Part shown: positions 1 to 64,000 of the stretch, one piece after another | Numbering within the stretch: position 1 is the stretch's first letter | Layout: every line of letters begins with the position of its first letter | NCBI GenBank assembly: GCA_028715605.1 | Contig: JAQURM010000001.1 | Location: 62,001 to 126,000, forward strand | Reading direction: 5' to 3' | From: Desulfovibrionales bacterium | GTDB taxonomy: Bacteria; Desulfobacterota; QYQD01 | DNA length: 64,000 bases | Position numbers and translations under genes: made by a program | Notes under the pieces: model-generated | What the model was told of the DNA's origin: nothing | Databases searched by the model: none | Seen by the model: only the letters and a program-made list of their open reading frames with translations

Positions 1-741
1 AGAAAAAGAAAAAAATACAATATTATTTCCTTGTGTCTTCAATTTAAAGTATCTATCAAATCTTGGTATGCCGACAATCTCTACCGTATCTCGGCTAATT
101 CCTTCAATATTTGCATTGACAAAAGCATTTCTTGTTTTTTCGTTATAAACAAGCAGCTTAGTGCCTATAAATTTATTATTGGTATAGGCGTTCACTAATA
201 GATCATGGGCATCTTGTGAAGCATCCCCCCCCTTATACACGGGAGAAATCCCTTCTTTAAACAACACAACAAAAGGTATCTTGGCCTCATTACAAACAAC
301 AGCTAACTCCTGTTGCCATGCATAGACATAATTTGCAGACATTACAGCGTTAATGCCAGAACTCTTGGACAACTCACTCAAAAGTGCTTTAAGAAACCGC
401 CTATACATCTCTTTCTCATGATTGAAGCCCTTAAATTCATGATACTTAATATGGCTTTGACTTAATGGCATTTGCGAAAAATAATGATTAAATATGCTTA
501 TAAAAACAAATTTTGGAATAATGAGATAATTAAGTGTTGAACCATATTTTGCCAACTCTTCAATGTCTTCATCAAAAATCGAGCGTCCTAGACAAAGAAC
601 ATTATACTTACTGCCCGTATTAAATGATTTCGATAAAAGCATTGCAAGTCTTGCCGTAAGAATAGGCATACCGAGGCGAACACTCAATTGAACCAGGTTA
701 AAATGAACAATTAAGCTTTTAGCAATACGAGAAAATTTCAA
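1..741 (-). CDS. Partial surface carbohydrate biosynthesis-like protein
   Basis: Incomplete gene running off the left edge; about 247 codons are visible. The chosen start is TTG at 741, because GAGG lies 6 bases upstream and no closer ATG has a ribosome binding site; the first internal ATG is at 669. No signal peptide is clear. Near the visible end the motif GIPRFDRY resembles GHPRFDLL in the protein at 10162-11535, so both may share the CDP-glycerol-transferase-like fold of surface-carbohydrate proteins; this is inference. The gene is AT-rich and is the last visible member of the polysaccharide locus. A glycosyltransferase of another family cannot be excluded. Confidence 0.6.
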   Translation of the reverse strand, partial: MKFSRIAKSLIVHFNLVQLSVRLGMPILTARLAMLLSKSFNTGSKYNVLCLGRSIFDEDIEELAKYGSTLNYLIIPKFVFISIFNHYFSQMPLSQSHIKYHEFKGFNHEKEMYRRFLKALLSELSKSSGINAVMSANYVYAWQQELAVVCNEAKIPFVVLFKEGISPVYKGGDASQDAHDLLVNAYTNNKFIGTKLLVYNEKTRNAFVNANIEGISRDTVEIVGIPRFDRYFKLKTQGNNIVFFSFS

Positions 742-804
742 TCCTATCCTCTATTGTTGAGAAATACCGGCATGCTAAAGAATCACGGCACTGTTGGATT
801 ATTA

Positions 805-1011
805 CTAAACTACTTCATACGCACCGAAACCTTCAACGAAATATTCCAGGCCCAAGGCACGGGCTAGAGGTTGGCAGAAAGGACGAGACATTTATCGGAA
901 TGATTTATCTGGTTGCTGCACCGATTCAAAATATCTTGGAATCCACATAAAAAGTCGAGGAGCCAAAACTAAAACTTGCTTATCAAATATTTTCCGTAAA
1001 TCGCAAAACAC
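805..1011 (-). pseudogene. Possible decayed coding remnants in a 353-base gap
   Basis: The gap 742-1094 has no intact gene. On the minus strand two short frames abut: GTG at 1011 to TAA at 892 (39 residues, containing LVLAPRLFMWIPRYF) and ATG at 891 to TAG at 805 (28 residues, containing ARALGLEYFVEGFGAY). Their amino-acid make-up looks protein-like rather than random, and stop and start touch as TAAATG. I do not recognise a family. They may be the remains of one or two sugar-modification genes; chance open frames are equally possible. Confidence 0.3.
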
Positions 1012-1094
1012 TGTGCATTATGGACTGACTTTACTACGAAGAGTTACTCGACAACCCTCGCCTTTAAAGCTCCCCTCTAAGACCAATTCCCCCG

Positions 1095-1856
1095 TCAGGG
1101 CACTATATGCGGAAGGTTCACCAAACCATTGGCGAGCAAGTACTCGGCGACGCGTAATTCCCATTCATGATCAATGTCCCATGAGTAAATAGGGTCAATC
1201 AGCACCGCGCCTTTGACGCGTCCAAAACGGCCAACGCTGAGCATGGTCTCGGTACGGGCAGCAAACAGATTGCCGAACTTCAGCGCACTCGGTTTGCTCT
1301 GACGGCTACGCGCCTGATTACGTTCTTCTTCGAAAAGAAACTCCCAGCGGCCGTCCGCCTTCATGAAGGCCAGGTTGTAAGGATGGTGGCGGTGGTCCAG
1401 CTCTGCCATAGTAGTCACCGAATCCAAGTCGGGCTCGGCACGCAGGAGTTCCACCGCCGCGTCAATGTGAGCAGCAGTGACAAACGGGGAGGTGGGTTGG
1501 ATCAGCACAACCATATCAATATTCAGACCGTGCTCGCCCTGCAGACGACGCACCAGATCAGCCACTGCCGCATCTGCAGGCACTTGATCACCAGCCAGTT
1601 CCTCCGGACGGCGGAAGGGCACCTGTGCGCCATAGCGTTTGGCTACCGCCGCGATCTCGTCGTCCTCCGTCGAAACATACACAGCATCGATACTCCGTGC
1701 CTGCTGCGCTGCCGCAATGGAATAGGCCAGCAGGGGACGCCCCGCCAGTAACGCAATGTTTTTGCGCGGGAAGCGCTTCGACCCCCCGCGTGCCGGCACA
1801 ACAACAATTGCCCGCCCCTCACCGGAAACAACGGGCTGTGAATCCGTACTTGTCAT
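1095..1856 (-). CDS. neuA: CMP-N-acylneuraminate cytidylyltransferase family protein
   Basis: Activates a sialic-acid-like (nonulosonic) sugar with CTP to give the CMP-sugar used by glycosyltransferases; cytoplasmic. The family signature PARGGSKRFPRKN sits near residues 20-35 (nucleotide-binding P-loop-like turn), followed by VSTEDDEIA and LIQPTSPF, all typical of NeuA/PseF/KdsB-type transferases. Length (253 residues) fits the family. The start is taken as ATG at 1856, which overlaps the upstream stop as TAATG; a GTG at 1868 is an alternative. Last enzyme of the nonulosonate gene set. The precise sugar (neuraminate, legionaminate, KDN) cannot be read from sequence. Confidence 0.88.
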   Translation of the reverse strand: MTSTDSQPVVSGEGRAIVVVPARGGSKRFPRKNIALLAGRPLLAYSIAAAQQARSIDAVYVSTEDDEIAAVAKRYGAQVPFRRPEELAGDQVPADAAVADLVRRLQGEHGLNIDMVVLIQPTSPFVTAAHIDAAVELLRAEPDLDSVTTMAELDHRHHPYNLAFMKADGRWEFLFEEERNQARSRQSKPSALKFGNLFAARTETMLSVGRFGRVKGAVLIDPIYSWDIDHEWELRVAEYLLANGLVNLPHIVP

Positions 1857-2773
1857 TATGCCAGACACAACTTTCCAGTCTTCAAATAGTGCTCGTAATC
1901 GCGGTAGACAGCCTCACTTAGACGCTTCTCTTCGTCAGTCTGACCCCGGAAGGGCTTGGCCACATATTCCTTACAGATGCCGCGCAACGACAACAGATAT
2001 TTGACCTCCGCAGCTGACTCCCCGTTGTGCCAGTAAGCTCCTTTAGGTAGGCGCTTGAGAAAGCTCATGATCTCGTCGTTCTTGGCGCGCGCCCTACTCA
2101 GGCTATCGGACTGGATTGATACATAGAGCTCTTTAAACAGTTCAGGAAAACAAGCCGCGGTGCTGCTGGAACTCGCTTCCAACCCATGGCATAGGAACGA
2201 AAACATCTGGCAATCGGCCGAGCCAAATACCTGGAAATCCGGTGAGTTGAGCGCCATGAACCCCTGGTTTACCCGCAGATCGAACCCCGCCAGCTTGACG
2301 CCGTGAATGTTCGGGTGGCTTTTCAGGGACTTGACCACCTCAATGGGAATACCACTGGTACGGGTGGTATTCTGATACAGCCAGATAGGAAGCGGCGATC
2401 TATCGGCAATCCCGCGGTAGAGCAATTCCACTGCCTCACCGCTTATCTTTTTGTCATACGGGATGACGTGAATACCGTCAATACGGCAGTCAGCGACAGC
2501 GCCGATAAATTCCAGTGAGTCGCGCACGCTAAAACTGCCGCCACCTACAAGCAGTGGTACGCGTCCGTCGTTGACCTCTGCCATCTTGCGCGCAACCGCA
2601 ACACGGGTGGCGAAAGAGAGGTTCATGCCTTCGCCGGCCGAACCGAGCGCGAACAGCGCAAGGCCATGACCAGCGAGGAAATCTATCAGACGCTCAATGC
2701 CTTCCAGGTCAGCGTCTTCATTTGCTGTGAGTGGCGTCGGTACGACCACCATCACCCCCTTAATTCTTCTCAT
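1856..2773 (-). CDS. DapA/NanA-family aldolase
   Basis: A (beta/alpha)8 class-I aldolase of the dihydrodipicolinate synthase / N-acetylneuraminate lyase family. Visible hallmarks are LGSAGEG near residue 45 (substrate carboxylate loop, GTTGE in DapA), the tyrosine of LYQNTT and the Schiff-base lysine in GVKLAG. The length of 305 residues is normal. ATG at 2773 has GGAG 7 bases upstream. Because it is coupled to neuA (TAATG) and lies in a polysaccharide locus, a role in making or cleaving a keto-deoxy sugar acid is more likely than lysine synthesis; that is inference from context. Confidence 0.8.
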   Translation of the reverse strand: MRRIKGVMVVVPTPLTANEDADLEGIERLIDFLAGHGLALFALGSAGEGMNLSFATRVAVARKMAEVNDGRVPLLVGGGSFSVRDSLEFIGAVADCRIDGIHVIPYDKKISGEAVELLYRGIADRSPLPIWLYQNTTRTSGIPIEVVKSLKSHPNIHGVKLAGFDLRVNQGFMALNSPDFQVFGSADCQMFSFLCHGLEASSSSTAACFPELFKELYVSIQSDSLSRARAKNDEIMSFLKRLPKGAYWHNGESAAEVKYLLSLRGICKEYVAKPFRGQTDEEKRLSEAVYRDYEHYLKTGKLCLA

Positions 2774-2794
2774 AATAATTCTCCAGTGAGACTG

Positions 2795-3793
2795 TCAACC
2801 GATCTTTCTGCCAATAGTAATCAATTTGTAACCCAGCTTGTTTTTATCCATATAGCGCTCCAGCGCCTCCCGCACCTCGGTAGGAATGGTAAACTCCTCA
2901 GCGCACTCTACGTCGGGCTCACGGTAGAGCGTATTATATTGTAGGAAATGCTCGATTTCGTGTAGCTGTGGCAACACAGAAAACTCAACGACCTTTTTGA
3001 AGCCGCTCTTACGCAGAATTTTGTCCATGGTTTCAGGGGTGAAATACCACAGATGGGCGCGCCCAGATACCGTGGAATTGTGCTCCCGGGTCATGCGAAT
3101 AATCAGGCTGTGACCATTAGGCACGAAAAACAGCACTAAACCATCATTCTTAAGCACACGGCGGATAGTTTGCAACATGCCATTGGGGTCGGTGAGGTGT
3201 TCTAAAACACCCCAGAGAGTCACAACATCGAATTCGCCACCGGCAAAACCAGCCTCTTCCAATTTCTTCTCGTGGATCGTCAAACTGTAATCACGGCGTG
3301 CGATGGCCGCCGCGTCGGCATTCAGTTCCACGCCCATGACATCCCATCCGGCGTCACGAGCCAGGCTCAGGAACTGGCCGATGGAGCAACCCACATCTAG
3401 CAGTTTTCCACCCTGCGGGTAGATGCGACGCAGTTCCTCAAGAGCAGGCAAGTACTTCTTCTCCGCGTTCCAGGTCTGTTCCTTGGTCTTCTTCTGAACC
3501 TTGATCCAGTGGTCAGCAGTCTTGGACTGCTTGTAGATGGAATCCTGTATCTCGGCGGTGAGTTGTGGGTTGACGTACAACAACCCGCAATGACGGCACC
3601 TTACGAAGTCGAATCCAGCCTTGTCGAACACCCACACGGAATCGTCCACATCGCATACCGGACAGTTGATGCGCTCGACCATATGCGCATGAATCTTCCC
3701 TGTGTCAGGGTCGATGAAACGCTGCGCTTCCTCGTGCTTGATACGCAAGAACTCCTGCCTGTCCTTATCCATGAAATCAAAAACTTTAGCCAT
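2795..3793 (-). CDS. Class I SAM methyltransferase with N-terminal zinc motif
   Basis: An S-adenosylmethionine-dependent methyltransferase. An N-terminal pair of cysteine motifs (CPVC near residue 45, CRHC near residue 67) probably binds zinc, as in sugar C- and O-methyltransferases of polysaccharide loci. The SAM-binding motif I is LLDVGCSIGQFL, and WGVLEHLTDP is the usual motif after the acidic loop. The 332-residue length is typical. It lies between the aldolase and a second methyltransferase-like gene, so it probably methylates a surface sugar or its lipid-linked intermediate. The substrate is unknown. Confidence 0.82.
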   Translation of the reverse strand: MAKVFDFMDKDRQEFLRIKHEEAQRFIDPDTGKIHAHMVERINCPVCDVDDSVWVFDKAGFDFVRCRHCGLLYVNPQLTAEIQDSIYKQSKTADHWIKVQKKTKEQTWNAEKKYLPALEELRRIYPQGGKLLDVGCSIGQFLSLARDAGWDVMGVELNADAAAIARRDYSLTIHEKKLEEAGFAGGEFDVVTLWGVLEHLTDPNGMLQTIRRVLKNDGLVLFFVPNGHSLIIRMTREHNSTVSGRAHLWYFTPETMDKILRKSGFKKVVEFSVLPQLHEIEHFLQYNTLYREPDVECAEEFTIPTEVREALERYMDKNKLGYKLITIGRKIG

Positions 3794-3869
3794 AGGTTAG
3801 CTTCTTGTTTTGCTGCCGGGTCCTAGCCTACAACACCCGCCACGTTTAGTTTAGGGAAACTCCGATTAA

Positions 3870-4667
3870 TCAGAGTTTCCCTAGATATTTACTATTTTTA
3901 AATTTCAAAGTTAACGTTGTATTTCCGAAGATCTTAAAGCTTTCAGCGAAAGCGTCAGAAGGTGTTATTTCGTCAAAATGCAGGATATCCTCTTTCGAGC
4001 ATGGATCCACGAAGCCCAAATGTTTTAATGCATTATAACGTACTTTCTCTGTTCCAAATACTTTCTGGAGTACATAACAGGTACTTACTCTTTTATCAAT
4101 TATAGCAGATACAGGCGTTTTTGAATTTTTTACGATGTACAAGTAATCATAGTCAAAAGCAATTGTTCCATCTGAAGGCGCTATGTAGCTTGGTCCATCG
4201 ACATAAACAAAATCGTATTTTTTGTTAGGGATATTTTTGTATCGTACACCTCGAAAAAGTGAATAATAATCTTCAATGACAGGACTAAAAATAATATCAA
4301 CATAAGGCATCATAAATTTCGGCAATAGTATTTTTGCCATGTTATAATATTCTTCAACTGATTCCATCGAAGTAATACTTCCCCTAAACCCCTCTTTTTC
4401 ATTTTCGATTAGAGCATAGGCTATTACAATGGTTGAAATTCCGGTACCGCACTCCAAAATTTCTTTTGGTTTATTTTTTCGTACAAAATTATAAAGCGTC
4501 CAATAATCACCGAAACCACAGCCTGTCGATCCTGATGCTAAAATATAACTATTCAATATCTCCCATAACTCATTATTTTTTTTAAAATTTGCTAAATATC
4601 TTTTTTCGATCTCTCGCCTTGTTATATTTAGCGTATATGATTTTATTCTATTTGCGACTGTTATCAT
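3870..4667 (-). CDS. Class I methyltransferase-like protein
   Basis: A 265-residue protein with a Rossmann-type SAM-binding signature, ILECGTGISTIV (residues about 90-105), and an acidic strand end, SITSMESVEEYY, suited to the ribose hydroxyls. The YDFVYVDGPSY segment is the motif IV equivalent seen in O-methyltransferases related to class-I catechol types. It is much more AT-rich than the GC-richer gene before it, pointing to a different origin. A surface-sugar or aglycone methyltransferase is the best guess; substrate unknown. Confidence 0.6.
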   Translation of the reverse strand: MITVANRIKSYTLNITRREIEKRYLANFKKNNELWEILNSYILASGSTGCGFGDYWTLYNFVRKNKPKEILECGTGISTIVIAYALIENEKEGFRGSITSMESVEEYYNMAKILLPKFMMPYVDIIFSPVIEDYYSLFRGVRYKNIPNKKYDFVYVDGPSYIAPSDGTIAFDYDYLYIVKNSKTPVSAIIDKRVSTCYVLQKVFGTEKVRYNALKHLGFVDPCSKEDILHFDEITPSDAFAESFKIFGNTTLTLKFKNSKYLGKL

Positions 4668-4839
4668 TCAGTTACTCTCAAAAATCATTTTTTTCTCTTC
4701 AGAGAATTTTAACTATCTATGATTTGTCTTTATCGCTTGAATAATGCTGCCGAATCATTTTCATCGTTTTATACTTATGCCAGCTTTGTCCGGTTATACC
4801 GTAACAATGAACGAAAGTTGTTATCTTATCAATAGGCTG

Positions 4840-5490
4840 TCAATTCCAAGGGTGCTGCATAACAAACGAAGACAACTCTCGCAAATCTTCCAGCATGTAT
4901 TCAGGACTAATGTCAAAACGGGAAATATCTTTGCCGACTCCTGCAAAATAACAGCCTGCCCGCAAGGCAGCCCGCCGATCGACCTCACTGTCGCCCACAT
5001 AAAGGATATTTTCTGCCGAACATTGCCAGGTTCTCATGATTTCAGCCACGTGTTGCTCCTTACTTGCTGGACAGCCATATATCTTATTAAATACAGGCCC
5101 CCATCCCCGCTTAAGTATGATATTTTTTAAGGTTAATTCCGGGGTCGCGGAACTGATCATCAATTTGATACCCATGGCATATAGTTCAGCTAGCGCTTGC
5201 GTTGCTCCTTTAATCTCATGAGCTTGTATAATTTTTTCCTCACACAACTTGGTATAGAGGGCAGATAGCTCCAGGGAATCAACAACGACTCCTTGATTTG
5301 TTGAATTTAACCGTTCAGAAACGTATGTAAATATTGCATTACGGTCTCCAAACTCAGGATCCGACAGTACTTTATCTAGAAGTGGCTTAGCGCCAGGCAA
5401 GTGATCGGTAACTTCAAAAAAAGTCTGCCGCTTAATCTCATTTGATTCAACTAAAGTACCATCAAAATCAAACACCACAAGCTTTATCAT
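4840..5490 (-). CDS. HAD-superfamily phosphatase
   Basis: A phosphatase of the haloacid dehalogenase type. Motif I is VFDFDGTLVE at the N-terminus (catalytic Asp pair), motif II is ISSATPEL and motif IV is YVGDSEVDRRAA. The start is set at ATG 5490, 10 bases after the stop of the NeuB-like gene; an upstream in-frame start would overlap that gene and delay motif I. A cap domain fills the space between motifs I and II. In nonulosonate pathways such an enzyme removes the phosphate from a sugar-9-phosphate made by the synthase, which fits this position, but the substrate is inferred. Confidence 0.82.
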   Translation of the reverse strand: MIKLVVFDFDGTLVESNEIKRQTFFEVTDHLPGAKPLLDKVLSDPEFGDRNAIFTYVSERLNSTNQGVVVDSLELSALYTKLCEEKIIQAHEIKGATQALAELYAMGIKLMISSATPELTLKNIILKRGWGPVFNKIYGCPASKEQHVAEIMRTWQCSAENILYVGDSEVDRRAALRAGCYFAGVGKDISRFDISPEYMLEDLRELSSFVMQHPWN

Positions 5491-5500
5491 AAAATCACTA

Positions 5501-7027
5501 TCAATCAGCCCCAAACTGGAATCGGCCCCAGTGTTCCACAGCGGTTTTCCTTTCACTTCTATCAAGCGCGTTTATCCGCCTGTCATTATACACGGAATCA
5601 TTATTGTAATGTGTGGTGGAAACCTCTTCCACAATGCAGCCGGTATCGGACCAAAAATGATGCCAAACCCCAGGCTGCACCAGGGCAATGTTACCAGGAT
5701 GCAATGTTCTCCTGTGTCCATCTATCTCACATTCAAAAACTCCGCTAAGAACCTGAAAGGATTCCTCCTTGCGTTTGTGGTAATGCGCCGGATGTCTTTG
5801 CCCGGGCAAAACAACAATTAGTTTTTTACAATACTCACGGTTTATGCAATCAATAATTACGGCGCCAACTTCTCTGAAATTTTTTGCTCCATAATGATGG
5901 GAAAACTCAATATGGAACCCACTATCAAGCGCTATTGACGCCTCGTTCAACATGGCTTTTACTTCATGAATCGCCTTTTTAAGCACCGAAGTATCTGTAG
6001 CGGGCGGGATGGATACGCTGTTTTTCCAGAGCGGATCATCTTTTTTTAGCGATTCTTTAGCAACTATTCCCTCTTGCCAAACCCCGTTTGGAAGTTGCCC
6101 CTCGGAAAATGGCATTGCAAAATAAACATCATCACGAGTTAATACTGTGCCCTTTTTAACATTCCTCTTTAAGAATACGCCCCTTTGCAAATCATCTAAT
6201 GATTTTTTTTCCAAGTCCGTAACAGGACGTTTATTTTTTATTCCACAGAGAGTTACGGCATGTTTATAGGCCTCCAGCCATTTATCGAGTTGCTCGGGCG
6301 TAGATGAATAGGAATTAAGTTTGATTTGGTCGGTCTCAACTCCCACATGTCTCTCAAATATCCTGGCGCCTTTTGCAACCGCGATTTGAATAGCAACAGT
6401 TTCATTAGGATCTTCATGTGTCGACCAACCGATTGTATGATCCCGATAACGGCTGCGCATAACGTCAATATAGTTCAAGTTGAACAGATTGTTAGGGATT
6501 GGGTAAACCGAAACACAGTGCATCAATGCATGTTGTACGCCTCTATGTTCAAAAAAGCTGGTGATGTTGTCTATATCGCTAATTTCCAATCCCCCGGTTG
6601 AAACAAGCACCGGCATAAAAGAATCAGCAATTGCCTCAAGCAAAGGCCAGTCTTTTGCAGAGCAACTCGCAACCTTAATAATATCAAAGCCCATATCGGT
6701 TATTACCGGCACCGACTCATCATCAAACGGGGTACACATCGTCAGCATGCCTTCATCCTTGACAGCATCGAATAATGTTTGCCACTCCTTGTCACTGAGA
6801 CGAGTTGCGAGAAAACGTGGTATGTGTTTATTATCGCTTGATTTTTTATGCGCAGGATGAATGAATGTGTCTAATTGGCGGAACTGGAATTTTAAGGCGG
6901 CACGAACCTTATGCTTTCTCACAATTTTTCCACATTCTCTGATCACCTTAAGTCCATGATCCATGCTTCCTTGGTGGTTATTGGCCAGATCCAAAACAAA
7001 CAAATCATTAAAATCAAACTCTGTCAT
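5501..7027 (-). CDS. neuB: NeuB-like nonulosonate synthase with SAF and C-terminal cupin domains
   Basis: Residues 1-260 form the NeuB TIM barrel that condenses a hexose-type sugar with phosphoenolpyruvate: LANNHQGS, KFQFRQ, TPFDDESV, IKVASCSAKD, LVSTGG and HCVSVYPIP are all visible. Residues about 285-345 are an SAF (antifreeze-like) domain (RGVFLKRNVKKG). The last 140 residues are a cupin with HPAHYHKRKEES and GVWHHFW metal-binding histidines. ATG at 7027 is preceded by AAAGGGA; an earlier in-frame start lacks this. At about 508 residues it is roughly 150 longer than ordinary NeuB because of the cupin. The cupin could isomerise or epimerise the sugar, but that is inference. Confidence 0.85.
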   Translation of the reverse strand: MTEFDFNDLFVLDLANNHQGSMDHGLKVIRECGKIVRKHKVRAALKFQFRQLDTFIHPAHKKSSDNKHIPRFLATRLSDKEWQTLFDAVKDEGMLTMCTPFDDESVPVITDMGFDIIKVASCSAKDWPLLEAIADSFMPVLVSTGGLEISDIDNITSFFEHRGVQHALMHCVSVYPIPNNLFNLNYIDVMRSRYRDHTIGWSTHEDPNETVAIQIAVAKGARIFERHVGVETDQIKLNSYSSTPEQLDKWLEAYKHAVTLCGIKNKRPVTDLEKKSLDDLQRGVFLKRNVKKGTVLTRDDVYFAMPFSEGQLPNGVWQEGIVAKESLKKDDPLWKNSVSIPPATDTSVLKKAIHEVKAMLNEASIALDSGFHIEFSHHYGAKNFREVGAVIIDCINREYCKKLIVVLPGQRHPAHYHKRKEESFQVLSGVFECEIDGHRRTLHPGNIALVQPGVWHHFWSDTGCIVEEVSTTHYNNDSVYNDRRINALDRSERKTAVEHWGRFQFGAD

Positions 7028-7131
7028 AATCGTCCCTTTACTATTTAAGATTGAAAGAAAATTAGCGATCTTAAAAACCAAGCTAGCCGAACAAGCCGCC
7101 TGTTTGATAGACGAAAAAACACACCGATAAA

Positions 7132-8235
7132 TTATTTCATGAGTGAAAGAGCATCAATTTTATAGCCGGCTGAATAATCAATCTTGACGGAACATTTTTT
7201 CTGCGCAGAAAGATGTGCGGCAGCGATAACCAACATCGTATCAAGCCCATGTGCTAATGAAATGGGAGAATCCTTACGGCTTCCAGTACCTAAGATTGAT
7301 TCAATATGCCTTAATTCCTGAATAAAATCATCCGGCCTTGTCTTTGTAATTTCTGATGTAGTCACTTCTCCTGTATTTAAACCAGATTCCACTGTATCTA
7401 GTCCAGGTTTGTTGCCACAATACCATTCAACATATCCGTTTTCACACTGAGCCCGCGCCCATTTCCTTGTCGGCCGGGTGACTACGTCCTGAACAACCCG
7501 ACCGACAAATCCGTCTTCGGTGACAAGCTGGAGCAAACAGATACTGTCGTAATCAATGACACCATCTCTGACATATTTCATCGTAGATGAAACCTCAACA
7601 ACTCTTCCTTTTCCTGCCTGACGGGCCAAATTCTGCCAAAGGTTAATGGCGTGAGAATGTTCGCCGCACGCGCCACCGCCACGCTCCCAATACCCAAGAT
7701 ATGTATCAGCCGGCCCATTAAGCCATGGATGAGCCTTGAAAATCCCCCCCCAATGTTCACGAAATTCAACATCCAGTGTTTGTATTTCCCCTACTTCACT
7801 GGACATTAAATAATCCGCCATCCGAGTTGCGGATTTACCAACAGCATGATCGTAGCCGACAAAAACTGTGCAACCAGCCTCATTGGCCTCTTCAAATAGC
7901 TGTTGTGCTCCCTTTAGATCTGGAGTACAGAACGGTTTTTCAACCAGTAATGTTTTTGCGCCTTGTTTAATGGAAGAACGAGCAACCGGCATATGACTAT
8001 CAGGGGGTGTTCCAATAACAATCAGATCGTAATTCCCGTCCGATATCTCGTTGCAATCATAAAGACCTATGGAGTCATCCCACTTACCATATCGTGAGGG
8101 ATATATTTCATTCTTAGCTCTTTCTAGAGCATCCTTATTAATATCACAAAGATCAACACTCCACCCCATCTGCCGTGAGGCATAACTGAGATGGTTTCCG
8201 ATGGACCCGGCCCCGTAAATTTTAACTTTTTTCAT
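7132..8235 (-). CDS. Gfo/Idh/MocA-family oxidoreductase
   Basis: NAD(P)-dependent sugar dehydrogenase family. The N-terminal Rossmann fold has IYGAGSIGNHLS, followed by IGTPPDSH and the family lysine motif VEKPF near residue 125. A C-terminal alpha/beta domain follows (EHWGG, GGGACGEHSHAI), where the histidine pair is expected to act on the substrate. The ATG at 8235 is preceded by GAGGGAG; a GTG one codon earlier is an alternative. Lying just upstream of the NeuB-like gene, it probably oxidises or reduces a precursor or side group of the nonulosonate. The exact substrate is not known. Confidence 0.8.
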   Translation of the reverse strand: MKKVKIYGAGSIGNHLSYASRQMGWSVDLCDINKDALERAKNEIYPSRYGKWDDSIGLYDCNEISDGNYDLIVIGTPPDSHMPVARSSIKQGAKTLLVEKPFCTPDLKGAQQLFEEANEAGCTVFVGYDHAVGKSATRMADYLMSSEVGEIQTLDVEFREHWGGIFKAHPWLNGPADTYLGYWERGGGACGEHSHAINLWQNLARQAGKGRVVEVSSTMKYVRDGVIDYDSICLLQLVTEDGFVGRVVQDVVTRPTRKWARAQCENGYVEWYCGNKPGLDTVESGLNTGEVTTSEITKTRPDDFIQELRHIESILGTGSRKDSPISLAHGLDTMLVIAAAHLSAQKKCSVKIDYSAGYKIDALSLMK

Positions 8236-8296
8236 CACTCCCTCATGTTAAACCATCAAATCATGTATTATCATCATTAATAACTGGAACAAAAAA

Positions 8297-10138
8297 TCAC
8301 ACCTTGCCTATCATATTGGTCCCGACTATTTTCTCGTAATCACCCTTGCGAACTATACGTCCATTATCAATTTCATATATAATATCACAATGCTTTAGCG
8401 TAGTAAGCCGATGTGCAATGACGATTAAGGTTATCGAACCTTTCAAGAGCGATATTTCATCAACAACTTCTTTCTCTGTTTTATCATCAAGGGCGCTGGT
8501 TGATTCATCCATTACTAAAATTTTTCTATTATGATAAAATGCGCGCGCAATAGCAATTCGCTGCCGCTGTCCACCGGATAGCCTCATGCCCCGCTCTCCA
8601 ACAACACTATGAATACCATTCGGCAAGTTATTGACCAGATCTTCTAATCTGGATTGCTTTAATGCGTTAATGACTCGCTTGTCGTCAATCTCACAACCTG
8701 GGACACCAAGGGCGATGTTGTTGCGGAGTGTATCATCAACAATGAACACATCTTGAGGCAAGTATGCAAATTCCGACATCCAGTTACATGAATTATCATC
8801 AACCGGCGTATGATCAAATAAAATCTCTCCACCCTGGGGCTTTAATAAACCCAATATAATATCAACCAACGTCGTCTTACCAGACCCAGACATACCTATT
8901 ATGCCAACAGAGGTCCCCCTTCCTATTTCCAAGTTTATATTAGAAAGCGTGGGCGACAAATTTCCAGGATAGGTAAATTCAACATTCCGGAGTCTCAGTA
9001 CATTGAAATTATTGCAATTACTGTGAGCGATTTTTGTATTTTTTCTGCAAGCCAAATCGTATTTTTCAAAATCCTGCCTCACCCTGTTGCTATCTATCTT
9101 TTTTAAATCGTTATATAAAATATCCACCGTGTTTTTCCCATAACGTATTTTTGTTGCACAGCTCAATATTTGATTTGCAGACGGCATTAACCTCATTGCA
9201 GCAATAGCAAATACAGCTATTGTTGCAATAATAGAATCAACCGTTCTACCGGTCAAAACTGAGACTAAAACCAACAAAACAACGAACAGAATCAATACAA
9301 ATTCAACGACATATTGGGAAGAAGTAGTAATAACCTGAGACTTAACTCGCGCATCAGCCAGCCCCTTTGCGTTATCATTCACCATTTTATTGAAATAATG
9401 CGCAGTCCCATAAATTCGATTTTCGCGAAAGCCATTCATTCCTTCTTGTATGGCTTGAACCATTCGTGTAGAAAATTTATTTGAGATTATGCCATAAAGC
9501 TTATTTTTGTTTTTAAAAAACTTATCATAACAAACAATAAGAGCAGCCAATAAAACTATTAAGATACTCAGAGACTGCCAATCATTGATGGCCAAAAAAA
9601 CAATTATTGCTAAGCAGATAACGCCGTCACTTATTATCCGCAGTAGAGACTGTGTAATACTAACTGCGAACTGACCAACAATTGTCTGGATATTATACAC
9701 ATATTCAGAGCTATTCCGACGCAGATAATCTACATAATTCATTTCCTGATAAGCGCTCATAAGATATGAACGCAGCTTCACAGTCTGATCGAAACATAAC
9801 CGAAATATTTTTTTGTTGATCAAAATTGCCGTTACAGTTTTGGTAAAAAAAGCTAATATGATAAAAAAGCAACCGACAAAAATTGCTACCTTAAGCTCAT
9901 CATTCCCCATAAATTTAATGCGGCCTAAGTAGGGTGCAAAAAATTTCCCCGATAACCTATCATGGTTAGTCAAAATAGTAACAAATGTTGCTACTAAACT
10001 GATCCCAAGCAAATCAAGGATTGATGAAAATAGGAATAGCGGCACCAGCCAAAGAATTTTATTCCTATCTTTGCCAAGAATATAATTAACTTTATGAAAA
10101 TACTTTTTAATGTTTAAAGGAATCACTGTCTTATTCAA
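8297..10138 (-). CDS. ABC transporter, fused permease and ATPase (flippase/exporter type)
   Basis: A 613-residue half-transporter. The N-terminal 330 residues hold about six hydrophobic segments (for example LVPLFLFSSILDLLGISL). The ATPase domain has Walker A GMSGSGKTT, Q-loop YLPQDVFIVDD, signature LSGGQRQR, Walker B ILVMDESTSALD and the switch histidine IAHRLTT. This is the MsbA/PglK/lipid-linked-oligosaccharide flippase arrangement and would act as a homodimer in the inner membrane. Placed between sugar-synthesis genes, it likely flips or exports the glycan made by this locus. The gene is AT-rich. Confidence 0.88.
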   Translation of the reverse strand: MNKTVIPLNIKKYFHKVNYILGKDRNKILWLVPLFLFSSILDLLGISLVATFVTILTNHDRLSGKFFAPYLGRIKFMGNDELKVAIFVGCFFIILAFFTKTVTAILINKKIFRLCFDQTVKLRSYLMSAYQEMNYVDYLRRNSSEYVYNIQTIVGQFAVSITQSLLRIISDGVICLAIIVFLAINDWQSLSILIVLLAALIVCYDKFFKNKNKLYGIISNKFSTRMVQAIQEGMNGFRENRIYGTAHYFNKMVNDNAKGLADARVKSQVITTSSQYVVEFVLILFVVLLVLVSVLTGRTVDSIIATIAVFAIAAMRLMPSANQILSCATKIRYGKNTVDILYNDLKKIDSNRVRQDFEKYDLACRKNTKIAHSNCNNFNVLRLRNVEFTYPGNLSPTLSNINLEIGRGTSVGIIGMSGSGKTTLVDIILGLLKPQGGEILFDHTPVDDNSCNWMSEFAYLPQDVFIVDDTLRNNIALGVPGCEIDDKRVINALKQSRLEDLVNNLPNGIHSVVGERGMRLSGGQRQRIAIARAFYHNRKILVMDESTSALDDKTEKEVVDEISLLKGSITLIVIAHRLTTLKHCDIIYEIDNGRIVRKGDYEKIVGTNMIGKV

Positions 10139-10161
10139 TTAAGTGATTAGAACTGTGTCGA

Positions 10162-11535
10162 TTAAGCACTCATGGATATTTGTATAAATTTACTTCCCCT
10201 CTTTTTACACTTCAGCCGCCCCTTTGCATCCGCACCAAACGAAGAAAGAACTCCCCGTATTTCATCAACGGTAAAATTATCAAACTTATGAGAAGTGTAA
10301 TCACGCCAAACGCTGTTCCTCCGTATAACCATTGCTGCGACGTCTCGCAAAAAAAATAAGAGCCTGCCTGTATATTCATGATAGCATCTGTTATTATTCA
10401 TACTGCTTTTGTATTTCTCCGACCTTCGGTTGGCTATAGATGATATCTCGTCAACCATCAATTTTGCAGACACAATATCACCAATATTCAATACGTAATC
10501 CGAATAATCTTTTTTAGGTGTCACGCAATGTTTTTTGGAGGAAGAATCAACCAAACAATCATGTACAGCCTTAACCAGTTCCTCAGGCGAAGAACATACC
10601 TTAGAACATTCAAAAGGAATTTCCTTCTCACTTAATGGATCCGCTTCAGGGCGCAAGGAGAACCTCGGAACATTAGCGGCATATGCTTCAACTGCAGTTG
10701 CACAATAATGATGAACAAGCGCTTCCGCTGCCAGTATCCACGGATGCACAGAGAAAATGTTACTTTCGACGTGAACGTTGTTAAATTCCCTGGCGAGTTT
10801 GACATAAACCTCTTTGTTCTCAGAGGGATGAGGTCTGACAACAATATCTGTGCCCGGACACTTTTTTGCGAGTAGAGGTATTGCCTCCAAAAATGAATGC
10901 AGGGTTTTTGTCTTGATCTTTTGATATCTTTTGAAATTATCGATAGATTCTTGGCTCTTAAGAACCTTTTTGTCAATTAAAGACTGGACATAATCAATGC
11001 CGGGCACAAAGTGGTTACAAGAGGGGAAAGAAGTACAGATTAATATGTACTTATTGTATTTTTTCCTTATAATAGCAATTTCTTTTTTGTAAACATTCGA
11101 AAATTCCGGTTTTAATAAATCAAATCTAGGGTGTCCTGTTATCTTAATTTTATGAGACAACTCCTTTTTATTAGATGAAATTATGTTTCGATTATCCGCT
11201 CCCCAGCTGAACAATAGATCTACGTATTCCATAGCTTTTGAAGAAATCCTCATATCTAAATACATATCATCAGTATAAGTAATGAGTCCCTCTTCTTCGC
11301 ATACGACAACAATATTTCCTAATTCAAACAAGGTGCGATAAAAATTCTTATAATTCTCAGGAACACCTAATCCGAAGTATATGCCTGCAGGCATTCGCAA
11401 AACAAGTCTATTTAGATCGTTTTTCCTGCCCAAAATTACATTAAAGCCCTTTTCAGCCGCATATTTTGCAAGCAACACTTTTGAGTATAATTCTCTATTC
11501 TTAACTTCAACCGGAAGATATAAATTCATAAACAT
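10162..11535 (-). CDS. Surface carbohydrate biosynthesis protein
   Basis: The opening YLPVEVKNRELYSKVLLAKY is the recognisable start of the surface carbohydrate biosynthesis protein family, whose fold resembles CDP-glycerol glycerophosphotransferases and GT-B glycosyltransferases. GHPRFDLL and VVRPHPSEN (near residue 245) are the usual nucleotide-sugar-binding turns; HHYCATAVEAYAANVP matches the C-terminal donor-site helix of GT-B enzymes. It is AT-rich. The ATG at 11535 and one two codons inside are both possible starts. The biochemical reaction of the family is not established, so transferase activity is inference. Confidence 0.72.
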   Translation of the reverse strand: MFMNLYLPVEVKNRELYSKVLLAKYAAEKGFNVILGRKNDLNRLVLRMPAGIYFGLGVPENYKNFYRTLFELGNIVVVCEEEGLITYTDDMYLDMRISSKAMEYVDLLFSWGADNRNIISSNKKELSHKIKITGHPRFDLLKPEFSNVYKKEIAIIRKKYNKYILICTSFPSCNHFVPGIDYVQSLIDKKVLKSQESIDNFKRYQKIKTKTLHSFLEAIPLLAKKCPGTDIVVRPHPSENKEVYVKLAREFNNVHVESNIFSVHPWILAAEALVHHYCATAVEAYAANVPRFSLRPEADPLSEKEIPFECSKVCSSPEELVKAVHDCLVDSSSKKHCVTPKKDYSDYVLNIGDIVSAKLMVDEISSIANRRSEKYKSSMNNNRCYHEYTGRLLFFLRDVAAMVIRRNSVWRDYTSHKFDNFTVDEIRGVLSSFGADAKGRLKCKKRGSKFIQISMSA

Positions 11536-11659
11536 CTCAACGCGCTTTATTGCGCAACTGCCATTTTTTCGTTATTAGGGTTGTCTCCCCCAACCAGCCC
11601 TGAATCCATCATAAAATCAGGCAGACCCTCCCTCTCCGCTAATTAGTCTTTTGCGAAAA

Positions 11660-12844
11660 CTACCATTTAACCCCCTTAAATATTACTTCCTTACGAATGT
11701 TACTTTTGTATTGCTCAACAACCGCCATCATATTTTCCAATAGTTCATGCGTGAGATAATGCGGCTTAACGCCCAGGTCCAAAAGCCCTTGGTAGCGCGG
11801 ATTATAATAATGCCCTTCCGCTTCCTTGCGAGGATTTTCAAGATGATTTATCGTTACATCATAACCAAGCTTTTTAGCAACGTTCTGCGTCATCTCCGCC
11901 AACTGATTAACGCTGAAGGTTTCCATGATTTGGTTGAATATGCGCAATTCTCCCTGGGCAGGCGGATTTTTCATAGCGAGATGAACGCACTGTAATGTAT
12001 CGTTGATATTCAAATATCCTCTTGTCTGACCGCCTTTTCCATATACGGTCAAAGGATAACCAATAATAGCCTGGACAATAAATCTGTTTACCACGGTTCC
12101 AAAGATTTCGTCGTAATTGAAAATTGTCTTCAGCCGGTCATCTATTTTAGATTCCTCCGTCTCAATTCCGTAAACCGGACCTTGCATAAGGTCAGTGACC
12201 CGCAGATTCCACATTCGAACGCCAAACCAGAGGAGATCAGTATCCATAATCTTTGATGTATGATAAAGAGAACTGGCCTGGCGCGGATAAAGAAATCTAT
12301 CGCTTCTGCCGTTGTGCTCAATATTCAGCCATCCTTCCTCAATATCAATATTTGGGGTGCCATATTCACCCATGGTGCCAAGCTTTACAATATGTGTATT
12401 TCTCGAAAAGTCACGGACCGCAAACATCAGATTGTTTGTGACCAGCAGATTATTGGTAATGGTCAGATTGGCATAATGATAATTGAGAAGGGAATAGGGG
12501 GCAGACGGTTGTTCGGCATAATGCACTACGGTTTCAGGCATGCCTGTAAATTTTCTGTTAACAGCCCATGCGTAATCAATATTACCGGTAAAAAGAGAAC
12601 GCATAAGAATTGGATCCGTCAGGTCGCCAATTACAACCTTGATTTCCTTTGCTGTGTGTTCGTGCCAGATTCTAGCCCGTTCAACCAAAGAAGGAACAGG
12701 GTAGAGCATTCCCACATCAAGCTCGAGACAGCTATTTCGCCGAAAATAATTATCTACCACCGTTACATCATAGCCCCGGTGAGAAAAATACATGGCGGTC
12801 GGCCAGCCCAGATAACCGTCACCCCCGAGAATTAATATGCGCAT
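11660..12844 (-). CDS. UDP-sulfoquinovose synthase-like NAD-dependent epimerase
   Basis: A long-chain SDR closely resembling SQD1/SqdB, which converts UDP-glucose plus sulfite to UDP-sulfoquinovose. The NAD motif is ILGGDGYLGWPTAM. The SQD1 landmarks KLGTMGEYGTPNIDIEEG and YHTSK (catalytic Thr, Tyr, Lys), RVTDLMQGPVYG and QTRGYLNINDT are all present. The start is ATG at 12844, overlapping the upstream stop as TGATG; longer frames lack support. About 394 residues, normal for the family. In this locus it may supply a sulfonated sugar to a surface glycan rather than to a sulfolipid, which is inference. A related UDP-sugar epimerase with another substrate is the alternative. Confidence 0.8.
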   Translation of the reverse strand: MRILILGGDGYLGWPTAMYFSHRGYDVTVVDNYFRRNSCLELDVGMLYPVPSLVERARIWHEHTAKEIKVVIGDLTDPILMRSLFTGNIDYAWAVNRKFTGMPETVVHYAEQPSAPYSLLNYHYANLTITNNLLVTNNLMFAVRDFSRNTHIVKLGTMGEYGTPNIDIEEGWLNIEHNGRSDRFLYPRQASSLYHTSKIMDTDLLWFGVRMWNLRVTDLMQGPVYGIETEESKIDDRLKTIFNYDEIFGTVVNRFIVQAIIGYPLTVYGKGGQTRGYLNINDTLQCVHLAMKNPPAQGELRIFNQIMETFSVNQLAEMTQNVAKKLGYDVTINHLENPRKEAEGHYYNPRYQGLLDLGVKPHYLTHELLENMMAVVEQYKSNIRKEVIFKGVKW

Positions 12845-13956
12845 CAGGCCAGTTCCTCCCTTTCCCCTGGCCAATAGCATCGATCAGGGAGATCTGTCCG
12901 CTTGTTCTTCATCGACAATAGATCATTAGTTATTAAGAAGTTTCGCAACTCATCCGGGCTTAAGGGCGTTTCGTTTGCAGAGATGTAAGGATTTCTGACT
13001 TCGGTGGATACAATAACTGGGTAGCTATAGTTAATATTCCGATAGATGCCACGAAATGCAGGCAAGACGGCAAAGTAGAGAGGAAGCTCAATAGCCCGGC
13101 GGGTTTCTTCCAGGCTGAGGAGTTCCTCATACATTTTCTCCCCTGGTTTTGCTCCGATGTTGAGTATTTCAACACTAGCTGGTTCATGACCATATACGGG
13201 AGCAAGCTCCTGGATCATAACCTCAGCCAGATCCTTAATACGAATGACAGGCATTTTAGTGATAAAAACCTCCCCGCCCCGGGCTAAGCTGGCTGAATCG
13301 ATAACTAAACGCACGGCCTCTCGGATGCTCATGATAAAACGGGTCATTTCAGGATCAGTAAGGGTAACTGGCCCTCCCTTCCTAATCTGTTCATGGAAAA
13401 TAGGAATTACCGAACCGCGGGAACCAAGGACGTTTCCAAAACGGGTGGAGGTAAACAAGGGGCCTTTATTGCGAGAATTGCTATTGGCCGCAGTCATTAG
13501 TTTTTCGCCCATAAGCTTTGAAGTCCCCATTACATTAGTCGGGTTTACTGCTTTATCAGAACTGGTGAAGATAACCCTTTCCACATGGTTTTCACAGGCG
13601 GCATAGATAATGTTTTGGACACCAACGATATTGGTCTGTACGGCCTCAAAAGGGGATCTTTCGCACAAAATAACATGTTTGAAGGCAGCTGTGTGGAAAA
13701 CAATATCAACGCCGTGCATTTTTCGGCATAATTTGTCCCGATCTCGTACATCTGCCAAGAAAAAACTGGCACGACTGTCGGATATAAACCGCTGCTCTAA
13801 AAAGAACAATCCACTTTCGTTGTTGTCCAGTGCTATGACTTCCGCAGGCTGGTAGTTATCCTCAAGGAGCTGACAAACCAGCTCGGAGCCTACGGTGCCG
13901 CAAGCACCGGTAACTAATATGCGTTTGTTGTTTAAGAATATATTCCGTTTATCCAT
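12844..13956 (-). CDS. CapD/PseB-type UDP-N-acetyl-sugar 4,6-dehydratase
   Basis: An extended SDR of the polysaccharide-biosynthesis (CapD) family. The NAD-binding turn is VTGACGTVGSEL. The active site is FTSSDKAVNPTNVMGTSK, with the SDK form in place of the usual SYK triad that marks FlaA1/PseB/CapD dehydratases. RFGNVLGSRGSVIPIF and the LTDPEMTRF segment are family landmarks. It lacks the membrane segments of the long WbpM type. It would form a UDP-4-keto-6-deoxy sugar, the first step toward many deoxy and nonulosonic sugars. It is coupled to the SQD1-like gene by a one-base stop/start overlap. Confidence 0.87.
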   Translation of the reverse strand: MDKRNIFLNNKRILVTGACGTVGSELVCQLLEDNYQPAEVIALDNNESGLFFLEQRFISDSRASFFLADVRDRDKLCRKMHGVDIVFHTAAFKHVILCERSPFEAVQTNIVGVQNIIYAACENHVERVIFTSSDKAVNPTNVMGTSKLMGEKLMTAANSNSRNKGPLFTSTRFGNVLGSRGSVIPIFHEQIRKGGPVTLTDPEMTRFIMSIREAVRLVIDSASLARGGEVFITKMPVIRIKDLAEVMIQELAPVYGHEPASVEILNIGAKPGEKMYEELLSLEETRRAIELPLYFAVLPAFRGIYRNINYSYPVIVSTEVRNPYISANETPLSPDELRNFLITNDLLSMKNKRTDLPDRCYWPGEREELA

Positions 13957-14085
13957 TAATTATCTCAAAAACCTATGTCATTCATATACCGTTTCTCAAA
14001 TTTGCTAAGTTTATGGCCTTTATCAGAATCACCAGTATGCGTTTGTAATGCGGGTCACCGTCACCTCATTAGTTATTTATTGATT

Positions 14086-14328
14086 TTATATTTTCTGGAT
14101 AACCGTGCTTGCCATGCTTTCAGAGCCCACATTCCCTATGCTTCCTATTTTCAAAATCAGCTCAGAGCAGTAGCTCTTGGGGAGCAGAAAGCTTATGCCG
14201 GCAGCCGATATAGCGCAGAGGAGGGTAATAGACAAAATAAGCGCCTTTCTTTTCCAAAGAACTTCAAGATAAGCCCATAAGTCTATTTCGTCTTCGTAGA
14301 TATCAGGAAGTCTTTCGTTGGTATTCAT
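14086..14328 (-). pseudogene. Truncated Wzz-type chain-length determinant
   Basis: Only 80 residues remain of what is normally a protein of 300 or more. The opening IYEDEIDLWAYLEVLWKRK followed by one hydrophobic segment (LILSITLLCAISAAGISFLL) is the classic N-terminus and first membrane helix of Wzz/GumC polysaccharide co-polymerases. A GGAGA ribosome binding site precedes the ATG at 14328. The frame ends at TAA 14086 soon after the helix, and the following 130 bases up to the dehydratase gene do not continue the family. Probably a decayed gene; a short functional membrane peptide cannot be excluded. Confidence 0.6.
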
Positions 14329-14523
14329 GGGGTCTCCTTAGCAAACTAACAAGCTGACAGGCTGGCAAGCCTGCAAGCCGATATTTTCATCTCCCTTTTA
14401 TATCTTCAGGCATTCTCTTGAAGGGCAGGAATCAGCGTCGCATTTTCATTTATCATTTGACGCATACTTGGAAGCTCAGAGCTGAAGGCTTAAACGCATA
14501 AGGCAGAAGAAAGGCCTAGTTCT

Positions 14524-14754
14524 CTAAAGATATTCCCACTTTTCAAAAGAAATTTTCTTGCCTATCCCATGTTCAATCTCATTGAGAAGCATCTTAACTT
14601 GTGGAACAGAATATTCTTTGCTGCTTGGCAGAGTAAGTGTATATGTACCATAACGCATATAGAAATGACGTCCTCCCGGTTCGGGTAACCCGAAACCAAG
14701 TTTCTTTAACTTCCTTATGAAATCTCTTCGCTTACATGGTCTCCATTTAGCCAT
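14524..14754 (-). CDS. hicA: HicA-type mRNA interferase toxin
   Basis: A 76-residue protein with a double-stranded-RNA-binding-like HicA fold. RRDFIRKLKKLGF is the N-terminal helix, and GGRHFYMRY carries the catalytic histidine (usually G-S-H in the family). The C-terminal LPSSKEYSVPQVKMLL matches the family's proline/lysine segment. It would cleave mRNA when freed from its partner. It overlaps the upstream antitoxin gene by 8 bases, with antitoxin first, the less usual order for this system. Confidence 0.72.
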   Translation of the reverse strand: MAKWRPCKRRDFIRKLKKLGFGLPEPGGRHFYMRYGTYTLTLPSSKEYSVPQVKMLLNEIEHGIGKKISFEKWEYL

Positions 14755-15016
14755 GGGCGACGGCCTCGGCCTTTGTTGAAGCAGGCATTCTTTTGTTCAG
14801 ATTGATCCTGCCCATCACCGGCAAGTTATCACCATGTCTAATTTTTACGATCAGCCACCCCTCAAGCGCAGACCTCAATTCTTGCTGGCATTGGTACAGC
14901 GTTTCTCCAAAGGCGATTACTCCCGGACATCGCGGAATTTTACCGGAGAAACTACCATCTTCCAGCTTATCATAAGCCGCTTTGCTCATTGCTTTATTGA
15001 TATATTCGATAAGCAT
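14747..15016 (-). CDS. hicB: HicB-type antitoxin
   Basis: An 89-residue partner of the neighbouring HicA. The motif GKIPRCPGVIAFGETLYQC, then LRSALEGWL, is the HicB partial RNase-H fold. ATG at 15016 is preceded by AAGGAGG with 8-base spacing, a strong ribosome binding site that decides this start over one 7 codons upstream. It probably neutralises HicA and autoregulates the pair, as is known for the family. No DNA-binding helix-turn-helix tail is evident; the tail (NLNKRMPASTKAEAV) is short and basic. Confidence 0.75.
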   Translation of the reverse strand: MLIEYINKAMSKAAYDKLEDGSFSGKIPRCPGVIAFGETLYQCQQELRSALEGWLIVKIRHGDNLPVMGRINLNKRMPASTKAEAVAHG

Positions 15017-15158
15017 ACAAAATACCTCCTTGGGCAAGGTGGTCTATTTGGTTTGAGACTATTCTTTTGAGTGACTGTAGCAAGGAGCGGTAGCTCTTAG
15101 GGAGAAGAACGTTTCCCATTCCCAAGAGTTTAATTATCCGAGAATCTTTTCAAAATCC

Positions 15159-16220
15159 TCATTTAGGGGCACCGGGTTTCTTGGCCTGTTCCAGGGCGAT
15201 CTCGCTTACGGCAGAAAGTGTGCGGGCCCCGGAAGCCCCTTCAATAGCCTTCACGGCGATGTTCTGTACCTTTTCATTGGCATCGGTCAGTTCCTGCATC
15301 AGGCGCTGGAGCTTTTCCTCCTGCTGTTTGACCGTGGCCTCCAGGGTCTTGATCCTGAGTTCAGCCACCCGTCGCTCCGTCTCCACATCTTTAGCCGCCA
15401 GTTGGGCCTCAATTTTGGCCTGGTCAGTGGCCTTCTTGTAAGCAGCCGCCTCCGTCTCCTTAACTGTCTTAGAAAGTTCTGCCGGGAATGACTCCACTTT
15501 CTTGGTCAGATCCTCAAGCTGCTTTTCCCTGGCCGCAATTAAGGCCTCTCTTTCTCCCAGCGTCTTTTCCTGATTGACCCGCATCTCTTCCAGTCTCGCC
15601 AGCAAGGTCTTCTTTTCCTCTTCATAGGCGTCCTTTTCCTTCTTGCGCTGCAGGGCCAGATTATACTGATATTCTTCCTCTTCGCGCTGCCGGAACTTCT
15701 TTAACTCGGCTTCTTTTTCTTTCCGGGCCAGTTCGTACTCTTCCTGTTCCTTCTTCCACTCCGCTTTTCTTCGTTCCATCTCCAGACGAAAGTTTTCTTC
15801 CCGTTCTTCCATTTCCGCTTCAAAAGTCTGGCGTCTTTCCTCGTGTTCCCGCACCAGTGCAGATAAGGTGTCCGCCGCCAGATGGATATCGTGCAGCTCC
15901 TCCAGGTTGGCTCTTTGTACGACAATAGCCTGTTGAATCTCCTTAAGTTTGTTTGCCTCCCCGACCAGTTGCTCGGAGAGTTCTGAAAGCGCCTTGCCCA
16001 CCCCCAGATGGAGGTCGGCCAAGTCCTTCACAATGGATTCCACCGTGTATGTAGAGGCCTTTGCTACAACCTCTTTTTCGATCTTTTTCTGTTGTTCCAC
16101 CTTTTTCTCCGGCAGACCGGTCTCGACCTTCTCTTCCAGTTTCTTCAGTAGCTCATTGTAGGCCTTGATCATCTCGGCCTTGGTCTGCTTCGTGCTCAAT
16201 GGCTCGTATTTACCCGGCAT
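15159..16220 (-). CDS. Long coiled-coil protein of unknown function
   Basis: A 353-residue protein dominated by charged heptad repeats (Glu/Lys/Arg-rich from about residue 10 to 330, for example KKEKDAYEEEKKTLLARLEE), so an extended coiled coil is clear. No signal peptide, membrane helix or enzyme motif is seen. The ATG at 16220 follows AAAGGAGGACGCC, an excellent ribosome binding site, implying strong expression. It lies between the toxin-antitoxin pair and the UDP-glucuronate decarboxylase gene. A scaffolding role is only a guess; I do not recognise a family. Confidence 0.7.
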   Translation of the reverse strand: MPGKYEPLSTKQTKAEMIKAYNELLKKLEEKVETGLPEKKVEQQKKIEKEVVAKASTYTVESIVKDLADLHLGVGKALSELSEQLVGEANKLKEIQQAIVVQRANLEELHDIHLAADTLSALVREHEERRQTFEAEMEEREENFRLEMERRKAEWKKEQEEYELARKEKEAELKKFRQREEEEYQYNLALQRKKEKDAYEEEKKTLLARLEEMRVNQEKTLGEREALIAAREKQLEDLTKKVESFPAELSKTVKETEAAAYKKATDQAKIEAQLAAKDVETERRVAELRIKTLEATVKQQEEKLQRLMQELTDANEKVQNIAVKAIEGASGARTLSAVSEIALEQAKKPGAPK

Positions 16221-16345
16221 GGCGTCCTCCTTTGCTATAAAGTTGAATCGCTTTTATGTGATTTCAAAAAATATTTAATTTTTTCAAGGACAAAAGACAG
16301 GTTGTGTTTTTTGGTCCTTTCTCCTTTCAAGCGGGAATACGCTCG

Positions 16346-17284
16346 CTATGCATGTTCAAAATATATAATGGTCTGTTTTAGGCCCTCTTCCAGGCCGATC
16401 TTCGGTTCCCAGCCGAGTTTCTCTCCGGCCAAGGTGATATCCGGTTGTCTCTGGATCGGGTCGTCCTGGGGGAGTGGTTTGAAGACGATCCTAGACTTTG
16501 AGTTGGTCAGGCCGATGATTTTTTGAGCCAGCTCCAGGATAGTAAACTCTCCTGGGTTGCCTAGATTAACCGGCCCGGTAAAATCATCCGGGGAGTCCAT
16601 GAGGCGGACAAAGGCCTCGATCATGTCATCCACATAGCAAAAGGACCGGCTCTGAGCGCCATCGCCAAAGACAGTGATGTCCTTTCCAGAAAGGGCCTGC
16701 ACTATAAAGTTGCTTACCACCCGGCCGTCGTTGGGGTGCATACGCGGGCCGTAGGTATTGAATATCCTGGCCACCTTGATGCGGAGCTTGTGCTGGCGGT
16801 AATAATCAAAAAACAAGGTCTCGGCACACCGCTTTCCTTCATCGTAACAGGAGCGAATCCCGATAGGATTGACGTTCCCCCAGTAGTTTTCCGGTTGTGG
16901 ATGTATTTTCGGATCTCCATAGACCTCGCTGGTCGAGGCCTGAAGTATCTTGGCCTTGAGCCGTTTGGCCAGCCCGAGCATATTGATGGCGCCGTGTACG
17001 CTGGTCTTGGTAGTTTGGACCGGATCGTGCTGGTAGTGAATGGGACTGGCCGGGCAGGCCAGGTTGTAGATTTCGTCCACCTCAATATATAGAGGGAAGG
17101 TGATGTCATGACGCAACACCTCAAGGCAGGAGTTGGCCAAGAGGTGCTGAATATTCGCCTTCGTACCGGTAAAGAAGTTATCGACGCATATTACTTCATG
17201 ACCGTCTTTGAGTAATCTCTCGCAGAGATGGGAACCAAGAAATCCGGCTCCGCCGGTAACCAGAATTCGCTTACGTAGGTGCAT
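16346..17284 (-). CDS. UDP-glucuronate decarboxylase (UDP-xylose synthase)
   Basis: Oxidises and decarboxylates UDP-glucuronate to UDP-xylose using bound NAD. The N-terminus has [16 protein letters not shown]. Further landmarks are [24 protein letters not shown] and [13 protein letters not shown], holding the Ser, Tyr and Lys of the SDR triad; all are diagnostic of the UXS family. [11 protein letters not shown] and [10 protein letters not shown] follow. The length of 312 residues is complete. The C-terminal codons and stop lie inside a 27-base sequence that recurs at 18196. It would supply UDP-xylose, or a precursor, to the surface glycan. Confidence 0.92.
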
Positions 17285-17353
17285 GTAGATAATCTCGCTT
17301 TCTTTATTATTAGGAGCTTAAGGGTTAAATTATTGCCAAGACGGCAAGGAAAT

Positions 17354-17477
17354 TTTAGCCACAAAGGCGCCAAGACACAAAGCCATTCACGAATTCCTTC
17401 CGCAGATGCGCCGTAGGCGTGCGTGCCTTCATGGCTTTGTGTCTTCGTGGCAAATTTGGTTCTCCGCCTTCGGCGGA
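17354..17477. repeat. Imperfect inverted repeat (accompanied by a TCCGCC hairpin)
   Basis: Left arm 17358-17384 and right arm 17433-17454 are inverted versions of a phrase like GCCACGAAGACACAAAGCC, so the transcript can fold back. A separate 15-base palindrome, TCCGCCTTCGGCGGA, lies at 17463-17477. The element fills the gap between the regulator gene and the decarboxylase gene and could reduce read-through on either strand. It belongs with the CGCAGAG-type spacers at 19437 and 48541. Confidence 0.6.
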
Positions 17478-17483
17478 TCCGGG

Positions 17484-18098
17484 TTAGGGATTAGACGCAA
17501 ATTGGTGCGGCGCCAATGAGAGTAAATCAAAGATCATCCGCTCAGAGCCGCCGTTTTCTCTTATGTCTCTTATTTTTTCATCACAGTCTTCTATAGTGGT
17601 TATAAATATCGCGGCCTCGGGTAGCGTGGAAAGGTCCTCCGGCGAACAGATCGGATGACCGAAGAAGGTACCCCCTTCTTTTTCCCTGTCAATTATACCC
17701 ACCAGTGTTATGGAGCTTCCGTACAAACAGTGGTACAACAATTCCGCTGTCTCTCCGGCGCCGTAAAAAATGATTGCCCGGATGCGGTCATTCTCAATTT
17801 CCCGGAGTCTTTTCTGAATAGCTTTTCTTATATCCCGGTAAAACCTGAAACAATAGTCGAAGTACTCCGCAACCAGGCGTGATTTTGCATCCCGGCCTTT
17901 AGGCGTCAATACGTATGCTGAATGCCTGGACGGCAGGACACAAACCTCGAAATACCCCTCTCTGACAGCGCGTTTTATAAAGAGGTTGATGAGGCCGAGG
18001 GATATATTGAGCCTTTTTGACAACTCCCGCTGGGTCACGCGGCCGTTTTGTTCAACGGCATCAAGCAGGCGCAAAAAATGACGTTTTTCTCTTTCCAT
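17484..18098 (-). CDS. Winged-helix regulator with Rossmann-like C-terminal domain
   Basis: Residues 1-75 form a winged helix-turn-helix (VTQRELSKRLNISLGLINLFIKRA) as in EPS-associated MarR-type regulators. Residues about 105-195 begin with IIFYGAGETAELL and continue VGIIDREKEG and ISTIED-like strands, resembling the N-terminal nucleotide- or sugar-binding domain of PglD-type acyltransferases or CoA-binding proteins. Such a fusion could sense a sugar nucleotide and tune the locus; this is inference. It sits second in the locus after the NusG-like gene. The ATG at 18098 directly follows a hairpin-rich spacer. Confidence 0.7.
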   Translation of the reverse strand: MEREKRHFLRLLDAVEQNGRVTQRELSKRLNISLGLINLFIKRAVREGYFEVCVLPSRHSAYVLTPKGRDAKSRLVAEYFDYCFRFYRDIRKAIQKRLREIENDRIRAIIFYGAGETAELLYHCLYGSSITLVGIIDREKEGGTFFGHPICSPEDLSTLPEAAIFITTIEDCDEKIRDIRENGGSERMIFDLLSLAPHQFASNP

Positions 18099-18108
18099 TA
18101 TTGAAGCT

Positions 18109-18307
18109 CCCTGCAGTCCGCCTTGGGCGGACAGGGAATCTCCGTATGCAAGGTATAGACATCGTATCCGCTCGCATTCCCCGCAGCAAGCAACGGGGAA
18201 TGCGCTCGCTGTGCATGTTCAAGAGATGCGTAATGGGTTATGAGTGATTAGCAAGAAGAGGACATAGCTCCGCTTTGTCGGTTACATACGTATTACCTGG
18301 TAACCGA
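18109..18307. other. Spacer with three hairpins downstream of the antiterminator gene
   Basis: Three perfect or near-perfect stems lie in this 237-base gap. At 18109-18136 GTCCGCC pairs with GGCGGAC across a TTG loop, extended by CCC/GGG. At 18174-18203 GCATTCCCCG pairs with CGGGGAATGC around a 10-base loop. At 18278-18307 TCGGTTAC pairs with GTAACCGA. None has a clear U-tract on the minus strand, so they are not textbook terminators. They could be targets of the NusG-like protein or simple repeats. Confidence 0.45.
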
Positions 18308-18335
18308 TTAAGGGGTGATTGATGGGTAGGTTAAA

Positions 18336-18932
18336 TCACAGCGGCGTTACATCCGCCGCATCCAGTTCTACAGAAACAGATCGTTGCAAAAGTTCAAGAG
18401 AGATAACCAGCCGGTCTTTCCCTGTATTCATACGAACCAGTAAACCCTCACACCCTTCAAATGGCCCTTTGCGGACACGCACCCTCTGGCCGACCCGGAG
18501 ATAGGCAAACGGCAAGATCTGCTCACCGGATGCGATAACAGTCTTTAGTGATTCAATCTGGATATCGGGTATGTCCACCGGGCGTTGGTTGTTTTCTCCG
18601 AGAAAGCGAACTACACCATTTATTTTTAAGACCTCAAGGGCGTTATAAGGGGTAAAATTGATTCTTATGAAGATATAGCCAGGGAATAGCGGCACCTGGA
18701 TTTTTAGCTTCCGGTCTTTTCTACGACTCCACCGGGTAACACAGGGGAAGAAATTTTCAATAGATTTTTTTTGTAATTGAGACCAGATGGTAAACTCGTG
18801 ATGGCATCGGGTATAGATGGCATACCAACCGGGTGAAGGCGCCAGACAGGTTTGATCCGGAACGGTTCCAAGGCATGCCTGATTTTGTCCTGAGATATCT
18901 TCGTCCCTGAAGAATGGTTGATAGTTTGACAT
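18336..18932 (-). CDS. NusG/RfaH-like transcription antiterminator
   Basis: A specialised NusG paralogue. After a 35-residue leader, the NGN domain is visible (WYAIYTRCHHEF, PLFPGYIFIR, VVRFLG), followed by a KOW domain (VGQRVRVRKGPFEGCEGLLVR, split by a short linker). Housekeeping NusG genes sit beside secE and rplK, which are absent here; this one heads a polysaccharide locus, as RfaH, LoaP and UpxY relatives do. It would load on RNA polymerase and help it read the long operon. ATG at 18932 is preferred over a GTG two codons earlier because GAG is correctly spaced. Confidence 0.85.
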   Translation of the reverse strand: MSNYQPFFRDEDISGQNQACLGTVPDQTCLAPSPGWYAIYTRCHHEFTIWSQLQKKSIENFFPCVTRWSRRKDRKLKIQVPLFPGYIFIRINFTPYNALEVLKINGVVRFLGENNQRPVDIPDIQIESLKTVIASGEQILPFAYLRVGQRVRVRKGPFEGCEGLLVRMNTGKDRLVISLELLQRSVSVELDAADVTPL

Positions 18933-18976
18933 ATCCACGCTCGATTTTCGGCACCCAAGGCGTTCAGTTTGTGAAC

Positions 18977-19003
18977 ACTATAGGAACACGAATAACTTGT
19001 CAA
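18977..19003 (-). promoter_or_regulatory. Putative sigma70 promoter of the antiterminator gene
   Basis: On the minus strand TTGACA (19003-18998) is followed after 15 bases by TATAGT (18982-18977). The -35 is a full consensus match and the -10 matches five of six; the spacer is shorter than the ideal 17. It lies about 45 bases upstream of the NusG-like start. Confidence 0.55.
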
Positions 19004-19110
19004 GCAAAAACGCTAACAATTGGAATAAATCAGGGCGTGGCTGAGGCGTTACAATGGCCATATCTCTGGGTGGCTACTTGGTTATGGCCTGAGAACAGGA
19101 TTGGGTAGGA

Positions 19111-19314
19111 TTAGAATATAGTGAATTTTTCTTTAGCCACCCAGATGTCGTCCCCGGCCTTTACCGAGATATGGGCCTGACTTTTCAGTACCCTGACCAG
19201 GAGATCGTTTTGGCGCTCCAGGAGGATGCCGGCGAAGACCTTATTTTTCCGGTCGTCCCAGCAGGGCTCAATCTCGGCCGGGATGAAAAACCCATATTTT
19301 TTGTAGTGCGGCAT
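19111..19314 (-). CDS. Small hypothetical protein (67 aa)
   Basis: A 67-residue protein starting at ATG 19314 with AAGAGGTG 6 bases upstream and its own promoter, so it is probably real. It is soluble, rich in lysine, aspartate and valine (KVFAGILLERQNDLLVRVL, then DDIWVAKEKF), and resembles a small beta-rich fold, but I recognise no family. It is the first gene of the polysaccharide locus in transcription order, ahead of the antiterminator. A regulatory or RNA-binding role is speculation. Confidence 0.55.
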   Translation of the reverse strand: MPHYKKYGFFIPAEIEPCWDDRKNKVFAGILLERQNDLLVRVLKSQAHISVKAGDDIWVAKEKFTIF

Positions 19315-19348
19315 GGTGTCACCTCTTGATTGAGTAATGTTTCACAAT

Positions 19349-19377
19349 TAAATACCGCAAGACAAATCCTTTGTCAA
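19349..19377 (-). promoter_or_regulatory. Putative sigma70 promoter at the head of the polysaccharide locus
   Basis: Minus-strand TTGACA (19377-19372), a 17-base spacer and TATTTA (19354-19349), immediately followed by AT. The start codon at 19314 is 35 bases downstream. The -35 is a perfect match and the spacing ideal. Together with the inverted repeat at 19437-19528 it accounts for the 312-base gap before radA. Confidence 0.6.
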
Positions 19378-19436
19378 GCATATTTTGTGAAAAAAAGAAC
19401 AACACAATTTTCGGTGAATTCGCAAAAAAGCCTTTT

Positions 19437-19528
19437 CACCGCTGAGTACGCAGAGCCCGCAGAGAAAAATATAAACTATTCAAGGGGTTATCTCAGCGTT
19501 CTCCGCGATCTCTGCGGTAATTTTTTTA
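19437..19528. repeat. Inverted repeat, CGCAGAG family
   Basis: Left arm (19437-19470) contains CACCGCTGAGTACGCAGAG and the right arm (19490-19528) is its approximate reverse complement with CTCTGCGGTAATTTTTTT. The arms can form an interrupted hairpin followed by a T run on the plus strand. Related single or paired copies occur at 24331 and 48541. It separates the divergent polysaccharide locus and radA. Confidence 0.65.
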
Positions 19529-19626
19529 CTTTTTACGAAGACATCAAAATTGGATGCCTCTATTATTATTTGACCATTTCCTGCAAAAAGATATAAAGTC
19601 CAACGTTAGGAAAAGAGGAGCTGCCT

Positions 19627-20997
19627 TTGAAGACAAAGAGTGTACGAACTACATTTAATTGCCAGGTCTGTGGTTACCAGAGCATCAAGTGGCTGGGCCG
19701 TTGTCCGGACTGCGGCGAATGGAATACCATGGTAGAGGAAACGGTAGTGAAGGACGCCGGGTCTGGCGCCGTAGCCATGGGTCTCAGTTCAGCAGATAAG
19801 CCGACGGCCATAAACGAGATCGCCCTGACTGAAGAAAAGCGCCTGTCCAGCGGCAGTACAGAACTGGATCGCGTCCTGGGAGGTGGACTGGTTTCAGGTT
19901 CCATCGTACTTATCGGCGGTGACCCGGGCATCGGGAAGTCCACCCTTCTCCTTCAGATGCTCTATCACGTGAGTTGTGGAAGGGCAAGAATTTTGTACGT
20001 CTCAGGCGAGGAGTCCGTCAAACAGATCCGATTGCGGAGCGAACGAATCGGGGCCGTCCATCCGAACATGTACATTGTTACGGAAAGTTCTGTAGAAAAA
20101 ATTATGGGCCTGTTTCAGGATATAAAGCCTGACCTTCTAGCTGTTGATTCCATTCAAACCCTCTATACGTCTGAAATAGGGTCTGCCCCGGGAAGTGTCA
20201 GTCAGGTACGGGAATCAGCCGCCAAACTTATGGTGCTGGCCAAGGAGACCGGCGTGCCGGTCATCCTGATCGGGCATGTGACTAAGGACGGGACCTTAGC
20301 CGGTCCGCGTGTCCTTGAACATATGGTGGATGCCGTCCTCTATTTTGAGGGAGACCGGGGACATGCCTTTCGTATCCTGCGCACGGTTAAAAACCGCTAC
20401 GGCTCGACCAATGAGATCGGTGTCTTTGAGATGAAAGACCGCGGGCTGATGGAAGTAGCCAACCCCTCGGAGATCTTTCTGGCGGAACGCCCGGTGGAGG
20501 CCTCGGGATCGGTGGTCGTACCCTGTTTGGAAGGGACGCGTCCTATCCTGGTAGAGGTACAGGCTTTGGTGAGCCCCGCCGGGTTTGGTATGCCCCGTCG
20601 TACTGCCATCGGCGTCGATCCACAGCGGGTATCACTACTTGTGGCCGTCCTGGAGAAAAAAGTCGGCCTTATGCTGCACGACCGGGATATCTATGTGAAT
20701 GTGGCGGGCGGAATCCGGATCGATGAACCGGCGCTGGATCTGGGGGCGGTAGTGGCTATTGCATCGAGCTTTTTGGACCGGCCGGTTGATCATAAGATGG
20801 TGGTCTTTGGTGAGGTGGGTCTGGCCGGAGAGGTGCGTGGGGTAAGCCAGGTGGATATACGGCTGACAGAGGCCGCCAGATTGGGTTTTACACGTTGCCT
20901 GCTTTCCCGAAACAATCTCGATCAGGCCAGGGAAGGGCAGGTTATCAGCCTGACCGGCGTCTCTAATCTCCAGGAAGTCATGGAGAATATATTCTAG
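19627..20997 (+). CDS. radA: DNA repair protein RadA (Sms)
   Basis: A RecA-like ATPase that promotes branch migration during recombinational repair. The N-terminal zinc finger is CQVCGY...CPDCGEW, Walker A is GGDPGIGKST and the RadA-specific KNRYG motif is in VKNRYGSTNEIG. The C-terminal Lon-protease-like domain follows (AGGIRIDEPALDLG). The length of 456 residues is complete. The start is TTG at 19627 with GGAG upstream; no ATG lies closer to the zinc finger. Monocistronic, ending against a repeat shared with the convergent peptidase gene. Confidence 0.95.
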   Translation: MKTKSVRTTFNCQVCGYQSIKWLGRCPDCGEWNTMVEETVVKDAGSGAVAMGLSSADKPTAINEIALTEEKRLSSGSTELDRVLGGGLVSGSIVLIGGDPGIGKSTLLLQMLYHVSCGRARILYVSGEESVKQIRLRSERIGAVHPNMYIVTESSVEKIMGLFQDIKPDLLAVDSIQTLYTSEIGSAPGSVSQVRESAAKLMVLAKETGVPVILIGHVTKDGTLAGPRVLEHMVDAVLYFEGDRGHAFRILRTVKNRYGSTNEIGVFEMKDRGLMEVANPSEIFLAERPVEASGSVVVPCLEGTRPILVEVQALVSPAGFGMPRRTAIGVDPQRVSLLVAVLEKKVGLMLHDRDIYVNVAGGIRIDEPALDLGAVVAIASSFLDRPVDHKMVVFGEVGLAGEVRGVSQVDIRLTEAARLGFTRCLLSRNNLDQAREGQVISLTGVSNLQEVMENIF

Positions 20998-21068
20998 CTA
21001 TCGGCTTTCAGCTATCAGCCGTCAGCAAAATATAAGGTAAACAACATAAAGCTGAATGCTGAATGCTC
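20998..21068. repeat. Inverted repeat, AGCTGATAGC family
   Basis: Directly after the radA stop, phrases of TTTCAGCTATCAGC type (20998-21028) face their inverted counterparts AAAGCTGAATGCTGAATGC (21050-21068). The convergent genes radA and the M18 peptidase gene are separated only by this element, so it may act as a bidirectional terminator. Relatives lie at 24367, 41521 and 41727. Confidence 0.6.
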
Positions 21069-21072
21069 ATTG

Positions 21073-22494
21073 TTAAGTAGCCTGCAAAAATGCCCGGAGG
21101 GCCTTGTAAGTCATATAGAGATCGCCCTTATGAGCAACCTCAAAAGGCGAGTGCATGGAGAGGAGCGGCGCACCCATATCCACGATCTCCATACCATAAG
21201 TAGCCAGGAACTTGGCCACGGTGCCTCCGCCTCCCTCATCAACCTTTCCCATCCCGGCGGCCTGCCAGACGACCTTGTTTTCATTTAGAATCTTTCGAAT
21301 CCAGCCCATATATTCGGCATTGGCATCGCTGGCCCCGTATTTGCCTCCGGATCCGGTGTACTTGGTCAGACACACGCCATAACCCAGTTTGGCATCATTT
21401 CTCTTTTCATGGACATCCTGAAAATCCGGATCTATGGCCGCATTAACATCGGCCGATATGGCCTTGGAGCGCATTAAACAGGCATCGATGGTGTCTGCCT
21501 CGATGGGAAGTTTGGTTAACCTGGCCAGGTCAAAGACAAAGCTTTCCAGGAACCTGGACTTGGCCCCGGTACTGCCGTCACTACCGATCTCTTCTTTATC
21601 CAGAAACAGGGCGATGCAGGTATAGGCCGGATCTTTTATGGACAACATGGCCGCCAGGCTGGCATAGGCTGAGGAACGATCGTCCTGCCCGTAAGCGCCG
21701 ATCATGCTGCGATCCAGACCTATCTCCCTTGCTCGGCCGGCCGGGACCACCTCCAGCTCTGCGCTGATGAAGTCTTCTTCTACGATGCCCAAATTTTCTT
21801 TTAAATAAGCCAAAATCTGTAATTTAAAACGCTCCTTGGCCTCTTTCTCCGGAAAAGGAAGGCTTCCGATCAGGACGTTTAGTTTTTCACCGATGATTAT
21901 TTCGGGTAGTTTTTTCTCATATTGCGTGCGCCGGGCCAGGTGGGGCAAAAGGTCGGTTATGGTGAAGACGGGATCGCCCTCTTCTTCACCGATCGCTACC
22001 TTCACCCTGGATCCATCCGTCTTGATAATGACGCCGTGCAGGGATAGCGAGCGGGTTACCCACTGGTATTTTTTAATGCCCCCATAATAGTGGGTCTTCA
22101 GAAAAACCAGGTCTCCATCCTCATAGAGTGGTTTTTGTTTTAGATCGAGGCGCGGGGCATCCAGGTGCGAGGTTACGATACGCAATCCGTCCGAGAAAGG
22201 ACGTTGACCAATAACCGCAAGGGCCATGCATTTTCCTTTATGTATCCGATATACCTTAGTCCCTTTCGCGGCCGCCTCTACCGGCACACACCCCTGGCCG
22301 GAGACCTTTTCTACTATGGTTTCTACGGCCTCCCGTTCGGTCTTGGCGGCGTCCAGAAAAGCCATGTATTCCCTGGCAAAGGAGAAAACCGCCTTTTTGT
22401 CCTCATCATCGACTGCATCCCAGACCAGCCGGGTGGAAATGGTCAGTTCTTCCTGTAGCCGCTTTATATCTTTTACCGTCTTTTTTCGCGCCAT
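21073..22494 (-). CDS. M18-family aminopeptidase
   Basis: A cytoplasmic zinc aminopeptidase of the M18 family. Metal and catalytic landmarks are SHLDAPRLDLK (first His/Asp), FLDKEEIGSDGSTGAKS (catalytic Glu-Glu), and LLSMHSPFEVAHK (C-terminal His). KTHYYGGIKKYQWV is typical of the bacterial M18 type. Length 473 residues, complete. ATG at 22494 has GAGGTGA upstream. It likely trims N-terminal residues from peptides; it stands alone and divergent from rpsF. Confidence 0.9.
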   Translation of the reverse strand: MARKKTVKDIKRLQEELTISTRLVWDAVDDEDKKAVFSFAREYMAFLDAAKTEREAVETIVEKVSGQGCVPVEAAAKGTKVYRIHKGKCMALAVIGQRPFSDGLRIVTSHLDAPRLDLKQKPLYEDGDLVFLKTHYYGGIKKYQWVTRSLSLHGVIIKTDGSRVKVAIGEEEGDPVFTITDLLPHLARRTQYEKKLPEIIIGEKLNVLIGSLPFPEKEAKERFKLQILAYLKENLGIVEEDFISAELEVVPAGRAREIGLDRSMIGAYGQDDRSSAYASLAAMLSIKDPAYTCIALFLDKEEIGSDGSTGAKSRFLESFVFDLARLTKLPIEADTIDACLMRSKAISADVNAAIDPDFQDVHEKRNDAKLGYGVCLTKYTGSGGKYGASDANAEYMGWIRKILNENKVVWQAAGMGKVDEGGGGTVAKFLATYGMEIVDMGAPLLSMHSPFEVAHKGDLYMTYKALRAFLQAT

Positions 22495-22586
22495 AGTAGG
22501 TCACCTCTCCCATCCTTTCCCGTTTTCCTAACATAATCACAGGTAGGGGTCAAGATGGAAAGAGAAGTCCTATTTCTAAAAAATCC

Positions 22587-22615
22587 TTGACAAGGCTGGC
22601 TTACATGGTTATTAC
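22587..22615 (+). promoter_or_regulatory. Putative promoter of the rpsF operon
   Basis: TTGACA at 22587-22592, 17 bases, then TATTAC at 22610-22615. The -35 is a perfect consensus match. The leader to the rpsF start is about 60 bases. Confidence 0.6.
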
Positions 22616-22631
22616 AGGCATACATTGCTCC

Positions 22632-22658
22632 TTGCCCCTGCACTAAGGCAGTGGCCAA
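22632..22658 (+). promoter_or_regulatory. Hairpin in the rpsF leader
   Basis: TTGCC and CTGC pair with GCAG and GGCCAA around an ACTAAG loop, interrupted by a C/T mismatch and one bulged C. It lies between the promoter and the AAGGAGG ribosome binding site. In many bacteria the S6-S18 complex binds a bulged hairpin in this leader to repress the operon; whether this hairpin is that site is inference. Confidence 0.4.
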
Positions 22659-22680
22659 AAGTCCATAAGGAGGTTCTATA

Positions 22681-23073
22681 ATGGGAGTCCCAAGGAGATA
22701 CGAAACTATTTTTATTGCCAAGCCAAATCTGTCCCCTGATGATCTCAAAAATCTGGCCGACAAGATGAGAGATATCATGGTTCAGAGTGGCGGCCAGATC
22801 GTTAAGTTTGATGAGTGGGGTGTAAAGCGCCTGGCCTATGCGGTCAAGAAGCATAATCAAGGCTTTTATTTCTTCACTGACTACGCCGGCACCCCGGATT
22901 TGGTCAAAGAACTGGAAAGAAATCTTAAGATCGACGACCGGGTGATAAAGTACCTAACGGTCAAAATAGAAGATGCCCTCCATGCGGAGTCGCTCCAGGT
23001 AGAAGCCGAAGAAGAAAAAGCGAAAGAAGAACCGGCTTCGGTGGATAAACCACCTGCGGAAGTAGCCGAGTAA
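22681..23073 (+). CDS. rpsF: 30S ribosomal protein bS6
   Basis: Ribosomal protein S6 of the small-subunit platform, which pairs with S18 on 16S rRNA. The opening RRYETIFIAKPNLS and GVKRLAYAVKKHNQGFYFF are typical. The last 30 residues are an acidic Glu/Ala/Pro tail (EEEKAKEEPASVDKPP), a common extension in this protein. AAGGAGG sits 8 bases before ATG. It is the first gene of the rpsF-rpsR-DUF2232-rplI-dnaB run. Confidence 0.95.
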   Translation: MGVPRRYETIFIAKPNLSPDDLKNLADKMRDIMVQSGGQIVKFDEWGVKRLAYAVKKHNQGFYFFTDYAGTPDLVKELERNLKIDDRVIKYLTVKIEDALHAESLQVEAEEEKAKEEPASVDKPPAEVAE

Positions 23074-23112
23074 TCCCGTAGGGTAAGAAAATGACCTTGA
23101 CAAGGAGGCATC

Positions 23113-23361
23113 ATGGCTAATTATAATCCAAGAAAGAGAACATTTATCCGTCGCAAGATATGTCGTTTCTGCGCCGACCGTAACTTGAAAATCGATTATA
23201 AGGATTCCCGCACCCTTAGATTCTTTATTACCGAAAGAGGCAAAATTTTACCGAAGCGTATCTCCGGTAATTGCGCCGTACACCAACGCCAACTTACCTT
23301 GGCCATTAAGCGCGCCCGTAATATTGCCCTGTTACCATACACGATTACTATCACTAAGTAG
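23113..23361 (+). CDS. rpsR: 30S ribosomal protein bS18
   Basis: Ribosomal protein S18, partner of S6. [20 protein letters not shown] is a near-invariant C-terminal signature of the family. The N-terminus carries CRFC and a further Cys, the zinc-type (C+) form. 82 residues, full length. An AAGGAGG site precedes the ATG, 39 bases after the rpsF stop, so the two are one operon. Confidence 0.96.
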
Positions 23362-23372
23362 GAATACGTGGT

Positions 23373-24326
23373 TTGGAAGAGAGCGCTGGCGGAATCCCTT
23401 GGAAAGATATCCTCCGGGGGACAATGGTGGTTTCTTTCTTTTGCTTATCCCCGGGGGCCATACCAATCTTAGGTAGCATCCTAGGGATGTTTACGCCTAT
23501 AGCTACCCTTTTTTATCTGGTCAAACTAGGATGGGGCTATGGCCTGGCAGTCCTGGGCATCGCCCTTATCTTTTCCATCTTTTTGTGGCCCTTGGCTGGA
23601 AGTGGCTCTGAGTACTTTTTTGTAGAAATTCTAATATTAGGGCCAGTCCTCTTTAGCCTCCTCAAGAGGGGTTTTTCCATCACTAAAACAGTAGGTTATG
23701 CTACCGGCCTCTTGCTTTTATTGCTATCCGCATACCTGATCTTATGGGGCATTAAGACCGGACATAATCCTTATCAAGTCGTAGGTTCTGAAATTAACCG
23801 TGGCATGGAATCCTCCCTTCGTTTTTATAAGCAGTTAAACCTTCCCGAGACCACCGTGGGAGCTATGAGAGATGCCTTACAGGATATTAAAATACTGGTG
23901 GCCAGGTTTTGGCCGGGCTTTTCCGCAGCCTCTTTATTGGTATTGGTATGGATGAATGTCTGGCTTGGTGACCGCATCCTGGAGCGCTATGGTTCAGTAA
24001 ACTTTCAATTTGGCGATCTGTCGCAATGGAGCCTTCCGGAAGTTCTCGTCTGGTTAGTCATCTTGGGCGCCGGGTTGGCCCTCCTACCCTACCCCGGTCC
24101 ACAGACTGTGGGCATAAACCTTCTGATTTTTTTTGCTATGGCCTATCTTTTCCAGGGCTTGGCTATAGTAAGTTTTTATCTCAAAAAACATGGATTTTCC
24201 CGCTTTAAAAGGATATTATTATACAGCTTAATCTGGATTCAGACCTACATGATAATAATTGTAGCGGTGGTGGGGCTGTTTGACATATGGGCGGACTTCC
24301 GGAGATTGAAGAAAGTAGCGGATTAA
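23373..24326 (+). CDS. DUF2232 integral membrane protein
   Basis: A 317-residue polytopic protein with about eight hydrophobic segments (for example MFTPIATLFYLVKLGWGYG and LLLLLSAYLILWGI). A DUF2232/YybS-like protein between rpsR and rplI is a frequent arrangement in Deltaproteobacteria and Firmicutes. Function is unknown; the fold resembles ECF-transporter S components. TTG at 23373 is used with a weak TAGG site, 11 bases after rpsR, implying translational linkage. Confidence 0.8.
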   Translation: MEESAGGIPWKDILRGTMVVSFFCLSPGAIPILGSILGMFTPIATLFYLVKLGWGYGLAVLGIALIFSIFLWPLAGSGSEYFFVEILILGPVLFSLLKRGFSITKTVGYATGLLLLLLSAYLILWGIKTGHNPYQVVGSEINRGMESSLRFYKQLNLPETTVGAMRDALQDIKILVARFWPGFSAASLLVLVWMNVWLGDRILERYGSVNFQFGDLSQWSLPEVLVWLVILGAGLALLPYPGPQTVGINLLIFFAMAYLFQGLAIVSFYLKKHGFSRFKRILLYSLIWIQTYMIIIVAVVGLFDIWADFRRLKKVAD

Positions 24327-24330
24327 ACTA

Positions 24331-24525
24331 TTCACCGCAGAGACACAGAGGGCACAGAGAAAGAATTAAGCGGCAGACAGCTATCAGCATTCGGTAGTCA
24401 GCTTACCGTGTTGTTTGTCTCAGTTTTTGAGGAGTTCAAGTTCCCCCTTTCGCAAAGGGGGATAAGGTAGTCAATGGTCAGAAGTAAAAGCTGAAAGCTG
24501 ATGGCTGAATGCTGACAGCTAAACA
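24331..24525. repeat. Compound repeat spacer (CGCAGAG, AGCTGATAGC and CCCCCTTT types)
   Basis: The gap before rplI holds ACCGCAGAGACACAGAGGGC (24335-24354), AGCTATCAGCATTCGG-type phrases at 24379-24405 with inverted partners at 24486-24524 (AAAGCTGAAAGCTGATGGC), and at 24448-24466 the hairpin CCCCCTTT / AAAGGGGG with a CGC loop. Three repeat types are packed in one 220-base spacer within an operon, so the transcript must tolerate them. Confidence 0.6.
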
Positions 24526-24546
24526 AAGTGGTAAAGGGGGTATCTT

Positions 24547-24993
24547 ATGCAGGTCATACTAATAGAAGATATAAAGGCCATGGGCAAAGAAGGGCAAATA
24601 ATAAAGGTTACCGATGGCTATGCCCGGAACTTTCTTTTGCCTCAAAGCAAGGCATTAGAAGCCACACCCAAAAATATAGCCCTCTGGGAAAAAAAGAAGG
24701 CTGAGATACGATCCAGACTGGAGAGGGAAAAGGCTAAGGCCGTTGAACTATCTAAAAAAATAGAGTCCGGCTTGTGTACCATTAAACACAAAGTAGGTAA
24801 AAATGACAAACTCTATGGCTCGGTAACTACATCCGATATAGCCGATTGTCTTGCGGCGCAGGGTATTAACATAGATCGTAAGAAGATACAGATGGCCGAA
24901 CCCATAAAGAGTCTGGGGGAGTTTTCCGTATCTATAAGGCTTTATCCTGGAGTTACGGCTACTGCCAGGGTACAGATTGTAACGGGTGAATGA
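24547..24993 (+). CDS. rplI: 50S ribosomal protein bL9
   Basis: Ribosomal protein L9, which extends from the large subunit near the L1 stalk. The N-terminal domain signature MQVILIEDIKAMGKEGQI and VTDGYARNFLLPQSKA is unmistakable; the long connecting helix (KKKAEIRSRLEREKAKA) and C-terminal domain follow. 148 residues, complete. AAAGGGGG precedes the ATG. The preceding repeat spacer separates it from the DUF2232 gene. Confidence 0.96.
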   Translation: MQVILIEDIKAMGKEGQIIKVTDGYARNFLLPQSKALEATPKNIALWEKKKAEIRSRLEREKAKAVELSKKIESGLCTIKHKVGKNDKLYGSVTTSDIADCLAAQGINIDRKKIQMAEPIKSLGEFSVSIRLYPGVTATARVQIVTGE

Positions 24994-25078
24994 GTAGAGA
25001 TGGAAACTGTCATGCCTTCGCTTCACAACTTGCGCAGTGACCCTTTCGGGACTCGCAGGCGGGGAACATTTTCCCCTT

Positions 25079-25101
25079 CCCGCCTCTAAAGGGCGGGTTT
25101 T
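25079..25101 (+). terminator. Candidate intrinsic terminator after rplI
   Basis: CCCGCC pairs with GGCGGG around a 7-base loop and is followed by TTTT. It lies in the 236-base gap between rplI and dnaB. The remaining gap sequence is rich in short inverted phrases but holds no gene I can see. Confidence 0.45.
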
Positions 25102-25229
25102 CCCCTACCTGCTCGCCCTCGAAGGGCGCCCCACTGCTTCAGCAAGTTTCGCTCAGAAACAACGGTTTCCATAAAAATAAAGAAATCCTATAGGAAAAAT
25201 GGTAGAGTTAAGAGCACGATAGGTAGTTT

Positions 25230-26594
25230 ATGGCTAGAAAGACAAGAGAAACTATAACCCCTCCGGCCAGGGTTCCGCCGCAGAATATCGAGGCTGAGCA
25301 GTGGGTCCTAGGCGGCATCTTAATCGAAAACGGGGCGCTCTTCCGGGTCTTAGAAGTAATCTTGGGAGAAGAGTTTTACCGGGAGGCACACCGCAAGATA
25401 TTTGCCGCCATGCTGGGTCTCTATGAAAAAAATGAGCCTCAGGACATCGTCACGGTATCGGATTTCCTCCGCAATAGAAATGAGCTGGAAGACGTAGGGG
25501 GTATGTCCTATTTAGCCACGTTAGCGGATACCGTACCCACTGCTGCAAACATCGTCCATTATGCAAAGATCATAAGGGAAAAAGCCATCTTACGCGCCCT
25601 GATCCAGAAAACCTCAGAGATCAGCTACCGCTGCTATGAAAAGCACGACGATGTGGATAATATCCTCGATGAGGCCGAGCAGGCCATCTTTGAAATTTCG
25701 CAGGCCAAGGTCAAGCAATCTTTTTATCCAATAAAACATATTATAAAAGACAGCTTTAAAAAAATCGAACAGCTTTATGAGCGTAAGGAGCTTATAACCG
25801 GTGTCCCCACTGGATTTGATGATATAAATAAGCTCACAGCCGGGTTTCAACCTTCGGATCTTATAATTATCGCCGGCCGTCCCAGTATGGGCAAGACCTC
25901 CCTGGCCCTGAATATTGCGCAACATGCCGCTATTAAGGCAAACATCCCGGTGGCCATCTTTTCCCTGGAGATGTCTAATGAACAATTGGCAATGCGCATG
26001 CTCTGTGCCGAGGCCACGGTTGATGCCCGAAGTGTGCGAACCGGTTTTTTGACTGAAAAAGATTGGCAGAAGTTGACGCAGGCGGCCAGTCACCTTTCGA
26101 CCGCACCAATCTTCATTGATGATACCCCGGCGATTTCCATACTGGAGATGCGCGCCAAGGCCAGGAGGCTGAAATCGGAGCATGGCCTGGGATTGGTTAT
26201 AATCGACTACCTGCAACTGATGCGTAGCAGAGGGCCTGTTGAACGGCGGGAACAAGAAATATCCGAGATCTCCCGCTCCTTAAAAGCCATGGCCAAAGAA
26301 CTCCATGTGCCCGTGGTTGCCCTTTCCCAGCTCAACCGGCGGGTGGAAGAAAGGCCGAACAAGCGGCCTCAATTGTCGGATTTGAGGGAGTCCGGCGCCA
26401 TCGAACAGGATGCTGATGTCATCATGTTCATTTACCGGGACAAGGTCTATAACAAGAATAGCGATGATATGACTGCCGAAGTCATTATCGGTAAGCAGCG
26501 CAATGGTCCTACCGGCCTGGCTAAGCTAACCTTCCTCGAACAATATTCATGCTTTAAGGATCAGTCTCCTGCTGATCTCGCTGTACAAACTTGA
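25230..26594 (+). CDS. dnaB: Replicative DNA helicase DnaB
   Basis: The hexameric 5'-3' helicase that unwinds the replication fork. The N-terminal helical domain opens with PPQNIEAEQWVLGGIL, the RecA-like core has Walker A AGRPSMGKTS, Walker B LVIIDYLQLM and the H4 motif RPQLSDLRESGAIEQDADV. 454 residues, full length, no intein. The rplI-dnaB order is conserved in many bacteria. A GATAGG site precedes the ATG. It ends 10 bases from the convergent lptD gene. Confidence 0.96.
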   Translation: MARKTRETITPPARVPPQNIEAEQWVLGGILIENGALFRVLEVILGEEFYREAHRKIFAAMLGLYEKNEPQDIVTVSDFLRNRNELEDVGGMSYLATLADTVPTAANIVHYAKIIREKAILRALIQKTSEISYRCYEKHDDVDNILDEAEQAIFEISQAKVKQSFYPIKHIIKDSFKKIEQLYERKELITGVPTGFDDINKLTAGFQPSDLIIIAGRPSMGKTSLALNIAQHAAIKANIPVAIFSLEMSNEQLAMRMLCAEATVDARSVRTGFLTEKDWQKLTQAASHLSTAPIFIDDTPAISILEMRAKARRLKSEHGLGLVIIDYLQLMRSRGPVERREQEISEISRSLKAMAKELHVPVVALSQLNRRVEERPNKRPQLSDLRESGAIEQDADVIMFIYRDKVYNKNSDDMTAEVIIGKQRNGPTGLAKLTFLEQYSCFKDQSPADLAVQT

Positions 26595-26604
26595 ACACAG
26601 GCTT

Positions 26605-28806
26605 CTAGCGGGCTCCTGAGAATGCCAGCGGGCCAAAATCACCCACCCCATAAAGAGAAAAGAGGACAAAGAAGCGGCGATCTTCTCGTGTCTTGCTAAA
26701 CTGGACACTGACCCCCCAGCACTGGGCCTGGTAATTAAGGCCGGCCTTTGATTCCAGATTCTTATCTAAATCCAGAGAACGTCTGTTTTCATAATTAACG
26801 GTAACGGCCGGGGTCACAACCACCGAGAGACCTGTATTGAGTTCATGCAAACTGCCTTTTGTGTAACGATAATCGACAGAAAGGCTGTCTCTGCGCTTAT
26901 CTGAAAGCCTCAACAATCCGTTATAACTCTCACAGGTGCTATCATATGTATTATAAGATGTATCATACCGGGCATATATCCTGTCTGTGGGGGCAAGCTC
27001 GGCCTCCAAAGACACATTGGAAAATGGCCGCCGCCTTTCTTCGGCAGCCAATAGCCGGCGTTCCTCTCTGATATTGTAGCTCTGACTCAGTTTAAGACGG
27101 AAAATATCTTTATAGACCGACCCGCCATCATCTCTGACCTGCTTGGTGGTCAGGTAGTTTGTCAGCGAATAGGTAACGATATTTTGAGAGCTTATACGAT
27201 CAACGTCATCCAGATTGGGTAGGTCGTTCTGGTCCTTGGTCGGCAGGTAATCATAAACCACCGATGGTTTAATGGTATGCTTGATCTTGGTTATTGATTT
27301 CCCGGCCAGCTTAAAGACCCGGCCTACTTCGGTGGAAAGGTCGGCCTGGAAGTTATGGAGGGTGCGTATGGGCCGGTCTTTTTTTATCTGCGCGGCATAA
27401 GAGTCATCGCCATAGTTTTTCACATCATAGACCGTCTCCCTGACGCCAAAAAGACCCTGAAGATCGAGATAGGGACCGATCCTCAGCGGCCAGGAGATCT
27501 TGGGATAGATATCAAGGCGATGCATACCGACGCCCTGTTTACGCCAGTAGTGGATATAGTCGATATTTCCTTCATAATAGAGCGGCGTATCGGGTAGGGC
27601 CTGCCTGGAGGCCTGAAAATTGAGCGAAGGCAGGACTTGCAGGGTAGTCTCACGCTCGGCGCGGTTAAGGTTATCATAGTACTTACACTGCCCGGATAAG
27701 TAAAAATTCGTCCACCGTCTGTTTACCTGGGCGGTCGATTCTCTGACTAGAGCGGTCTTATCCGCCAGACTCCGGCCGAAATTATCGAGAATCGCCTGAT
27801 TGGTCTTGGTAAAACCGGTGAGGCCGTCATCAAACTCATGGAGATAGTCACGATCGCTTACCAGGTCCAAATCCAGGATGGTCATGATATCCAGCGGGAG
27901 GTATTGATCTATCTTGCCCCGTATCCACCAACGGTTTCTGCTGCTGCGAAAGACCCCGTCCTTGTCGTAGTCGTCGTCTTCCAGGCGGTCATGGAGATAG
28001 TTGGCCAGCAGGATGCCCTTAGAATTTTGATCGCCGGCATAGCGATATTCCACCCCTTCCATCCACCCCCGTTTAGACAGGTAATGTTGGTAAAATGTGG
28101 CATCAGAACAGGGATCGATGGCCCAATAAAAAGGTAGATTCAAACTCAGCCCATCCCTTTCACCGTAAGAAAACTCCGGGAATAATAACCCGGACTGCCT
28201 CTTCGTTTTCGCCGGTAACACAAGATACGGGCTGTATATGACAGGGAGAGACCTGACCCAGAAGGCCGAATGTTGAGCCTTTGCATAACCCTCCACGGTT
28301 ACGTCCAGGTGGCTGCAGGAAAACCTCCAGGCGGGACGTTCTCCGTCACAGGTAGTAATGACGGCCTCCTTAAGACTATATTGATCCTCAGCTACGCGCA
28401 CTATCTCTGCCGCCTTCAGGTGTACATTATTTTTCTTTAGGAACAATCCTCCGGGCTTGACCGTACCGGTTTGTCTATCCAGATTTATCTCGCCTTCTTC
28501 CCCGGTGAGGATGTCTTCCCCCATAGTGATATTCAGATGTCCCTTGGCCCAGGCCAGGCTATCCACCCGGCGATAGCGTATGTAATCGGCCCTTACCTCC
28601 ATATCGCCACGGCTGAGGATAACGTTACCTTCAGCTATAATTATCTTTCCATCTTCCAACGTGGTAACCTTGTCGGCGTACATAAGCCACGGCTGATTAT
28701 CGGGGCTTGCGCCTCCTTCAATGGCAATAGCATTTGTCGGCAGTACGGTAAGATAGAGCAGGCATAGGGATAAAATAATCGGGGTTAAGAGAAGCCGGAT
28801 GGGCAA
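26605..28806 (-). CDS. lptD: LPS-assembly protein LptD
   Basis: Outer-membrane beta-barrel that inserts lipopolysaccharide into the outer leaflet. An N-terminal hydrophobic signal (LLLTPIILSLCLLYLTVLP) is followed by an OstA/LptA-like domain (YADKVTTLEDGKIIIAEGNV) and a barrel rich in alternating aromatic strands (RWWIRGKIDQYLPLD and so on). 733 residues is normal. TTG at 28806 has GAGG 9 bases upstream. Its presence shows a diderm envelope with LPS. No Cys pattern like that of the E. coli protein stands out. Confidence 0.9.
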   Translation of the reverse strand: MPIRLLLTPIILSLCLLYLTVLPTNAIAIEGGASPDNQPWLMYADKVTTLEDGKIIIAEGNVILSRGDMEVRADYIRYRRVDSLAWAKGHLNITMGEDILTGEEGEINLDRQTGTVKPGGLFLKKNNVHLKAAEIVRVAEDQYSLKEAVITTCDGERPAWRFSCSHLDVTVEGYAKAQHSAFWVRSLPVIYSPYLVLPAKTKRQSGLLFPEFSYGERDGLSLNLPFYWAIDPCSDATFYQHYLSKRGWMEGVEYRYAGDQNSKGILLANYLHDRLEDDDYDKDGVFRSSRNRWWIRGKIDQYLPLDIMTILDLDLVSDRDYLHEFDDGLTGFTKTNQAILDNFGRSLADKTALVRESTAQVNRRWTNFYLSGQCKYYDNLNRAERETTLQVLPSLNFQASRQALPDTPLYYEGNIDYIHYWRKQGVGMHRLDIYPKISWPLRIGPYLDLQGLFGVRETVYDVKNYGDDSYAAQIKKDRPIRTLHNFQADLSTEVGRVFKLAGKSITKIKHTIKPSVVYDYLPTKDQNDLPNLDDVDRISSQNIVTYSLTNYLTTKQVRDDGGSVYKDIFRLKLSQSYNIREERRLLAAEERRRPFSNVSLEAELAPTDRIYARYDTSYNTYDSTCESYNGLLRLSDKRRDSLSVDYRYTKGSLHELNTGLSVVVTPAVTVNYENRRSLDLDKNLESKAGLNYQAQCWGVSVQFSKTREDRRFFVLFSLYGVGDFGPLAFSGAR

Positions 28807-28833
28807 TTGTCACAAACCTCTGCACCTGTAGGC

Positions 28834-28930
28834 AACGTCACTGGTCATTAGTCATCGGTCATTGGTTAAGCCTGGAAGACTGCTCACTTTTACCAGTGAC
28901 AAATGACTATTGACTAATGACATTCACTAG
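28834..28930. repeat. Inverted repeat, GTCATTAGTCA family
   Basis: Left arm AACGTCACTGGTCATTAGTC (28834-28853) and right arm with ACCAGTGAC...GACTAATGACATT (28892-28925) are approximate reverse complements. The element occupies the spacer between lptD and folC. Relatives lie at 33320 and 41983. Confidence 0.65.
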
Positions 28931-28965
28931 TAGTGAGAGGTTACTATCATATCAGAAGCTTTCTT

Positions 28966-30243
28966 TCAATGAAGAAATGAGGATTGTATTATCTCGCGGG
29001 CTTCGCCGATCAGATATAGAGAACCCGCGATGCAGATGAGGTCGTTTTCTTCGGCCAGTATTTTGGCTTTGTTAATGGCCTCAGAGACCTGACTAGTCAG
29101 ATAAACCGCTCCGTCAAGGAGTCCCGTCTGGGCTGAAAGCATATCCGGATCCGCAGCCCTTCTATTCCGGGGCTTTGTAAAGATGATGGCCTGGGCCATA
29201 GGCGCAAGTTGCTTTAACATGGCCCGGTGATCTTTATCCGCCATCCCTCCCCAGATCAGGATTAACCGATTATAGACAAAATCCCTGGACAGTGCCCGGC
29301 AAAGGGTCTTTACCCCGGACGGATTATGGGCTCCATCAATCAATATGGTAGGGCTCCCATCAAATACCTCTTGCCGTCCGGGCCAGTTAACCTCCTTTAA
29401 GCCTTCACCTATCGTTTTTTCATCTACAGATAACCCTTTGCTGCCCATGAGTTCTATGACAGCCAGGGCTAAGGCAGCATTGCCAAGCTGGTGTTGCCCC
29501 TGTAATTTGACTTCGAGGCCGGTCAGTTTACGCCACATTCCTTGATAGGAAAATCCGTTCATCCCAACCCGGCGGATGCGAAAATGCTGCCCGAAGACAT
29601 AAATAGGGTTATCAAAGGCTAGGCAATTTTGTTGAATAATGCCAAGCAATTTAGGCTGGTGAACGCCGGTAACCAGGCTAAGTCCTGGTTTGATGATCCC
29701 GGCCTTCTCTTTGGTTATAGAAAACAGAGAACTGCCCAAATGGGCCTCATGGTCACGGCCAATATTGGTGATGACCGCCAACTCCGGAGTGAGAACATTT
29801 GTGGCATCCAGCCGCCCCCCCATGCCCGTCTCCACAATAGCTAAATCCACCTTTTCCTGGGCAAAGAGTAAAAAGGCCGCGGCCGTGGTAAATTCAAAAT
29901 AGGTTACTGGGATATCCGCGGCCAGAGCGGCCTTGACCTCCGTAGTCAGCCGATAAAAACGCTCTTCCGAAATGATACGCTCATTAATACGAAATCTTTC
30001 CCGGATACTGACCAGGTGAGGTGAGGTATAAAGACCGACTTTATATCCTGCTTCGGTAAAAACGGCCGAAAGCATGGCGCTTACAGAACCCTTGCCATTG
30101 GTTCCGGCGATATGCACAGATTTAAACTGACGGTGGGGATTCCCCAGGGCAGCAAGCAGGGTGGTGATATTTTTCAATCCTAGCTTGATGCCAAAGAATT
30201 CCAGACTGGTTACGTAATCAACGGCTTCTTGATAATTATTCAT
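28966..30243 (-). CDS. folC: Bifunctional folylpolyglutamate synthase / dihydrofolate synthase
   Basis: Adds L-glutamate to dihydropteroate and to folates, using ATP. The P-loop is AGTNGKGSVSAML, the omega-loop LYTSPHLVSIRERFRI and the metal-binding region ETGMGGRLDATN, all family signatures; the C-terminal Mur-ligase-like domain has LIDGAHNPSG. 425 residues, complete. It is followed 14 bases later by no gene in the same frame but precedes the repeat spacer and lptD in transcription order. Confidence 0.94.
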   Translation of the reverse strand: MNNYQEAVDYVTSLEFFGIKLGLKNITTLLAALGNPHRQFKSVHIAGTNGKGSVSAMLSAVFTEAGYKVGLYTSPHLVSIRERFRINERIISEERFYRLTTEVKAALAADIPVTYFEFTTAAAFLLFAQEKVDLAIVETGMGGRLDATNVLTPELAVITNIGRDHEAHLGSSLFSITKEKAGIIKPGLSLVTGVHQPKLLGIIQQNCLAFDNPIYVFGQHFRIRRVGMNGFSYQGMWRKLTGLEVKLQGQHQLGNAALALAVIELMGSKGLSVDEKTIGEGLKEVNWPGRQEVFDGSPTILIDGAHNPSGVKTLCRALSRDFVYNRLILIWGGMADKDHRAMLKQLAPMAQAIIFTKPRNRRAADPDMLSAQTGLLDGAVYLTSQVSEAINKAKILAEENDLICIAGSLYLIGEAREIIQSSFLH

Positions 30244-30257
30244 AATAGAACCACAGG

Positions 30258-31019
30258 TTATATAATGATAAGGTCGCCCTGTGTCAAGGGCTTTACCAGG
30301 AAGGGGGAAAGATATTTTAGCTCCTCTTGAATACGTTCCAGATGCATGGGTTTCATATGAAAGACATAGACGGGCACGTCCGGGCGATTCATTTTAGATA
30401 GTTCCTTATGCAGCAGGGCCGGGGTAAGGTGACCGCTTAGTGCCGCCAACTCACGCAACTCGTCAGGAAATGATACCTCCACGATAACCGCACGGAGGTC
30501 TTTAAGGGTTCGCGCCAGATCCCAGATGCGCTGCGTGGCGCCGGTGTCCCCGGTATAAATTATGGCGCCATTACAGTCTCTAACTATGTAGCCTACCGCT
30601 TCTACCGTGTGGTCCACCTTAACTGCCTTACAGGTAATTTCGTTTAGCTGAATGTCCTTTTCCTCATCAAGACAGAGACAATGTAAAGCCGGGCCTCTCT
30701 CCGGTATGACCGTAAAGTCAGGCCAGATTGAATTATTAAGTATATGTACCTTAATCTGTTCAATAATCGCGGGTAAACTGGCGATACATATCGGGTGGTG
30801 ATTTTGTTCGATAATGTTGTCAGCCAGGAAGAGGATGTCTTTAATGTGATCTAAATGGGAATGGGTGATGAGGATATGGGTTATCTGCAATTGCTCTTCG
30901 AGACTAAGTACGGAAGTTATGGCCCCGGCATCCAGCAGTAACCCCTTGTTGATCAAAAAAGAGGTGGGCCGAAAACCGGGCAGTTCAGAGCCATAGCATC
31001 CCAGGACTCTTATTTCCAT
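30258..31019 (-). CDS. MBL-fold hydrolase, class II cyclic-nucleotide phosphodiesterase-like
   Basis: A metallo-beta-lactamase-fold enzyme. The metal motif is THSHLDHIKD; further ligands are in VDHTVEAVGY, IIYTGDTGATQ and SGHLTP. EVSFPDELRELAALSGHLTP is very close to the signature of class II cAMP phosphodiesterases (CpdP type). 253 residues, no signal peptide. It could hydrolyse cyclic nucleotides in the cytoplasm, but other phosphodiester substrates are possible. It lies 14 bases upstream of folC in transcription order, so the two are probably co-transcribed. Confidence 0.8.
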   Translation of the reverse strand: MEIRVLGCYGSELPGFRPTSFLINKGLLLDAGAITSVLSLEEQLQITHILITHSHLDHIKDILFLADNIIEQNHHPICIASLPAIIEQIKVHILNNSIWPDFTVIPERGPALHCLCLDEEKDIQLNEITCKAVKVDHTVEAVGYIVRDCNGAIIYTGDTGATQRIWDLARTLKDLRAVIVEVSFPDELRELAALSGHLTPALLHKELSKMNRPDVPVYVFHMKPMHLERIQEELKYLSPFLVKPLTQGDLIII

Positions 31020-31055
31020 CGCTCACCGTGCTACAACTGGATTTTTATGAAAGCA

Positions 31056-33302
31056 TTATCCGTACCTTACTACAGATAAAGTCGTATATCCAAGGTGGAG
31101 GGTTTTGAGCCCGGTCCCTTCAAAGTGCACAACCACCTTTTGTCCATCCAGGACCTGTATTATCCGGCCGGTCCCAAATATAGTATGGTGTACACGCGCC
31201 CCTGCCTGTAGCATTTCATTTTTTGTCTCTAATCCAACCCCGGCGTCTCCGTCTATTATTTTGTCTGTTGTTCCTTGTCCATTGTCGGTAGTCTGCGGTC
31301 TGAAGTCTCTGGTCTCTGGTCTGCGGTCTGTAGTCTCGAACATAGATCGTGGGATATCATTTATAAAACGGGATGGCCGGGCCATAATATGACCGTCTTT
31401 CGGGGTATAGGTAGAAATCGGATAGGAAAGGAAAAGGGTTTCTTTGGCCCTGGTCACGGCTACATACATTAATCTTCTTTCTTCTTCTATGGCCTCATCG
31501 GACTCACAGGCATAACTGGAAGGAAACCGCCCCTCGGCGAGGGATATAATAAAAACAGTGTGCCATTCCAGCCCCTTGGCCGAATGTATGGTGGATAGGG
31601 TCAATCTCTCTGTATCTCTGTCACTCATAGCGATATCGGCTGCACCGGTCTCCGGAGGTTCCAGGACCATATCGGCCAATAATGCCTCCAGCGATTCATA
31701 ATTATTTGTAATAACGGCCAATTGTTCCAAATCCTTTAATCTTTTAGGGTAGTCGTCATAATATATGCGCCTTAAAATCGGTTCGTAGTAAGCCGTTAAC
31801 CGCTCCAGGCGCTCCTGGGGTTTCAATCCCGGCGTGCTGATAGCTTCCAGCGCCTTGCAAAGATTCGCAAGACCTTCTTCAATCCGGGGGCCGATGGGAT
31901 ATTCTCCAAGGCGGGAAATGGAAAACCCTGTATCCCTTAGCCAATCCATTATGCGCTGGCACGTTTTATGGCCGATGTTATTTATTAAAAGCAGAATACG
32001 ATGCCAGCTTAACAGATCACAGGGATTCACCACCACGCGGAGGTGCGCCAGCACGTCTTTGATATGAGCGGCTTCCATAAGCTTAAGTCCGCCATATTTA
32101 ACAAAGGAAACCCCCGCCTTAGTAAGTTCAAGCTCTAAATTAAAAGAATGAAAGCCTGCCCTGAAAAGAACCGCTATCCCGGATAGGGGGACGCCGCTTT
32201 TTCTTAGGGATTGTATCCTTTCGCATATAAAACGTGATTGGGCATTTTCATCCGGGACCGGTACCAGACAAGCGCTGACTCCGCTTGGCCGGCGCGTGAA
32301 AAGGCATTTAGTATATTTTTCCCTGGCCTTGGCAATAAGGGAATTGGCCAGGGACAATATCTGTTGGGTGCTGCGATAGTTTTCTTCTAATTTTATGATG
32401 CGCGTCCCGGGGAAGTGGTTTGGGAACTCCATGATATTCTTAAAATTAGCCCCCCGGAAGGAATAGATAGACTGAGAGTCATCGCCTACCACCATGACAT
32501 TGTTGTGGGTGGCCGCCATAAGCCGGACAATATCGGCCTGGAGCCTGTTGGTATCCTGATATTCGTCCACCATGATATACTGGAAACGCCGGGAAACCAG
32601 GTCACGGATATCGGATCGCTCTTCCAGGAGATTCTTCCATTTAACCAGCAGGTCGTCATAATCCATGAGTTGATGGCTATTTTTATATTCTGTATAAAGA
32701 AGATATAAATTTTTCAAGGCCTCGCTATGTTCCATGAAATGGGAAAACTCTTCCTCCAGGGCCTGTTCTATAGTTATAGCCTTATTGGCTGCCTTGCTGA
32801 ATATCTCGGCGATGGTATTCTTTTTGGGGAAACGCCTGGCCTTTTCATCCAGGCCAAGGCTTAACCGGAGCAAATTGATAGCGTCTGCGCTGTCGGAGCG
32901 ATCCAGGATGGTGAAAGAAGGGGAAAAGCCAATATGGTGGCTGAATTTTCGGAGCATCTGGTTGGCCAGAGAATGAAACGTACCGCCCCTCACCTGCTGA
33001 CAGGTGTCTGAAAGTATGAGGCTGGCCCGCTGCAGCATCTCCCGCGCCGCCCTGCAGGTAAAGGTCAGCAGCAAGATAGACTGAGGCGGGATGCCTTTTT
33101 CAACCAAGCTGGCTACCCGATAGACCAAGGTGCGCGTCTTGCCGCTGCCCGCACCGGCTATAACCAGAGCAGGACCGGTAAGTATGCGTACAGCTTCTAA
33201 CTGTTGAGGATTCAGGGCTTTTTCGTAGTCAATCCCCCCTAAACCCTCGTCTTTCCCCAAGGGTGGAATGGCTTCTATATTCCTTTGAAACTCATAGGGC
33301 AT
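31056..33302 (-). CDS. uvrD: UvrD/PcrA-type superfamily 1 DNA helicase
   Basis: A 3'-5' helicase for repair and removal of recombination intermediates. Motifs visible in order: AGAGSGKTRTL (Walker A), MVDEYQDTN (II), VVGDDSQSIYSFRGA (III), LEENYRSTQQIL (IV), STIHSAKGLEW (V), YVAVTRAKETLFLSYP (VI). ATG at 33302 is preferred; an earlier ATG at 33326 lies inside an intergenic repeat without a ribosome binding site. An unusual Thr/Asp/Arg-rich linker near the C-terminus is encoded by repeat-like DNA (31270-31340), before a final beta-rich domain (ARVHHTIFGTGRIIQV) typical of PcrA. Confidence 0.92.
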   Translation of the reverse strand: MPYEFQRNIEAIPPLGKDEGLGGIDYEKALNPQQLEAVRILTGPALVIAGAGSGKTRTLVYRVASLVEKGIPPQSILLLTFTCRAAREMLQRASLILSDTCQQVRGGTFHSLANQMLRKFSHHIGFSPSFTILDRSDSADAINLLRLSLGLDEKARRFPKKNTIAEIFSKAANKAITIEQALEEEFSHFMEHSEALKNLYLLYTEYKNSHQLMDYDDLLVKWKNLLEERSDIRDLVSRRFQYIMVDEYQDTNRLQADIVRLMAATHNNVMVVGDDSQSIYSFRGANFKNIMEFPNHFPGTRIIKLEENYRSTQQILSLANSLIAKAREKYTKCLFTRRPSGVSACLVPVPDENAQSRFICERIQSLRKSGVPLSGIAVLFRAGFHSFNLELELTKAGVSFVKYGGLKLMEAAHIKDVLAHLRVVVNPCDLLSWHRILLLINNIGHKTCQRIMDWLRDTGFSISRLGEYPIGPRIEEGLANLCKALEAISTPGLKPQERLERLTAYYEPILRRIYYDDYPKRLKDLEQLAVITNNYESLEALLADMVLEPPETGAADIAMSDRDTERLTLSTIHSAKGLEWHTVFIISLAEGRFPSSYACESDEAIEEERRLMYVAVTRAKETLFLSYPISTYTPKDGHIMARPSRFINDIPRSMFETTDRRPETRDFRPQTTDNGQGTTDKIIDGDAGVGLETKNEMLQAGARVHHTIFGTGRIIQVLDGQKVVVHFEGTGLKTLHLGYTTLSVVRYG
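31270..31340. repeat. Tandem phrase repeat inside uvrD coding sequence
   Basis: On the plus strand the phrases TCTGCGGTCTGAAGTC, TCTGGTC and TCTGCGGTCTGTAGTC follow each other, resembling the style of the intergenic phrase repeats. Read as uvrD it gives the linker TTDRRPETRDFRPQTTD, absent from typical PcrA. It stays in frame. Confidence 0.6.
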
Positions 33303-33319
33303 AAATATCTCGCTATTGA

Positions 33320-33447
33320 ACGTCATTAGTCAATAGCCGACAGTCAATAGTCATTGGTCACTGGTCATTAATTTCATTGACTAGTGACTATTGACCGATG
33401 ACTTCTTCCTGTGACCGGTGACGTTGTCCATAGTTACCGGTGACGTT
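33320..33447. repeat. Inverted repeat, GTCATTAGTCA family, overlapping two genes' ends
   Basis: Phrases CGTCATTAGTCAATAGCCGA and CAGTCAATAGTCATTGGTCA face inverted copies CATTGACTAGTGACTATTG and the GTGACCGGTGACGTT tract. The right end encodes the last codons of the rhomboid protein, and the left end lies at a possible uvrD start. Same family as 28834 and 41983. Confidence 0.65.
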
Positions 33448-34108
33448 TCTTAAAAATCCAGATCAGGCCTGCACCGGTGATAAAGCCTCCTATGTGCGCG
33501 AACCAGGCTACACCTCCTGCCAACGCGTGGGTGGTTATGGCCAAACTGCCACTGAAGAATTGCATAATAAACCAAAAGGCGAGAAAAAAGAAGGCGGGAA
33601 TCTCTATTATCTGAAAAAAGAAAAAGATGGGGATCAATGTCAAAATACGGGCATGGGGATATAGGAAGAAGTAAGCGCCCATGATACCGGCGATGGCGCC
33701 ACTGGCCCCCACCATCGGCATTCTTGCGTAGGGATTGACCCAGAATTGAGTCAGCGCCGCGGCTATCCCACAGGCCAGGTAGAAGAGGATGTAACGCAGA
33801 TGTCCCATGCGGTCTTCGACATTATCTCCAAATATCCACAAGATCCACATATTGGAGATAAGATGCACCCAACCGCCGTGCATGAACATGGAAGTAAAAA
33901 TGGGATATATCCGCAGGGGAATATTTGCCGGAGCCACCTCGGAAAGGTATTGATATACCGCCGGCGTAAATCCATAATGCAAAATGAATTTTTCTATATA
34001 TGGCCCCAGGGAAAGTTCATAAATGAAAACCAGGGTGTTGAGAATAATTATAGAGACATTGACCAGAGGCCAGCTACGGGAAGGGATGTTATCTCTTAGG
34101 GGGATCAT
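33434..34108 (-). CDS. Rhomboid-family intramembrane serine protease
   Basis: A 224-residue polytopic membrane protein of the S54 family. The catalytic serine is in VGASGAIAGIMGAY and the catalytic histidine in WFAHIGGFITG; the HGGWVHLISNMWILWIFGD segment holds the conserved L1 loop and histidine/asparagine. About six membrane segments are visible. It cleaves transmembrane substrates; the substrate here is unknown. Its ATG overlaps the stop of the upstream sensor kinase (TAATG), so the two are coupled. The last residues (RHR) are encoded by an intergenic repeat. Confidence 0.92.
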   Translation of the reverse strand: MIPLRDNIPSRSWPLVNVSIIILNTLVFIYELSLGPYIEKFILHYGFTPAVYQYLSEVAPANIPLRIYPIFTSMFMHGGWVHLISNMWILWIFGDNVEDRMGHLRYILFYLACGIAAALTQFWVNPYARMPMVGASGAIAGIMGAYFFLYPHARILTLIPIFFFFQIIEIPAFFFLAFWFIMQFFSGSLAITTHALAGGVAWFAHIGGFITGAGLIWIFKKRHR

Positions 34109-35469
34109 TAATTATTGGAGCAGGGAAGGATGAAATAGAAATTGTTTCCCTCCGGAACCGGTTCATAGCCCACCACGCCGCCGTGTACCTCGATGACGCT
34201 CTTTATAAAGTGTAGGCCGTGTCCGGTGCCTGATTGACCTGTGGCATTGGCGCCGCGGTAGCCTTCATCGAAAATACGGGCCGCCTCTTCCGGTGCAAGG
34301 TGAGGGCCGGTTGTAAATACGTTGAATTTAATCCCGCACTTACCCTGGCCGAAACAATCACTGATCCGCTCCCGACCAAAGGCCAGGCGCTTCACACGCC
34401 GGCCGTCAGCGGCTATTACTCCCTGCGTGTACTTGACGGCATTAGAGAACAGATTGGCATAGACCTGTGCTATTAAACCGGCATCGACGGTAAGTTCGAT
34501 ATCCTCTTCCGGTATCCCGCCCATACGGTTATCAATCTCAACGCCCCTGTCTATTAGTTGTTTTTGGTAGCGTTCCAACTGGGGGGTGATAATATCCCGG
34601 TTAAAGTTGATATGACTTTTTCGCAGGGTCCATTGCCCGCGCTCGAAATGCCCGCGACGGAATAAGGTCTCCAAAAACAGGCTGGTGTTTCTGTAATGCT
34701 GATAGACCTGCTCATAGTCCTGCTTCATTTTATTTGTCAATTCATCCAGTTGATCTAAGATGCCGTCCGGGTAATCTCTATTTTCAACTAAAACCCGGGA
34801 GAGCGTCTCTCTCAATTTATTTTCAACCACCTGACATTGCGCTATCTTTTTTTGGAGGTTTTTAAAAAACACCTGGTAGTAAATGTTGGGCGTAATTACA
34901 TTGTGTTCAATATCAGCCACCAAGCTGTTTATAAACTTGATGTGGTCGATATTTTGTTGCCAGACGATCTTGGCATTGATGTTATATCCGATACGGTTTG
35001 CGTATTTTTGGAAGAAAAATTTATCCTGATCGGCAAAACCTCTTGCCGGAAACACTTCAAGCATGCCGATAAGCTGGTCTTTGGCATAGAATGGTAGTCT
35101 TTCCGTCAGGAGGCGGTTGCCTTTGATAGGAAAGACGTAAGACTCATCGGCCAGGTAGGCCTGATTTTCTATACGTACGGCCGCATTGGTATCCGATTCT
35201 TCAAGATAGAGGTCTTTGGCGCTGGAACAGACCAGCCTCAAGTTATTTACAGGACTGACCAGGTAGAGCCTGCTTTCCAGGTTAAAATATTCCTTCGGGA
35301 CTATAACGCAGACCCGGTAGAGATTCTGTAGGGTATCGTATTCCTGGGCCAGGTCAAAAAAAGTCTTTAAGGCATTGCTTTGTATCTCTGAAAAATTATA
35401 CCGCGCGTAATCTCCCCTCTTTTCCTGGACGCGTCTTCTAACCAGATCCATATCCGCTGAGATGGCCAC
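34108..35469 (-). CDS. GAF-containing sensor histidine kinase
   Basis: A soluble kinase of 453 residues. A GAF-like sensor occupies about residues 30-165 (RLYLVSPVNN, LIGMLEVFP). The dimerisation helix holds DIEHNVITPN with the probable phospho-histidine. The ATPase domain has NLFSNAVKYT (N box), FNVFTTGPHLAPEEAARIFD (G1/F region) and GTGHGLHFIKSVIEVHGG (G2). No membrane segment is seen and no response regulator gene is adjacent. Coupled to the rhomboid gene by a one-base overlap. Confidence 0.82.
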   Translation of the reverse strand: MAISADMDLVRRRVQEKRGDYARYNFSEIQSNALKTFFDLAQEYDTLQNLYRVCVIVPKEYFNLESRLYLVSPVNNLRLVCSSAKDLYLEESDTNAAVRIENQAYLADESYVFPIKGNRLLTERLPFYAKDQLIGMLEVFPARGFADQDKFFFQKYANRIGYNINAKIVWQQNIDHIKFINSLVADIEHNVITPNIYYQVFFKNLQKKIAQCQVVENKLRETLSRVLVENRDYPDGILDQLDELTNKMKQDYEQVYQHYRNTSLFLETLFRRGHFERGQWTLRKSHINFNRDIITPQLERYQKQLIDRGVEIDNRMGGIPEEDIELTVDAGLIAQVYANLFSNAVKYTQGVIAADGRRVKRLAFGRERISDCFGQGKCGIKFNVFTTGPHLAPEEAARIFDEGYRGANATGQSGTGHGLHFIKSVIEVHGGVVGYEPVPEGNNFYFILPCSNN

Positions 35470-35595
35470 TTCTCTATCCTTACCCCTGTTAATTAGTGTT
35501 CACCCATTTCCGGTCATGCCGCAGGCAGATTCGCCGGGGCGAACTTAACTCTTTCCGCGATTAGCCCACAACGTTCGGCGTTCAGGCAGAAGCTC

Positions 35596-35616
35596 AAAAA
35601 AGCCTTCAGCTTTTTT
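35596..35616. terminator. Bidirectional terminator hairpin
   Basis: AAAAAAGC (35596-35603) pairs with GCTTTTTT (35609-35616) across a CTTCA loop, giving a U-rich tail in both directions. It lies between the por operon end and the sensor kinase. Confidence 0.55.
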
Positions 35617-35684
35617 GATCCCTGAATTCTGTCTCCTGTTTTCTCTATGCGTCCCGTGGCATTTGTTTATAATAGCATCTGTAT

Positions 35685-35724
35685 CCAAAAAAAGAAAGGC
35701 GCAGGTTGAGCAGCCTGCGCCTTT
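35685..35724 (-). terminator. Intrinsic terminator of the por operon
   Basis: An 11-base perfect stem (AAAGGCGCAGG at 35695-35705 with its complement at 35714-35724) around an 8-base loop. On the minus strand it is followed by CTTTTTTT at 35694-35687. It lies 26 bases after the PorB stop. Confidence 0.85.
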
Positions 35725-35749
35725 CGAAATATTACTAAATCCAGGACAG

Positions 35750-36691
35750 TTATGCGGTCTCACCGGCCAGCTTTAGCAGCTTTTCATATTCTTCGTCCAC
35801 CTGTCTCTGGATCTGGGCAATAAGGTCATCGGTCAAATGACGGAACCGGCCCTGCTTCTTCAGATACTCGGCTACGGGTTTTGGTTTTGTAATCTTACGG
35901 TTAATTATATACTTACCTTCTATGACCTCATAAAGTGGGAAGACATTAGTCTCTACAGCTAATTTACTTATCTCAATGGCCAGGTCGCCGCCGTGTCTCC
36001 AGCCGGTGGGACAGGATGAGTAAATATGCAGGTAAGCGGGCCCCTTGACTAGGGCGGCCTTTTTGGCCTTGTTCATTAAGTCCAGGAAATAGGCCGGCGA
36101 AGCCGTCGCTACGTAAGGAATATTATGAGCCACGGCAATAGCCGGAACGTTCTTTTTCTTCGTCGCCTGCCCAAAACTCTTTTTCCCCGGCGGAGAAGTG
36201 GTGGTCATGGCGCCATAGGGCGTAGAGCTTGAACGCTGTACGCCGGTGTTCATGTAGGCCTCGTTATCCAGGCAGATATAGACAAAGTCGTGGCCCCTCT
36301 CCATGGCGCCGGATAAGGACTGGAGACCGATATCGGCGGTTGCCCCGTCTCCGCCTATGGCTACGACATCGATATGTTTTTGTGGAATTTTGCCCTTGCG
36401 CATAAGCACCTTCAGGGCCGCTTCCGTGCCCGAGGCCACAGCAGCCGCATTTTCAAAGGCTACATGCAGCCATGGTACATTCCAGGCCGTTTGCGGGAAG
36501 GTGGAGGTAATAATCTCCATACAGCCCGTGGCACTGACAACGATACTGTTCATACCGATAGCCTTCATAGCCAGTTTAAGCGCCAGGACCTCGCCACAGC
36601 CCTGACAGGCCCGGTGCCCGGAGGCCAGAGGATCTGCGAGAGGCAGCTTCTTTGCCGAAAATCCCTTGAAGTTTTCAAGCTCTTTGATCAT
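35750..36691 (-). CDS. porB: Pyruvate:ferredoxin oxidoreductase, beta subunit
   Basis: The thiamine-diphosphate subunit of the enzyme interconverting pyruvate and acetyl-CoA plus CO2. Cysteine motif [12 protein letters not shown]/Mg motif [10 protein letters not shown] and [16 protein letters not shown], the last strongly PorB-like rather than KorB or VorB. A later Cys (SSCPTGW) completes the cluster ligands. 313 residues. Last gene of the gamma-delta-alpha-beta operon; it overlaps the alpha gene by 4 bases. Confidence 0.92.
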
Positions 36692-37866
36692 ATCTCCCTC
36701 ACTCCGATCATTTCGTAAAGTTGCTTCGGTCTCTTTTTGGCATAAGTAAATGCCTTTGAAACTATCTCTTCAAAATTTTCTACCGTAACATCACGACCAC
36801 CCAGGCCGGCAATAAAGTTATAGACCTTTGGCCGGCCACGCTCTGCATAGAGGGCGGCCTTAATCTCTTCGGCCACCGGGCCGCAGGCCCCACCCGGAGA
36901 TAAAGCCCGATCTACTACGGCCAGTGTCTGGACGCCGGCGATAGCCTTTTTGAACTCCGGAGCCGGGAAAGGCTTCCAAAGGCGGAAACGTACCAGACCT
37001 ACCGGCATCCCTTTTTCGCGCATCTTATCAATGGCGGTCATGGCGGTCTCGGAGATGCTCCCCATCGTAATGAGAATAACTTCGGCTCCTTCAGTCTTAT
37101 ATGACTCTACGGGGTTGTAATAACGCCCGAAGAGGTCGCCGAATTCCTTCCAGGCCTTGAGAACGACCTTTTTAGAGTTAATCAGGGCCTCATCCGTGGC
37201 CTTTTTTGCCTCCGTATATATCTCTGGTATCCCTACCATACCCATAGATACCGGCTTTCTCGGATCCAGGCGCACCTTCGGCTTGTATGGGGGGAGATAC
37301 TTATCCACCTCGGCTTTATCCAGTATCTCAATGGGTTCAATGACGTGGCTCAAGGTAAAACCATCCAGGTTGACAATGACCGGCAACAAGACCTTAGAAT
37401 CTTCGGCCACCCGGAAGGCATGCAGGACCAGGTCAAATACCTCCTGCCCGTTCTCCGCAAAGGTCTGTATCCAGGCGATATCCTGCTCGGACATGATGTC
37501 GCTATGGTCGTTCCAGATGCTGATTGGGCCGGAAAGCGCGCGATTGGCTACTACCATGACGATAGGCAGTCTCATGGCAGGGGCGATAAAGAGAATCTCG
37601 TGCATAAGGGCGAGGCCCTGTGAGCTTGTAGCCGTAAAGGTTCGGGCGCCGGCGGCTGAAGAGCCGATACAACAGCTCATAGCGGAATGCTCGGATTCTA
37701 CCGGAACAAAAGCGGCGTCCAGTTCCCCATCTGCCACTACCTCCGAGAGGTGTTCAACAATATGTGTCTGTGGAGTGATCGGATAAGCCGCAATAAGATC
37801 GACATCCGCCAATTTGACGGCCTCACTGGCGGCTATGGAAACCTCCATCCCAATGCGTTTTGCCAT
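36688..37866 (-). CDS. porA: Pyruvate:ferredoxin oxidoreductase, alpha subunit
   Basis: The alpha subunit, containing the pyrimidine-binding TPP domain. [19 protein letters not shown] is the family opening, with [22 protein letters not shown] next, and [20 protein letters not shown] near the C-terminus. 392 residues, normal for the four-subunit form. It overlaps the beta gene (ATGA) and follows the delta gene by 5 bases. Confidence 0.93.
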
Positions 37867-37871
37867 ATTAA

Positions 37872-38165
37872 CTAATCCTCCTCTAAAACCATGGTAATGG
37901 CGTCTTTAGGACATTCTTTGGCACAGATGCCGCAACCCTTACAGTAATCCAGATTGACCTTGTAATACCCCTCCTCTGCCGGGACCATAGCAAGATCAGG
38001 GCAATAAACCCAACATAACCCACACTTAATACATTTGTCCCTATCCACAACCGGCCGTTGTGACCGCCAATCACCTGTTTTGAAGGTGCGGGAACTGCCC
38101 GGCTGCCGTATGACACAGCCCAAATCGAGTTTTTTCCAACCCATTACGGCGTCTATCTTTGCCAT
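37872..38165 (-). CDS. porD: Pyruvate:ferredoxin oxidoreductase, delta (ferredoxin-like) subunit
   Basis: A 97-residue ferredoxin-type subunit with two [4Fe-4S] motifs, CIKCGLCWVYCPD and CKGCGICAKECPK, that pass electrons from the TPP site to ferredoxin. The N-terminal stretch DLGCVIRQPGSSRTFKTGDW is typical of PorD. One base separates it from the gamma gene, so translation is coupled. Confidence 0.95.
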   Translation of the reverse strand: MAKIDAVMGWKKLDLGCVIRQPGSSRTFKTGDWRSQRPVVDRDKCIKCGLCWVYCPDLAMVPAEEGYYKVNLDYCKGCGICAKECPKDAITMVLEED

Positions 38166-38166
38166 A

Positions 38167-38718
38167 TTACGACTCCCTTATGATAGTTTCAGTCATGGCC
38201 CGGTTGAAGGCTGTCTTGTTCTTCTCCGCAATGCGACCGAAGCGTTTATCAATGGCCTTTCCTAACGCATCGCTACTTACTATACCGGTAGATTTAAGTA
38301 AGGCCCCAAGCATGGTCGTATTGGTTATGGGGACCCCCATACTCTCCATGGCGATCTTGGTAGCGTCAACCGTAGCAATCTTTGCCTTGACATTTAATAA
38401 CCCGGCCATCTCTTCCGGTGTCTTGGAGGTATTTATAATTACCGTCCCTCCGTCTTTCAGTCCGGCGGCCACGTTGACGATTTTAAGAATGCTCGGGTCG
38501 AGGACCATGACCACATTTGGTCCATAAACCTTTTCCCGCGTCCTGATGGGCTTATCGCTTACCCTTATAAAGGCCGCTACAGGCGCCCCCCGCCGTTCCG
38601 GGCCGAAACTCGGAAAGGCCTGCGCATACTTCCCGTCGTCAATGGCTGCAATAGCCACCAGTTCGGCTGAAGTAACCGCCCCTTGGCCACCCCTCCCATG
38701 GATTCTGATCTCGATCAT
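38167..38718 (-). CDS. porG: Pyruvate:ferredoxin oxidoreductase, gamma subunit
   Basis: First gene of the operon. [19 protein letters not shown] and [13 protein letters not shown] are the gamma-subunit signatures. ATG at 38718 is chosen because GGAGGAG lies 9 bases upstream; an in-frame GTG at 38736 lies before that site. 183 residues. The gamma-delta-alpha-beta order is the classical four-subunit arrangement in anaerobes and archaea. Confidence 0.93.
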
Positions 38719-38791
38719 GATTTGATTCTCCTCCACCCGGTTTGCTTCTTCTGTAAATTGGTAACCGATTTATTGCTAACAGTGAGGCCTT

Positions 38792-38820
38792 TGCGTAGCA
38801 CGCAGCATTTCTTTTGTCAA
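38792..38820 (-). promoter_or_regulatory. Weak candidate promoter of the por operon
   Basis: Minus-strand TTGACA (38820-38815), 17 bases, then TACGCA (38797-38792). The -35 is perfect but the -10 is poor. It lies in the gap between recR and porG. Confidence 0.35.
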
Positions 38821-38866
38821 GCCTTTTGGCTTGTTATTAATTTAACAAAGACTATTGCCTGTCGCT

Positions 38867-39466
38867 TTATGCCCCGGTCCTGGCTTCTAATGCCCGCCTG
38901 AGGGTCATTTCATCATTATATTTAAGGTCTGTACCCATGGGAACTCCGCAGGCAATGCGGGTCACAGTTACATCTTCATTTTGAAGCAATCCGGCCAGGT
39001 AGGCAGCCGTGGCTTCTCCAGCCACAGTTGGGCTGGTCGCCAAGATTACCTCTTTCACCTGATCGTTTTTTATACGTAAAAGAAGCTCTTTTATCTTAAG
39101 CTCGTCCGGGCCAATCCCATCCATAGGCGAAAGCACACCATGCAAGACATGATAACGCCCCTTAAAGCCGCCGGATTTTTCTATAGCCATCATATCCCCC
39201 GGGTCTTCGACTACGCAAATCGCGTCAGTGGCTCGTTTGGGGTCTGCACAGATGGCACAGGGATCGGTTTCCGTAAAACTGAAACAGGTAGAGCAAAACC
39301 GTATTTTTTTCTTGACTTCGTCAATACTTTGGGCCAGTTCTTTGGCCCTCACATCGGGCCAACGGAGTATCGCCAAGGCAAGACGTGTCGCCGTTTTTTC
39401 TCCAATACCAGGTAAGTTGCCTAGATTTCGGATAAGTCGTAAAAGGGCCGGTGGGAAAACGGACAT
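38867..39466 (-). CDS. recR: Recombination protein RecR
   Basis: Loads RecA at gaps together with RecO and RecF. RNLGNLPGIGEKTATRLA is the helix-hairpin-helix, CSTCFSFTETDPCAIC the zinc motif, and ICVVEDPGDMMAIEKS the TOPRIM domain. 199 residues, full length. Downstream of ybaB in the conserved dnaX-ybaB-recR block; spacing of 8 bases implies an operon. Confidence 0.96.
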   Translation of the reverse strand: MSVFPPALLRLIRNLGNLPGIGEKTATRLALAILRWPDVRAKELAQSIDEVKKKIRFCSTCFSFTETDPCAICADPKRATDAICVVEDPGDMMAIEKSGGFKGRYHVLHGVLSPMDGIGPDELKIKELLLRIKNDQVKEVILATSPTVAGEATAAYLAGLLQNEDVTVTRIACGVPMGTDLKYNDEMTLRRALEARTGA

Positions 39467-39474
39467 GGCTATGA

Positions 39475-39789
39475 TTACAAGAGCCCCGGAATCTTAAAGC
39501 CACCAGCGACCTGGGCCATCTCTTCCTGCATCATCTGCTGAGATTTTTTCAGGGCATCATTTACCGCAGCCAGGATCAGGTCCTGTAACATATCAAGGTC
39601 GCTAGGGTCTACGACTTCTCGTTCTATCTTTATGGATACTATTTCCTGCCGGCCATTGGCTACGACCGTTACCATCCCGCCACCCGCAGAGCTTTCCACG
39701 GTCTTGTCGGCCAGTTCCTCCTGTATCTTGGCCATCTTAGCCTGTATTTTTTGTGCCTGTTTAACTAATCCTCCCAGATCTTTCACCAT
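39475..39789 (-). CDS. ybaB: YbaB/EbfC nucleoid-associated protein
   Basis: A small DNA-binding dimer found almost always between dnaX and rec[19 protein letters not shown] is the helical start and [21 protein letters not shown] the beta core. 104 residues. GGAGTATATGG around the start gives a good ribosome binding site. Confidence 0.93.
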
Positions 39790-39825
39790 ATACTCCTTAG
39801 AAACATTTTTACGGGCGTTCGGCTA

Positions 39826-41487
39826 TCAGTCCGCCTGCGGCGGACGATCAGCTCTTTTTTCGATCTTGATCTCCTCAATATGTCCGCCTAAGATGCTTAA
39901 CGCCTCTTGAACCAGGGGATGTTTTACTATCTCCTCCCGGACGGTGCGTTCCTGGCCTGTCTCCTCTGCTGTTTCACGACCAGGGGTTGCCACTGATTCT
40001 GAAAGTATGTCTATTCTTATGTCTCGCTGGTAATATTCCCGACAAATCTCGCGCAGCCGTGCGTTATAAAAAGGATCTTTTAAGAGATCGGAGAGGGAAT
40101 GATCGGCAAACACAATAACCAGTGTATCATTTTTTACCGTCAACCTCTGACATTGCTGTAGAATCGAGACCAGAGGGAGGCTCTTGCTTTTAACGAAACC
40201 CAAAAAGACCTCCGGATCTTCCGGCCTGCCGGATACAAAGGGGGCTTCCGGTTCTTTCCCTTCGTGCCTGCAGCTATCCAGGCCTGACCCCGGAGGATAG
40301 GCCGTGGTTTGATCCTGGATGGGTAACGGACCCTCATTCTCTTTAATGCCAGAGGCCAGAATGGAAATCTTTTCCAGTATCCTTTCCACTGGAATAACAT
40401 CCTTTAACAGGCTCGCTCGCATCAGTATCATCTCAAGGGTCAATCTAGGCTGTGAAGATCTTCTCAATTCCTCCCACCCCTGTATCAGCAGCTGGAGATA
40501 CAGGTAAATGGTCTCGGTACTTTTTGTCTGCCCCAGTCTATCCAGTTCTTCTTTTTCATCGTCTGCAACATTTATTAACGGGCCTGGTTTCCGGCAGGTC
40601 TTAATAATGACCAGATTTCGAAGGGCCTCTACCAAGTCGGCATAAAACCGTTTTAGGTCCTGACCATGGGTATAAATCTGATCTATCAGGTCGATACTTC
40701 GCTCAAGGTTATGTTCAAATATGGCCACTATCATCTCTATAACCAGCCTCTGGTCAACAAGGCCAAAGACAGCGGCTATCTCTTCGTCCCCAACTTCATC
40801 CCCGCCATAGGAGATAATCCGATCCAGGAGGCTCAGGGCATCACGCATACTCCCCTCGGCCTCCCGGACAATAAAGCGCAGTCCTCCTGCGCTCAGCTTT
40901 ATACCTTCCTGATCGATGATGGCCTTAAGGTGGCCTGTAATCACTGACGCGGGAATCCGTTTAAAGTCATAGCGCTGGCAGCGCGAAAGGATGGTAATGG
41001 GAATCTTGTGCGGTTCTGTAGTAGCAAAAATAAAGATGACATGTGCCGGCGGCTCCTCTAAGGTCTTGAGAAGGGCATTAAAGGCCGGTTCGGTGAGCAT
41101 GTGCACTTCATCAATAATGTATATCTTATACCGGCATTTGGCGGGAAGGTACCTGGCATTTTCTCTTAACTCGCGGATCTCGTCAATACCGCGGTTAGAA
41201 GCCCCGTCTATCTCATAGATATCTACAGATGAACTAGTTGTGATCTCCCGGCAGACAGGACATTGATTGCAAGGTATTTCCGTAGGACCGCTTTCGCATT
41301 CTAAAGCCTTGGCCAGGATGCGTGCCACTGAGGTCTTCCCGACACCACGGGCCCCCGCAAAGAGGTAGGCATGGGCCACCCGTCCCTGCCGGATGGCATT
41401 TTGCAGGGCCTGTACCACATGACTCTGACCCATGACTTCAGAAAAATTTTGCGGCCGCCACTTTCTGGCCAGGACGAGGTAGGCCAT
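39826..41487 (-). CDS. dnaX: DNA polymerase III subunits gamma/tau
   Basis: Clamp-loader ATPase. MAYLVLARKWRPQNFSEVMGQ is the invariant start, so ATG at 41487 is used; a longer frame upstream runs into the SRP RNA gene and is not real. Walker A GARGVGKTSVARILA, zinc motif CNQCPVC, DEVHMLTEPAFNALLKTLEEPP and the sensor RCQRYDFKRI follow. 553 residues, with a tau-like tail. The last codons (RPPQAD) are encoded by a palindrome, GTCCGCCTGCGGCGGAC. No obvious slippery A-run for a short gamma form was noted. Confidence 0.94.
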   Translation of the reverse strand: MAYLVLARKWRPQNFSEVMGQSHVVQALQNAIRQGRVAHAYLFAGARGVGKTSVARILAKALECESGPTEIPCNQCPVCREITTSSSVDIYEIDGASNRGIDEIRELRENARYLPAKCRYKIYIIDEVHMLTEPAFNALLKTLEEPPAHVIFIFATTEPHKIPITILSRCQRYDFKRIPASVITGHLKAIIDQEGIKLSAGGLRFIVREAEGSMRDALSLLDRIISYGGDEVGDEEIAAVFGLVDQRLVIEMIVAIFEHNLERSIDLIDQIYTHGQDLKRFYADLVEALRNLVIIKTCRKPGPLINVADDEKEELDRLGQTKSTETIYLYLQLLIQGWEELRRSSQPRLTLEMILMRASLLKDVIPVERILEKISILASGIKENEGPLPIQDQTTAYPPGSGLDSCRHEGKEPEAPFVSGRPEDPEVFLGFVKSKSLPLVSILQQCQRLTVKNDTLVIVFADHSLSDLLKDPFYNARLREICREYYQRDIRIDILSESVATPGRETAEETGQERTVREEIVKHPLVQEALSILGGHIEEIKIEKRADRPPQAD

Positions 41488-41520
41488 TTTCTTTGATCCC
41501 CGTTTCGGAAACGCTCCGGT

Positions 41521-41582
41521 ATCAGCGTTCAGACCCTCTGTAGGCAGACTGATCGCTGAACGCTGATAGCCAATAGCTAAAA
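41521..41582. repeat. Inverted repeat, AGCTGATAGC family
   Basis: ATCAGCGTTCAGACC at the left and GATCGCTGAACGCTGATAGC at the right are inverted copies. It lies between dnaX and the SRP RNA gene. Confidence 0.55.
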
Positions 41583-41587
41583 TTAAT

Positions 41588-41689
41588 GATAGCCAGGCGC
41601 CCCTGCGGCACACGAAAGTTCTCGCTGCCGTTGCTTCCTTCCGGACCTGGCGGGGTTCGCAAGTTTCCGTTGCGCAGGACCCGGCTATC
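41588..41689 (-). ncRNA. ffs: Signal recognition particle RNA, small bacterial type
   Basis: The minus strand contains CCAGGTCCGGAAGGAAGCA, the conserved SRP RNA domain IV loop that binds Ffh. Arms on both sides pair, and the ends GATAGCC and GGCTATC close a helix at 41588 and 41689, giving a 102-nucleotide molecule, the usual 4.5S size class. Position next to dnaX is common. Confidence 0.93.
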
Positions 41690-41726
41690 AAATTGTTTAG
41701 TGTTCATCCGGAAACTACCGTTTCCG

Positions 41727-41808
41727 GCTTCACGCTTTCAGCCATCAGCTATTAGCTGTCAGCGAAAAAACAAGACAACCGACATCTGATAGCTGACTGC
41801 TGGTTGCT
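41727..41808. repeat. Inverted repeat, AGCTGATAGC family
   Basis: TTTCAGCCATCAGCTATTAGC (left, 21 bases split here as TTTCAGCCATC then AGCTATTAGC) faces ATCTGATAGCTGACTGC on the right. It lies between the SRP RNA and tRNA-Ser(GGA) genes. Confidence 0.55.
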
Positions 41809-41817
41809 ATTTAAAAA

Positions 41818-41910
41818 TGGCGGAGAGAGTGGGATTTGAACCCACGGTCCCGCTTTTGGCGGAACACACGATTTCCAGTCGTGCTCCTTCGGCCGCTCGG
41901 ACATCTCTCC
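41818..41910 (-). tRNA. tRNA-Ser (anticodon GGA)
   Basis: Class II tRNA with a long variable arm. Acceptor GGAGAGA pairs with TCTCTCC; discriminator G and CCA are encoded. The anticodon loop is CTGGAAA, giving GGA, and the T loop is GGTTCAAATCC. 93 bases including CCA. Confidence 0.95.
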
Positions 41911-41982
41911 ACGGATTACCTACATACATACAAAACACTAAGCTATTTAGATAGGCCTAAGCCTAATACTACGATAAACTGC

Positions 41983-42073
41983 GTCACTGGTCATTAGTCA
42001 TTGATTAACTATAGAAAATTCTTAGTTATTAGTATCTCTTGCCAGTGACTAATGACTATTGACTAATGACGTT
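41983..42073. repeat. Inverted repeat, GTCATTAGTCA family
   Basis: GCGTCACTGGTCATTAGTC (41981-41999) faces GCCAGTGACTAATGAC and GACTAATGACGTTAC on the right. It fills the spacer between the two serine tRNA genes. Confidence 0.65.
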
Positions 42074-42085
42074 ACTATATTTTTT

Positions 42086-42179
42086 TGGCGGAGAGGGTGG
42101 GATTCGAACCCACGTAGGAGTGATTAGCCCCTAAGTCGATTTCGAGTCGACCCCGTTACGGCCACTTCGGTACCTCTCC
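42086..42179 (-). tRNA. tRNA-Ser (anticodon CGA)
   Basis: Class II tRNA: acceptor GGAGAGG pairs with CCTCTCC; discriminator G plus encoded CCA. Anticodon loop CTCGAAA gives CGA; T loop GGTTCGAATCC. Its 5' half overlaps the 3' end of the tadA reading frame on the same strand by 49 bases. Confidence 0.95.
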
Positions 42180-42652
42180 CCCGATCGCTTATGCCGGAAA
42201 AAGGCCTGCATTATGGACTGGGCTTCACCAGCCAGAATACCTGAAATGACCTCGATGCGATGGTTTAGCCTGTGGTCTTGAGCCAGATTATACAGCGAAC
42301 CGAACACCCCTCCCTTAGGATCATACGCACCAAAGACCAATTTCTTGACCCGGGCCTGCAAGATAGCGCCGGCACACATCAAACAAGGCTCGATAGTGAC
42401 GTAAAGAGTTGTTCCCGGTAATCTGTAGTTAACATGGGTCGCCGCCTGGCGGAGAGCCAGTATCTCCGCATGGGCCGTGGGATCACTCAGTGCGATGACC
42501 TGGTTGTAGCCCACCCCTAAAATCTGGTCATCTTCTCCCACAAGAACCGCCCCCACCGGAACCTCCCCTGTAGTTTGGGCCTGGCCGGCGGCCTCGAGGG
42601 CCTTACGCATAAAGCTTTCGTGATACCCCGGGCTTTCCTCTTCTTTTAACAT
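42131..42652 (-). CDS. tadA: tRNA-specific adenosine deaminase TadA
   Basis: Converts A34 to inosine in tRNA-Arg(ACG). The zinc site is HAEILALRQA and PCLMCAGAI (His, Cys, Cys, catalytic Glu); VPVGAVLV and ARVKKLVFGAYDPKGG are family landmarks. ATG at 42652 is taken over a TTG four codons earlier. The usual end is near FFRHKR; here the frame continues about 16 codons through the tRNA-Ser gene before its stop at 42131. It has no stop of its own before the tRNA. Confidence 0.93.
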   Translation of the reverse strand: MLKEEESPGYHESFMRKALEAAGQAQTTGEVPVGAVLVGEDDQILGVGYNQVIALSDPTAHAEILALRQAATHVNYRLPGTTLYVTIEPCLMCAGAILQARVKKLVFGAYDPKGGVFGSLYNLAQDHRLNHRIEVISGILAGEAQSIMQAFFRHKRSGERYRSGRNGVDSKST

Positions 42653-42678
42653 TTCAAACAGCAATTTTGATTCTATAA

Positions 42679-42808
42679 AGGCTCTTGCAAAACTCCATTT
42701 TTTGTCATTTCCGCAACGCTTTTGATCGGGAATCTGGTTTTATTCAAGTAAAAACAATATCCCTGATAGAATCATTCGGGGATGACAGACAATTTTGCAA
42801 GAGGCTCT
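42679..42808. mobile_element. MITE-like element with 16-base terminal inverted repeats
   Basis: AGGCTCTTGCAAAACT at the left and its near complement (TTTTGCAAGAGGCTCT region, 14 of 16 matching) at the right bound 130 bases with no open frame. It lies in the 322-base gap between tadA and the small gene at 42975; the rest of that gap has no recognised feature. Confidence 0.5.
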
Positions 42809-42974
42809 GTTAAAGTTAGAATCCTTATATTACCGAGTGAGGCCGACTTGTCAAGGTGAATCAGAAAAGCACTCTTATACCTAATCTAGGCGGCAGTATA
42901 ACTGATTGACTTTGCTTGCGCAACTGTGGTAACCATTAACAAATGGGCACATAGTCCATTAGCGGGAGGACGCT

Positions 42975-43241
42975 ATGCCTGGATTTTTGGAAGAAAAAGA
43001 AAAACTTACTAAGGATCGGGTTAAAGAAATTATTATAAATAAGGAATACTCATATCTTGAGGAGAAGGTCTCTCTGGAGGGCATAGAAGGCGACAACTTG
43101 ATATTTAAGATATCCCTCCTGCTTGACTATAAGAAGCAAATGATATTCATTGAAGAAAAAGATAAGATCGTTATCCCGTATAAAGAATTCAAGGTAGAAA
43201 ACTGGGGGGAAGGAATTCGTAAGATTGAGGATATTGCCTGA
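42975..43241 (+). CDS. Small hypothetical protein (88 aa)
   Basis: An 88-residue soluble protein starting at ATG 42975 with GGGAGGA 5 bases upstream, a strong site that argues it is real. It is rich in Lys, Glu and Ile (EKLTKDRVKEIIINKEYSYL) and has the look of a small alternating beta protein. I do not recognise a family. It is the only plus-strand gene between rplI-dnaB and mfd, convergent with moaA at a 5-base gap. Confidence 0.6.
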   Translation: MPGFLEEKEKLTKDRVKEIIINKEYSYLEEKVSLEGIEGDNLIFKISLLLDYKKQMIFIEEKDKIVIPYKEFKVENWGEGIRKIEDIA

Positions 43242-43246
43242 GGTCC

Positions 43247-44239
43247 TCAGCCCCCAATTTGCGACATCTGACGGCGGCACTGATGTATTAAACGGCCATA
43301 TCCCGCATGCTCAAGGGGTTTTTGTTTAACCGCTTTTAGTATTAATCCTGCCAATTCTGCATCCTGCATACCAGAGCGTAGATATTTTTTTACATCCAGT
43401 TCGTCATCTGAAAAAAGGCACATCCTCAGTTGTCCATCCGGTGTGATACGCATCCTGTTACAGAAAGCACAAAAACTCTGACTAATAGAGTTTATAAAGC
43501 CTATTTCACCTGCCGCCCCGGCAAACGTGTAAACTACGGCCGGCCCCGCATCCTCTTTATGCCTCAGAGGCAACAGGTCCCCCACTTTCCTTACCCGCTC
43601 CATGCACTCAGCCCCGGGCATATAGACATCACCGTTCCATCGGCTTCCACAGCCAACCGGCATAAACTCTATGAACCGCACCTGCAAGGGATATTTATAG
43701 GCCAGACGGGCAAAGGCCTCTATTTCGTCATCGTTTATGCCCTTCATAACTACCACATTAAGCTTAACCTCGACATCACCGAATGACAGGGCCTTTTCAA
43801 TAGCTTCCCAGACCTTATGCCAGAAAGGGCGGGTGGTTATCACATGATATTTCTGCGCGTCTAAGGTGTCCAGGCTTATGTTTATCCTATTAATACCGGC
43901 CGCATACAGTTCATCAATTTTTTCCCCCAGAAGGGTGCCGTTCGTAGTGAGACAGACTGCCCGGAGCCCATCGATGCGCCTGAGTGACCGGATAAATTCG
44001 GTAATGCCGCGGCGAACCAGGGGTTCTCCTCCTGTCAGCCGAACCTTCTTTATGCCCAATGGGATTAAAACCTGCACCAGGCGTAAAAATTCCTCATAGC
44101 GCAATATCTCTTCACGGGCAATCTTCCGGACACCACCGGGGGGCATGCAGTATTGACAACGCAGGTTGCAATGATCTGTAACCGATAAGCGAAGGTAGGT
44201 AATGGTCCGGTTATAATTATCGACGAGCATCTCTGTCAA
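43247..44239 (-). CDS. moaA: GTP 3',8-cyclase MoaA
   Basis: Radical-SAM enzyme of the first step of molybdenum cofactor synthesis. The N-terminal cluster motif CNLRCQYC and the C-terminal second cluster CAFCNRMRITPDGQLRMC are both present, as are RLTGGEPLVR and ISLDTLD. The C-terminus ends in Gly-Gly (QIGG), required for activity in known enzymes. 330 residues. It shares a 4-base overlap with the upstream two-component gene. Confidence 0.96.
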   Translation of the reverse strand: MTEMLVDNYNRTITYLRLSVTDHCNLRCQYCMPPGGVRKIAREEILRYEEFLRLVQVLIPLGIKKVRLTGGEPLVRRGITEFIRSLRRIDGLRAVCLTTNGTLLGEKIDELYAAGINRINISLDTLDAQKYHVITTRPFWHKVWEAIEKALSFGDVEVKLNVVVMKGINDDEIEAFARLAYKYPLQVRFIEFMPVGCGSRWNGDVYMPGAECMERVRKVGDLLPLRHKEDAGPAVVYTFAGAAGEIGFINSISQSFCAFCNRMRITPDGQLRMCLFSDDELDVKKYLRSGMQDAELAGLILKAVKQKPLEHAGYGRLIHQCRRQMSQIGG

Positions 44240-46023
44240 GACCTGTCCTCTGCGCTGCGCGGCAAGGTAATATTAACACGCACCCCGGCATCTAACCCGC
44301 TGGAAATATCCATTTTGCCTTTGTGCGCCCTGACAATCTGTTCCGCTATATTCAATCCCAGACCAACGCCGTAAGTTTTGGTTGTAAAAAAGGGTTGTCG
44401 GGCCCTATCCAGCATCTCTCCGTGCATGCCCATTCCGGTATCACTAATCTCAACCTCTATGTTCTGGGGGGTAAGCCGGGTGCTGATCCTGAGCCGCCCA
44501 CCTGAAGGCATAGCCTCGACAGAGTTTTTGCATATATTAATAATAGCCTGTCTCATCTGATTACCATCAAGCTCTGAATCAGGCATATCCGGGGCAAAAT
44601 CTGTTTCTACCTCAACGTGAAATTTCTCAAACGAAGGGCTGAGGGCGCCAAGGGAGGAAGACACTATATCATTCAAATTTTGCCGGCTCAGCGTCAATTG
44701 CGGAGATTGAATGAATTTAAATACCTGGGCCAGAATCTCTTCCATTTTCTCCGTCTCTTTTACAATACTATCCAGATGCTTTCGGTGTTTATCCTCCTTC
44801 GTATGCCTCTGTATAAACCGGGCCAAGCCTCCGATCGAGGCCAACGGATTCCTCATCTCATGGGCTATCTGGGCAGCCATCTCGCCTATGGCCGAAAGCC
44901 GCTCAGCCCGGATCAACATATCCCGGCTTTCCTGTAAGTCTTTATTAGCGGTCTCCAGCATAGCCAGTTTGGCAGCCAATTCTGAGTAAAGTCTGCTCTT
45001 TTCTATGGCCATACTGGCCTGGTTGGCAAAGAGTTCAATGGCGGCGATGTCCTCTTCCTTGATCGGCTTGCCGGTGATAAAATTATCGGCAATAATAATG
45101 CCCTGTACCCGGTACGGGGAACAGAGTGGAACAACCGCAAACTCGTCAACACCAAAGAGATCTACAATATCGTCTCTCACCGGCCGGCCATCAATACGTC
45201 TCCCCAGCACATGAAATGCACGCCGTTCCTGTGCCGCCCGTATAAAAACATGATCCGTGTCTGTGCCGGGCACCGTTATCCCGCGAACAATCCGGTTAAC
45301 CCTTGCGTCCTGAGGCTGACAGGCCCGACCACATTTCTCAAGTGCCTCGGCCAGTGTATATTTCGTCTCCTGCAATGCCGACCATATCCTTCCGGCTTCT
45401 TCCGGGCTGTCCGGCCCAACGGCCATTTTCCCCCGCAACACGCCGCCATCATCAAATAATGCCAAAAAGGCACGGTTAAACCCTAATCCCACGCCTGCAG
45501 TGATACCAACCAGTATGGTCCTGAAGATGTCTTCCAGTTCGACTGTGCTTAAAAGGTAATAAGCCACCTTTACGGAGAGGTCATGCAATATCTCCAGCCT
45601 AAGGTTCTTTTCTTCTATGCTTCGCTGGTACTCTTTATTTTCAATCTCTAAACGTCTTTTATTAAGGGCCCTCGCTACCACAACATGCAGCTCATCCACT
45701 GTGAACGGCTTGATAATGTAATCAAAGGCCCCGCTCCGGATGGCAAAGACTGCGGTTCGAATATCTACTACACCGGTCATCATAACTGCACAGATATCTT
45801 CATCTCGTTCCATTATCTGTGGCAAGAGGCTCAATCCGTCCTGATCAGGAAGCTTAATGTCTAATAATATGAGCGAAATCCGGTGCTCAGCCATTAGAGC
45901 AACAACCTCCCGGGCCATCGAGGCCTCAAGACACTCATAACCGCTGCCTGTAAGGGCATCATTTATAAAACCCCTGACCACTGCATCGTCATCTACAATC
46001 AGTATTTTCTCAACCGTAGGCAT
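44236..46023 (-). CDS. Receiver-GAF-histidine kinase hybrid
   Basis: Domains in order: receiver (residues 5-120; ILIVDDDAVVRG, LILLDIKLPDQDG with the phospho-Asp, IKPF), GAF (about 170-345; FGVDEFAVVPL, IEKSRLYSE), HisKA (AAQIAHEMRNPLASIGG with the phospho-His) and HATPase (NICKNSVEAM, EISDTGMGM, FFTTKTYGVGLGLNIAEQ). No membrane helix, so it senses a cytoplasmic signal. An N-terminal receiver places it downstream of another kinase or as a relay. Its overlap with moaA is probably organisational rather than functional. Confidence 0.9.
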   Translation of the reverse strand: MPTVEKILIVDDDAVVRGFINDALTGSGYECLEASMAREVVALMAEHRISLILLDIKLPDQDGLSLLPQIMERDEDICAVMMTGVVDIRTAVFAIRSGAFDYIIKPFTVDELHVVVARALNKRRLEIENKEYQRSIEEKNLRLEILHDLSVKVAYYLLSTVELEDIFRTILVGITAGVGLGFNRAFLALFDDGGVLRGKMAVGPDSPEEAGRIWSALQETKYTLAEALEKCGRACQPQDARVNRIVRGITVPGTDTDHVFIRAAQERRAFHVLGRRIDGRPVRDDIVDLFGVDEFAVVPLCSPYRVQGIIIADNFITGKPIKEEDIAAIELFANQASMAIEKSRLYSELAAKLAMLETANKDLQESRDMLIRAERLSAIGEMAAQIAHEMRNPLASIGGLARFIQRHTKEDKHRKHLDSIVKETEKMEEILAQVFKFIQSPQLTLSRQNLNDIVSSSLGALSPSFEKFHVEVETDFAPDMPDSELDGNQMRQAIINICKNSVEAMPSGGRLRISTRLTPQNIEVEISDTGMGMHGEMLDRARQPFFTTKTYGVGLGLNIAEQIVRAHKGKMDISSGLDAGVRVNITLPRSAEDRS

Positions 46024-46090
46024 AATTCTCGCTCATATCAATGTACAAAATAGATATTGCCCCTGGAACTTCCTGCTTTTATTATTAGTC

Positions 46091-46723
46091 TCAGCTCCCC
46101 TGCTGGGGTATAATCTCCATCTCCACGCGACGGTTCTTCTGCCGGCCGGCGGCCGTACGGTTATCAGCTACAGGAAATGATTCTCCGTAACCAACGCCGG
46201 TTACACGCCCTGGCCCGACCTTCGCTCCTACCAGAAAGTTTCTAACCATTAAGGCCCGGCGCTCCGAGAGCTTAAAATTGTATTCTTCAGAACCGACATC
46301 ATCTGTGTAGCCCTTAACAATTATGCGGGTCTCCGGATATCTTTTTAGAATATCGGCCGTCTTTTCCAGTGTCACCGCAGAATTCTTACTCAATTCGGCC
46401 GAATTCGTCTGAAAGAGGATATTGTCCTGCATGGTCACTACCAGGCGGTCCTCTTTCCTATCTACCTGAACACCGGGTACCTGCTCAAGTTCCTTAGCCT
46501 GCTGGTCAAGATAGTAACCGATGCCTGCCCCAGCCAACCCACCAATAACGCCACCAACTACCGCGCCCTTACCCTCGCCGACGATGGCGCCGGTTACTGC
46601 CCCTACGCCAACCCCAATCGCCGCCCCCTGGGCAGTCTTGGTCTTAGCCCATTCCGGGGCTGTAGCGCAGGATACAATGAAGGAGACAAGGCCAAGGACA
46701 ACAACAGTTTTCGGTAACTTCAT
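46091..46723 (-). CDS. OmpA-family lipoprotein with glycine-zipper segment
   Basis: Signal peptide MKLPKTVVVLGLVSF with lipobox IVSC (Cys 19) indicates an outer-membrane lipoprotein. A glycine-rich zipper follows (GAVTGAIVGEGKGAVVGG), then the OmpA peptidoglycan-binding domain (GYTDDVGSEEYNFKLSERRA, KNRRVEMEI). 210 residues. It likely anchors the outer membrane to peptidoglycan. GGAGGA precedes the ATG. Confidence 0.9.
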   Translation of the reverse strand: MKLPKTVVVLGLVSFIVSCATAPEWAKTKTAQGAAIGVGVGAVTGAIVGEGKGAVVGGVIGGLAGAGIGYYLDQQAKELEQVPGVQVDRKEDRLVVTMQDNILFQTNSAELSKNSAVTLEKTADILKRYPETRIIVKGYTDDVGSEEYNFKLSERRALMVRNFLVGAKVGPGRVTGVGYGESFPVADNRTAAGRQKNRRVEMEIIPQQGS

Positions 46724-46857
46724 TTTTTGTTCCTCCTGAAATCCCTATAGTCTTGTCAAGAGATTAACCACAAGGCACACAAAGTTTTAAAAATTCTTTT
46801 CATGTTATTCCACTATCTTAGCAAATCAGGACTTAATAGCAATCCCAAAATAACCGA

Positions 46858-48504
46858 TCATATCTCTTTTACCTGGGTATGAGCCTTCTCCACTATGCCC
46901 TGAATGGTTTCAATAAATGGCGACAGGGTGTCAGGGTTCATGGCCGAAATGGCCAGGGCATTATAGGCCCGGCTTTGGGTAGCGACATAATCCGGCGATA
47001 CCCGGTCTATTTTATTGAAGACTTTAATATTGGGAACGTGATGCAGTTCCAGGGTCTCCAGAATATGTTCTACTGCCTCTATATGTTCTCGAAAATTTTT
47101 ATTACTTATGTCTATGAGATGAATAATAACATCGGCATGCTGAAGTTCTTCCAGTGTGGCCCGAAAGGCCTCGAATAAGGCCTGGGGCAGATCACGAATA
47201 AAGCCTACCGTATCGGTTATTATAGCCTCGGCCTCCCGGGGGAAGCGAATCCTCCGGCTGGCCGGGTCGAGGGTGGCAAACAGGCGGTCCTCGGCCAGAA
47301 ATTGACTTTTGGTAAGGGCGTTCAGCAGCGTAGATTTTCCGGCATTGGTGTAACCAACAATGGATATTATCGGTATATCTTTCCGCTTGCGCGTTTTGCG
47401 CCTTAGCTCCCTCTGCTTGCTGATGGATTTGAGTTCTTTGGTAAGTCGCGTGATGCGCTCGCGCACCCGGCGGCGATCTATCTCCAGCCTGGTCTCACCA
47501 GGGCCGCGTCCGCCGATGCCTCCGGTAAGCCTGGAAAGCGCATCGTCTCTGGTAACCAGCCGCGGTAAAAGATAGTTCAACTGGGCCATTTCTACCTGTA
47601 TCTTGCCTTCCCGGCTCCGGGCGCGCCGGGCAAAAATATCCAGGATAAGCTGGGTGCGGTCAATAACCCGCATATCTGTAAAGTCGGTAATGGAACGTAT
47701 CTGGGAAGGATTTAACTCATGATCAAATATCAGCAGATTGGCGCCCCTCTGCAGTGTCTTTATCAGTAAATCGCCGAGTTTCCCCTTACCCATTATGTAC
47801 TTGGGGTGTATTTTATCTCGCCGCTGAATAATGGAATCCAGCACCTCAACCCCGGCGGTTCGCGCCAAATCCCTCAGTTCCTCCAGAGACTCCTCCGCCG
47901 CTTCACGGGAGGAGGTGGTGACATCAATAAGGAAGGCGCGATCTTTTTTCCCGCCCACTGTTTCTAAGGCCTGCTCACGGGCAATCTCGTCCTCAAGAGA
48001 TTGAATCAAGCCCTGAAAATCAATATCCAACTGTGCCGGTATCTTAGGCTCTAGAAAAAAGATGTTTTCTCCCCTTACCGGTCTGGGCAGGAGGTGGGCG
48101 GCATGTACCAATCCCGGAAGGCCATCTGGTCGGGCAATTATGCCGGCCATGATATCCAGACGAAGGATGGCCAAATCCGTCAAATCATCCTGGGTAAGGG
48201 GCTCATCCTCCAGATGGGTGTGAATGCACCTCAAGCCCCGTAAACGGCTGCTCCCTGCACGGTAATCCGATAAAGCCGGAATAGTAATATTCCGGTGGTC
48301 GCCGACCATGACATATTCTATCTCGCCGGACCGCTTTATCAATATGCCTATCTGACGATTGATCTCCCGCGACAACTCGGTAATATATCTGGCTAGTTCA
48401 GGGGTGATTATGTCTTTAGGTGGGATCTTACGGCGATAGATATTTTCCAGTCTTTTTACCTGGTTAACCTTAAGGCCGATTATATTTCCGGATATTTTTC
48501 TAAT
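46858..48504 (-). CDS. hflX: Ribosome-associated GTPase HflX
   Basis: GTPase that binds and splits stalled ribosomes. GTP motifs: GYTNAGKSTLLN, DTVGFIRDLP, and NKID; the HflX domain has KIQVEMAQLNYLLPRLV and GPGETRLEIDRRR. The conserved N-terminal block (GNIIGLK, RLENIYRRKIPP, ITPELARYITELSREI) is encoded in frame upstream of the first ordinary start codon, TTG at 48375. The only in-frame stop upstream is TAG at 48535-48533, with no ATG, GTG or TTG between. ATT at 48504, 9 bases after AAGGGGG, is therefore proposed as start; if rejected, the gene is 46858-48375. Confidence 0.85.
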   Translation of the reverse strand: MRKISGNIIGLKVNQVKRLENIYRRKIPPKDIITPELARYITELSREINRQIGILIKRSGEIEYVMVGDHRNITIPALSDYRAGSSRLRGLRCIHTHLEDEPLTQDDLTDLAILRLDIMAGIIARPDGLPGLVHAAHLLPRPVRGENIFFLEPKIPAQLDIDFQGLIQSLEDEIAREQALETVGGKKDRAFLIDVTTSSREAAEESLEELRDLARTAGVEVLDSIIQRRDKIHPKYIMGKGKLGDLLIKTLQRGANLLIFDHELNPSQIRSITDFTDMRVIDRTQLILDIFARRARSREGKIQVEMAQLNYLLPRLVTRDDALSRLTGGIGGRGPGETRLEIDRRRVRERITRLTKELKSISKQRELRRKTRKRKDIPIISIVGYTNAGKSTLLNALTKSQFLAEDRLFATLDPASRRIRFPREAEAIITDTVGFIRDLPQALFEAFRATLEELQHADVIIHLIDISNKNFREHIEAVEHILETLELHHVPNIKVFNKIDRVSPDYVATQSRAYNALAISAMNPDTLSPFIETIQGIVEKAHTQVKEI

Positions 48505-48540
48505 AGATTCAGCCCCCTTTTTCTATAGATCGTATTGTCA

Positions 48541-48650
48541 AAAAATTTACCGCAGAGAACGCAGAGACCGCAAAGCATTTATCGAAAAACAAGATGTTAG
48601 ATAATCTTCTGCTCCCTTCCTCTTTGCGCTTCCTGCGGTTAACTTTTCAT
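48541..48650. repeat. Inverted repeat, CGCAGAG family
   Basis: Left arm TTTACCGCAGAGAACGCAG (48545-48563) and right arm CCTCTTTGCGCTTCCTGCGG (48619-48638) are inverted copies. It lies between hflX and the toxin-antitoxin island. Confidence 0.6.
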
Positions 48651-48783
48651 GAAACTTTTGACAGTACCCAACCCAAACATCAAGGTCGTTCGTGTAACAA
48701 TGTAATGGGGGGCGCTGTGGGTCGTCTTTGAGAAGCTTGAAATTCTTTTCGGGAAGCCTCTGGTTAGCCACCGATAATTTCAT
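48547..48783 (-). pseudogene. RelE/ParE-like toxin remnant
   Basis: The frame starts inside the end of mazF and reads EKNFKLLKDDPQRPPLH, which resembles the KNFKLLKDDPRHPSLHFKK segment of a common RelE/ParE-family toxin. The following strands (expected WSVRV...YRALA) are absent, and the C-terminus reads into the CGCAGAG repeat. A fragment of a second toxin or a chance frame; I favour a remnant. Confidence 0.35.
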
Positions 48784-49102
48784 TTAGGCCTTCGATTACG
48801 AGATCAATTTCTTCCGGCGATACTTTCGCAATTCGCTTTCCGAGACGTTCCTGCGATAGGGTACGTATCTGGCTGATCTTTACCCACGATTGCTTTGGAA
48901 GAGCTCGACTGGAAAGAGGGAGGGTAAGAGGAAATCCTGCTTTTGGCGGTTGACTTGTGAGGGCAACGGCAATTACGACGCCCGATCGATCATTGAAAAC
49001 ATCCTGGCTGAGGACAAGCACCGGCCTTTGGCCGGATTGTTCGTGCCCTTTTATCGGATCCAGATTCGCCCAGTAGATATCGCCCCTCAGTATTCTGGCC
49101 AT
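48764..49102 (-). CDS. mazF: MazF/PemK-type endoribonuclease toxin
   Basis: Sequence-specific mRNA interferase. [29 protein letters not shown] is the family N-terminus (quoted in parts: [25 protein letters not shown]), and [17 protein letters not shown] holds the usual C-terminal strand. 112 residues. Its ATG at 49102 overlaps the antitoxin stop by 16 bases, so translation is coupled. Confidence 0.9.
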
Positions 49103-49329
49103 TTTTCGATTTCCCGCGAGAACCCTTCCTCGGCAACAGCCTTTTCAAGGTCCGGATCGAGCTTGGCGCACTCTCTCGCTAAACGACTCCTGTTGACACG
49201 AGCAAGTTTTTCTTTGATGGCCTCCTGTATTGCCTTGCTCCTATTGGGGAAGACTTTGGAAGAAACTAATCTGTCCAGCTTCCCAAGTACTTCTTCTTCG
49301 ATAGTGATGGCAATCTTGGCAGTGCCCAT
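49087..49329 (-). CDS. CopG/RHH-type antitoxin
   Basis: 80 residues. Ribbon-helix-helix N-terminus ([31 protein letters not shown]) and an acidic C-terminal tail ([19 protein letters not shown]) that would cap the MazF active site. ATG at 49329 follows GAGGTG with good spacing; an earlier frame start is not supported. Known RHH-MazF pairs repress their own promoter. Confidence 0.85.
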
Positions 49330-49479
49330 ATTTTCACCTCTGGTATTACAATATATCATACCATCAGGTTTTTCAAGTCCTTTTGTGGCTAATAAATCTG
49401 TTAAAAAGCCCGCTTTTCAGTATCTCCATATTCGTAACTATTTGATTTTATTAATGGCAAAACTACGAAGAGAGACTTT

Positions 49480-49512
49480 CCCGACAGACTCAACACTCGG
49501 GTTCAGGCGATC
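49480..49512 (-). other. Degenerate attC-like site after the first hypothetical gene
   Basis: Minus-strand GATCGCCTGAAC at 49512-49501 is nearly the complement of this gene's own 5' core site GTTAAGCGATC (49999-49989). It is followed by CCCGA...TCGGG, which can close a stem. The downstream GTTRRRY box is not clear, so the site looks decayed. Confidence 0.4.
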
Positions 49513-49515
49513 TCT

Positions 49516-49977
49516 TCATATCGGTACATGCTGTTTTGGTAATTGACCTATGACAATCGAATTGAGATCAATGCCGGACAGCACCATGACTGCTTTGTAT
49601 GCTTCAAGCAATGTGTCATGTATTGATCCGAGGTCTTTCAACATGAGTGCTCTTCCTTCTTCCGAGTTTCTGCGAAAGTTGTGACGCCGATAAAATGAAT
49701 GCGAAAGGCGATTGCGCTCTGTGAGAGCACGGGACAAAAGTGCTTCGAGATGACCAACAGATTCAGATGAACTGCTTACGTTCTTAAGAAGCTGCCCAAG
49801 AGTTTGGCGATTTATCTTCTTGAAAAGCACCGATGCTAGCTCTGGATTCGGTTCGCCTAAGAGGTTCTCTTCAGCCACACCAATCTTGATGAGGATATTG
49901 CCGAGTTCGGTCTCAAGCAGTTGAGCCGCTTCGGAGGCCTCACCGAACTTTCGATACACGTCATCCAAGGTTGGCAC
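49516..49977 (-). CDS. Hypothetical protein in an integron-like cassette
   Basis: A 153-residue, mainly helical, soluble protein (EASEAAQLLETELGNILIKI, LEALLSRALTERNRLSHSF). No recognised domain. ATG at 49977 has AAGGAGG 3 bases upstream and lies just 16 bases after the boundary motif GTTAAGC, the compact layout of integron cassettes. The gene and its neighbour use more mixed codons than the surrounding housekeeping genes. Function unknown. Confidence 0.65.
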   Translation of the reverse strand: MPTLDDVYRKFGEASEAAQLLETELGNILIKIGVAEENLLGEPNPELASVLFKKINRQTLGQLLKNVSSSSESVGHLEALLSRALTERNRLSHSFYRRHNFRRNSEEGRALMLKDLGSIHDTLLEAYKAVMVLSGIDLNSIVIGQLPKQHVPI

Positions 49978-49992
49978 ATAACCTCCTTGATC

Positions 49993-50033
49993 GCTTAACG
50001 TCGGGCGGGTCCCTCCGCACGCCCTGGTTAGGT
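49993..50033 (-). other. attC-like recombination site between two hypothetical genes
   Basis: On the minus strand ACCTAAC (50033-50027, RYYYAAC-type R box) and GTTAAGC (49999-49993, GTTRRRY-type) flank an internal GGGCG/CGCCC stem. The stop codon TAA of the upstream gene is inside the first box. Total 41 bases, shorter than most attC sites. Confidence 0.55.
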
Positions 50034-50657
50034 CGCTTGTTTTGGGATTTTGTGTTCGTCATAGACTCGAGCTTTCGATAAGTCAACCCAGTGGCTGTGA
50101 GGGAACGTAGGTACTTCGCGATCGAACTCCTTCAGGATCTCATCTCTGACATCTTTCCACAGGGCGAATACCTTTTTATGGCAGGTTTGGGCTTCGCATC
50201 GCTGAATGCTTGGCCCGAACCCAAGGTCTTCTACGAGGAGGTAGATATTTTTAATCGGCTCAAAGGGATACAGTCCACTCTTGATGTTGGCATCTGGCAG
50301 ATTGCAGAATACACCTCGGACTTCGTCTATAGCAACACTAAGCTTAATCAGCACAGTGCGATATTGTGCCTCGGTCGTGATTTCAAACTGGCAATACTGA
50401 AGTGCACAATGGGCGGCCTCAACAAGACTTGACCACAAAGATCTTAACTGTTGCTGATAGGCGTGGCGCCTTTGTGCGCAGTAACCCAGCCATACCGCAG
50501 TAATGCCGATAAATATGGGCAGGAGATCCTTGAATGTCGAGAACACGATTCGCTCTTCGGTGCAGTCAAAAATACTGATCAAAATTCCGACAATTGCGAG
50601 GATCGTAAAAACAGCGATGGCACCGATGAACCACCTCCTGATGGATTTCTTGGTCAT
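50028..50657 (-). CDS. Hypothetical membrane protein in an integron-like cassette
   Basis: 209 residues with two N-terminal hydrophobic segments (WFIGAIAVFTILAIVGILI and LLPIFIGITAVWLG) and a soluble helical C-terminus. No known family. Its stop lies in the attC-like R box GCGACCTAAC, and 20 bases before its ATG the same sequence recurs inverted (GTTAGGTCGC at 50683-50674), as expected when a cassette carries its own core site. Function unknown. Confidence 0.65.
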   Translation of the reverse strand: MTKKSIRRWFIGAIAVFTILAIVGILISIFDCTEERIVFSTFKDLLPIFIGITAVWLGYCAQRRHAYQQQLRSLWSSLVEAAHCALQYCQFEITTEAQYRTVLIKLSVAIDEVRGVFCNLPDANIKSGLYPFEPIKNIYLLVEDLGFGPSIQRCEAQTCHKKVFALWKDVRDEILKEFDREVPTFPHSHWVDLSKARVYDEHKIPKQAT

Positions 50658-50676
50658 TCCTGACTTACCTCATGCG

Positions 50677-50683
50677 ACCTAAC
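50677..50683 (-). other. Integron-type core site GTTAGGT
   Basis: Minus-strand GTTAGGT fits GTTRRRY and extends to GTTAGGTCGC, the exact complement of the R box at the other end of the 50028-50657 gene. No attI or integrase gene is seen upstream. Confidence 0.45.
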
Positions 50684-50844
50684 ATTATATTTAGCTATTA
50701 ACTGTCTTTTATCATAGTCATAGAGAAAAAAGATAGTGGCGTCAAGCAAAAAGGGGGTTTTGGGGGTAAAGGGGAAAGTCCCCAAAGCGATGGCCAGAAG
50801 ACCAGGTCTTGCGTTTTTCGATGTCGCTGATTAAAGTAACGTTT

Positions 50845-51000
50845 AATGAACTCGTAAAAAGTCGAGGGTAGGACGGCACAGTAAAAAGCTCCAGTTGCAA
50901 GGCGCGCAAATCCTGAGGAATGAGGCGTACTTGTAGCTACGCCGCAGTGACGAAGGATGCGGCGCAACGCAGCAAATGGACTTTTTACGAAGCCGTCAAC
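50845..51000. mobile_element. MITE-like element with GACTTTTTACGA ends
   Basis: GAACTCGTAAAAAGTC (50848-50863) and GACTTTTTACGAAGCCGTC (50979-50997) form terminal inverted repeats. Inside are ATCCT/AGGAT and GGCGTA/TACGCC hairpins. No open frame. Together with plain sequence at 50684-50844 it makes up the 323-base gap before mfd; its end is 10 bases from the mfd start. Confidence 0.6.
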
Positions 51001-51006
51001 GTTTGA

Positions 51007-51567
51007 GTGATTACCGATACCCATTACCTAACCGACCTGAAAAAATCCATTACACGAGGAGGCCTTGTAGATGTTACCGGGCTGAAAGGCTCTTCCCTGG
51101 CCTTTGCCCTGGCCGAAATCGAAAAAACACTCTCCGGCCCTGTCATATGTGTAACCCCTGGCTTAAAGGAGGCAGAACTCTATGCCACGGAGTTTGCCTT
51201 TTTCTGTAAACGGCCGGTCTTTGTCTTCCCGCCCTATGAAGTCTTTCCTTTCAGCGAACTATCCCCCCACAGGACCACGGTAAGCCGCCGTATCGAGACC
51301 CTTTACCGCATGGTCTCCGGTGATCCTAACTTTATCGTCGTGGTTCCGGTGGAGGCCCTATTACAAAAGTTGCTGCCCAAAAAGGCGCTGACCGATTTTG
51401 TCGATTATATCGTTACTCATGAAGATATCGACCGCCAGACCTTAAGAGAAAAGCTGATAGCCGGCGGCTATACCGCTACCTCGCTCGTGCAGGAAGTGGG
51501 AGACTTCAGCATCCGGGGTGGCATTATAGACGTTTTTCCCCCCTGCACACCAATCCCGTCCGTATAG
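51007..51567 (+). CDS. mfd: Transcription-repair coupling factor Mfd, N-terminal part (frameshifted)
   Basis: The UvrB-like N-terminal module of Mfd, with LVDVTGLKGSSLAFALAE, ELYATEFAFFCKR, FPPYEVFPFSELSPH and VQEVGDFSIRGGIIDVFPP. The frame then runs to an early stop. GTG at 51007 is the likely start, just after the MITE-like element, without a strong ribosome binding site. The break is at the run of six C at 51538-51543: with a seventh C the frame continues FPPLHTNPVRIDCLGDWVES into the next segment. Either an assembly error or a real lesion. Confidence 0.9.
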   Translation: MITDTHYLTDLKKSITRGGLVDVTGLKGSSLAFALAEIEKTLSGPVICVTPGLKEAELYATEFAFFCKRPVFVFPPYEVFPFSELSPHRTTVSRRIETLYRMVSGDPNFIVVVPVEALLQKLLPKKALTDFVDYIVTHEDIDRQTLREKLIAGGYTATSLVQEVGDFSIRGGIIDVFPPCTPIPSV

Positions 51568-51584
51568 ACTGTCTTGGAGATTGG

Positions 51585-54503
51585 GTGGAATCCATCCGTG
51601 AGTTTGATCGCCTCACCCAGAGGTCTATACGCGAGATCAATGAGATCATACTCCTTCCGGTACATGAGGTTATTTTGGGAGAGCAAGAAGCCGCCTATGC
51701 CCTGAAACATATCCGCCAATATGCTATGGAGCGGGATATTGCCCTCGACGGGATAAAAGAAATCGAGGCCCAGATAGAACAGCGCATTCACTTCACCGGC
51801 TCTGAATTCCTCCTGCCTTTATTCTATCCCGAACTTTCCGCCTGGCACGATTACCTCCCGGCCGCCGTGCCTGCCGGCAGGCAGGAGGGTCTCCTGGTGA
51901 GTATAGATCCTGCAAGAATAGGAGAAGAACAGGCCCGTTTTCAGAACAAGATCAAAGAAATTAATATAACCGCCCGTGCTGACTCCCGTTTTTGCTCGGA
52001 GCCGCAGGATCTTTATCAAATTGACCAGGACTGGGCAGATTTGATCCCGGCTGCCTCCCATGTACGCATCATATCCTTACCCATAGAAGATGAAACGGGT
52101 GCCGGCGAAAAATTGCGCCTGGCTACGCTGGGCAATGAAGATATAAGGGCTGAATCACAGCCTGGTCATGAGCAGGAAGACCTTTTCACGGCCTTAACCC
52201 GGCGGATAACCGCCTGGCTGGACGAAGGAGAATCTGTTTACCTCGTATGCCGCACGATTCATACTGCGGAACAGGTTAAGAGGCTTCTGGCCGATTGCCG
52301 CATCCAGGCCGAGGTACTGGATACACCTTTCCATTTTGCCCTGGAATCATCGAATCAAAAGGTGCGCATCCATACCGGAGATATCTCGCGCGGCTTCCGC
52401 TTTCCCGCCTATAGGCTTATTCTGATGACTGAGGGCGAGCTGTTCGGTGAAAGGGTAAAAAAACCGGCTGCGGCCATAAAGAAAAAGTTTTCCCCCATTT
52501 TAGACTTTAGCGAGCTTAAGCCTGACGACCTGATCGTTCATCGCGACCACGGCATTGGCATGTATCGTAATCTGGTCCGGCTGGAGGTAGATAACACCGC
52601 CAACGACTATCTGTTATTGGAATACCGGGATGGAGATAAGCTCTATCTGCCTGTATATAGACTCAATGTACTGCAAAAATATATAGGCGTAGAAGGTTAT
52701 AGCCCGCAAATCAACAAATTAGGCGGAAAGTCCTGGCAACTCGCCCGGAAACGGGTCCAGGAAGCCATCTGGAAGGTGGCCCTGGAGCTGCTGGATATCT
52801 ACGCCCGGCGGAAGGTGGAAAAGGGCTTTGCCTTTTCACCACCTGATAGTCTTTATAAGGAGTTCGAGCTATCCTTTGAACATGAAGAGACCCCGGACCA
52901 GATAGCCGCCATAGAAGATACCATAGGAGACATGACTTCACCCCGGCCTATGGATCGATTGATATGCGGGGACGTAGGTTATGGAAAGACCGAGGTGGCC
53001 TTGCGCGCGGCATTTAAGGCCGTAATGGACGGCAGGCAGGTAGCCATACTGGTACCCACAACTGTCCTTGCCGAACAACATTTTCAGACCTTCAGCCGCC
53101 GTCTTTCTCCCTTTCCGGTAGCTGTGGCCTGTCTCAGCCGCTTCCGCACCGCCAAGGAACAAAAACAGATCCTGTCCAGCCTGGCGGAGGGCAAGGTAGA
53201 TATCGTCATCGGTACGCACCGCCTGTTGCAAAAGGATATTAAATTTCACGACCCGGGACTACTTATTATAGATGAAGAACACCGTTTTGGCGTCAGGCAT
53301 AAAGAACAACTGAAAAAAATTAAGAAGACCTTAGATGTCCTCACCCTGACGGCAACACCTATTCCCCGTACCCTTCAGATGTCCCTCCTCAGTGTACGCG
53401 ATCTTAGCGTAATAAGCACACCTCCTCAGGATCGTATCCCGGTTAAAACCTACGTAACCAGGTTCGATGATAATGTAATACGGGAGGCCATCATCCGGGA
53501 ATATCAACGCGGCGGTCAGGTCTTCTTTCTGCATAATCGGGTGGCCGGCATTGAGGCGGTGGCCGAACGTTTGCGGAGGCTGGTCCCGGAGGTGCGCATA
53601 GCCATCGCCCACGGACAGCTTTCCAGCAGGGCGCTGGAAGAGATCATGGTGAGATTTGTACGCCGGGAGATAGACGTATTGGTCTGCACTACTATTATCG
53701 AGTCCGGCCTGGACATTCCCTCGGCTAATACCATAATCATCAACCGGGCTGATCGCCTTGGTCTGGCCGAGATTTACCAGCTCCGTGGCCGTGTGGGGCG
53801 CTCTAAAGAGCAGGCCTATGCCTACCTGTTAGTCCCGTCACCGGCCCACCTTACCAGGGATGCCCAAAAAAGGCTCGAGGCCTTATTGGATCTCAGCGAA
53901 TTGGGATCCAGTTTTAAGCTGGCCATGAGTGACCTCCAGATCAGAGGCGCCGGCAATATACTTGGAACCAGCCAGACCGGACATATTGCGGTAGTGGGTT
54001 ATGACCTGTATCTGGATCTCCTTGAAAAGACCGTAAACGAACTTAAGGGTACCCCGGTTGAAGAAGAGTTTGAGCCGGAAATTAATCTTAAGGTTTCTGC
54101 CTACATACCGGAAAACTATCTGCCGGAGCCGGATCAGCGTCTCATTACCTACCGCCGCTTAACTATGGCAGATACGGTTACGGCGCTCTCAGACATAAAG
54201 GATGAACTAACAGACCGCTATGGCCCCATACCCCCCGAGGTCGAAGACCTCATGTCTATCATGGAAATCAAACAGGATCTCAAGAAACTCAGGGTGCACC
54301 GCCTGGACAGCGCTAATGGTCATGTTATCTTGAGCTTCAGCGATAAGACCAGACTTCATCCGGAAACAATCCTGTCGTTAATCCGTCGTAACCGGGGTAA
54401 GTACCGCTTTACTCCTGAGAATAAACTCTATGCGGCCCTACCCGGTGATGAAGGGGTACAGATACTTGAGGAAGTCAAAAAAGTCTTGCAAGCCCTTTTG
54501 TAA
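51585..54503 (+). CDS. mfd: Transcription-repair coupling factor Mfd, main part
   Basis: The remaining 970 residues of Mfd: an RNA-polymerase-interacting domain (LVRLEVDNTANDYLLLEY region), then SF2 helicase motifs GDVGYGKTEVALRA (Walker A), IDEEHRFGV (II), TATPIPRTLQMS (III), IESGLDIPSANTIIINRAD (V), and QLRGRVGRS (VI), and a C-terminal TRCF domain. Mfd removes stalled RNA polymerase and recruits UvrA. The first codon of this open frame (GTG 51585) is not a real start; this part joins 51007-51567. Confidence 0.93.
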   Translation: MESIREFDRLTQRSIREINEIILLPVHEVILGEQEAAYALKHIRQYAMERDIALDGIKEIEAQIEQRIHFTGSEFLLPLFYPELSAWHDYLPAAVPAGRQEGLLVSIDPARIGEEQARFQNKIKEINITARADSRFCSEPQDLYQIDQDWADLIPAASHVRIISLPIEDETGAGEKLRLATLGNEDIRAESQPGHEQEDLFTALTRRITAWLDEGESVYLVCRTIHTAEQVKRLLADCRIQAEVLDTPFHFALESSNQKVRIHTGDISRGFRFPAYRLILMTEGELFGERVKKPAAAIKKKFSPILDFSELKPDDLIVHRDHGIGMYRNLVRLEVDNTANDYLLLEYRDGDKLYLPVYRLNVLQKYIGVEGYSPQINKLGGKSWQLARKRVQEAIWKVALELLDIYARRKVEKGFAFSPPDSLYKEFELSFEHEETPDQIAAIEDTIGDMTSPRPMDRLICGDVGYGKTEVALRAAFKAVMDGRQVAILVPTTVLAEQHFQTFSRRLSPFPVAVACLSRFRTAKEQKQILSSLAEGKVDIVIGTHRLLQKDIKFHDPGLLIIDEEHRFGVRHKEQLKKIKKTLDVLTLTATPIPRTLQMSLLSVRDLSVISTPPQDRIPVKTYVTRFDDNVIREAIIREYQRGGQVFFLHNRVAGIEAVAERLRRLVPEVRIAIAHGQLSSRALEEIMVRFVRREIDVLVCTTIIESGLDIPSANTIIINRADRLGLAEIYQLRGRVGRSKEQAYAYLLVPSPAHLTRDAQKRLEALLDLSELGSSFKLAMSDLQIRGAGNILGTSQTGHIAVVGYDLYLDLLEKTVNELKGTPVEEEFEPEINLKVSAYIPENYLPEPDQRLITYRRLTMADTVTALSDIKDELTDRYGPIPPEVEDLMSIMEIKQDLKKLRVHRLDSANGHVILSFSDKTRLHPETILSLIRRNRGKYRFTPENKLYAALPGDEGVQILEEVKKVLQALL

Positions 54504-54565
54504 GATGCTAATGTCCAACTACAAGTAAAGATTACATTTTATGTTCTCATAATGAAACCTTGACC

Positions 54566-55537
54566 ATGAAACCGATCAATTTCTTTTTTCTTCTCATCTT
54601 TTCGCTTATCTTTCTCCTCCCTGTGGTAAGTTCTGCCGAAATTGTCGATCGTATTGTAGCCATCGTCAATGAAGACGTCATAACCCTGGCGGAATTGGGC
54701 AAAGAAGAACAGCGTGTTATCGGTCAACTCCAGCAGGAGGCTTCAGCCGCCGCCATAGAAAGAGAAAAAGGGAAAATAAGAACCGAGGTGCTTAATCACC
54801 TTATTGAGCGAAAGCTGGCTGAGCAGGAGGCAAAAAGGCTCGGATTGTCTGTGTCTGAGGCAGAAGTCGATGCGGCCGTCGAAAAAATTATTCGTGATCA
54901 TGGGATAACCAGGGAACAACTGACGGCCCGCCTGGAACAGGACGGCATCTCCATGGAAGAGTACCGCCAGAAACTCAAGGAACAGATAGAACGCTTCAAA
55001 TTGATCAGCCAGGCAATCAATGCCAAGATCGTTATAACTGAAGACAAACTCAGAGAGTATTATAAAGATAACCAACACAGTTATACCGGCCAACAAGAAT
55101 ATGGGGTTCAGCATATTGTCTTCAGCATACCCGGTAGTTGTAGTGAGGAAGAAAAACACGCTATCCTTAAAAAGGCCGAAGATATCCGCCAGCGGGCTAA
55201 GGATGGGGCTGATTTTGAAGGCCTGGCCAGGCAGTTTTCCGGATATCCCACCGCATCTGAGGGCGGCAATCTGGGCTATCTGGATAAAAATGAGCTGGCG
55301 CCATATATGAAGGACGTTATTACCTCTCTTAAAACCGGAGAAGTAAGTTCCGTAGTTGAAACTCCTATCGGCTATCAAATCTTTAAAGTTATAGATATTA
55401 AGGGATCAAAAGAAAAAACATTTGAAGAGGCAAGGGAAGAAATATATCAAGTGCTGTTTGAGCAAGATGTGAACAAGCGTTTTATGGTCTGGATAAAAGA
55501 GCTTCGCGATAGGTCATATATAGAGGTCTTACTTTGA
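54566..55537 (+). CDS. SurA/PpiC-type peptidyl-prolyl isomerase chaperone
   Basis: A periplasmic parvulin. Signal peptide FFFLLIFSLIFLLPVVSS, cleaved near SSAEI. SurA-like N-terminal domain (IVDRIVAIVNEDVITLAEL, LIERKLAEQEAKRLGL) then one PPIC domain (QHIVFSIPG, FEGLARQFSGYPTASEGGNLG in pieces, ETPIGYQIFKVID). 323 residues. It would help fold outer-membrane proteins. ATG at 54566 is preferred over a TTG two codons earlier. Same direction as mfd and 62 bases later, probably one operon with recO downstream. Confidence 0.85.
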   Translation: MKPINFFFLLIFSLIFLLPVVSSAEIVDRIVAIVNEDVITLAELGKEEQRVIGQLQQEASAAAIEREKGKIRTEVLNHLIERKLAEQEAKRLGLSVSEAEVDAAVEKIIRDHGITREQLTARLEQDGISMEEYRQKLKEQIERFKLISQAINAKIVITEDKLREYYKDNQHSYTGQQEYGVQHIVFSIPGSCSEEEKHAILKKAEDIRQRAKDGADFEGLARQFSGYPTASEGGNLGYLDKNELAPYMKDVITSLKTGEVSSVVETPIGYQIFKVIDIKGSKEKTFEEAREEIYQVLFEQDVNKRFMVWIKELRDRSYIEVLL

Positions 55538-55638
55538 GCGCCAACGGTACGGAAACCAAAAATAAAGGTTCCTGCCCCTTATTTTTTAATCGGAAAAATT
55601 TGCCGATCTATATATAAAAACCAAAAACCGGGGGGCAC

Positions 55639-56472
55639 ATGGAGTCTATCGGCGATTATCTAAAACGCGAGAGGGAACTCAGAAACATAACCCTGGAAGA
55701 GGTTGCCAATGCTACCAGAATTAATATCGGCATTCTAAGAAACATAGAAGATGGGCAAGCGGAAAGGCTTCCGGCAGAGGTATTTGTTCGGGGCTTTATC
55801 CGTTGCTATGCTCAATATGTTGGGTTAGATCCTAACGACGTCCTCCTCCGCTATCAGCCTCAGACTACATCATCCGAACATCAAGAAGAAACTAGCCCTC
55901 CTCCCGAAAAACCCGAAAAGAAGATATGGCTGTTCTTTTCCAGTCATAGAAAACTCCTTAAGATATCTATATCAATCATTATCGTTGTCTTTCTCTTGAG
56001 TCTCGTGGTTACTATCGGCAAAAAGGAACCCCTTAAAAAAGAACAACCGCCCTTGTCCAAAAGCTCCGCCCCGGCGCATCCACGACCGGTCGAGGCCAAT
56101 CGTGTTCTTGACCAGGCCCAAACAGATGCCCCCGAACAAACAAACATTCCTGCTCCTCAAGCGAAAGCACAGGAGCCGCCTCAACTCCAAAATATCACGC
56201 CCGGGCACATCTACGAAAAGCAACATGAGTTACGGGCCGTTTTTAAAGAAAATACGTGGGTGCAGGCGGTGATTGACGAACAGAACCTGCAGGAGTACTC
56301 CTTTAAGGCAGGTGAAACCATCACCTGGACGATGGGTAACAAAATAAGGCTAATTATAGGCAACGCCGGCGGCATGGATCTTTATCTGGATGGCGAGCAA
56401 ATGAAGCCCCTTGGGGATAGCGGGCAGGTAGTGGATATTACTCTGCCGCTGCCAAACCCCAAGGTAATGTGA
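55639..56472 (+). CDS. rodZ: RodZ-like helix-turn-helix membrane protein
   Basis: Residues 1-75 form the RodZ HTH (IGDYLKRERELRNITLEEV, VRGFIRCYAQYVGLDP), 107-127 a membrane helix (SISIIIVVFLLSLVV), then a Pro/Gln-rich linker and a C-terminal DUF4115-type beta domain (AVIDEQNLQEYSFKAGE, RLIIGNAGGMDL). This is the RodZ layout, which links MreB to cell-wall synthesis. 277 residues. GGGGGG precedes the ATG. Confidence 0.87.
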   Translation: MESIGDYLKRERELRNITLEEVANATRINIGILRNIEDGQAERLPAEVFVRGFIRCYAQYVGLDPNDVLLRYQPQTTSSEHQEETSPPPEKPEKKIWLFFSSHRKLLKISISIIIVVFLLSLVVTIGKKEPLKKEQPPLSKSSAPAHPRPVEANRVLDQAQTDAPEQTNIPAPQAKAQEPPQLQNITPGHIYEKQHELRAVFKENTWVQAVIDEQNLQEYSFKAGETITWTMGNKIRLIIGNAGGMDLYLDGEQMKPLGDSGQVVDITLPLPNPKVM

Positions 56473-56539
56473 TCTATCCCGAATCAAGGAAATTAACCAA
56501 TAATTCAAGAAAATCTGCGTAATCTGTGGATTAAAGCCT

Positions 56540-57304
56540 ATGCCTCTCCTCAAAACACCCGCCATCATACTTAACCATAAGGACTTTGGTGAATCTGACA
56601 AGATTATTACCTTCTTTACATATTCTTTAGGTAAAATAACAAGCATTGCCAAGGGCGCTAAAAAGAGCCGCAGGCGCTTTGCCAACCAGTTGGATCTATT
56701 TTCCTTCGTCCGGCCTATTCTCTGGGAAAAACAGCGTTCATCTCTAACCAGAATCGACCAATGTGACCTGCTGCAATCGTTTCCTTCCATACGAAAGGCG
56801 CCCGAAAGATTTGCTTATGCCGCTTATTTCTGTGAACTGGTAGATGCCTGGGTAAGGGATCGTGATCCCCATGCCGAACTTTTCTATCTTTTACTATGGG
56901 CCCTTCGCATGGTCGATCAAGGCGCCTCTTTAGCCCCTCTATCTGTAATTTTTCACCTGCGCCTCCTCACCATAGTCGGTTATGCCCCTAATTTTATAGC
57001 TTGTGTTAACTGTAATCTATGGAAAGGTGGACAGGTTTCTTATAGTTTTAATTATGAAAAGGGGGGCATTGTCTGCTCTGACTGCGCCTTTAATCTTCCC
57101 TTAAAAAATCGTCTTTCGCCAGGCACTGTAAAACTCCTCTCGTTAGCCCAAAAAACGTCTCTAGCCAAGCTTTCCCGACTACATTTTAGCGCTCAACCAT
57201 TGGCCGAAAGCACACCTATCCTGGAAAATTTTGTACACAGCCTTCTGGACAAAGAAATAAAATCCTACCGATTCTTATCCAAGGCCCAGGAGTGCATTCG
57301 GTAA
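56540..57304 (+). CDS. recO: DNA repair protein RecO
   Basis: Mediates RecA loading with RecR. The OB-fold start LLKTPAIILNHKDFGESDKI and FFTYSLGKITSIAKGAKKS are typical; the zinc motif is CVNCNLWKG...CSDC. 254 residues. Last gene of the mfd-recO run; it ends 50 bases before a palindromic element that separates it from the convergent ATPase gene. Confidence 0.92.
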   Translation: MPLLKTPAIILNHKDFGESDKIITFFTYSLGKITSIAKGAKKSRRRFANQLDLFSFVRPILWEKQRSSLTRIDQCDLLQSFPSIRKAPERFAYAAYFCELVDAWVRDRDPHAELFYLLLWALRMVDQGASLAPLSVIFHLRLLTIVGYAPNFIACVNCNLWKGGQVSYSFNYEKGGIVCSDCAFNLPLKNRLSPGTVKLLSLAQKTSLAKLSRLHFSAQPLAESTPILENFVHSLLDKEIKSYRFLSKAQECIR

Positions 57305-57354
57305 TGGATAGGACTGCTACCGGGGTTAACTTACAGGTTCTTCAGACTATTCTT

Positions 57355-57548
57355 TGTGAACTCGTAAAAGGTCCAAAATATCACGCAAGGCCGAAAAAAG
57401 AATAAAATTTGGAACTCAGAAACTCATGAAAAAATCTTTTATCCTGATTTTTCGCCTCGGCGAATCTGCCTTTGGCACGACTTGATTTCCAGATTTTTAT
57501 TTTTCTTTGCGCCTTTGCGTGAGAGATTGACTTTTTACAAGACCATCA
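57355..57548. mobile_element. MITE-like palindromic element with GACTTTTTAC ends
   Basis: GAACTCGTAAAAGGTCC (57358-57374) and TTGACTTTTTACAAGACCATC (written in part, 57528-57548) are terminal inverted repeats related to those at 50845-51000. Just inside, long arms starting TCACGCAAGGC at the left and ending GCCTTTGCGTGA at the right form a large near-palindrome with central hairpin TTCGCC/GGCGAA. No open frame. It sits between convergent genes. Confidence 0.6.
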
Positions 57549-57556
57549 TTCTTTAA

Positions 57557-59014
57557 CTAACGATATTCGGTGGCCTGTCCGACCTGATTAAGTCTGGAAA
57601 ATTTTTTAAGTAACATCACTATCGCGCTCCGCATCTTTTCCCACTGCACAATGGGATCTGCGGTATTCTTCAGGGTCTCATTTTCACGTAGTTGACTGGC
57701 GGCTAGTTGGCCGGCCAAGCGGTAAAGCTGCCGCTCCTCCATAGCATAAAGCCGATTTAAAATTTCAGGAGGGATATGTTTAACCAGATCTTCTATCTCT
57801 GGCCATGGTTGTCCTTCGTCCTCAGCATCCGGTCGTAGCTGCGCCGGGACGTGCTCTCCGGTTTGGACGGGCCTCTCTGCATCGGTCTCTACTGCGACGG
57901 TGTGTTCTGCAGTGACAGGCTCCTTTTCCTTGCTGCTCGCCTGGGTCGAAGATGCGCCTTGGCGTGAAGACTTAACCGCTAAAAGTTCCGATGATGAGGA
58001 ATCGTCTTTTAATGTCGCGGCCTTATATACGGCGCCCGACTCCAGAGAAGGTATGTTTTCTTCCTCCTGTGTCTCAGGTATTACTTCTTCTGACCTCTTG
58101 TTTTCAGCACTCTCCTCTTGTAGATATACCGGGGCTTGAGCCTCCGGCTCTGTAGGCCGTTCTTTCCTGGCGTTCGCCTTGTCTTTCTTAAAAAAGCCCT
58201 TTTTAAACATATAGGCAAGGTTTTCTACCATGGTTTCATCTATGAATTGAAGCTGATTGGTCTCACCGGCCTTAAGGCATAATTTACATATCTTGTTGAC
58301 CACCCGCGGCACACCACGAGAATGTTTCCATATAGCCCTGACTGCCTGTTCAGTAAATATCTCTCTGGAACATCCGACCTGTTTTAGCCGATGAGCTATA
58401 TACCCCGCAACTAGTTCTGGGGAGTCTAGCCCCCTTACCTTACAATAAACCCCGATGCGCTGGTAGAGATTTTCCATCGACGGTCTTTCCAGCTTTTGCG
58501 CCAACTCTTTCTGGCCGGCAAGTACAAAAGTCACCAGATTCTGGCGGTCATCCTGCATATTGGTGAGAAGCCGCAGCCCCTGTAAGCTGGCCGGGTTCAG
58601 GACATTGGCTTCATCGATGAATATAACTACCTGTTTACCCTCGTCGGCTGTTCGATAAAGGATCTGATTAATTTCCTCCTGTAAATGGTCTTTCCACTTC
58701 GTAACTACCTTCTTATTTTCCAACTGGCCGATGATCTCGCGCATTATCTGTGTGAAAGACAGCGTGGGATTAGTAAGAAAGGCTATCTTGTATTTATCCG
58801 GGCCTAATTCGTTCAAGAGAATACGTAAGGCCAATGTCTTTCCTGTTCCAATATCCCCTACTATTACCGCCAGACACTCATTCCCCTCTTTAATGGCAAA
58901 TAAAATCTCTGATATGGCATCTTCCAAGCCGGGATTCTGCGGCCAATACATCTTCGGATCAGGCACATTATCAAACGGCGGCCGATTCAATCCCCAATAT
59001 CTGTAATAGGTCAT
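57557..59014 (-). CDS. ExeA-like AAA ATPase
   Basis: An ATPase of the ExeA/GspA type. LNRPPFDNVPDPKMYW is the family opening, Walker A VGDIGTGKTLALRIL, Walker B VVIFIDEANVL, sensor FVLAGQKEL, and the C-terminal winged helix with RGVPRVVNKICKLCL. Residues 275-400 are low-complexity and acidic, ending in a helical tail. 485 residues; no membrane helix found. Related ATPases act in type II secretion or in transposition; the partner gene argues for DNA or polysaccharide-related roles without deciding. Confidence 0.82.
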   Translation of the reverse strand: MTYYRYWGLNRPPFDNVPDPKMYWPQNPGLEDAISEILFAIKEGNECLAVIVGDIGTGKTLALRILLNELGPDKYKIAFLTNPTLSFTQIMREIIGQLENKKVVTKWKDHLQEEINQILYRTADEGKQVVIFIDEANVLNPASLQGLRLLTNMQDDRQNLVTFVLAGQKELAQKLERPSMENLYQRIGVYCKVRGLDSPELVAGYIAHRLKQVGCSREIFTEQAVRAIWKHSRGVPRVVNKICKLCLKAGETNQLQFIDETMVENLAYMFKKGFFKKDKANARKERPTEPEAQAPVYLQEESAENKRSEEVIPETQEEENIPSLESGAVYKAATLKDDSSSSELLAVKSSRQGASSTQASSKEKEPVTAEHTVAVETDAERPVQTGEHVPAQLRPDAEDEGQPWPEIEDLVKHIPPEILNRLYAMEERQLYRLAGQLAASQLRENETLKNTADPIVQWEKMRSAIVMLLKKFSRLNQVGQATEYR

Positions 59015-59457
59015 ATTAATCCCTCCCAGGCTCCCCCGTCCAATCCGGGTCTAAACACACGCCACTGCCGCCCTATCTTAAGCCCGACCAATTTTCCGGC
59101 TAAGAGTTCCTTGTAAACCGTAGCTGTGCTTACCTGGAGAGATCGGGCGGTCTCTTCCACGGTAAGCCATTGTTTATCAGTCTGCGGCTGGGCAGGTGTG
59201 ACATACACCGTAACCTTGATGGGGGAAAACGATTCATATCTAACCTCCAGGTCAAACTTCTTCAACGTGGCCCTGGACTCGCCATAGTCTTTGTTGCCGA
59301 TAGCGATCAAAGACTTAACTAAAGAATTAATTGCCTCATTGGGTTCGATGGTAATGCCCGGTTCAGATGGAGCCGGCAAGTCTATCGGCGGCTGCAAGTC
59401 TCTCTCTGCAACGTTATTACCTTCCCATCTCCTCCGAGCCAGACAGATTTTTTCCAT
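59011..59457 (-). CDS. Excisionase-type helix-turn-helix protein
   Basis: 148 residues. The C-terminal 55 residues are a MerR/excisionase-like HTH (LTVEETARSLQVSTATVYKE, KIGRQWRV); residues 40-95 form a beta/alpha unit of unknown type (SLVKSLIAIGNKDYGESRA). It overlaps the ATPase gene by 4 bases (ATGA), so the two work together. DNA binding is likely; the target is unknown. Confidence 0.75.
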   Translation of the reverse strand: MEKICLARRRWEGNNVAERDLQPPIDLPAPSEPGITIEPNEAINSLVKSLIAIGNKDYGESRATLKKFDLEVRYESFSPIKVTVYVTPAQPQTDKQWLTVEETARSLQVSTATVYKELLAGKLVGLKIGRQWRVFRPGLDGGAWEGLI

Positions 59458-59507
59458 ATCTAACTTACCTCAATAAACATACGTTCTCTGCGCATCTGTA
59501 TAGGCAC

Positions 59508-59534
59508 AAGCAAGGCCTCAAAAAGCCCTTGCTT
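59508..59534. other. Hairpin AAGCAAGG/CCTTGCTT in a 428-base gap
   Basis: An 8-base stem with an 11-base loop, followed by TTT on the plus strand. The gap 59458-59885 otherwise holds AT-rich sequence, one parS site and no supported gene. No cluster of DnaA boxes was noticed. Confidence 0.4.
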
Positions 59535-59804
59535 TATGTTATCGGAATTAATACGTGATTCTTTAATATCAGGCAGTCGCAAAAACCGTACCCTATTGGG
59601 CCGATAATTTTTTCCAATATATTCAAATTGTTACAAAAAGGAGCGGGGTTGGGGGCAACGCGATTACAAAACTTGTTAATACCCTTTGATAAAAAATTTG
59701 TAGATGCCCAGCATAGGGCACACAGTATATCGATCACGAAGTCTGTCTTAGACTGATTATATGTTAACCAATAACATCAAATAATTAACGACCACAGGTT
59801 GAGT

Positions 59805-59820
59805 TGTTCCACGTGAAACA
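59805..59820. promoter_or_regulatory. parS centromere site upstream of parA
   Basis: TGTTCCACGTGAAACA matches the bacterial parS consensus at 15 of 16 positions and sits within a longer 24-base near-palindrome (GAGTTGTT arms). ParB would load here. It lies 66 bases before parA. Confidence 0.85.
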
Positions 59821-59885
59821 ACTCAATATCCTGGGACATAAATGTCCTTTGCAAGGAAAACGTTTTGTGGTAACTTCACTTTATC

Positions 59886-60662
59886 ATGGGAAAAATCATC
59901 TGTCTGGCTAATCAAAAAGGCGGTGTTGGTAAAACCACAACGGCCGTAAACCTGGCCGCATCTCTGGCCTTCTCAGGCTGTGAGGTCCTTCTGGTGGATT
60001 GCGATCCACAGGGCAATGCCACGGGCGGGCTGGGCCTCGAAAAGAAAAATATCGGAAAAAGCCTCTATGACTTGCTTATTAATGAGGTATCGCTTGATGA
60101 GGTGGTGCGGCCTACAGAAGTACCCCACCTTTCTGTTATACCGGCTAACATAGACCTGGTTGGTGCAGAAATTGAGCTTGTACAGACTGTTTCACGTGAA
60201 ACAGTCTTATCTAAGGTCTTGGCGCCGGTTATATCTCGATTTGACTATATTTTTTTAGATTGTCCGCCATCCCTGGGCCTGCTTACAGTCAACGCCCTTA
60301 CGGCCGCAGATGCCGTCCTGATACCATTACAGTGTGAATATTATGCCCTGGAGGGCTTGAGCCAACTCGTACAGACCATACGCCTTATAAAGCAGTCTCT
60401 AAACCCCAAGCTTGTGGTTGCCGGACTGGTTCTTACCATGTTTGATGCCCGGAACAATCTTTCCCACCAGGTGGTTAGCGAAGTACACAAGCATTTCCAG
60501 GCAAAGGTTTTCGATACTATTATTCCTCGAAACGTCCGTCTCAGCGAGGCCCCCAGTCACGGCAAGCCTGTGCTGCTGTATGATAAATATTCAAAGGGGA
60601 CGCAGTCCTATCTGGCCTTGGCCCGGGAGTTTCTGGCCAGAGAGGAAAGGAAGGTTATATGA
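59886..60662 (+). CDS. parA: Chromosome partitioning ATPase ParA (Soj)
   Basis: A deviant-Walker ATPase that drives origin segregation. P-loop CLANQKGGVGKTTTAVNLA, DCDPQGNATGGLG and FDYIFLDCPPSLGLLT are diagnostic; NVRLSEAPSHGKPV is the C-terminal signature. 258 residues, no N-terminal HTH, so the chromosomal type. Codons at about 101-106 overlap a perfect parS site. ATG at 59886 has only a weak site. Overlaps parB by 4 bases. Confidence 0.96.
   Translation: MGKIICLANQKGGVGKTTTAVNLAASLAFSGCEVLLVDCDPQGNATGGLGLEKKNIGKSLYDLLINEVSLDEVVRPTEVPHLSVIPANIDLVGAEIELVQTVSRETVLSKVLAPVISRFDYIFLDCPPSLGLLTVNALTAADAVLIPLQCEYYALEGLSQLVQTIRLIKQSLNPKLVVAGLVLTMFDARNNLSHQVVSEVHKHFQAKVFDTIIPRNVRLSEAPSHGKPVLLYDKYSKGTQSYLALAREFLAREERKVI
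60188..60203. promoter_or_regulatory. parS site inside the parA coding sequence
   Basis: TGTTTCACGTGAAACA is a perfect consensus parS, the core of a perfect 24-base palindrome at 60184-60207. It encodes VSRET in ParA. Confidence 0.93.
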
Positions 60663-61516
60663 TTAAAAAAACCGGCTTAGGAAAAGGTCTGGAGGCGTTG
60701 CTGCCCAAGGGGACGCAAGAGGAAAAAGAGCCGGCGATTTTTTCCTGTACCATTGAAGAGGTAAGACCCAATCCTTACCAGCCGCGCAGGGTAATAAAGA
60801 ACGATCGGATAGAAGAACTGGCCGCTTCGATAAAAGAAAAAGGGATTATTCAGCCCATAATCGTACGGCGTGTCGATTCAGGCTACGAACTTATCGCCGG
60901 GGAACGAAGGTGGCACGCCGCCCAGAAAGCAGGACTGAAGAACATACCAATTATCGTCAAGGATGTCTCCCCTGCGGAGGTCTTAGAGCTGGCCCTGATT
61001 GAAAATATCCAGCGCGAAGATTTGAATCCCCTGGAGGAGGCCGAGGCCTATAACCGACTCACGCAGGAGTTTGGCCTGACGCAGGAAGAGTTGGCCTCTC
61101 GTGTAGGAAAAGAGCGCTCCACCGTGGCCAATTTTCTCCGTTTGCTCAAGCTGCCGGATTACATAAAGGAAAATATGTGGGCGGAGGACCTCAGTATGGG
61201 ACACGCCCGGGTGCTGGTTGGGATTGAGGACCCGGAAGGCCAGCGGATGGTCAGAGATACGATCATAAAGAAGGGCCTTTCCGTGCGGGAAACCGAGGCC
61301 CTGGTGCGAAGATTGAAAAAACCGCACCGGCCAACGGACAAAAGACAACCAGATAGTCATACCCTTTCGCTGGCCGAGGAGATAATGCGACATCTGGGAA
61401 CCAGGGTTCGTATTTCGAGGCGTGGTAAACGGGGAAAAATCGAGATCGATTTTTATTCAGAAGAGGATCTGGCGCGTATTGTCGATTATATCTCTGGCCT
61501 GGAACAGGGTGTCTGA
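60659..61516 (+). CDS. parB: Chromosome partitioning protein ParB (Spo0J)
   Basis: The parS-binding CTPase clamp. N-terminal LGKGLEALLP, ParB/Srx core with IIQPIIVRR and LIAGERRWHAAQKAGL (CTP-binding GERRW), HTH ENIQREDLNPLEEAEAYNRL and ERSTVANFLRLLKLP, and a C-terminal dimerisation segment. 285 residues. Starts within the parA stop (ATGA). Confidence 0.96.
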   Translation: MIKKTGLGKGLEALLPKGTQEEKEPAIFSCTIEEVRPNPYQPRRVIKNDRIEELAASIKEKGIIQPIIVRRVDSGYELIAGERRWHAAQKAGLKNIPIIVKDVSPAEVLELALIENIQREDLNPLEEAEAYNRLTQEFGLTQEELASRVGKERSTVANFLRLLKLPDYIKENMWAEDLSMGHARVLVGIEDPEGQRMVRDTIIKKGLSVRETEALVRRLKKPHRPTDKRQPDSHTLSLAEEIMRHLGTRVRISRRGKRGKIEIDFYSEEDLARIVDYISGLEQGV

Positions 61517-61519
61517 CCA

Positions 61520-62038
61520 TTGGCTCTGCACTTAATTATAGATGGCTATAACCTGATAAGACAATCGCCGCGCCTGAGTTCTATAGAGCTACAGGATTTC
61601 CAGAAGGGGCGTGAGGCCCTGATCGGGAATCTTGCCCGCTACAAGACCATAAAGGGCCATCCTATTACCGTGATTTTCGATGGGTGGAAGGGCGGAGATT
61701 GCAAAGAAAGTCATGACCGGGTGAGTGGAATTCGTGTCATCTATTCACGGCTAGGGGAAACCGCCGATGAGGTTATAAAGAGAATTGTGCGTGAAGAGGG
61801 GGAAAGGGCCGTTGTAATTACTGCAGATTCAGACATCGCCTCCTTTGCCTTGAAGGAAAACGCTGCCGTAATACCCCCGTATGAATTTGAGGAAAAGATG
61901 GTGGAGGCCCTGTACTGCGCTACCAAAGGCCTGGAAAGCGAAGACGAAGATTATAATAGTACGACGAAAAGAAAAGGGGCGGCCCGCCGCCCCTCCCGCA
62001 CTCAAAGAAGATGTCAGGGCAAGCTAAAAAAGCTCTAG
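61520..62038 (+). CDS. NYN-domain (YacP-like) RNA-binding/ribonuclease protein
   Basis: 172 residues with a PIN-like NYN fold: LIIDGYNLIRQ (first Asp), TVIFDGWKGGD, VIYSRLGETADEVI and VITADSDIASFA (acidic metal site). A basic tail follows. YacP relatives process rRNA or mRNA. TTG at 61520, 3 bases after parB, implies coupling. It overlaps the convergent plsY gene end by 4 bases. Confidence 0.82.
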   Translation: MALHLIIDGYNLIRQSPRLSSIELQDFQKGREALIGNLARYKTIKGHPITVIFDGWKGGDCKESHDRVSGIRVIYSRLGETADEVIKRIVREEGERAVVITADSDIASFALKENAAVIPPYEFEEKMVEALYCATKGLESEDEDYNSTTKRKGAARRPSRTQRRCQGKLKKL

Positions 62039-62646
62039 CCTTTGCGCCAGGATTTTTCACTTCCGTTTAACATCCGCCGGATGTTGTCTTTGTGTTTTAG
62101 CCAGATAAGCACGGCCATGACCGCAGCCAGCATTGTATATATCTTTGAATGGCTGAACAGCCAGGCCAGTAAAGGCATGGCCGCGGCCGCAGTAAGCGAC
62201 CCCACCGATACATATCCGGAGATCCAGGCAGCAGTTATAAATACCGGAAAGGCCGAAAACGCAGCCCCCGGTATGAGGACAATAAAAACACCCAGAGCCG
62301 TAGCCACTCCTTTGCCGCCTTTAAATTTCAGATAAATAGGGTAGAGGTGGCCAATAAAGACGGCCAAGGCGATAAGACTGACCCATAGCTCCATCTTTGC
62401 CATCCCGCGAAGGCCGTAGAAAGCAAGCCCTAAAGGGATGACGGCCTTAGTTATGTCACAAAAGAGGGTTAAGATACCCCATTTTTTGCCTAATAGCCGG
62501 CCAACGTTAGTGGCGCCGATATTGCCGCTGCCGGCCTTACGGATATCCATCAGCCCTGCCCTCTTACCGATAATCAGGCCAAAGGGAACAGAGCCGAGGG
62601 CATAACCTAATAAGATTAGTAAGATTACAACCGGTGGTATCGACAT
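62035..62646 (-). CDS. plsY: Acyl-phosphate glycerol-3-phosphate acyltransferase PlsY
   Basis: Inner-membrane enzyme that starts phospholipid synthesis. About five hydrophobic segments; KAGSGNIGATNVGRLLGKK (motif 1), LYPIYLKFKGGKGVATALG (motif 2) are unmistakable. 203 residues. Its end overlaps the NYN gene on the other strand. GAG lies just before the ATG at 62646. Confidence 0.94.
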   Translation of the reverse strand: MSIPPVVILLILLGYALGSVPFGLIIGKRAGLMDIRKAGSGNIGATNVGRLLGKKWGILTLFCDITKAVIPLGLAFYGLRGMAKMELWVSLIALAVFIGHLYPIYLKFKGGKGVATALGVFIVLIPGAAFSAFPVFITAAWISGYVSVGSLTAAAAMPLLAWLFSHSKIYTMLAAVMAVLIWLKHKDNIRRMLNGSEKSWRKG

Positions 62647-62666
62647 CTCTTTTTCAGGGTAAGGTG

Positions 62667-62990
62667 CTAATCTTTCTGTCTCTTGCTGCTCCAGAGGGGA
62701 TCCTGACCGAATCTATCCATCCACCAGTTCTCATCTGTAGCTTCTTCCTTTGGCTCAAGACAATATCGGTAGTTCTGGCAGTAAGCCAGGAGAACCTGGT
62801 AGGCCTCATTTATAGCCTGCATCTTCTGGTTATGTTTTTCCAGGTCTTTCCCCCGGGCAGTATCCGGATGCCAGCGTTGACATTTTTTACGATAGGCCTT
62901 CTTTATTTCCGTAAGGGTGGCGAAGGCTGGGAGACCAAGAACTTCCCGGGCATTAGTTATCTCTTTGACGGTTGGTTTTCTATCGTGCAT
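62667..62990 (-). CDS. J-domain protein
   Basis: A 107-residue DnaJ-domain protein: EVLGLPAFATLTEIKKAYRK and the catalytic RWHPDTARG (HPD loop), then KMQAINEAYQVLL. A C-terminal Trp/Glu-rich tail (DENWWMDRFGQDP) is unusual. It would stimulate an Hsp70. ATG at 62990 follows the mrp stop by two bases; a longer frame start would overlap mrp. Confidence 0.88.
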   Translation of the reverse strand: MHDRKPTVKEITNAREVLGLPAFATLTEIKKAYRKKCQRWHPDTARGKDLEKHNQKMQAINEAYQVLLAYCQNYRYCLEPKEEATDENWWMDRFGQDPLWSSKRQKD

Positions 62991-62992
62991 GG

Positions 62993-63871
62993 TTACATAC
63001 GTGCTGCCGCCGGGCACTTGGCCTCTTCAGCCAAAATCCTTTCGGCTATCTTCTCAAAGGCGTTTGCCGCCGCACTCTGACCTTCCGCAGCCTGGTTCAT
63101 GAATGGCTTGCCGTCGTCGCTGGCCACAACAATCTTTGGCTCCAATGGGATCCGACCAAGAAAGGAAACACTCATTTCGCGGGCCAGCCTCTCCCCTCCG
63201 CCGATTTTAAATAATGGTATCTCCTTTCCGCAATGCGGACAACTGAGACCGCTCATATTCTCGACAAGCCCCAGGATAGCCATATTAGTCTTGCGACAGA
63301 AACGGATAGATTTACGCACATCAGAAAGGGACACCTCCTGCGGCGTGGTTACGATGAGCGCCCTGGTATCCTTTATGGTTTGCGCAATGGTCAAGGGTTC
63401 GTCGCCGGTGCCGGGGGGGGCGTCTATTATTAAATAATCCAGTTCTCCCCATCGCACTTCGCCCAAAAAAGTCCTTATAGCCTTGTATTTCAGAGGGCCG
63501 CGCCATATCACGGCCGAATCTTTATCCGCCAACAGGTATTCTATGGACATGAATTTGAGGTTTTCAGAGAAGGAAACCGGCTCAACCGCACTCTTCCGGT
63601 CGGATGGAGACAGATCCCGCATCCCCAGAAGCAGCGCTATATCCGGGCCGTGCAGATCAATATCCAGCAGCCCGACCTTACGCCCCTTCCGTGACAAGGT
63701 GAGAGCTATATTGGTTGAAATCGTGCTCTTACCCACGCCGCCCTTGCCGCTCATCACCAGTATCTTGTTTTTAATCCTGGCCAGGGATTCCTGGATCATC
63801 ATGTCTTCAATGTCCCGAGCCGGGCTATGTCCGGAAGACGGGCAACTGGGACTATGGCTGTTTGCGCTCAT
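62993..63871 (-). CDS. mrp: Mrp/ApbC iron-sulfur cluster carrier ATPase
   Basis: A P-loop ATPase that carries [4Fe-4S] clusters. Walker A VMSGKGGVGKSTIS, LDIDLHGPDIALLLG, IIDAPPGTGDEPL and the cluster-binding CPHC in GLSCPHCGKEIPLF. 292 residues. ATG at 63871 follows GGAGG with 7-base spacing; the earlier ATG at 63883 overlaps that site. It heads a small operon with the J protein and plsY. Confidence 0.94.
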   Translation of the reverse strand: MSANSHSPSCPSSGHSPARDIEDMMIQESLARIKNKILVMSGKGGVGKSTISTNIALTLSRKGRKVGLLDIDLHGPDIALLLGMRDLSPSDRKSAVEPVSFSENLKFMSIEYLLADKDSAVIWRGPLKYKAIRTFLGEVRWGELDYLIIDAPPGTGDEPLTIAQTIKDTRALIVTTPQEVSLSDVRKSIRFCRKTNMAILGLVENMSGLSCPHCGKEIPLFKIGGGERLAREMSVSFLGRIPLEPKIVVASDDGKPFMNQAAEGQSAAANAFEKIAERILAEEAKCPAAARM

Positions 63872-63916
63872 TTGGGCCTCCATTTATCTATTACTGGGAA
63901 AACACTATTGTGTCAA

Positions 63917-63945
63917 AAAATAATGTATGCTTTGGATATTGTCAA
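63917..63945 (-). promoter_or_regulatory. Putative promoter of mrp
   Basis: Minus-strand TTGACA (63945-63940), a 17-base spacer and TATTTT (63922-63917). A second TTGACA lies slightly closer to the gene. The -35 is perfect. Confidence 0.55.
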
Positions 63946-64000
63946 ATTTAATCTCGGACCTACCCTAAATAGGTATAGACCTACTTACCAGCTTAGGGAT

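Follow-up and report, generated by a model that had tools for sequence, protein, structure and literature searches.

What would a NeuB-type synthase do with a cupin domain joined to its C-terminus? The question is raised by a gene in the window, i.e., the 64,000-nucleotide stretch of DNA that was analysed (Desulfovibrionales bacterium, assembly GCA_028715605.1, contig JAQURM010000001.1, positions 62,001 to 126,000 of the forward strand), in which a first-pass annotation had read such a fusion and had tentatively placed it in an uncharacterised nonulosonate route. Based on sequence comparison and structure models, we propose, with a probability of about 0.55, that the fusion would be a bifunctional enzyme which combines a ketose-aldose isomerase with a 3-deoxy-ulosonate synthase. 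The features concerned are collected in Table 1.

Table 1. Coordinates of the fusion gene, its two parts and its neighbours in the window.
Feature	Positions	Strand	Basis
NeuB-cupin fusion gene, 508 aa	5501..7027	minus	ORF and translation; Pfam; 31 full-length fusions aligned
NeuB-type TIM-barrel synthase with C-terminal antifreeze-like part, about residues 1-344	5996..7027	minus	3g8r alignment; predicted structure
Cupin domain, predicted D-lyxose isomerase type, residues 352-508	5504..5974	minus	Model pLDDT 91.4; Z 18.7 and profile E 5.7e-15 to 2y0o
HAD phosphatase, recurring partner, downstream of fusion	4840..5490	minus	Pfam HAD_2; start assigned to the Met before IKLVVFDFDGT
Gfo/Idh oxidoreductase, recurring partner, upstream of fusion	7132..8238	minus	Pfam GFO_IDH_MocA; setting-A recurrence
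CMP-sugar (acylneuraminate/KDO-type) cytidylyltransferase	1095..1868	minus	Pfam CTP_transf_3; closest PDB entry 9ftb NeuA
DapA/N-acetylneuraminate-lyase family aldolase	1856..2773	minus	Pfam DHDPS
Surface carbohydrate biosynthesis protein, possible glycosyltransferase	10162..11535	minus	TIGR04396 345.6 bits, cut-off 125

The joining of a NeuB synthase and a cupin in one gene, as first claimed without a strand, is real, and the gene lies on the minus strand. Pfam NeuB matched residues 44-262 of the protein (131.6 bits, cut-off 22.1) and Cupin_2 matched residues 404-461 (47.7 bits, cut-off 27.2), and D-lyxose isomerase came third with a weaker score; the motif claimed for the cupin, HPAHYHKRKEES, was found at residues 412-423. 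The complete barrel and SAF domain of the first-pass annotation were borne out in part: Pfam SAF gave no match at E 0.001, yet the synthase does have its C-terminal part, as 3g8r, the best relative of known structure for the NeuB portion, aligned over residues 8-333 (285.5 bits). The whole fusion was modelled from the 31 aligned fusions with a mean pLDDT of 90.6 and a pTM of 0.72. The Foldseek search with this model placed 3g8r first, followed by Neisseria NeuB, Campylobacter PseI and other NeuB-family structures and then by the D-lyxose isomerases, and none of the 50 matches listed covered both halves. Because the same two-domain protein is encoded by 31 aligned genes, of which the others are 39-58% identical to the window protein, chance and assembly error are excluded.

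A search for the same fusion and its gene neighbours, as had been proposed with the annotation, was carried out in three overlapping whole-genome draws, which comprised 395 genomes of the window's phylum, 385 genomes of the class of an uncultured Euryhalocaulis sp. (the genome holding locus L006) and 398 genomes of the phylum of the latter. After removal of duplicates, 31 full-length fusions were obtained, all of which retain both halves, and two recurring gene settings, A and T, could be recognized. In addition, one fusion ended at a contig edge (L048), and five close barrel relatives were unfused (L049, L067, L068, L069 and L093), with no separate cupin gene in the stretches examined beside them. 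As these five near relatives have neither the domain nor, in those stretches, a separate copy of it, some pathways do without the cupin. One further cupin match alone was obtained, at L044:17169-17858, where part of a second NeuB-cupin gene is preserved, probably as a decayed copy. Within the window's own genus the fusion was found in the window's genome only (one of the five genomes of that genus in the phylum draw), and the plasmids, phages and viral contigs searched gave either ordinary NeuB relatives that lack the cupin and nowhere reach 80% query coverage, or no match. A known enzyme of defined specificity, which had been considered as another explanation, was not found either: the NCBIfam hits all stayed below their cut-offs, and no description of a NeuB-cupin fusion was found in the literature searched.

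The cupin half was modelled in isolation (residues 352-508) from 31 sequences, with a pLDDT of 91.4, and the top ten Foldseek matches all belong to the D-lyxose isomerase type of sugar isomerases. The VIA-align comparison with the Bacillus subtilis D-lyxose isomerase 2y0o gave a Z of 18.7 and an rmsd of 1.8 over 138 residues (model range 1-143), and the Z values of the other structures were 18.2-18.1 for 7nzo, 7nzp and 7nzq, 16.4 for 3kmh, at most 14.7 for L-ribose isomerases and at most 13.7 for the rest. The N-terminal helix of D-lyxose isomerases is present in the fold, the sequence profile of the cupin matched 2y0o at E 5.7e-15, and Pfam Lyx_isomer was matched by all 31 fusions at E 0.001, while the equivalog cut-off of NF051472 (D-lyxose/D-mannose isomerase) was missed (33.2 against 350 bits). 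The structure prediction that had been proposed for the cupin thus yielded a D-lyxose isomerase fold. According to excerpts from the study of the Thermofilum enzyme TsLI, its metal ligands are H75, H77, E88 and H143, the residues corresponding to K86, E156 and D163 are required for activity, and H75 is the proposed ring-opening residue (PMC8378251). The counterparts of H77, E88 and H143, i.e., H417, E422 and H456, are invariant in the 31 fusions; K420 (K86 of TsLI) is kept in 30 of 31 and E468 (E156) in every one, and D163 has no clear counterpart, aligning with a variable position near D477. Position 415, which corresponds to H75, is His in 19 fusions including that of the window and Gln in the other 12, and all 12 Gln-415 sequences fall inside a tree group of 15 rows that holds most of the ThDP-linked loci. 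Glutamine at this position could indicate that the substrate in the ThDP-linked group is short and open-chain. Loss of the metal and pocket residues in homologues, a warning attached to the first-pass annotation, was looked for in the 31 fusions and was not seen. As judged from the model and the alignment, the cupin belongs to the D-lyxose/D-mannose isomerase type, and its predicted metal and catalytic residues are largely retained.

In the NeuB half, K46, K118, H204, E225 and H227 are invariant in the 31 fusions and in all 21 comparison synthases, which are 20 control NeuB loci and the genome's own second NeuB. We take H204 and H227 to be the NeuB metal histidines of this protein and K46 and K118 to be its PEP-binding lysines, and these residues are also kept in the five unfused relatives. 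The residue Arg314 of Neisseria NeuB presumably holds the N-acetyl (N-acyl) group; it is the residue mutated in PDB entries 4ipi and 4ipj, as stated in the entry titles. The corresponding position is Met in the window protein, Met, Ile or Phe in all 31 fusions, hydrophobic in all five unfused relatives and Arg in 16 of the 21 comparison synthases. Since none of the 31 fusions has Arg there, an N-acyl sugar is an improbable substrate, and the barrel residues make a neutral sugar the likely one. Three further residues, R50, H57 and R71, do not vary among the fusions but do so in the comparison set.

For the gene neighbourhoods, profiles of the neighbours were built and all loci were then scanned with thresholds. 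Because settings A and T are defined by their own partners, the partner counts are descriptive and carry no test. Setting A, with 12 loci including the window, has a separate HAD protein beside the fusion in 11 (L061 is the locus without it), a Gfo/Idh enzyme in 9, a CMP-sugar synthetase in 8, the surface-carbohydrate protein in 5 and a ThDP enzyme in none. At a threshold of at least 400 bits, Gfo/Idh was found in 9 of 12 setting-A loci and in 0 of 12 loci of the ThDP setting; the enzyme has no informative close PDB relative. Among 20 ordinary NeuB loci used for comparison, the A-type HAD was found in none, Gfo/Idh in one (weak, 90 bits) and the ThDP enzyme in two (about 375 bits). Seven fusions lie outside both settings at these thresholds: L064 and L065 with a CMP-sugar synthetase, L047 with RfbG and RfbH, and L042 and L084-L086 without any partner. 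The copies in L085 and L086 have no profiled glycan partners nearby, and the next genes of L085 resemble, by eye, a methyltransferase and transporters.

Around the fusion, Pfam recognized all the neighbours that the annotation had named, i.e., the DapA-like aldolase, the Gfo/Idh enzyme, the HAD phosphatase and the CMP-sugar synthetase. The DapA-like aldolase lies outside the recurring set, being found in the window only among the 31 fusion loci scanned. Positions 4001-12000 of the window have a GC content of 38-43%, against about 45-54% over most of the remaining window, a pattern frequent in exchanged glycan clusters. A UDP-sulfoquinovose-synthase-like protein (11660-12844; 427.4 bits, cut-off 575) is encoded next to a PseB-like dehydratase (12844-13956; 277.1 bits, cut-off 407.75). 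To the left of the window on the same contig (G000:C1), a D-2-hydroxyacid dehydrogenase is fused to a CMP-sugar cytidylyltransferase in a single protein of 568 aa (L004:831-2534), and a conventional NeuC and NeuB pair lies about 7 kb from the NeuB-cupin fusion (L004:14351-16530), which makes a second ulosonic acid a probable product of this cluster.

Phosphatase-type partners other than the separate HAD protein of setting A were also found beside the fusion. In L064 a CMP-sugar synthetase with a HAD-like tail (7041-8285) overlaps the end of the NeuB-cupin gene, five ThDP-linked loci encode an SDR with a HAD-like C-terminal tail (L006, at 5022-6455, and L087, L088, L089 and L090), an NT5C-like gene is present in L043 and L045, the L045 copy having no Pfam match of its own, and L046 has a KdsC-type phosphatase (117.1 bits, cut-off 106.95). 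The SDR tails were not recognized by Pfam, save for a weak match below the cut-off in L087. Homology of the NT5C-like and the SDR-tail HAD-like proteins was rejected by profile comparison, and they are tied together only by HAD-type motifs read by eye. The company of several unrelated HAD-type forms suggests that the ulosonate product is phosphorylated; L061 and some setting-T loci show no HAD-type protein.

From these observations we infer a two-step model, including its reactions, the phosphorylation and the order of the steps. The C-terminal cupin, as a metal-dependent aldose-ketose isomerase, would convert a ketose to an aldose or aldose phosphate, and the N-terminal NeuB-type barrel would condense this aldose with PEP to a 3-deoxy-2-ulosonic acid, probably in phosphorylated form. 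In the window, the downstream HAD protein would then strip the phosphate from the ulosonic acid, the CMP-sugar synthetase would activate the acid and a glycosyltransferase would link the activated acid to a surface glycan. The Gfo/Idh enzyme may alter a hydroxyl or a keto function at some step of the route. The product of the window is likely a CMP-activated neutral ulosonic acid. A CMP-ulosonate route is the likely part of the nonulosonate route first proposed, and its product would have 8 or 9 carbons. The simplest concrete case for the window, offered as a guess, is fructose-6-P to mannose-6-P to KDN-9-P (KDN), on which a literature search gave no useful yield. If true, the making of an aldose and its lengthening with PEP would be coupled in one protein, a compact route to neutral ulosonic acids which predicts sugars detectable by mass spectrometry. 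Several points count against the two-step model, namely Gln at position 415 in 12 of 31 fusions, the missing clear counterpart of TsLI D163, the absence of a HAD protein from L061 and of all partners from L084-L086, the five near relatives of the barrel that go without a cupin, and the closest isomerases, which are described for unphosphorylated sugars whereas the HAD partner here suggests a phosphate.

Other readings of the cupin were weighed against the two-step model. The cupin might be non-catalytic, a regulator of the synthase that binds either a nucleotide sugar or the sugar product; non-enzymatic members exist among the cupins, as mentioned in excerpts from PMC8378251. The five related synthases without a cupin, which are presumably functional, would agree with such a role, but the retention of three metal ligands and of the catalytic Lys and Glu in 30-31 of the 31 sequences, together with the entire isomerase domain including its N-terminal helix, makes it quite improbable. 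The suggestion of an isomerase or epimerase in the first-pass annotation is supported on its isomerase side by the fold and the kept metal site. Gfo/Idh enzymes make keto-sugars, and their gene adjoins the fusion in setting A; as an epimerase, the cupin could act on a keto-sugar together with the Gfo/Idh protein, ahead of the PEP condensation, and give an unusual stereoisomer. This appears unlikely to us, as the fusions of the ThDP setting carry the same cupin with such a Gfo/Idh enzyme in 0 of 12 loci, and the closest folds are isomerases.

The fusion could also be an ordinary synthase of the sialic-acid type that makes an amino nonulosonate (legionaminic or pseudaminic acid) and carries a decorative cupin. 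The matches to the N-acetylneuraminate and pseudaminate synthase families (TIGR03569, 127.3 bits; TIGR03586, 113.7 bits) and the PseB-like gene in the window speak for it, but these scores are far under the cut-offs of 399.65 and 340.25 bits, respectively, the Arg of the 314 position is missing from every fusion and the genome has its own conventional NeuB and NeuC pair just outside the window. We regard an amino-nonulosonate synthase as very improbable, and the isomerase-synthase model is kept as the preferred reading.

Setting T consists of 12 fusion loci, some of them cut short, which were picked by a ThDP match of at least 600 bits; their scores were 808-991 bits for a profile that T members helped to build. 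The other partners were RfbF in 5, RfbG in 6, RfbH in 8, SDR in 8, radical SAM in 7 and C-methyltransferase in 7 of these loci, with no setting-A partners. In a tree of the barrel, made without use of the partners, 11 of the 12 T loci fall in the 15-row group (support 100/98), the A loci fall in two other groups and the twelfth T locus, L066, is found elsewhere; no order among the groups is implied. Of the five unfused relatives, three likewise neighbour a ThDP enzyme, and the remaining two adjoin Rfb genes. RfbH and RfbF, which belong to CDP-3,6-dideoxyhexose synthesis, are well recognized in L043 (680.8 bits, cut-off 423, and 459.9 bits, cut-off 300.25, respectively), and the best PDB match of the L043 ThDP enzyme is 8rph at 5.2e-123, the next being at 1e-83. 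This entry is JanthE, according to an excerpt of PMC12188165. In a review, YerE is described as putting a pyruvate-derived unit on CDP-3,6-dideoxy-4-keto-glucose, ErwE and MMAR_2332 as favouring longer hydroxylated keto acids, and most YerE-like enzymes as having no known sugar structure (PMC12247030).

Hydroxylated long alpha-keto acids are the product class of NeuB-type enzymes, and in setting T the alpha-keto-acid product of the fusion could serve as acyl donor in the synthesis of a long-branched sugar. We tentatively suggest, as a possibility somewhat short of even, that one fused family feeds 3-deoxy-2-ulosonic acids to two fates. These would be CMP activation, as in the setting of the window, and decarboxylation by a YerE-like ThDP enzyme, which would transfer the polyol chain to C4 of a CDP-4-keto-3,6-dideoxyhexose, followed by reduction of the new ketone by the SDR. 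The name of caryophyllose, as given in an excerpt of PMC5706390, implies that carbon 2 of the branch, one place away from the branch point, bears no substituent. This C2' deoxy carbon is where the PEP-derived CH2 would fall, which fits the donor idea and does not prove it. If true, the origin of the long hydroxylated alpha-keto-acid donors in branched-sugar synthesis would be explained, and setting T offers a testable source of such donors for YerE-like enzymes.

As compared to known systems, the fusion shares each of its halves with described proteins. The NeuB-family protein 3g8r of Chromobacterium violaceum, a 'putative spore coat polysaccharide biosynthesis protein E', has the same barrel and C-terminal part (TM 0.96 of target, 43% identity), but it has no cupin, and no tested function is named in the title of its entry. 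Neisseria NeuB (1xuu) and Campylobacter PseI (8h2c) share the fold of the PEP-dependent synthase and its metal histidines, whereas the fusion differs from both in the hydrophobic Arg314 position, the invariant R50, H57 and R71 and the extra cupin. The D-lyxose/D-mannose isomerases (2y0o; Thermofilum 7nzo-7nzq; Escherichia coli 3kmh) have the fold, the metal ligands and most catalytic residues in common with the cupin of the fusion, but they stand alone, whereas this cupin sits behind a PEP-dependent synthase and has Gln at the H75 position in 12 of 31 sequences. The YerE-like ThDP enzymes (JanthE 8rph, ErwE and MMAR_2332) are absent from the window and resemble the partner enzyme in 12 of the 31 fusion loci, and it is for these enzymes that we infer the NeuB product to be the donor.

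Follow-up and report, generated by a model that had tools for sequence, protein, structure and literature searches.

Gene cassettes behind a probable attI-like docking platform from a dispersed repeat family in a Desulfovibrionales genus

Introduction

Integrons are described as having one attI site beside one integrase, with good expression of the first cassettes only. Published accounts place a normally single attI site near the integrase (PMC9024848) or, in most cases, next to it (PMC12901181). Multiple intI genes and intI pseudogenes within one genome are known (PMC2426708). The integrase-less cassette groups known as CALINs have been proposed to be degraded integrons (PMC9024848), and IntI is able to mobilise them in trans (PMC12444791). 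In the open-access literature we found no description of a dispersed family of homologous attI sites, which is not proof of novelty.

Here we analyse a locus within a 64-kb stretch of DNA (the window) of a Desulfovibrionales genome, denoted G000, in comparison with four congeners (G001-G004; five congeneric genomes in all). The segment 48763-50682 is, with good confidence, a row of cassettes (encoding a 209-aa protein, a 153-aa HEPN-like protein and a PemIK pair) inserted at G^TT behind an attI-like docking platform, most likely that of a former integron. The window cassettes are a genuine group, and the main interest lies in the platform behind which they stand, as a variant of integron architecture.

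Cassette borders and attC sites

Table 1. Features of the cassette locus (window positions) and sets of orthologous slots in congeneric genomes
Feature	Position	Strand	Description
attI-like platform, family A	50683..50770	-	about 88 bp before cassette 1; ends AAATATAAT^G; promoter-like TTGACG-17-TATGAC
Cassette 1	49999..50682	-	from the core TT to the G preceding the next core; limits set by the core/R'' match
Core site GTTAGGTCGC of cassette 1	50674..50683	-	crossover G^TT; upstream of the 209-aa gene
209-aa gene of cassette 1	50028..50657	-	hypothetical protein; N-terminal segments hydrophobic
attC of cassette 1	49992..50034	-	43 nt, short: R'' ACCTAAC, stem GGGCG/CGCCC, R' GTTAAGC
Cassette 2, decayed attC	49393..49998	-	from borders and comparison with G001
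Core site GTTAAGCGATC of cassette 2	49989..49999	-	upstream of the 153-aa gene
153-aa gene of cassette 2	49516..49977	-	all-helical; invariant RNxLxH motif; HEPN-like (tentative)
Cassette 3, PemIK toxin-antitoxin pair	48763..49392	-	RHH antitoxin 49087-49359, PemK toxin 48764-49102
Orthologous slot set 1, following gene differs			G000 C4, G001 C6, G004 C5
Orthologous slot set 2, following gene differs			G000 C16, G001 C12, G003 C18
Orthologous slot set 3, following gene differs			G003 C131, G002 C112
Orthologous slot set 4, following gene differs			G004 C152, G003 C256
Orthologous slot set 5, following gene differs			window, G001
Orthologous slot set 6, following gene differs			G000 C7, G001 C11

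The inverted borders of cassette 1 can be read directly from the DNA: the core and the R'' element GCGACCTAAC (50036-50027, minus strand), which overlaps the stop codon of the 209-aa gene, form a perfect 10-nt complement, and the same pair is present in the inverted-repeat listing as I8 (13 nt, 92% complementary). Among the 83 window ORFs of at least 100 aa, the longest border complement belongs to the 209-aa gene (9 nt from TT); the next best among the other ORFs is 7 nt, and 72 of the 83 have none. In a slot-wise test with cores exchanged, the 10-nt match has a p value of approximately 0.001. The GGGCG/CGCCC stem, which is paired, is situated between the 209-aa and 153-aa genes. This attC is short and decayed, and most of its right arm seems to be missing. 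When the 55-nt region around it was folded as DNA, the result was no better than for shuffled sequences (z -0.31), so that folding energy alone gives the site no support.

In cassette 2, the element 3' of the 153-aa gene, GATCGCCTGAAC (49512-49501, minus strand), is an imperfect complement of the core, and this end of the cassette has no match to the attC covariance model described below. The two genes of cassette 3 belong to known families (PF02452, E=2e-30, and PF01402), and their borders, TTAGCCAC (49392-49385) and GTGGCTAAC (48771-48763), both on the minus strand, match but are short, 8-9 nt; the border complement of the PemK ORF is only 6 nt, as in eight other window ORFs. The initial annotation of this DNA had reported the border motifs of the first two genes, the second core and the stem, and all of these are present where it placed them. 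It had likewise described the first attC as short, the second as degenerate and a toxin-antitoxin module as lying next door; these descriptions agree with the 43-nt length, with the imperfect R'' and lack of a model match in cassette 2, and with the PemIK pair, which is bordered in the same way.

To score attC sites, we built a covariance model (R1) from 20 integron attC sites of other members of the phylum (21 pairs, with 83.8% of cells pairing and a covariation score beyond all shuffles). When applied to the integron of the host genome, R1 recovered canonical attCs at 22.7-42.9 bits. In the 64-kb window, the best match was 49992-50034 on the minus strand (14.6 bits, E=0.26) and the runner-up, elsewhere in the window, reached 12.9 bits; the window attC is thus the top candidate but is not significant alone. 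The covariance search that had been put forward as a check therefore placed the predicted locus first in the window, but only with a marginal score. Altogether, one attC at the locus rises above noise, a second is supported by core complementarity only, and no intI is found nearby. A scan of the window with Rfam gathering thresholds detected only SRP RNA and tRNAs.

Protein products of the cassettes

The 209-aa protein has no family in Pfam, NCBIfam or PADLOC and no relative in 58-59 related genomes, plasmids, genome contigs or viral contigs. The AlphaFold2 model of the 153-aa protein (pLDDT 84) consists of five helices, and the RNxLxH motif is invariant in 23 aligned sequences. One orthologue matched HEPN_RiboL-PSP (PF18735) at 5e-4; a fold search of the PDB with the model produced no match at E<=0.001 and did not confirm the assignment, so the protein is only tentatively regarded as HEPN-like. 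Its relatives with 67-68% identity come from one Nitrospirota and one Cloacimonadota genome, and further relatives were detected in Acidobacteria, Desulfobacteraceae, Gemmatimonadetes and Variovorax, as well as on plasmids. At several loci in other genomes, including those of other phyla, a canonical attC directly adjoins the orthologous gene (29.8 bits at L143, 21.0 at L141, 20.5 at L184, 19.3 at L147 and 16.9 at L154).

Replacement of the cassettes in a sister genome

G001 has hflX, the PemIK pair and mfd in common with the window (about 94-96%), and an unrelated 225-aa gene replaces positions 49390-50678. Similarity between the two genomes ends inside the core site at one edge and at the toxin-antitoxin border at the other, and the 225-aa gene is bordered by ATTAGCCGTCAT and ATGACGGCTAAC, with an 11-nt core/R'' match of its own. 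With a different cassette between the same borders in G001, the unit meets the expectation for a mobile element. The whole block is absent from G002, G003 and G004.

These observations bear on the possibility that we are dealing with two ordinary chromosomal genes flanked by border motifs that arose by chance. The covariance-model E-value at the locus, which taken alone is not significant, is compatible with such a reading, but attC-flanked orthologues exist elsewhere, both the 209-aa and the 153-aa genes are absent from 58 relatives, and the reading is rejected because of the replacement at the same borders in G001; it can be practically dismissed. Integron-type cassettes without an adjacent integrase gene, as proposed in the initial annotation, are supported by this exchange together with the attC-flanked orthologues. 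The annotation had held that the same gene flanked by attC sites in other genomes would favour its proposal, as is indeed seen for the 153-aa orthologues, and that conserved synteny without the boundaries would refute it, a pattern that was not seen, with a different gene in G001 and no block in G002-G004.

Two other features of the window were noted. Positions 50843-50999 comprise a dispersed MITE-like repeat of approximately 155 bp with terminal inverted repeats TCGTAAAAAGTC/GACTTTTTACGA, which has many copies in all five congeners. The mfd gene, which is a single frame of 1158-1165 aa in the congeners, is represented in the window by two ORFs (51007-51567 and 51585-54503), with a frameshift close to a poly-C stretch that could be either a mutation or a sequencing error.

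A dispersed family of attI-like platforms

Cassette 1 is preceded by an attI-like repeat (nhmmer match at 50766-50681, 80.3 bits, E 9e-24) that the initial annotation missed, and the locus is accordingly more than a leftover cluster of attC sites. A dedicated search, limited to the genus, yielded 16 copies of this family (family A) in G000, G001 and G004; one short partial match in G001 was left out of the count. In those copies that were inspected, divergence sets in at AAAATATAAT^GTT or very close to it. A second, commoner sub-family (family B), which came to light when core sites at other attC loci were traced, has 51 matches, some of the weakest being partial, which are distributed over all five congeners and end in ...GTCGAGTCGATATAATATATAAT^GTT; of the 395 genomes of the phylum searched, only the five congeners matched, and the other 390 lack family B. 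The total comes to about 67 platforms in the five genomes, roughly 8 to 22 per genome, with 22 in G000.

The two families agree in 13 of their last 14 bases and contain tandem motifs, GACAG in A and GTCGA in B. Across 34 aligned copies, column conservation is 0.9-1.0 through GTT and drops to 0.3-0.7 directly after it. The platform thus meets one criterion for attI, namely that cassettes are inserted at the G^TT of one conserved site. A strict sigma-70 scan of the window copy detected no promoter; the TTGACG-17-TATGAC element in family A was spotted by eye, and a promoter function of the platform is plausible but inferred.

At one locus in G000 (L207, C7:88000-97500), four full or partial family-A platforms are found within 5 kb. 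Several family-B platforms, L278 and L287 among them, carry an additional TTATGTCGAGTCGACATAATAT motif about 180-190 bp before the core, which resembles their own 3' end and looks as if platforms were stacked.

Platforms as docking sites

The strongest evidence that the platforms are docking sites is provided by orthologous slots: in six of these, the species have the same platform family behind an upstream flank that is about 86-98% identical, and the next gene is different (Table 1). In two further species pairs, the same slot carries family A in one species and family B in the other. Furthermore, a same-strand model attC lies no more than 5 kb downstream of 22 of the 67 platforms, compared to 2, 5 and 0 in three orientation controls, with no model attC within this distance for the other 45. 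A core/R'' match of at least 7 nt, involving the platform's own core, is present within 1.5 kb downstream of 14 of 38 copies, vs 2.2 expected when the cores are exchanged. In G004, a toxin-antitoxin pair 71% identical to that of the window is located immediately behind a family-A platform.

The locus could alternatively be an ordinary CALIN, i.e. either the decayed remnant of a single integron or cassettes that landed at chance attG sites, with the upstream repeat being incidental. The degeneracy of the attC sites at the window locus would fit this explanation, CALINs distant from intI are common, for instance in Xanthomonas (PMC12444791), and insertion of cassettes into genomes at attG sites is known (PMC12901181). 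We nevertheless consider it unlikely: the element before the junction has about 67 homologous copies in all, with breakpoints exactly at G^TT, whereas attG sites are described as divergent in sequence (PMC12901181), and exchange has occurred repeatedly at the same point in orthologous slots.

The possibility of a 3' platform was raised by a repeat located after some of the attCs (TGTGTGCCGGGCATGG...) and then dropped; the repeat resembles the 5' end of a group II intron, without confirmation from Rfam. The sequence TGTGTGCCGGGCATGGCAYAGGACTATCGGG, located directly after attCs at L208 (3776 and 5024), L246, L247 and L258, shows the same resemblance; Rfam gave no intron match in L208, L246 or L258.

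Integrase and integrase remnants

G000 encodes a single IntI above the family cut-off (377 bits against a cut-off of 265); it lies at C4:185504-186439 and is accompanied by a canonical attC array. The view of the locus as an attC cluster lacking an integrase therefore stands for its immediate surroundings but not for the genome, which has an integron integrase on another contig. The attI beside this IntI does not match the platform profile, and by eye the two have only an AT-rich end in common. No IntI above the cut-off was found in G001-G004; because these assemblies are drafts, absence is not proven, and cassette turnover in these genomes would need a lost, missing or visiting integrase. In G001, three attC matches (C10:80069-83400; L038, L247) lie beside a tyrosine recombinase that was considered as an IntI and rejected, given that it scores below the cut-off and adjoins an apparent IS91-type transposase.

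Intact intI was not found beside any platform examined. Just upstream of two platforms there are IntI fragments (G002 C112, 63% over 51 aa, E 1e-13; G001 C7, E 3e-7), oriented divergently as an intI gene would be, and weaker traces are seen at two more platforms; a 46-kb control contains no IntI fragment. Remnants of any kind were observed at only three or four of the 43 platform copies tested.

The remnants also speak to the possibility that the platform repeat is MITE-like or a transposon end, and that the downstream genes were acquired by a non-integron mechanism. The repeat is dispersed, with a variable 5' extent, and other MITE-like repeats are abundant in these genomes, which is what such an element would lead one to expect; yet no conserved 3' partner end is seen among the family-A loci, complementarity of the platform's own core with R'' and attC structures behind platforms are far above control, and divergent IntI remnants precede some platforms. 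We therefore regard this explanation as very unlikely.

A possible scenario and comparison with known systems

For cassettes docked at attI-like platforms, the most likely scenario is that the platforms descend from intI-attI modules from which the divergently oriented intI was deleted; that all copies derive from complete integrons is an inference, whereas the cassette borders, the exact breakpoints, the dispersal, the turnover of cassettes at orthologous slots and the integrase remnants can be read from the sequences themselves. Each remaining platform would serve as a docking slot to this day, or would have done so until recently, where the attC of a circular cassette would recombine with the platform G^TT and the inserted cassette may obtain a promoter from the platform. 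The integrase would probably, and most simply, be supplied from elsewhere in trans, which again is inferred; in G000, the only full-length IntI found is the one on contig C4. More tentatively, and short of what we would call probable, one IntI might serve more than 20 scattered slots, each with its own promoter, in a distributed integron where cassettes are expressed singly vs queuing behind one attI.

Attention is thus drawn to attI-like slots across a genus, at which genes differ between species wherever orthologous slots were compared. If a remote integrase fills the slots, cassette expression is not necessarily limited to the head of one array, and cassette loci without an integrase would be functional components as well as debris. 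Given the conserved flanks, exchange can be counted, and a slot could be read across strains as a register of acquired genes.

Among the known systems, the attI2 core (minimal AATAAAATG^TTRRRY, PMC12901181) resembles the platform ends, TAAAATATAATG^TT in family A and TAATATATAATG^TT in family B; the comparison covers the platform end only, and there is no intI2. With attG sites (Loot et al., 2024, as described in PMC12901181 and PMC12444791), the platform slots have in common chromosomal cassettes away from an integron, but, according to these descriptions, attG sites are divergent and widely spread, whereas the slots possess a common homologous element. As in sedentary chromosomal integrons, a complete example of which is present on contig C4 of G000, insertion is at G^TT, the cassettes have one orientation and a promoter-like sequence precedes the first cassette; the slots of the window type differ in being scattered, with short cassette rows and without an adjacent intact intI. 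Finally, attC-bounded cassettes with no intI nearby are the hallmark of CALINs as defined in IntegronFinder (PMC9024848), but the window locus, with one weak attC, falls under the default threshold of two attC sites and, unlike a CALIN, is preceded by a conserved attI-like platform, and each genome has many slots of this kind.
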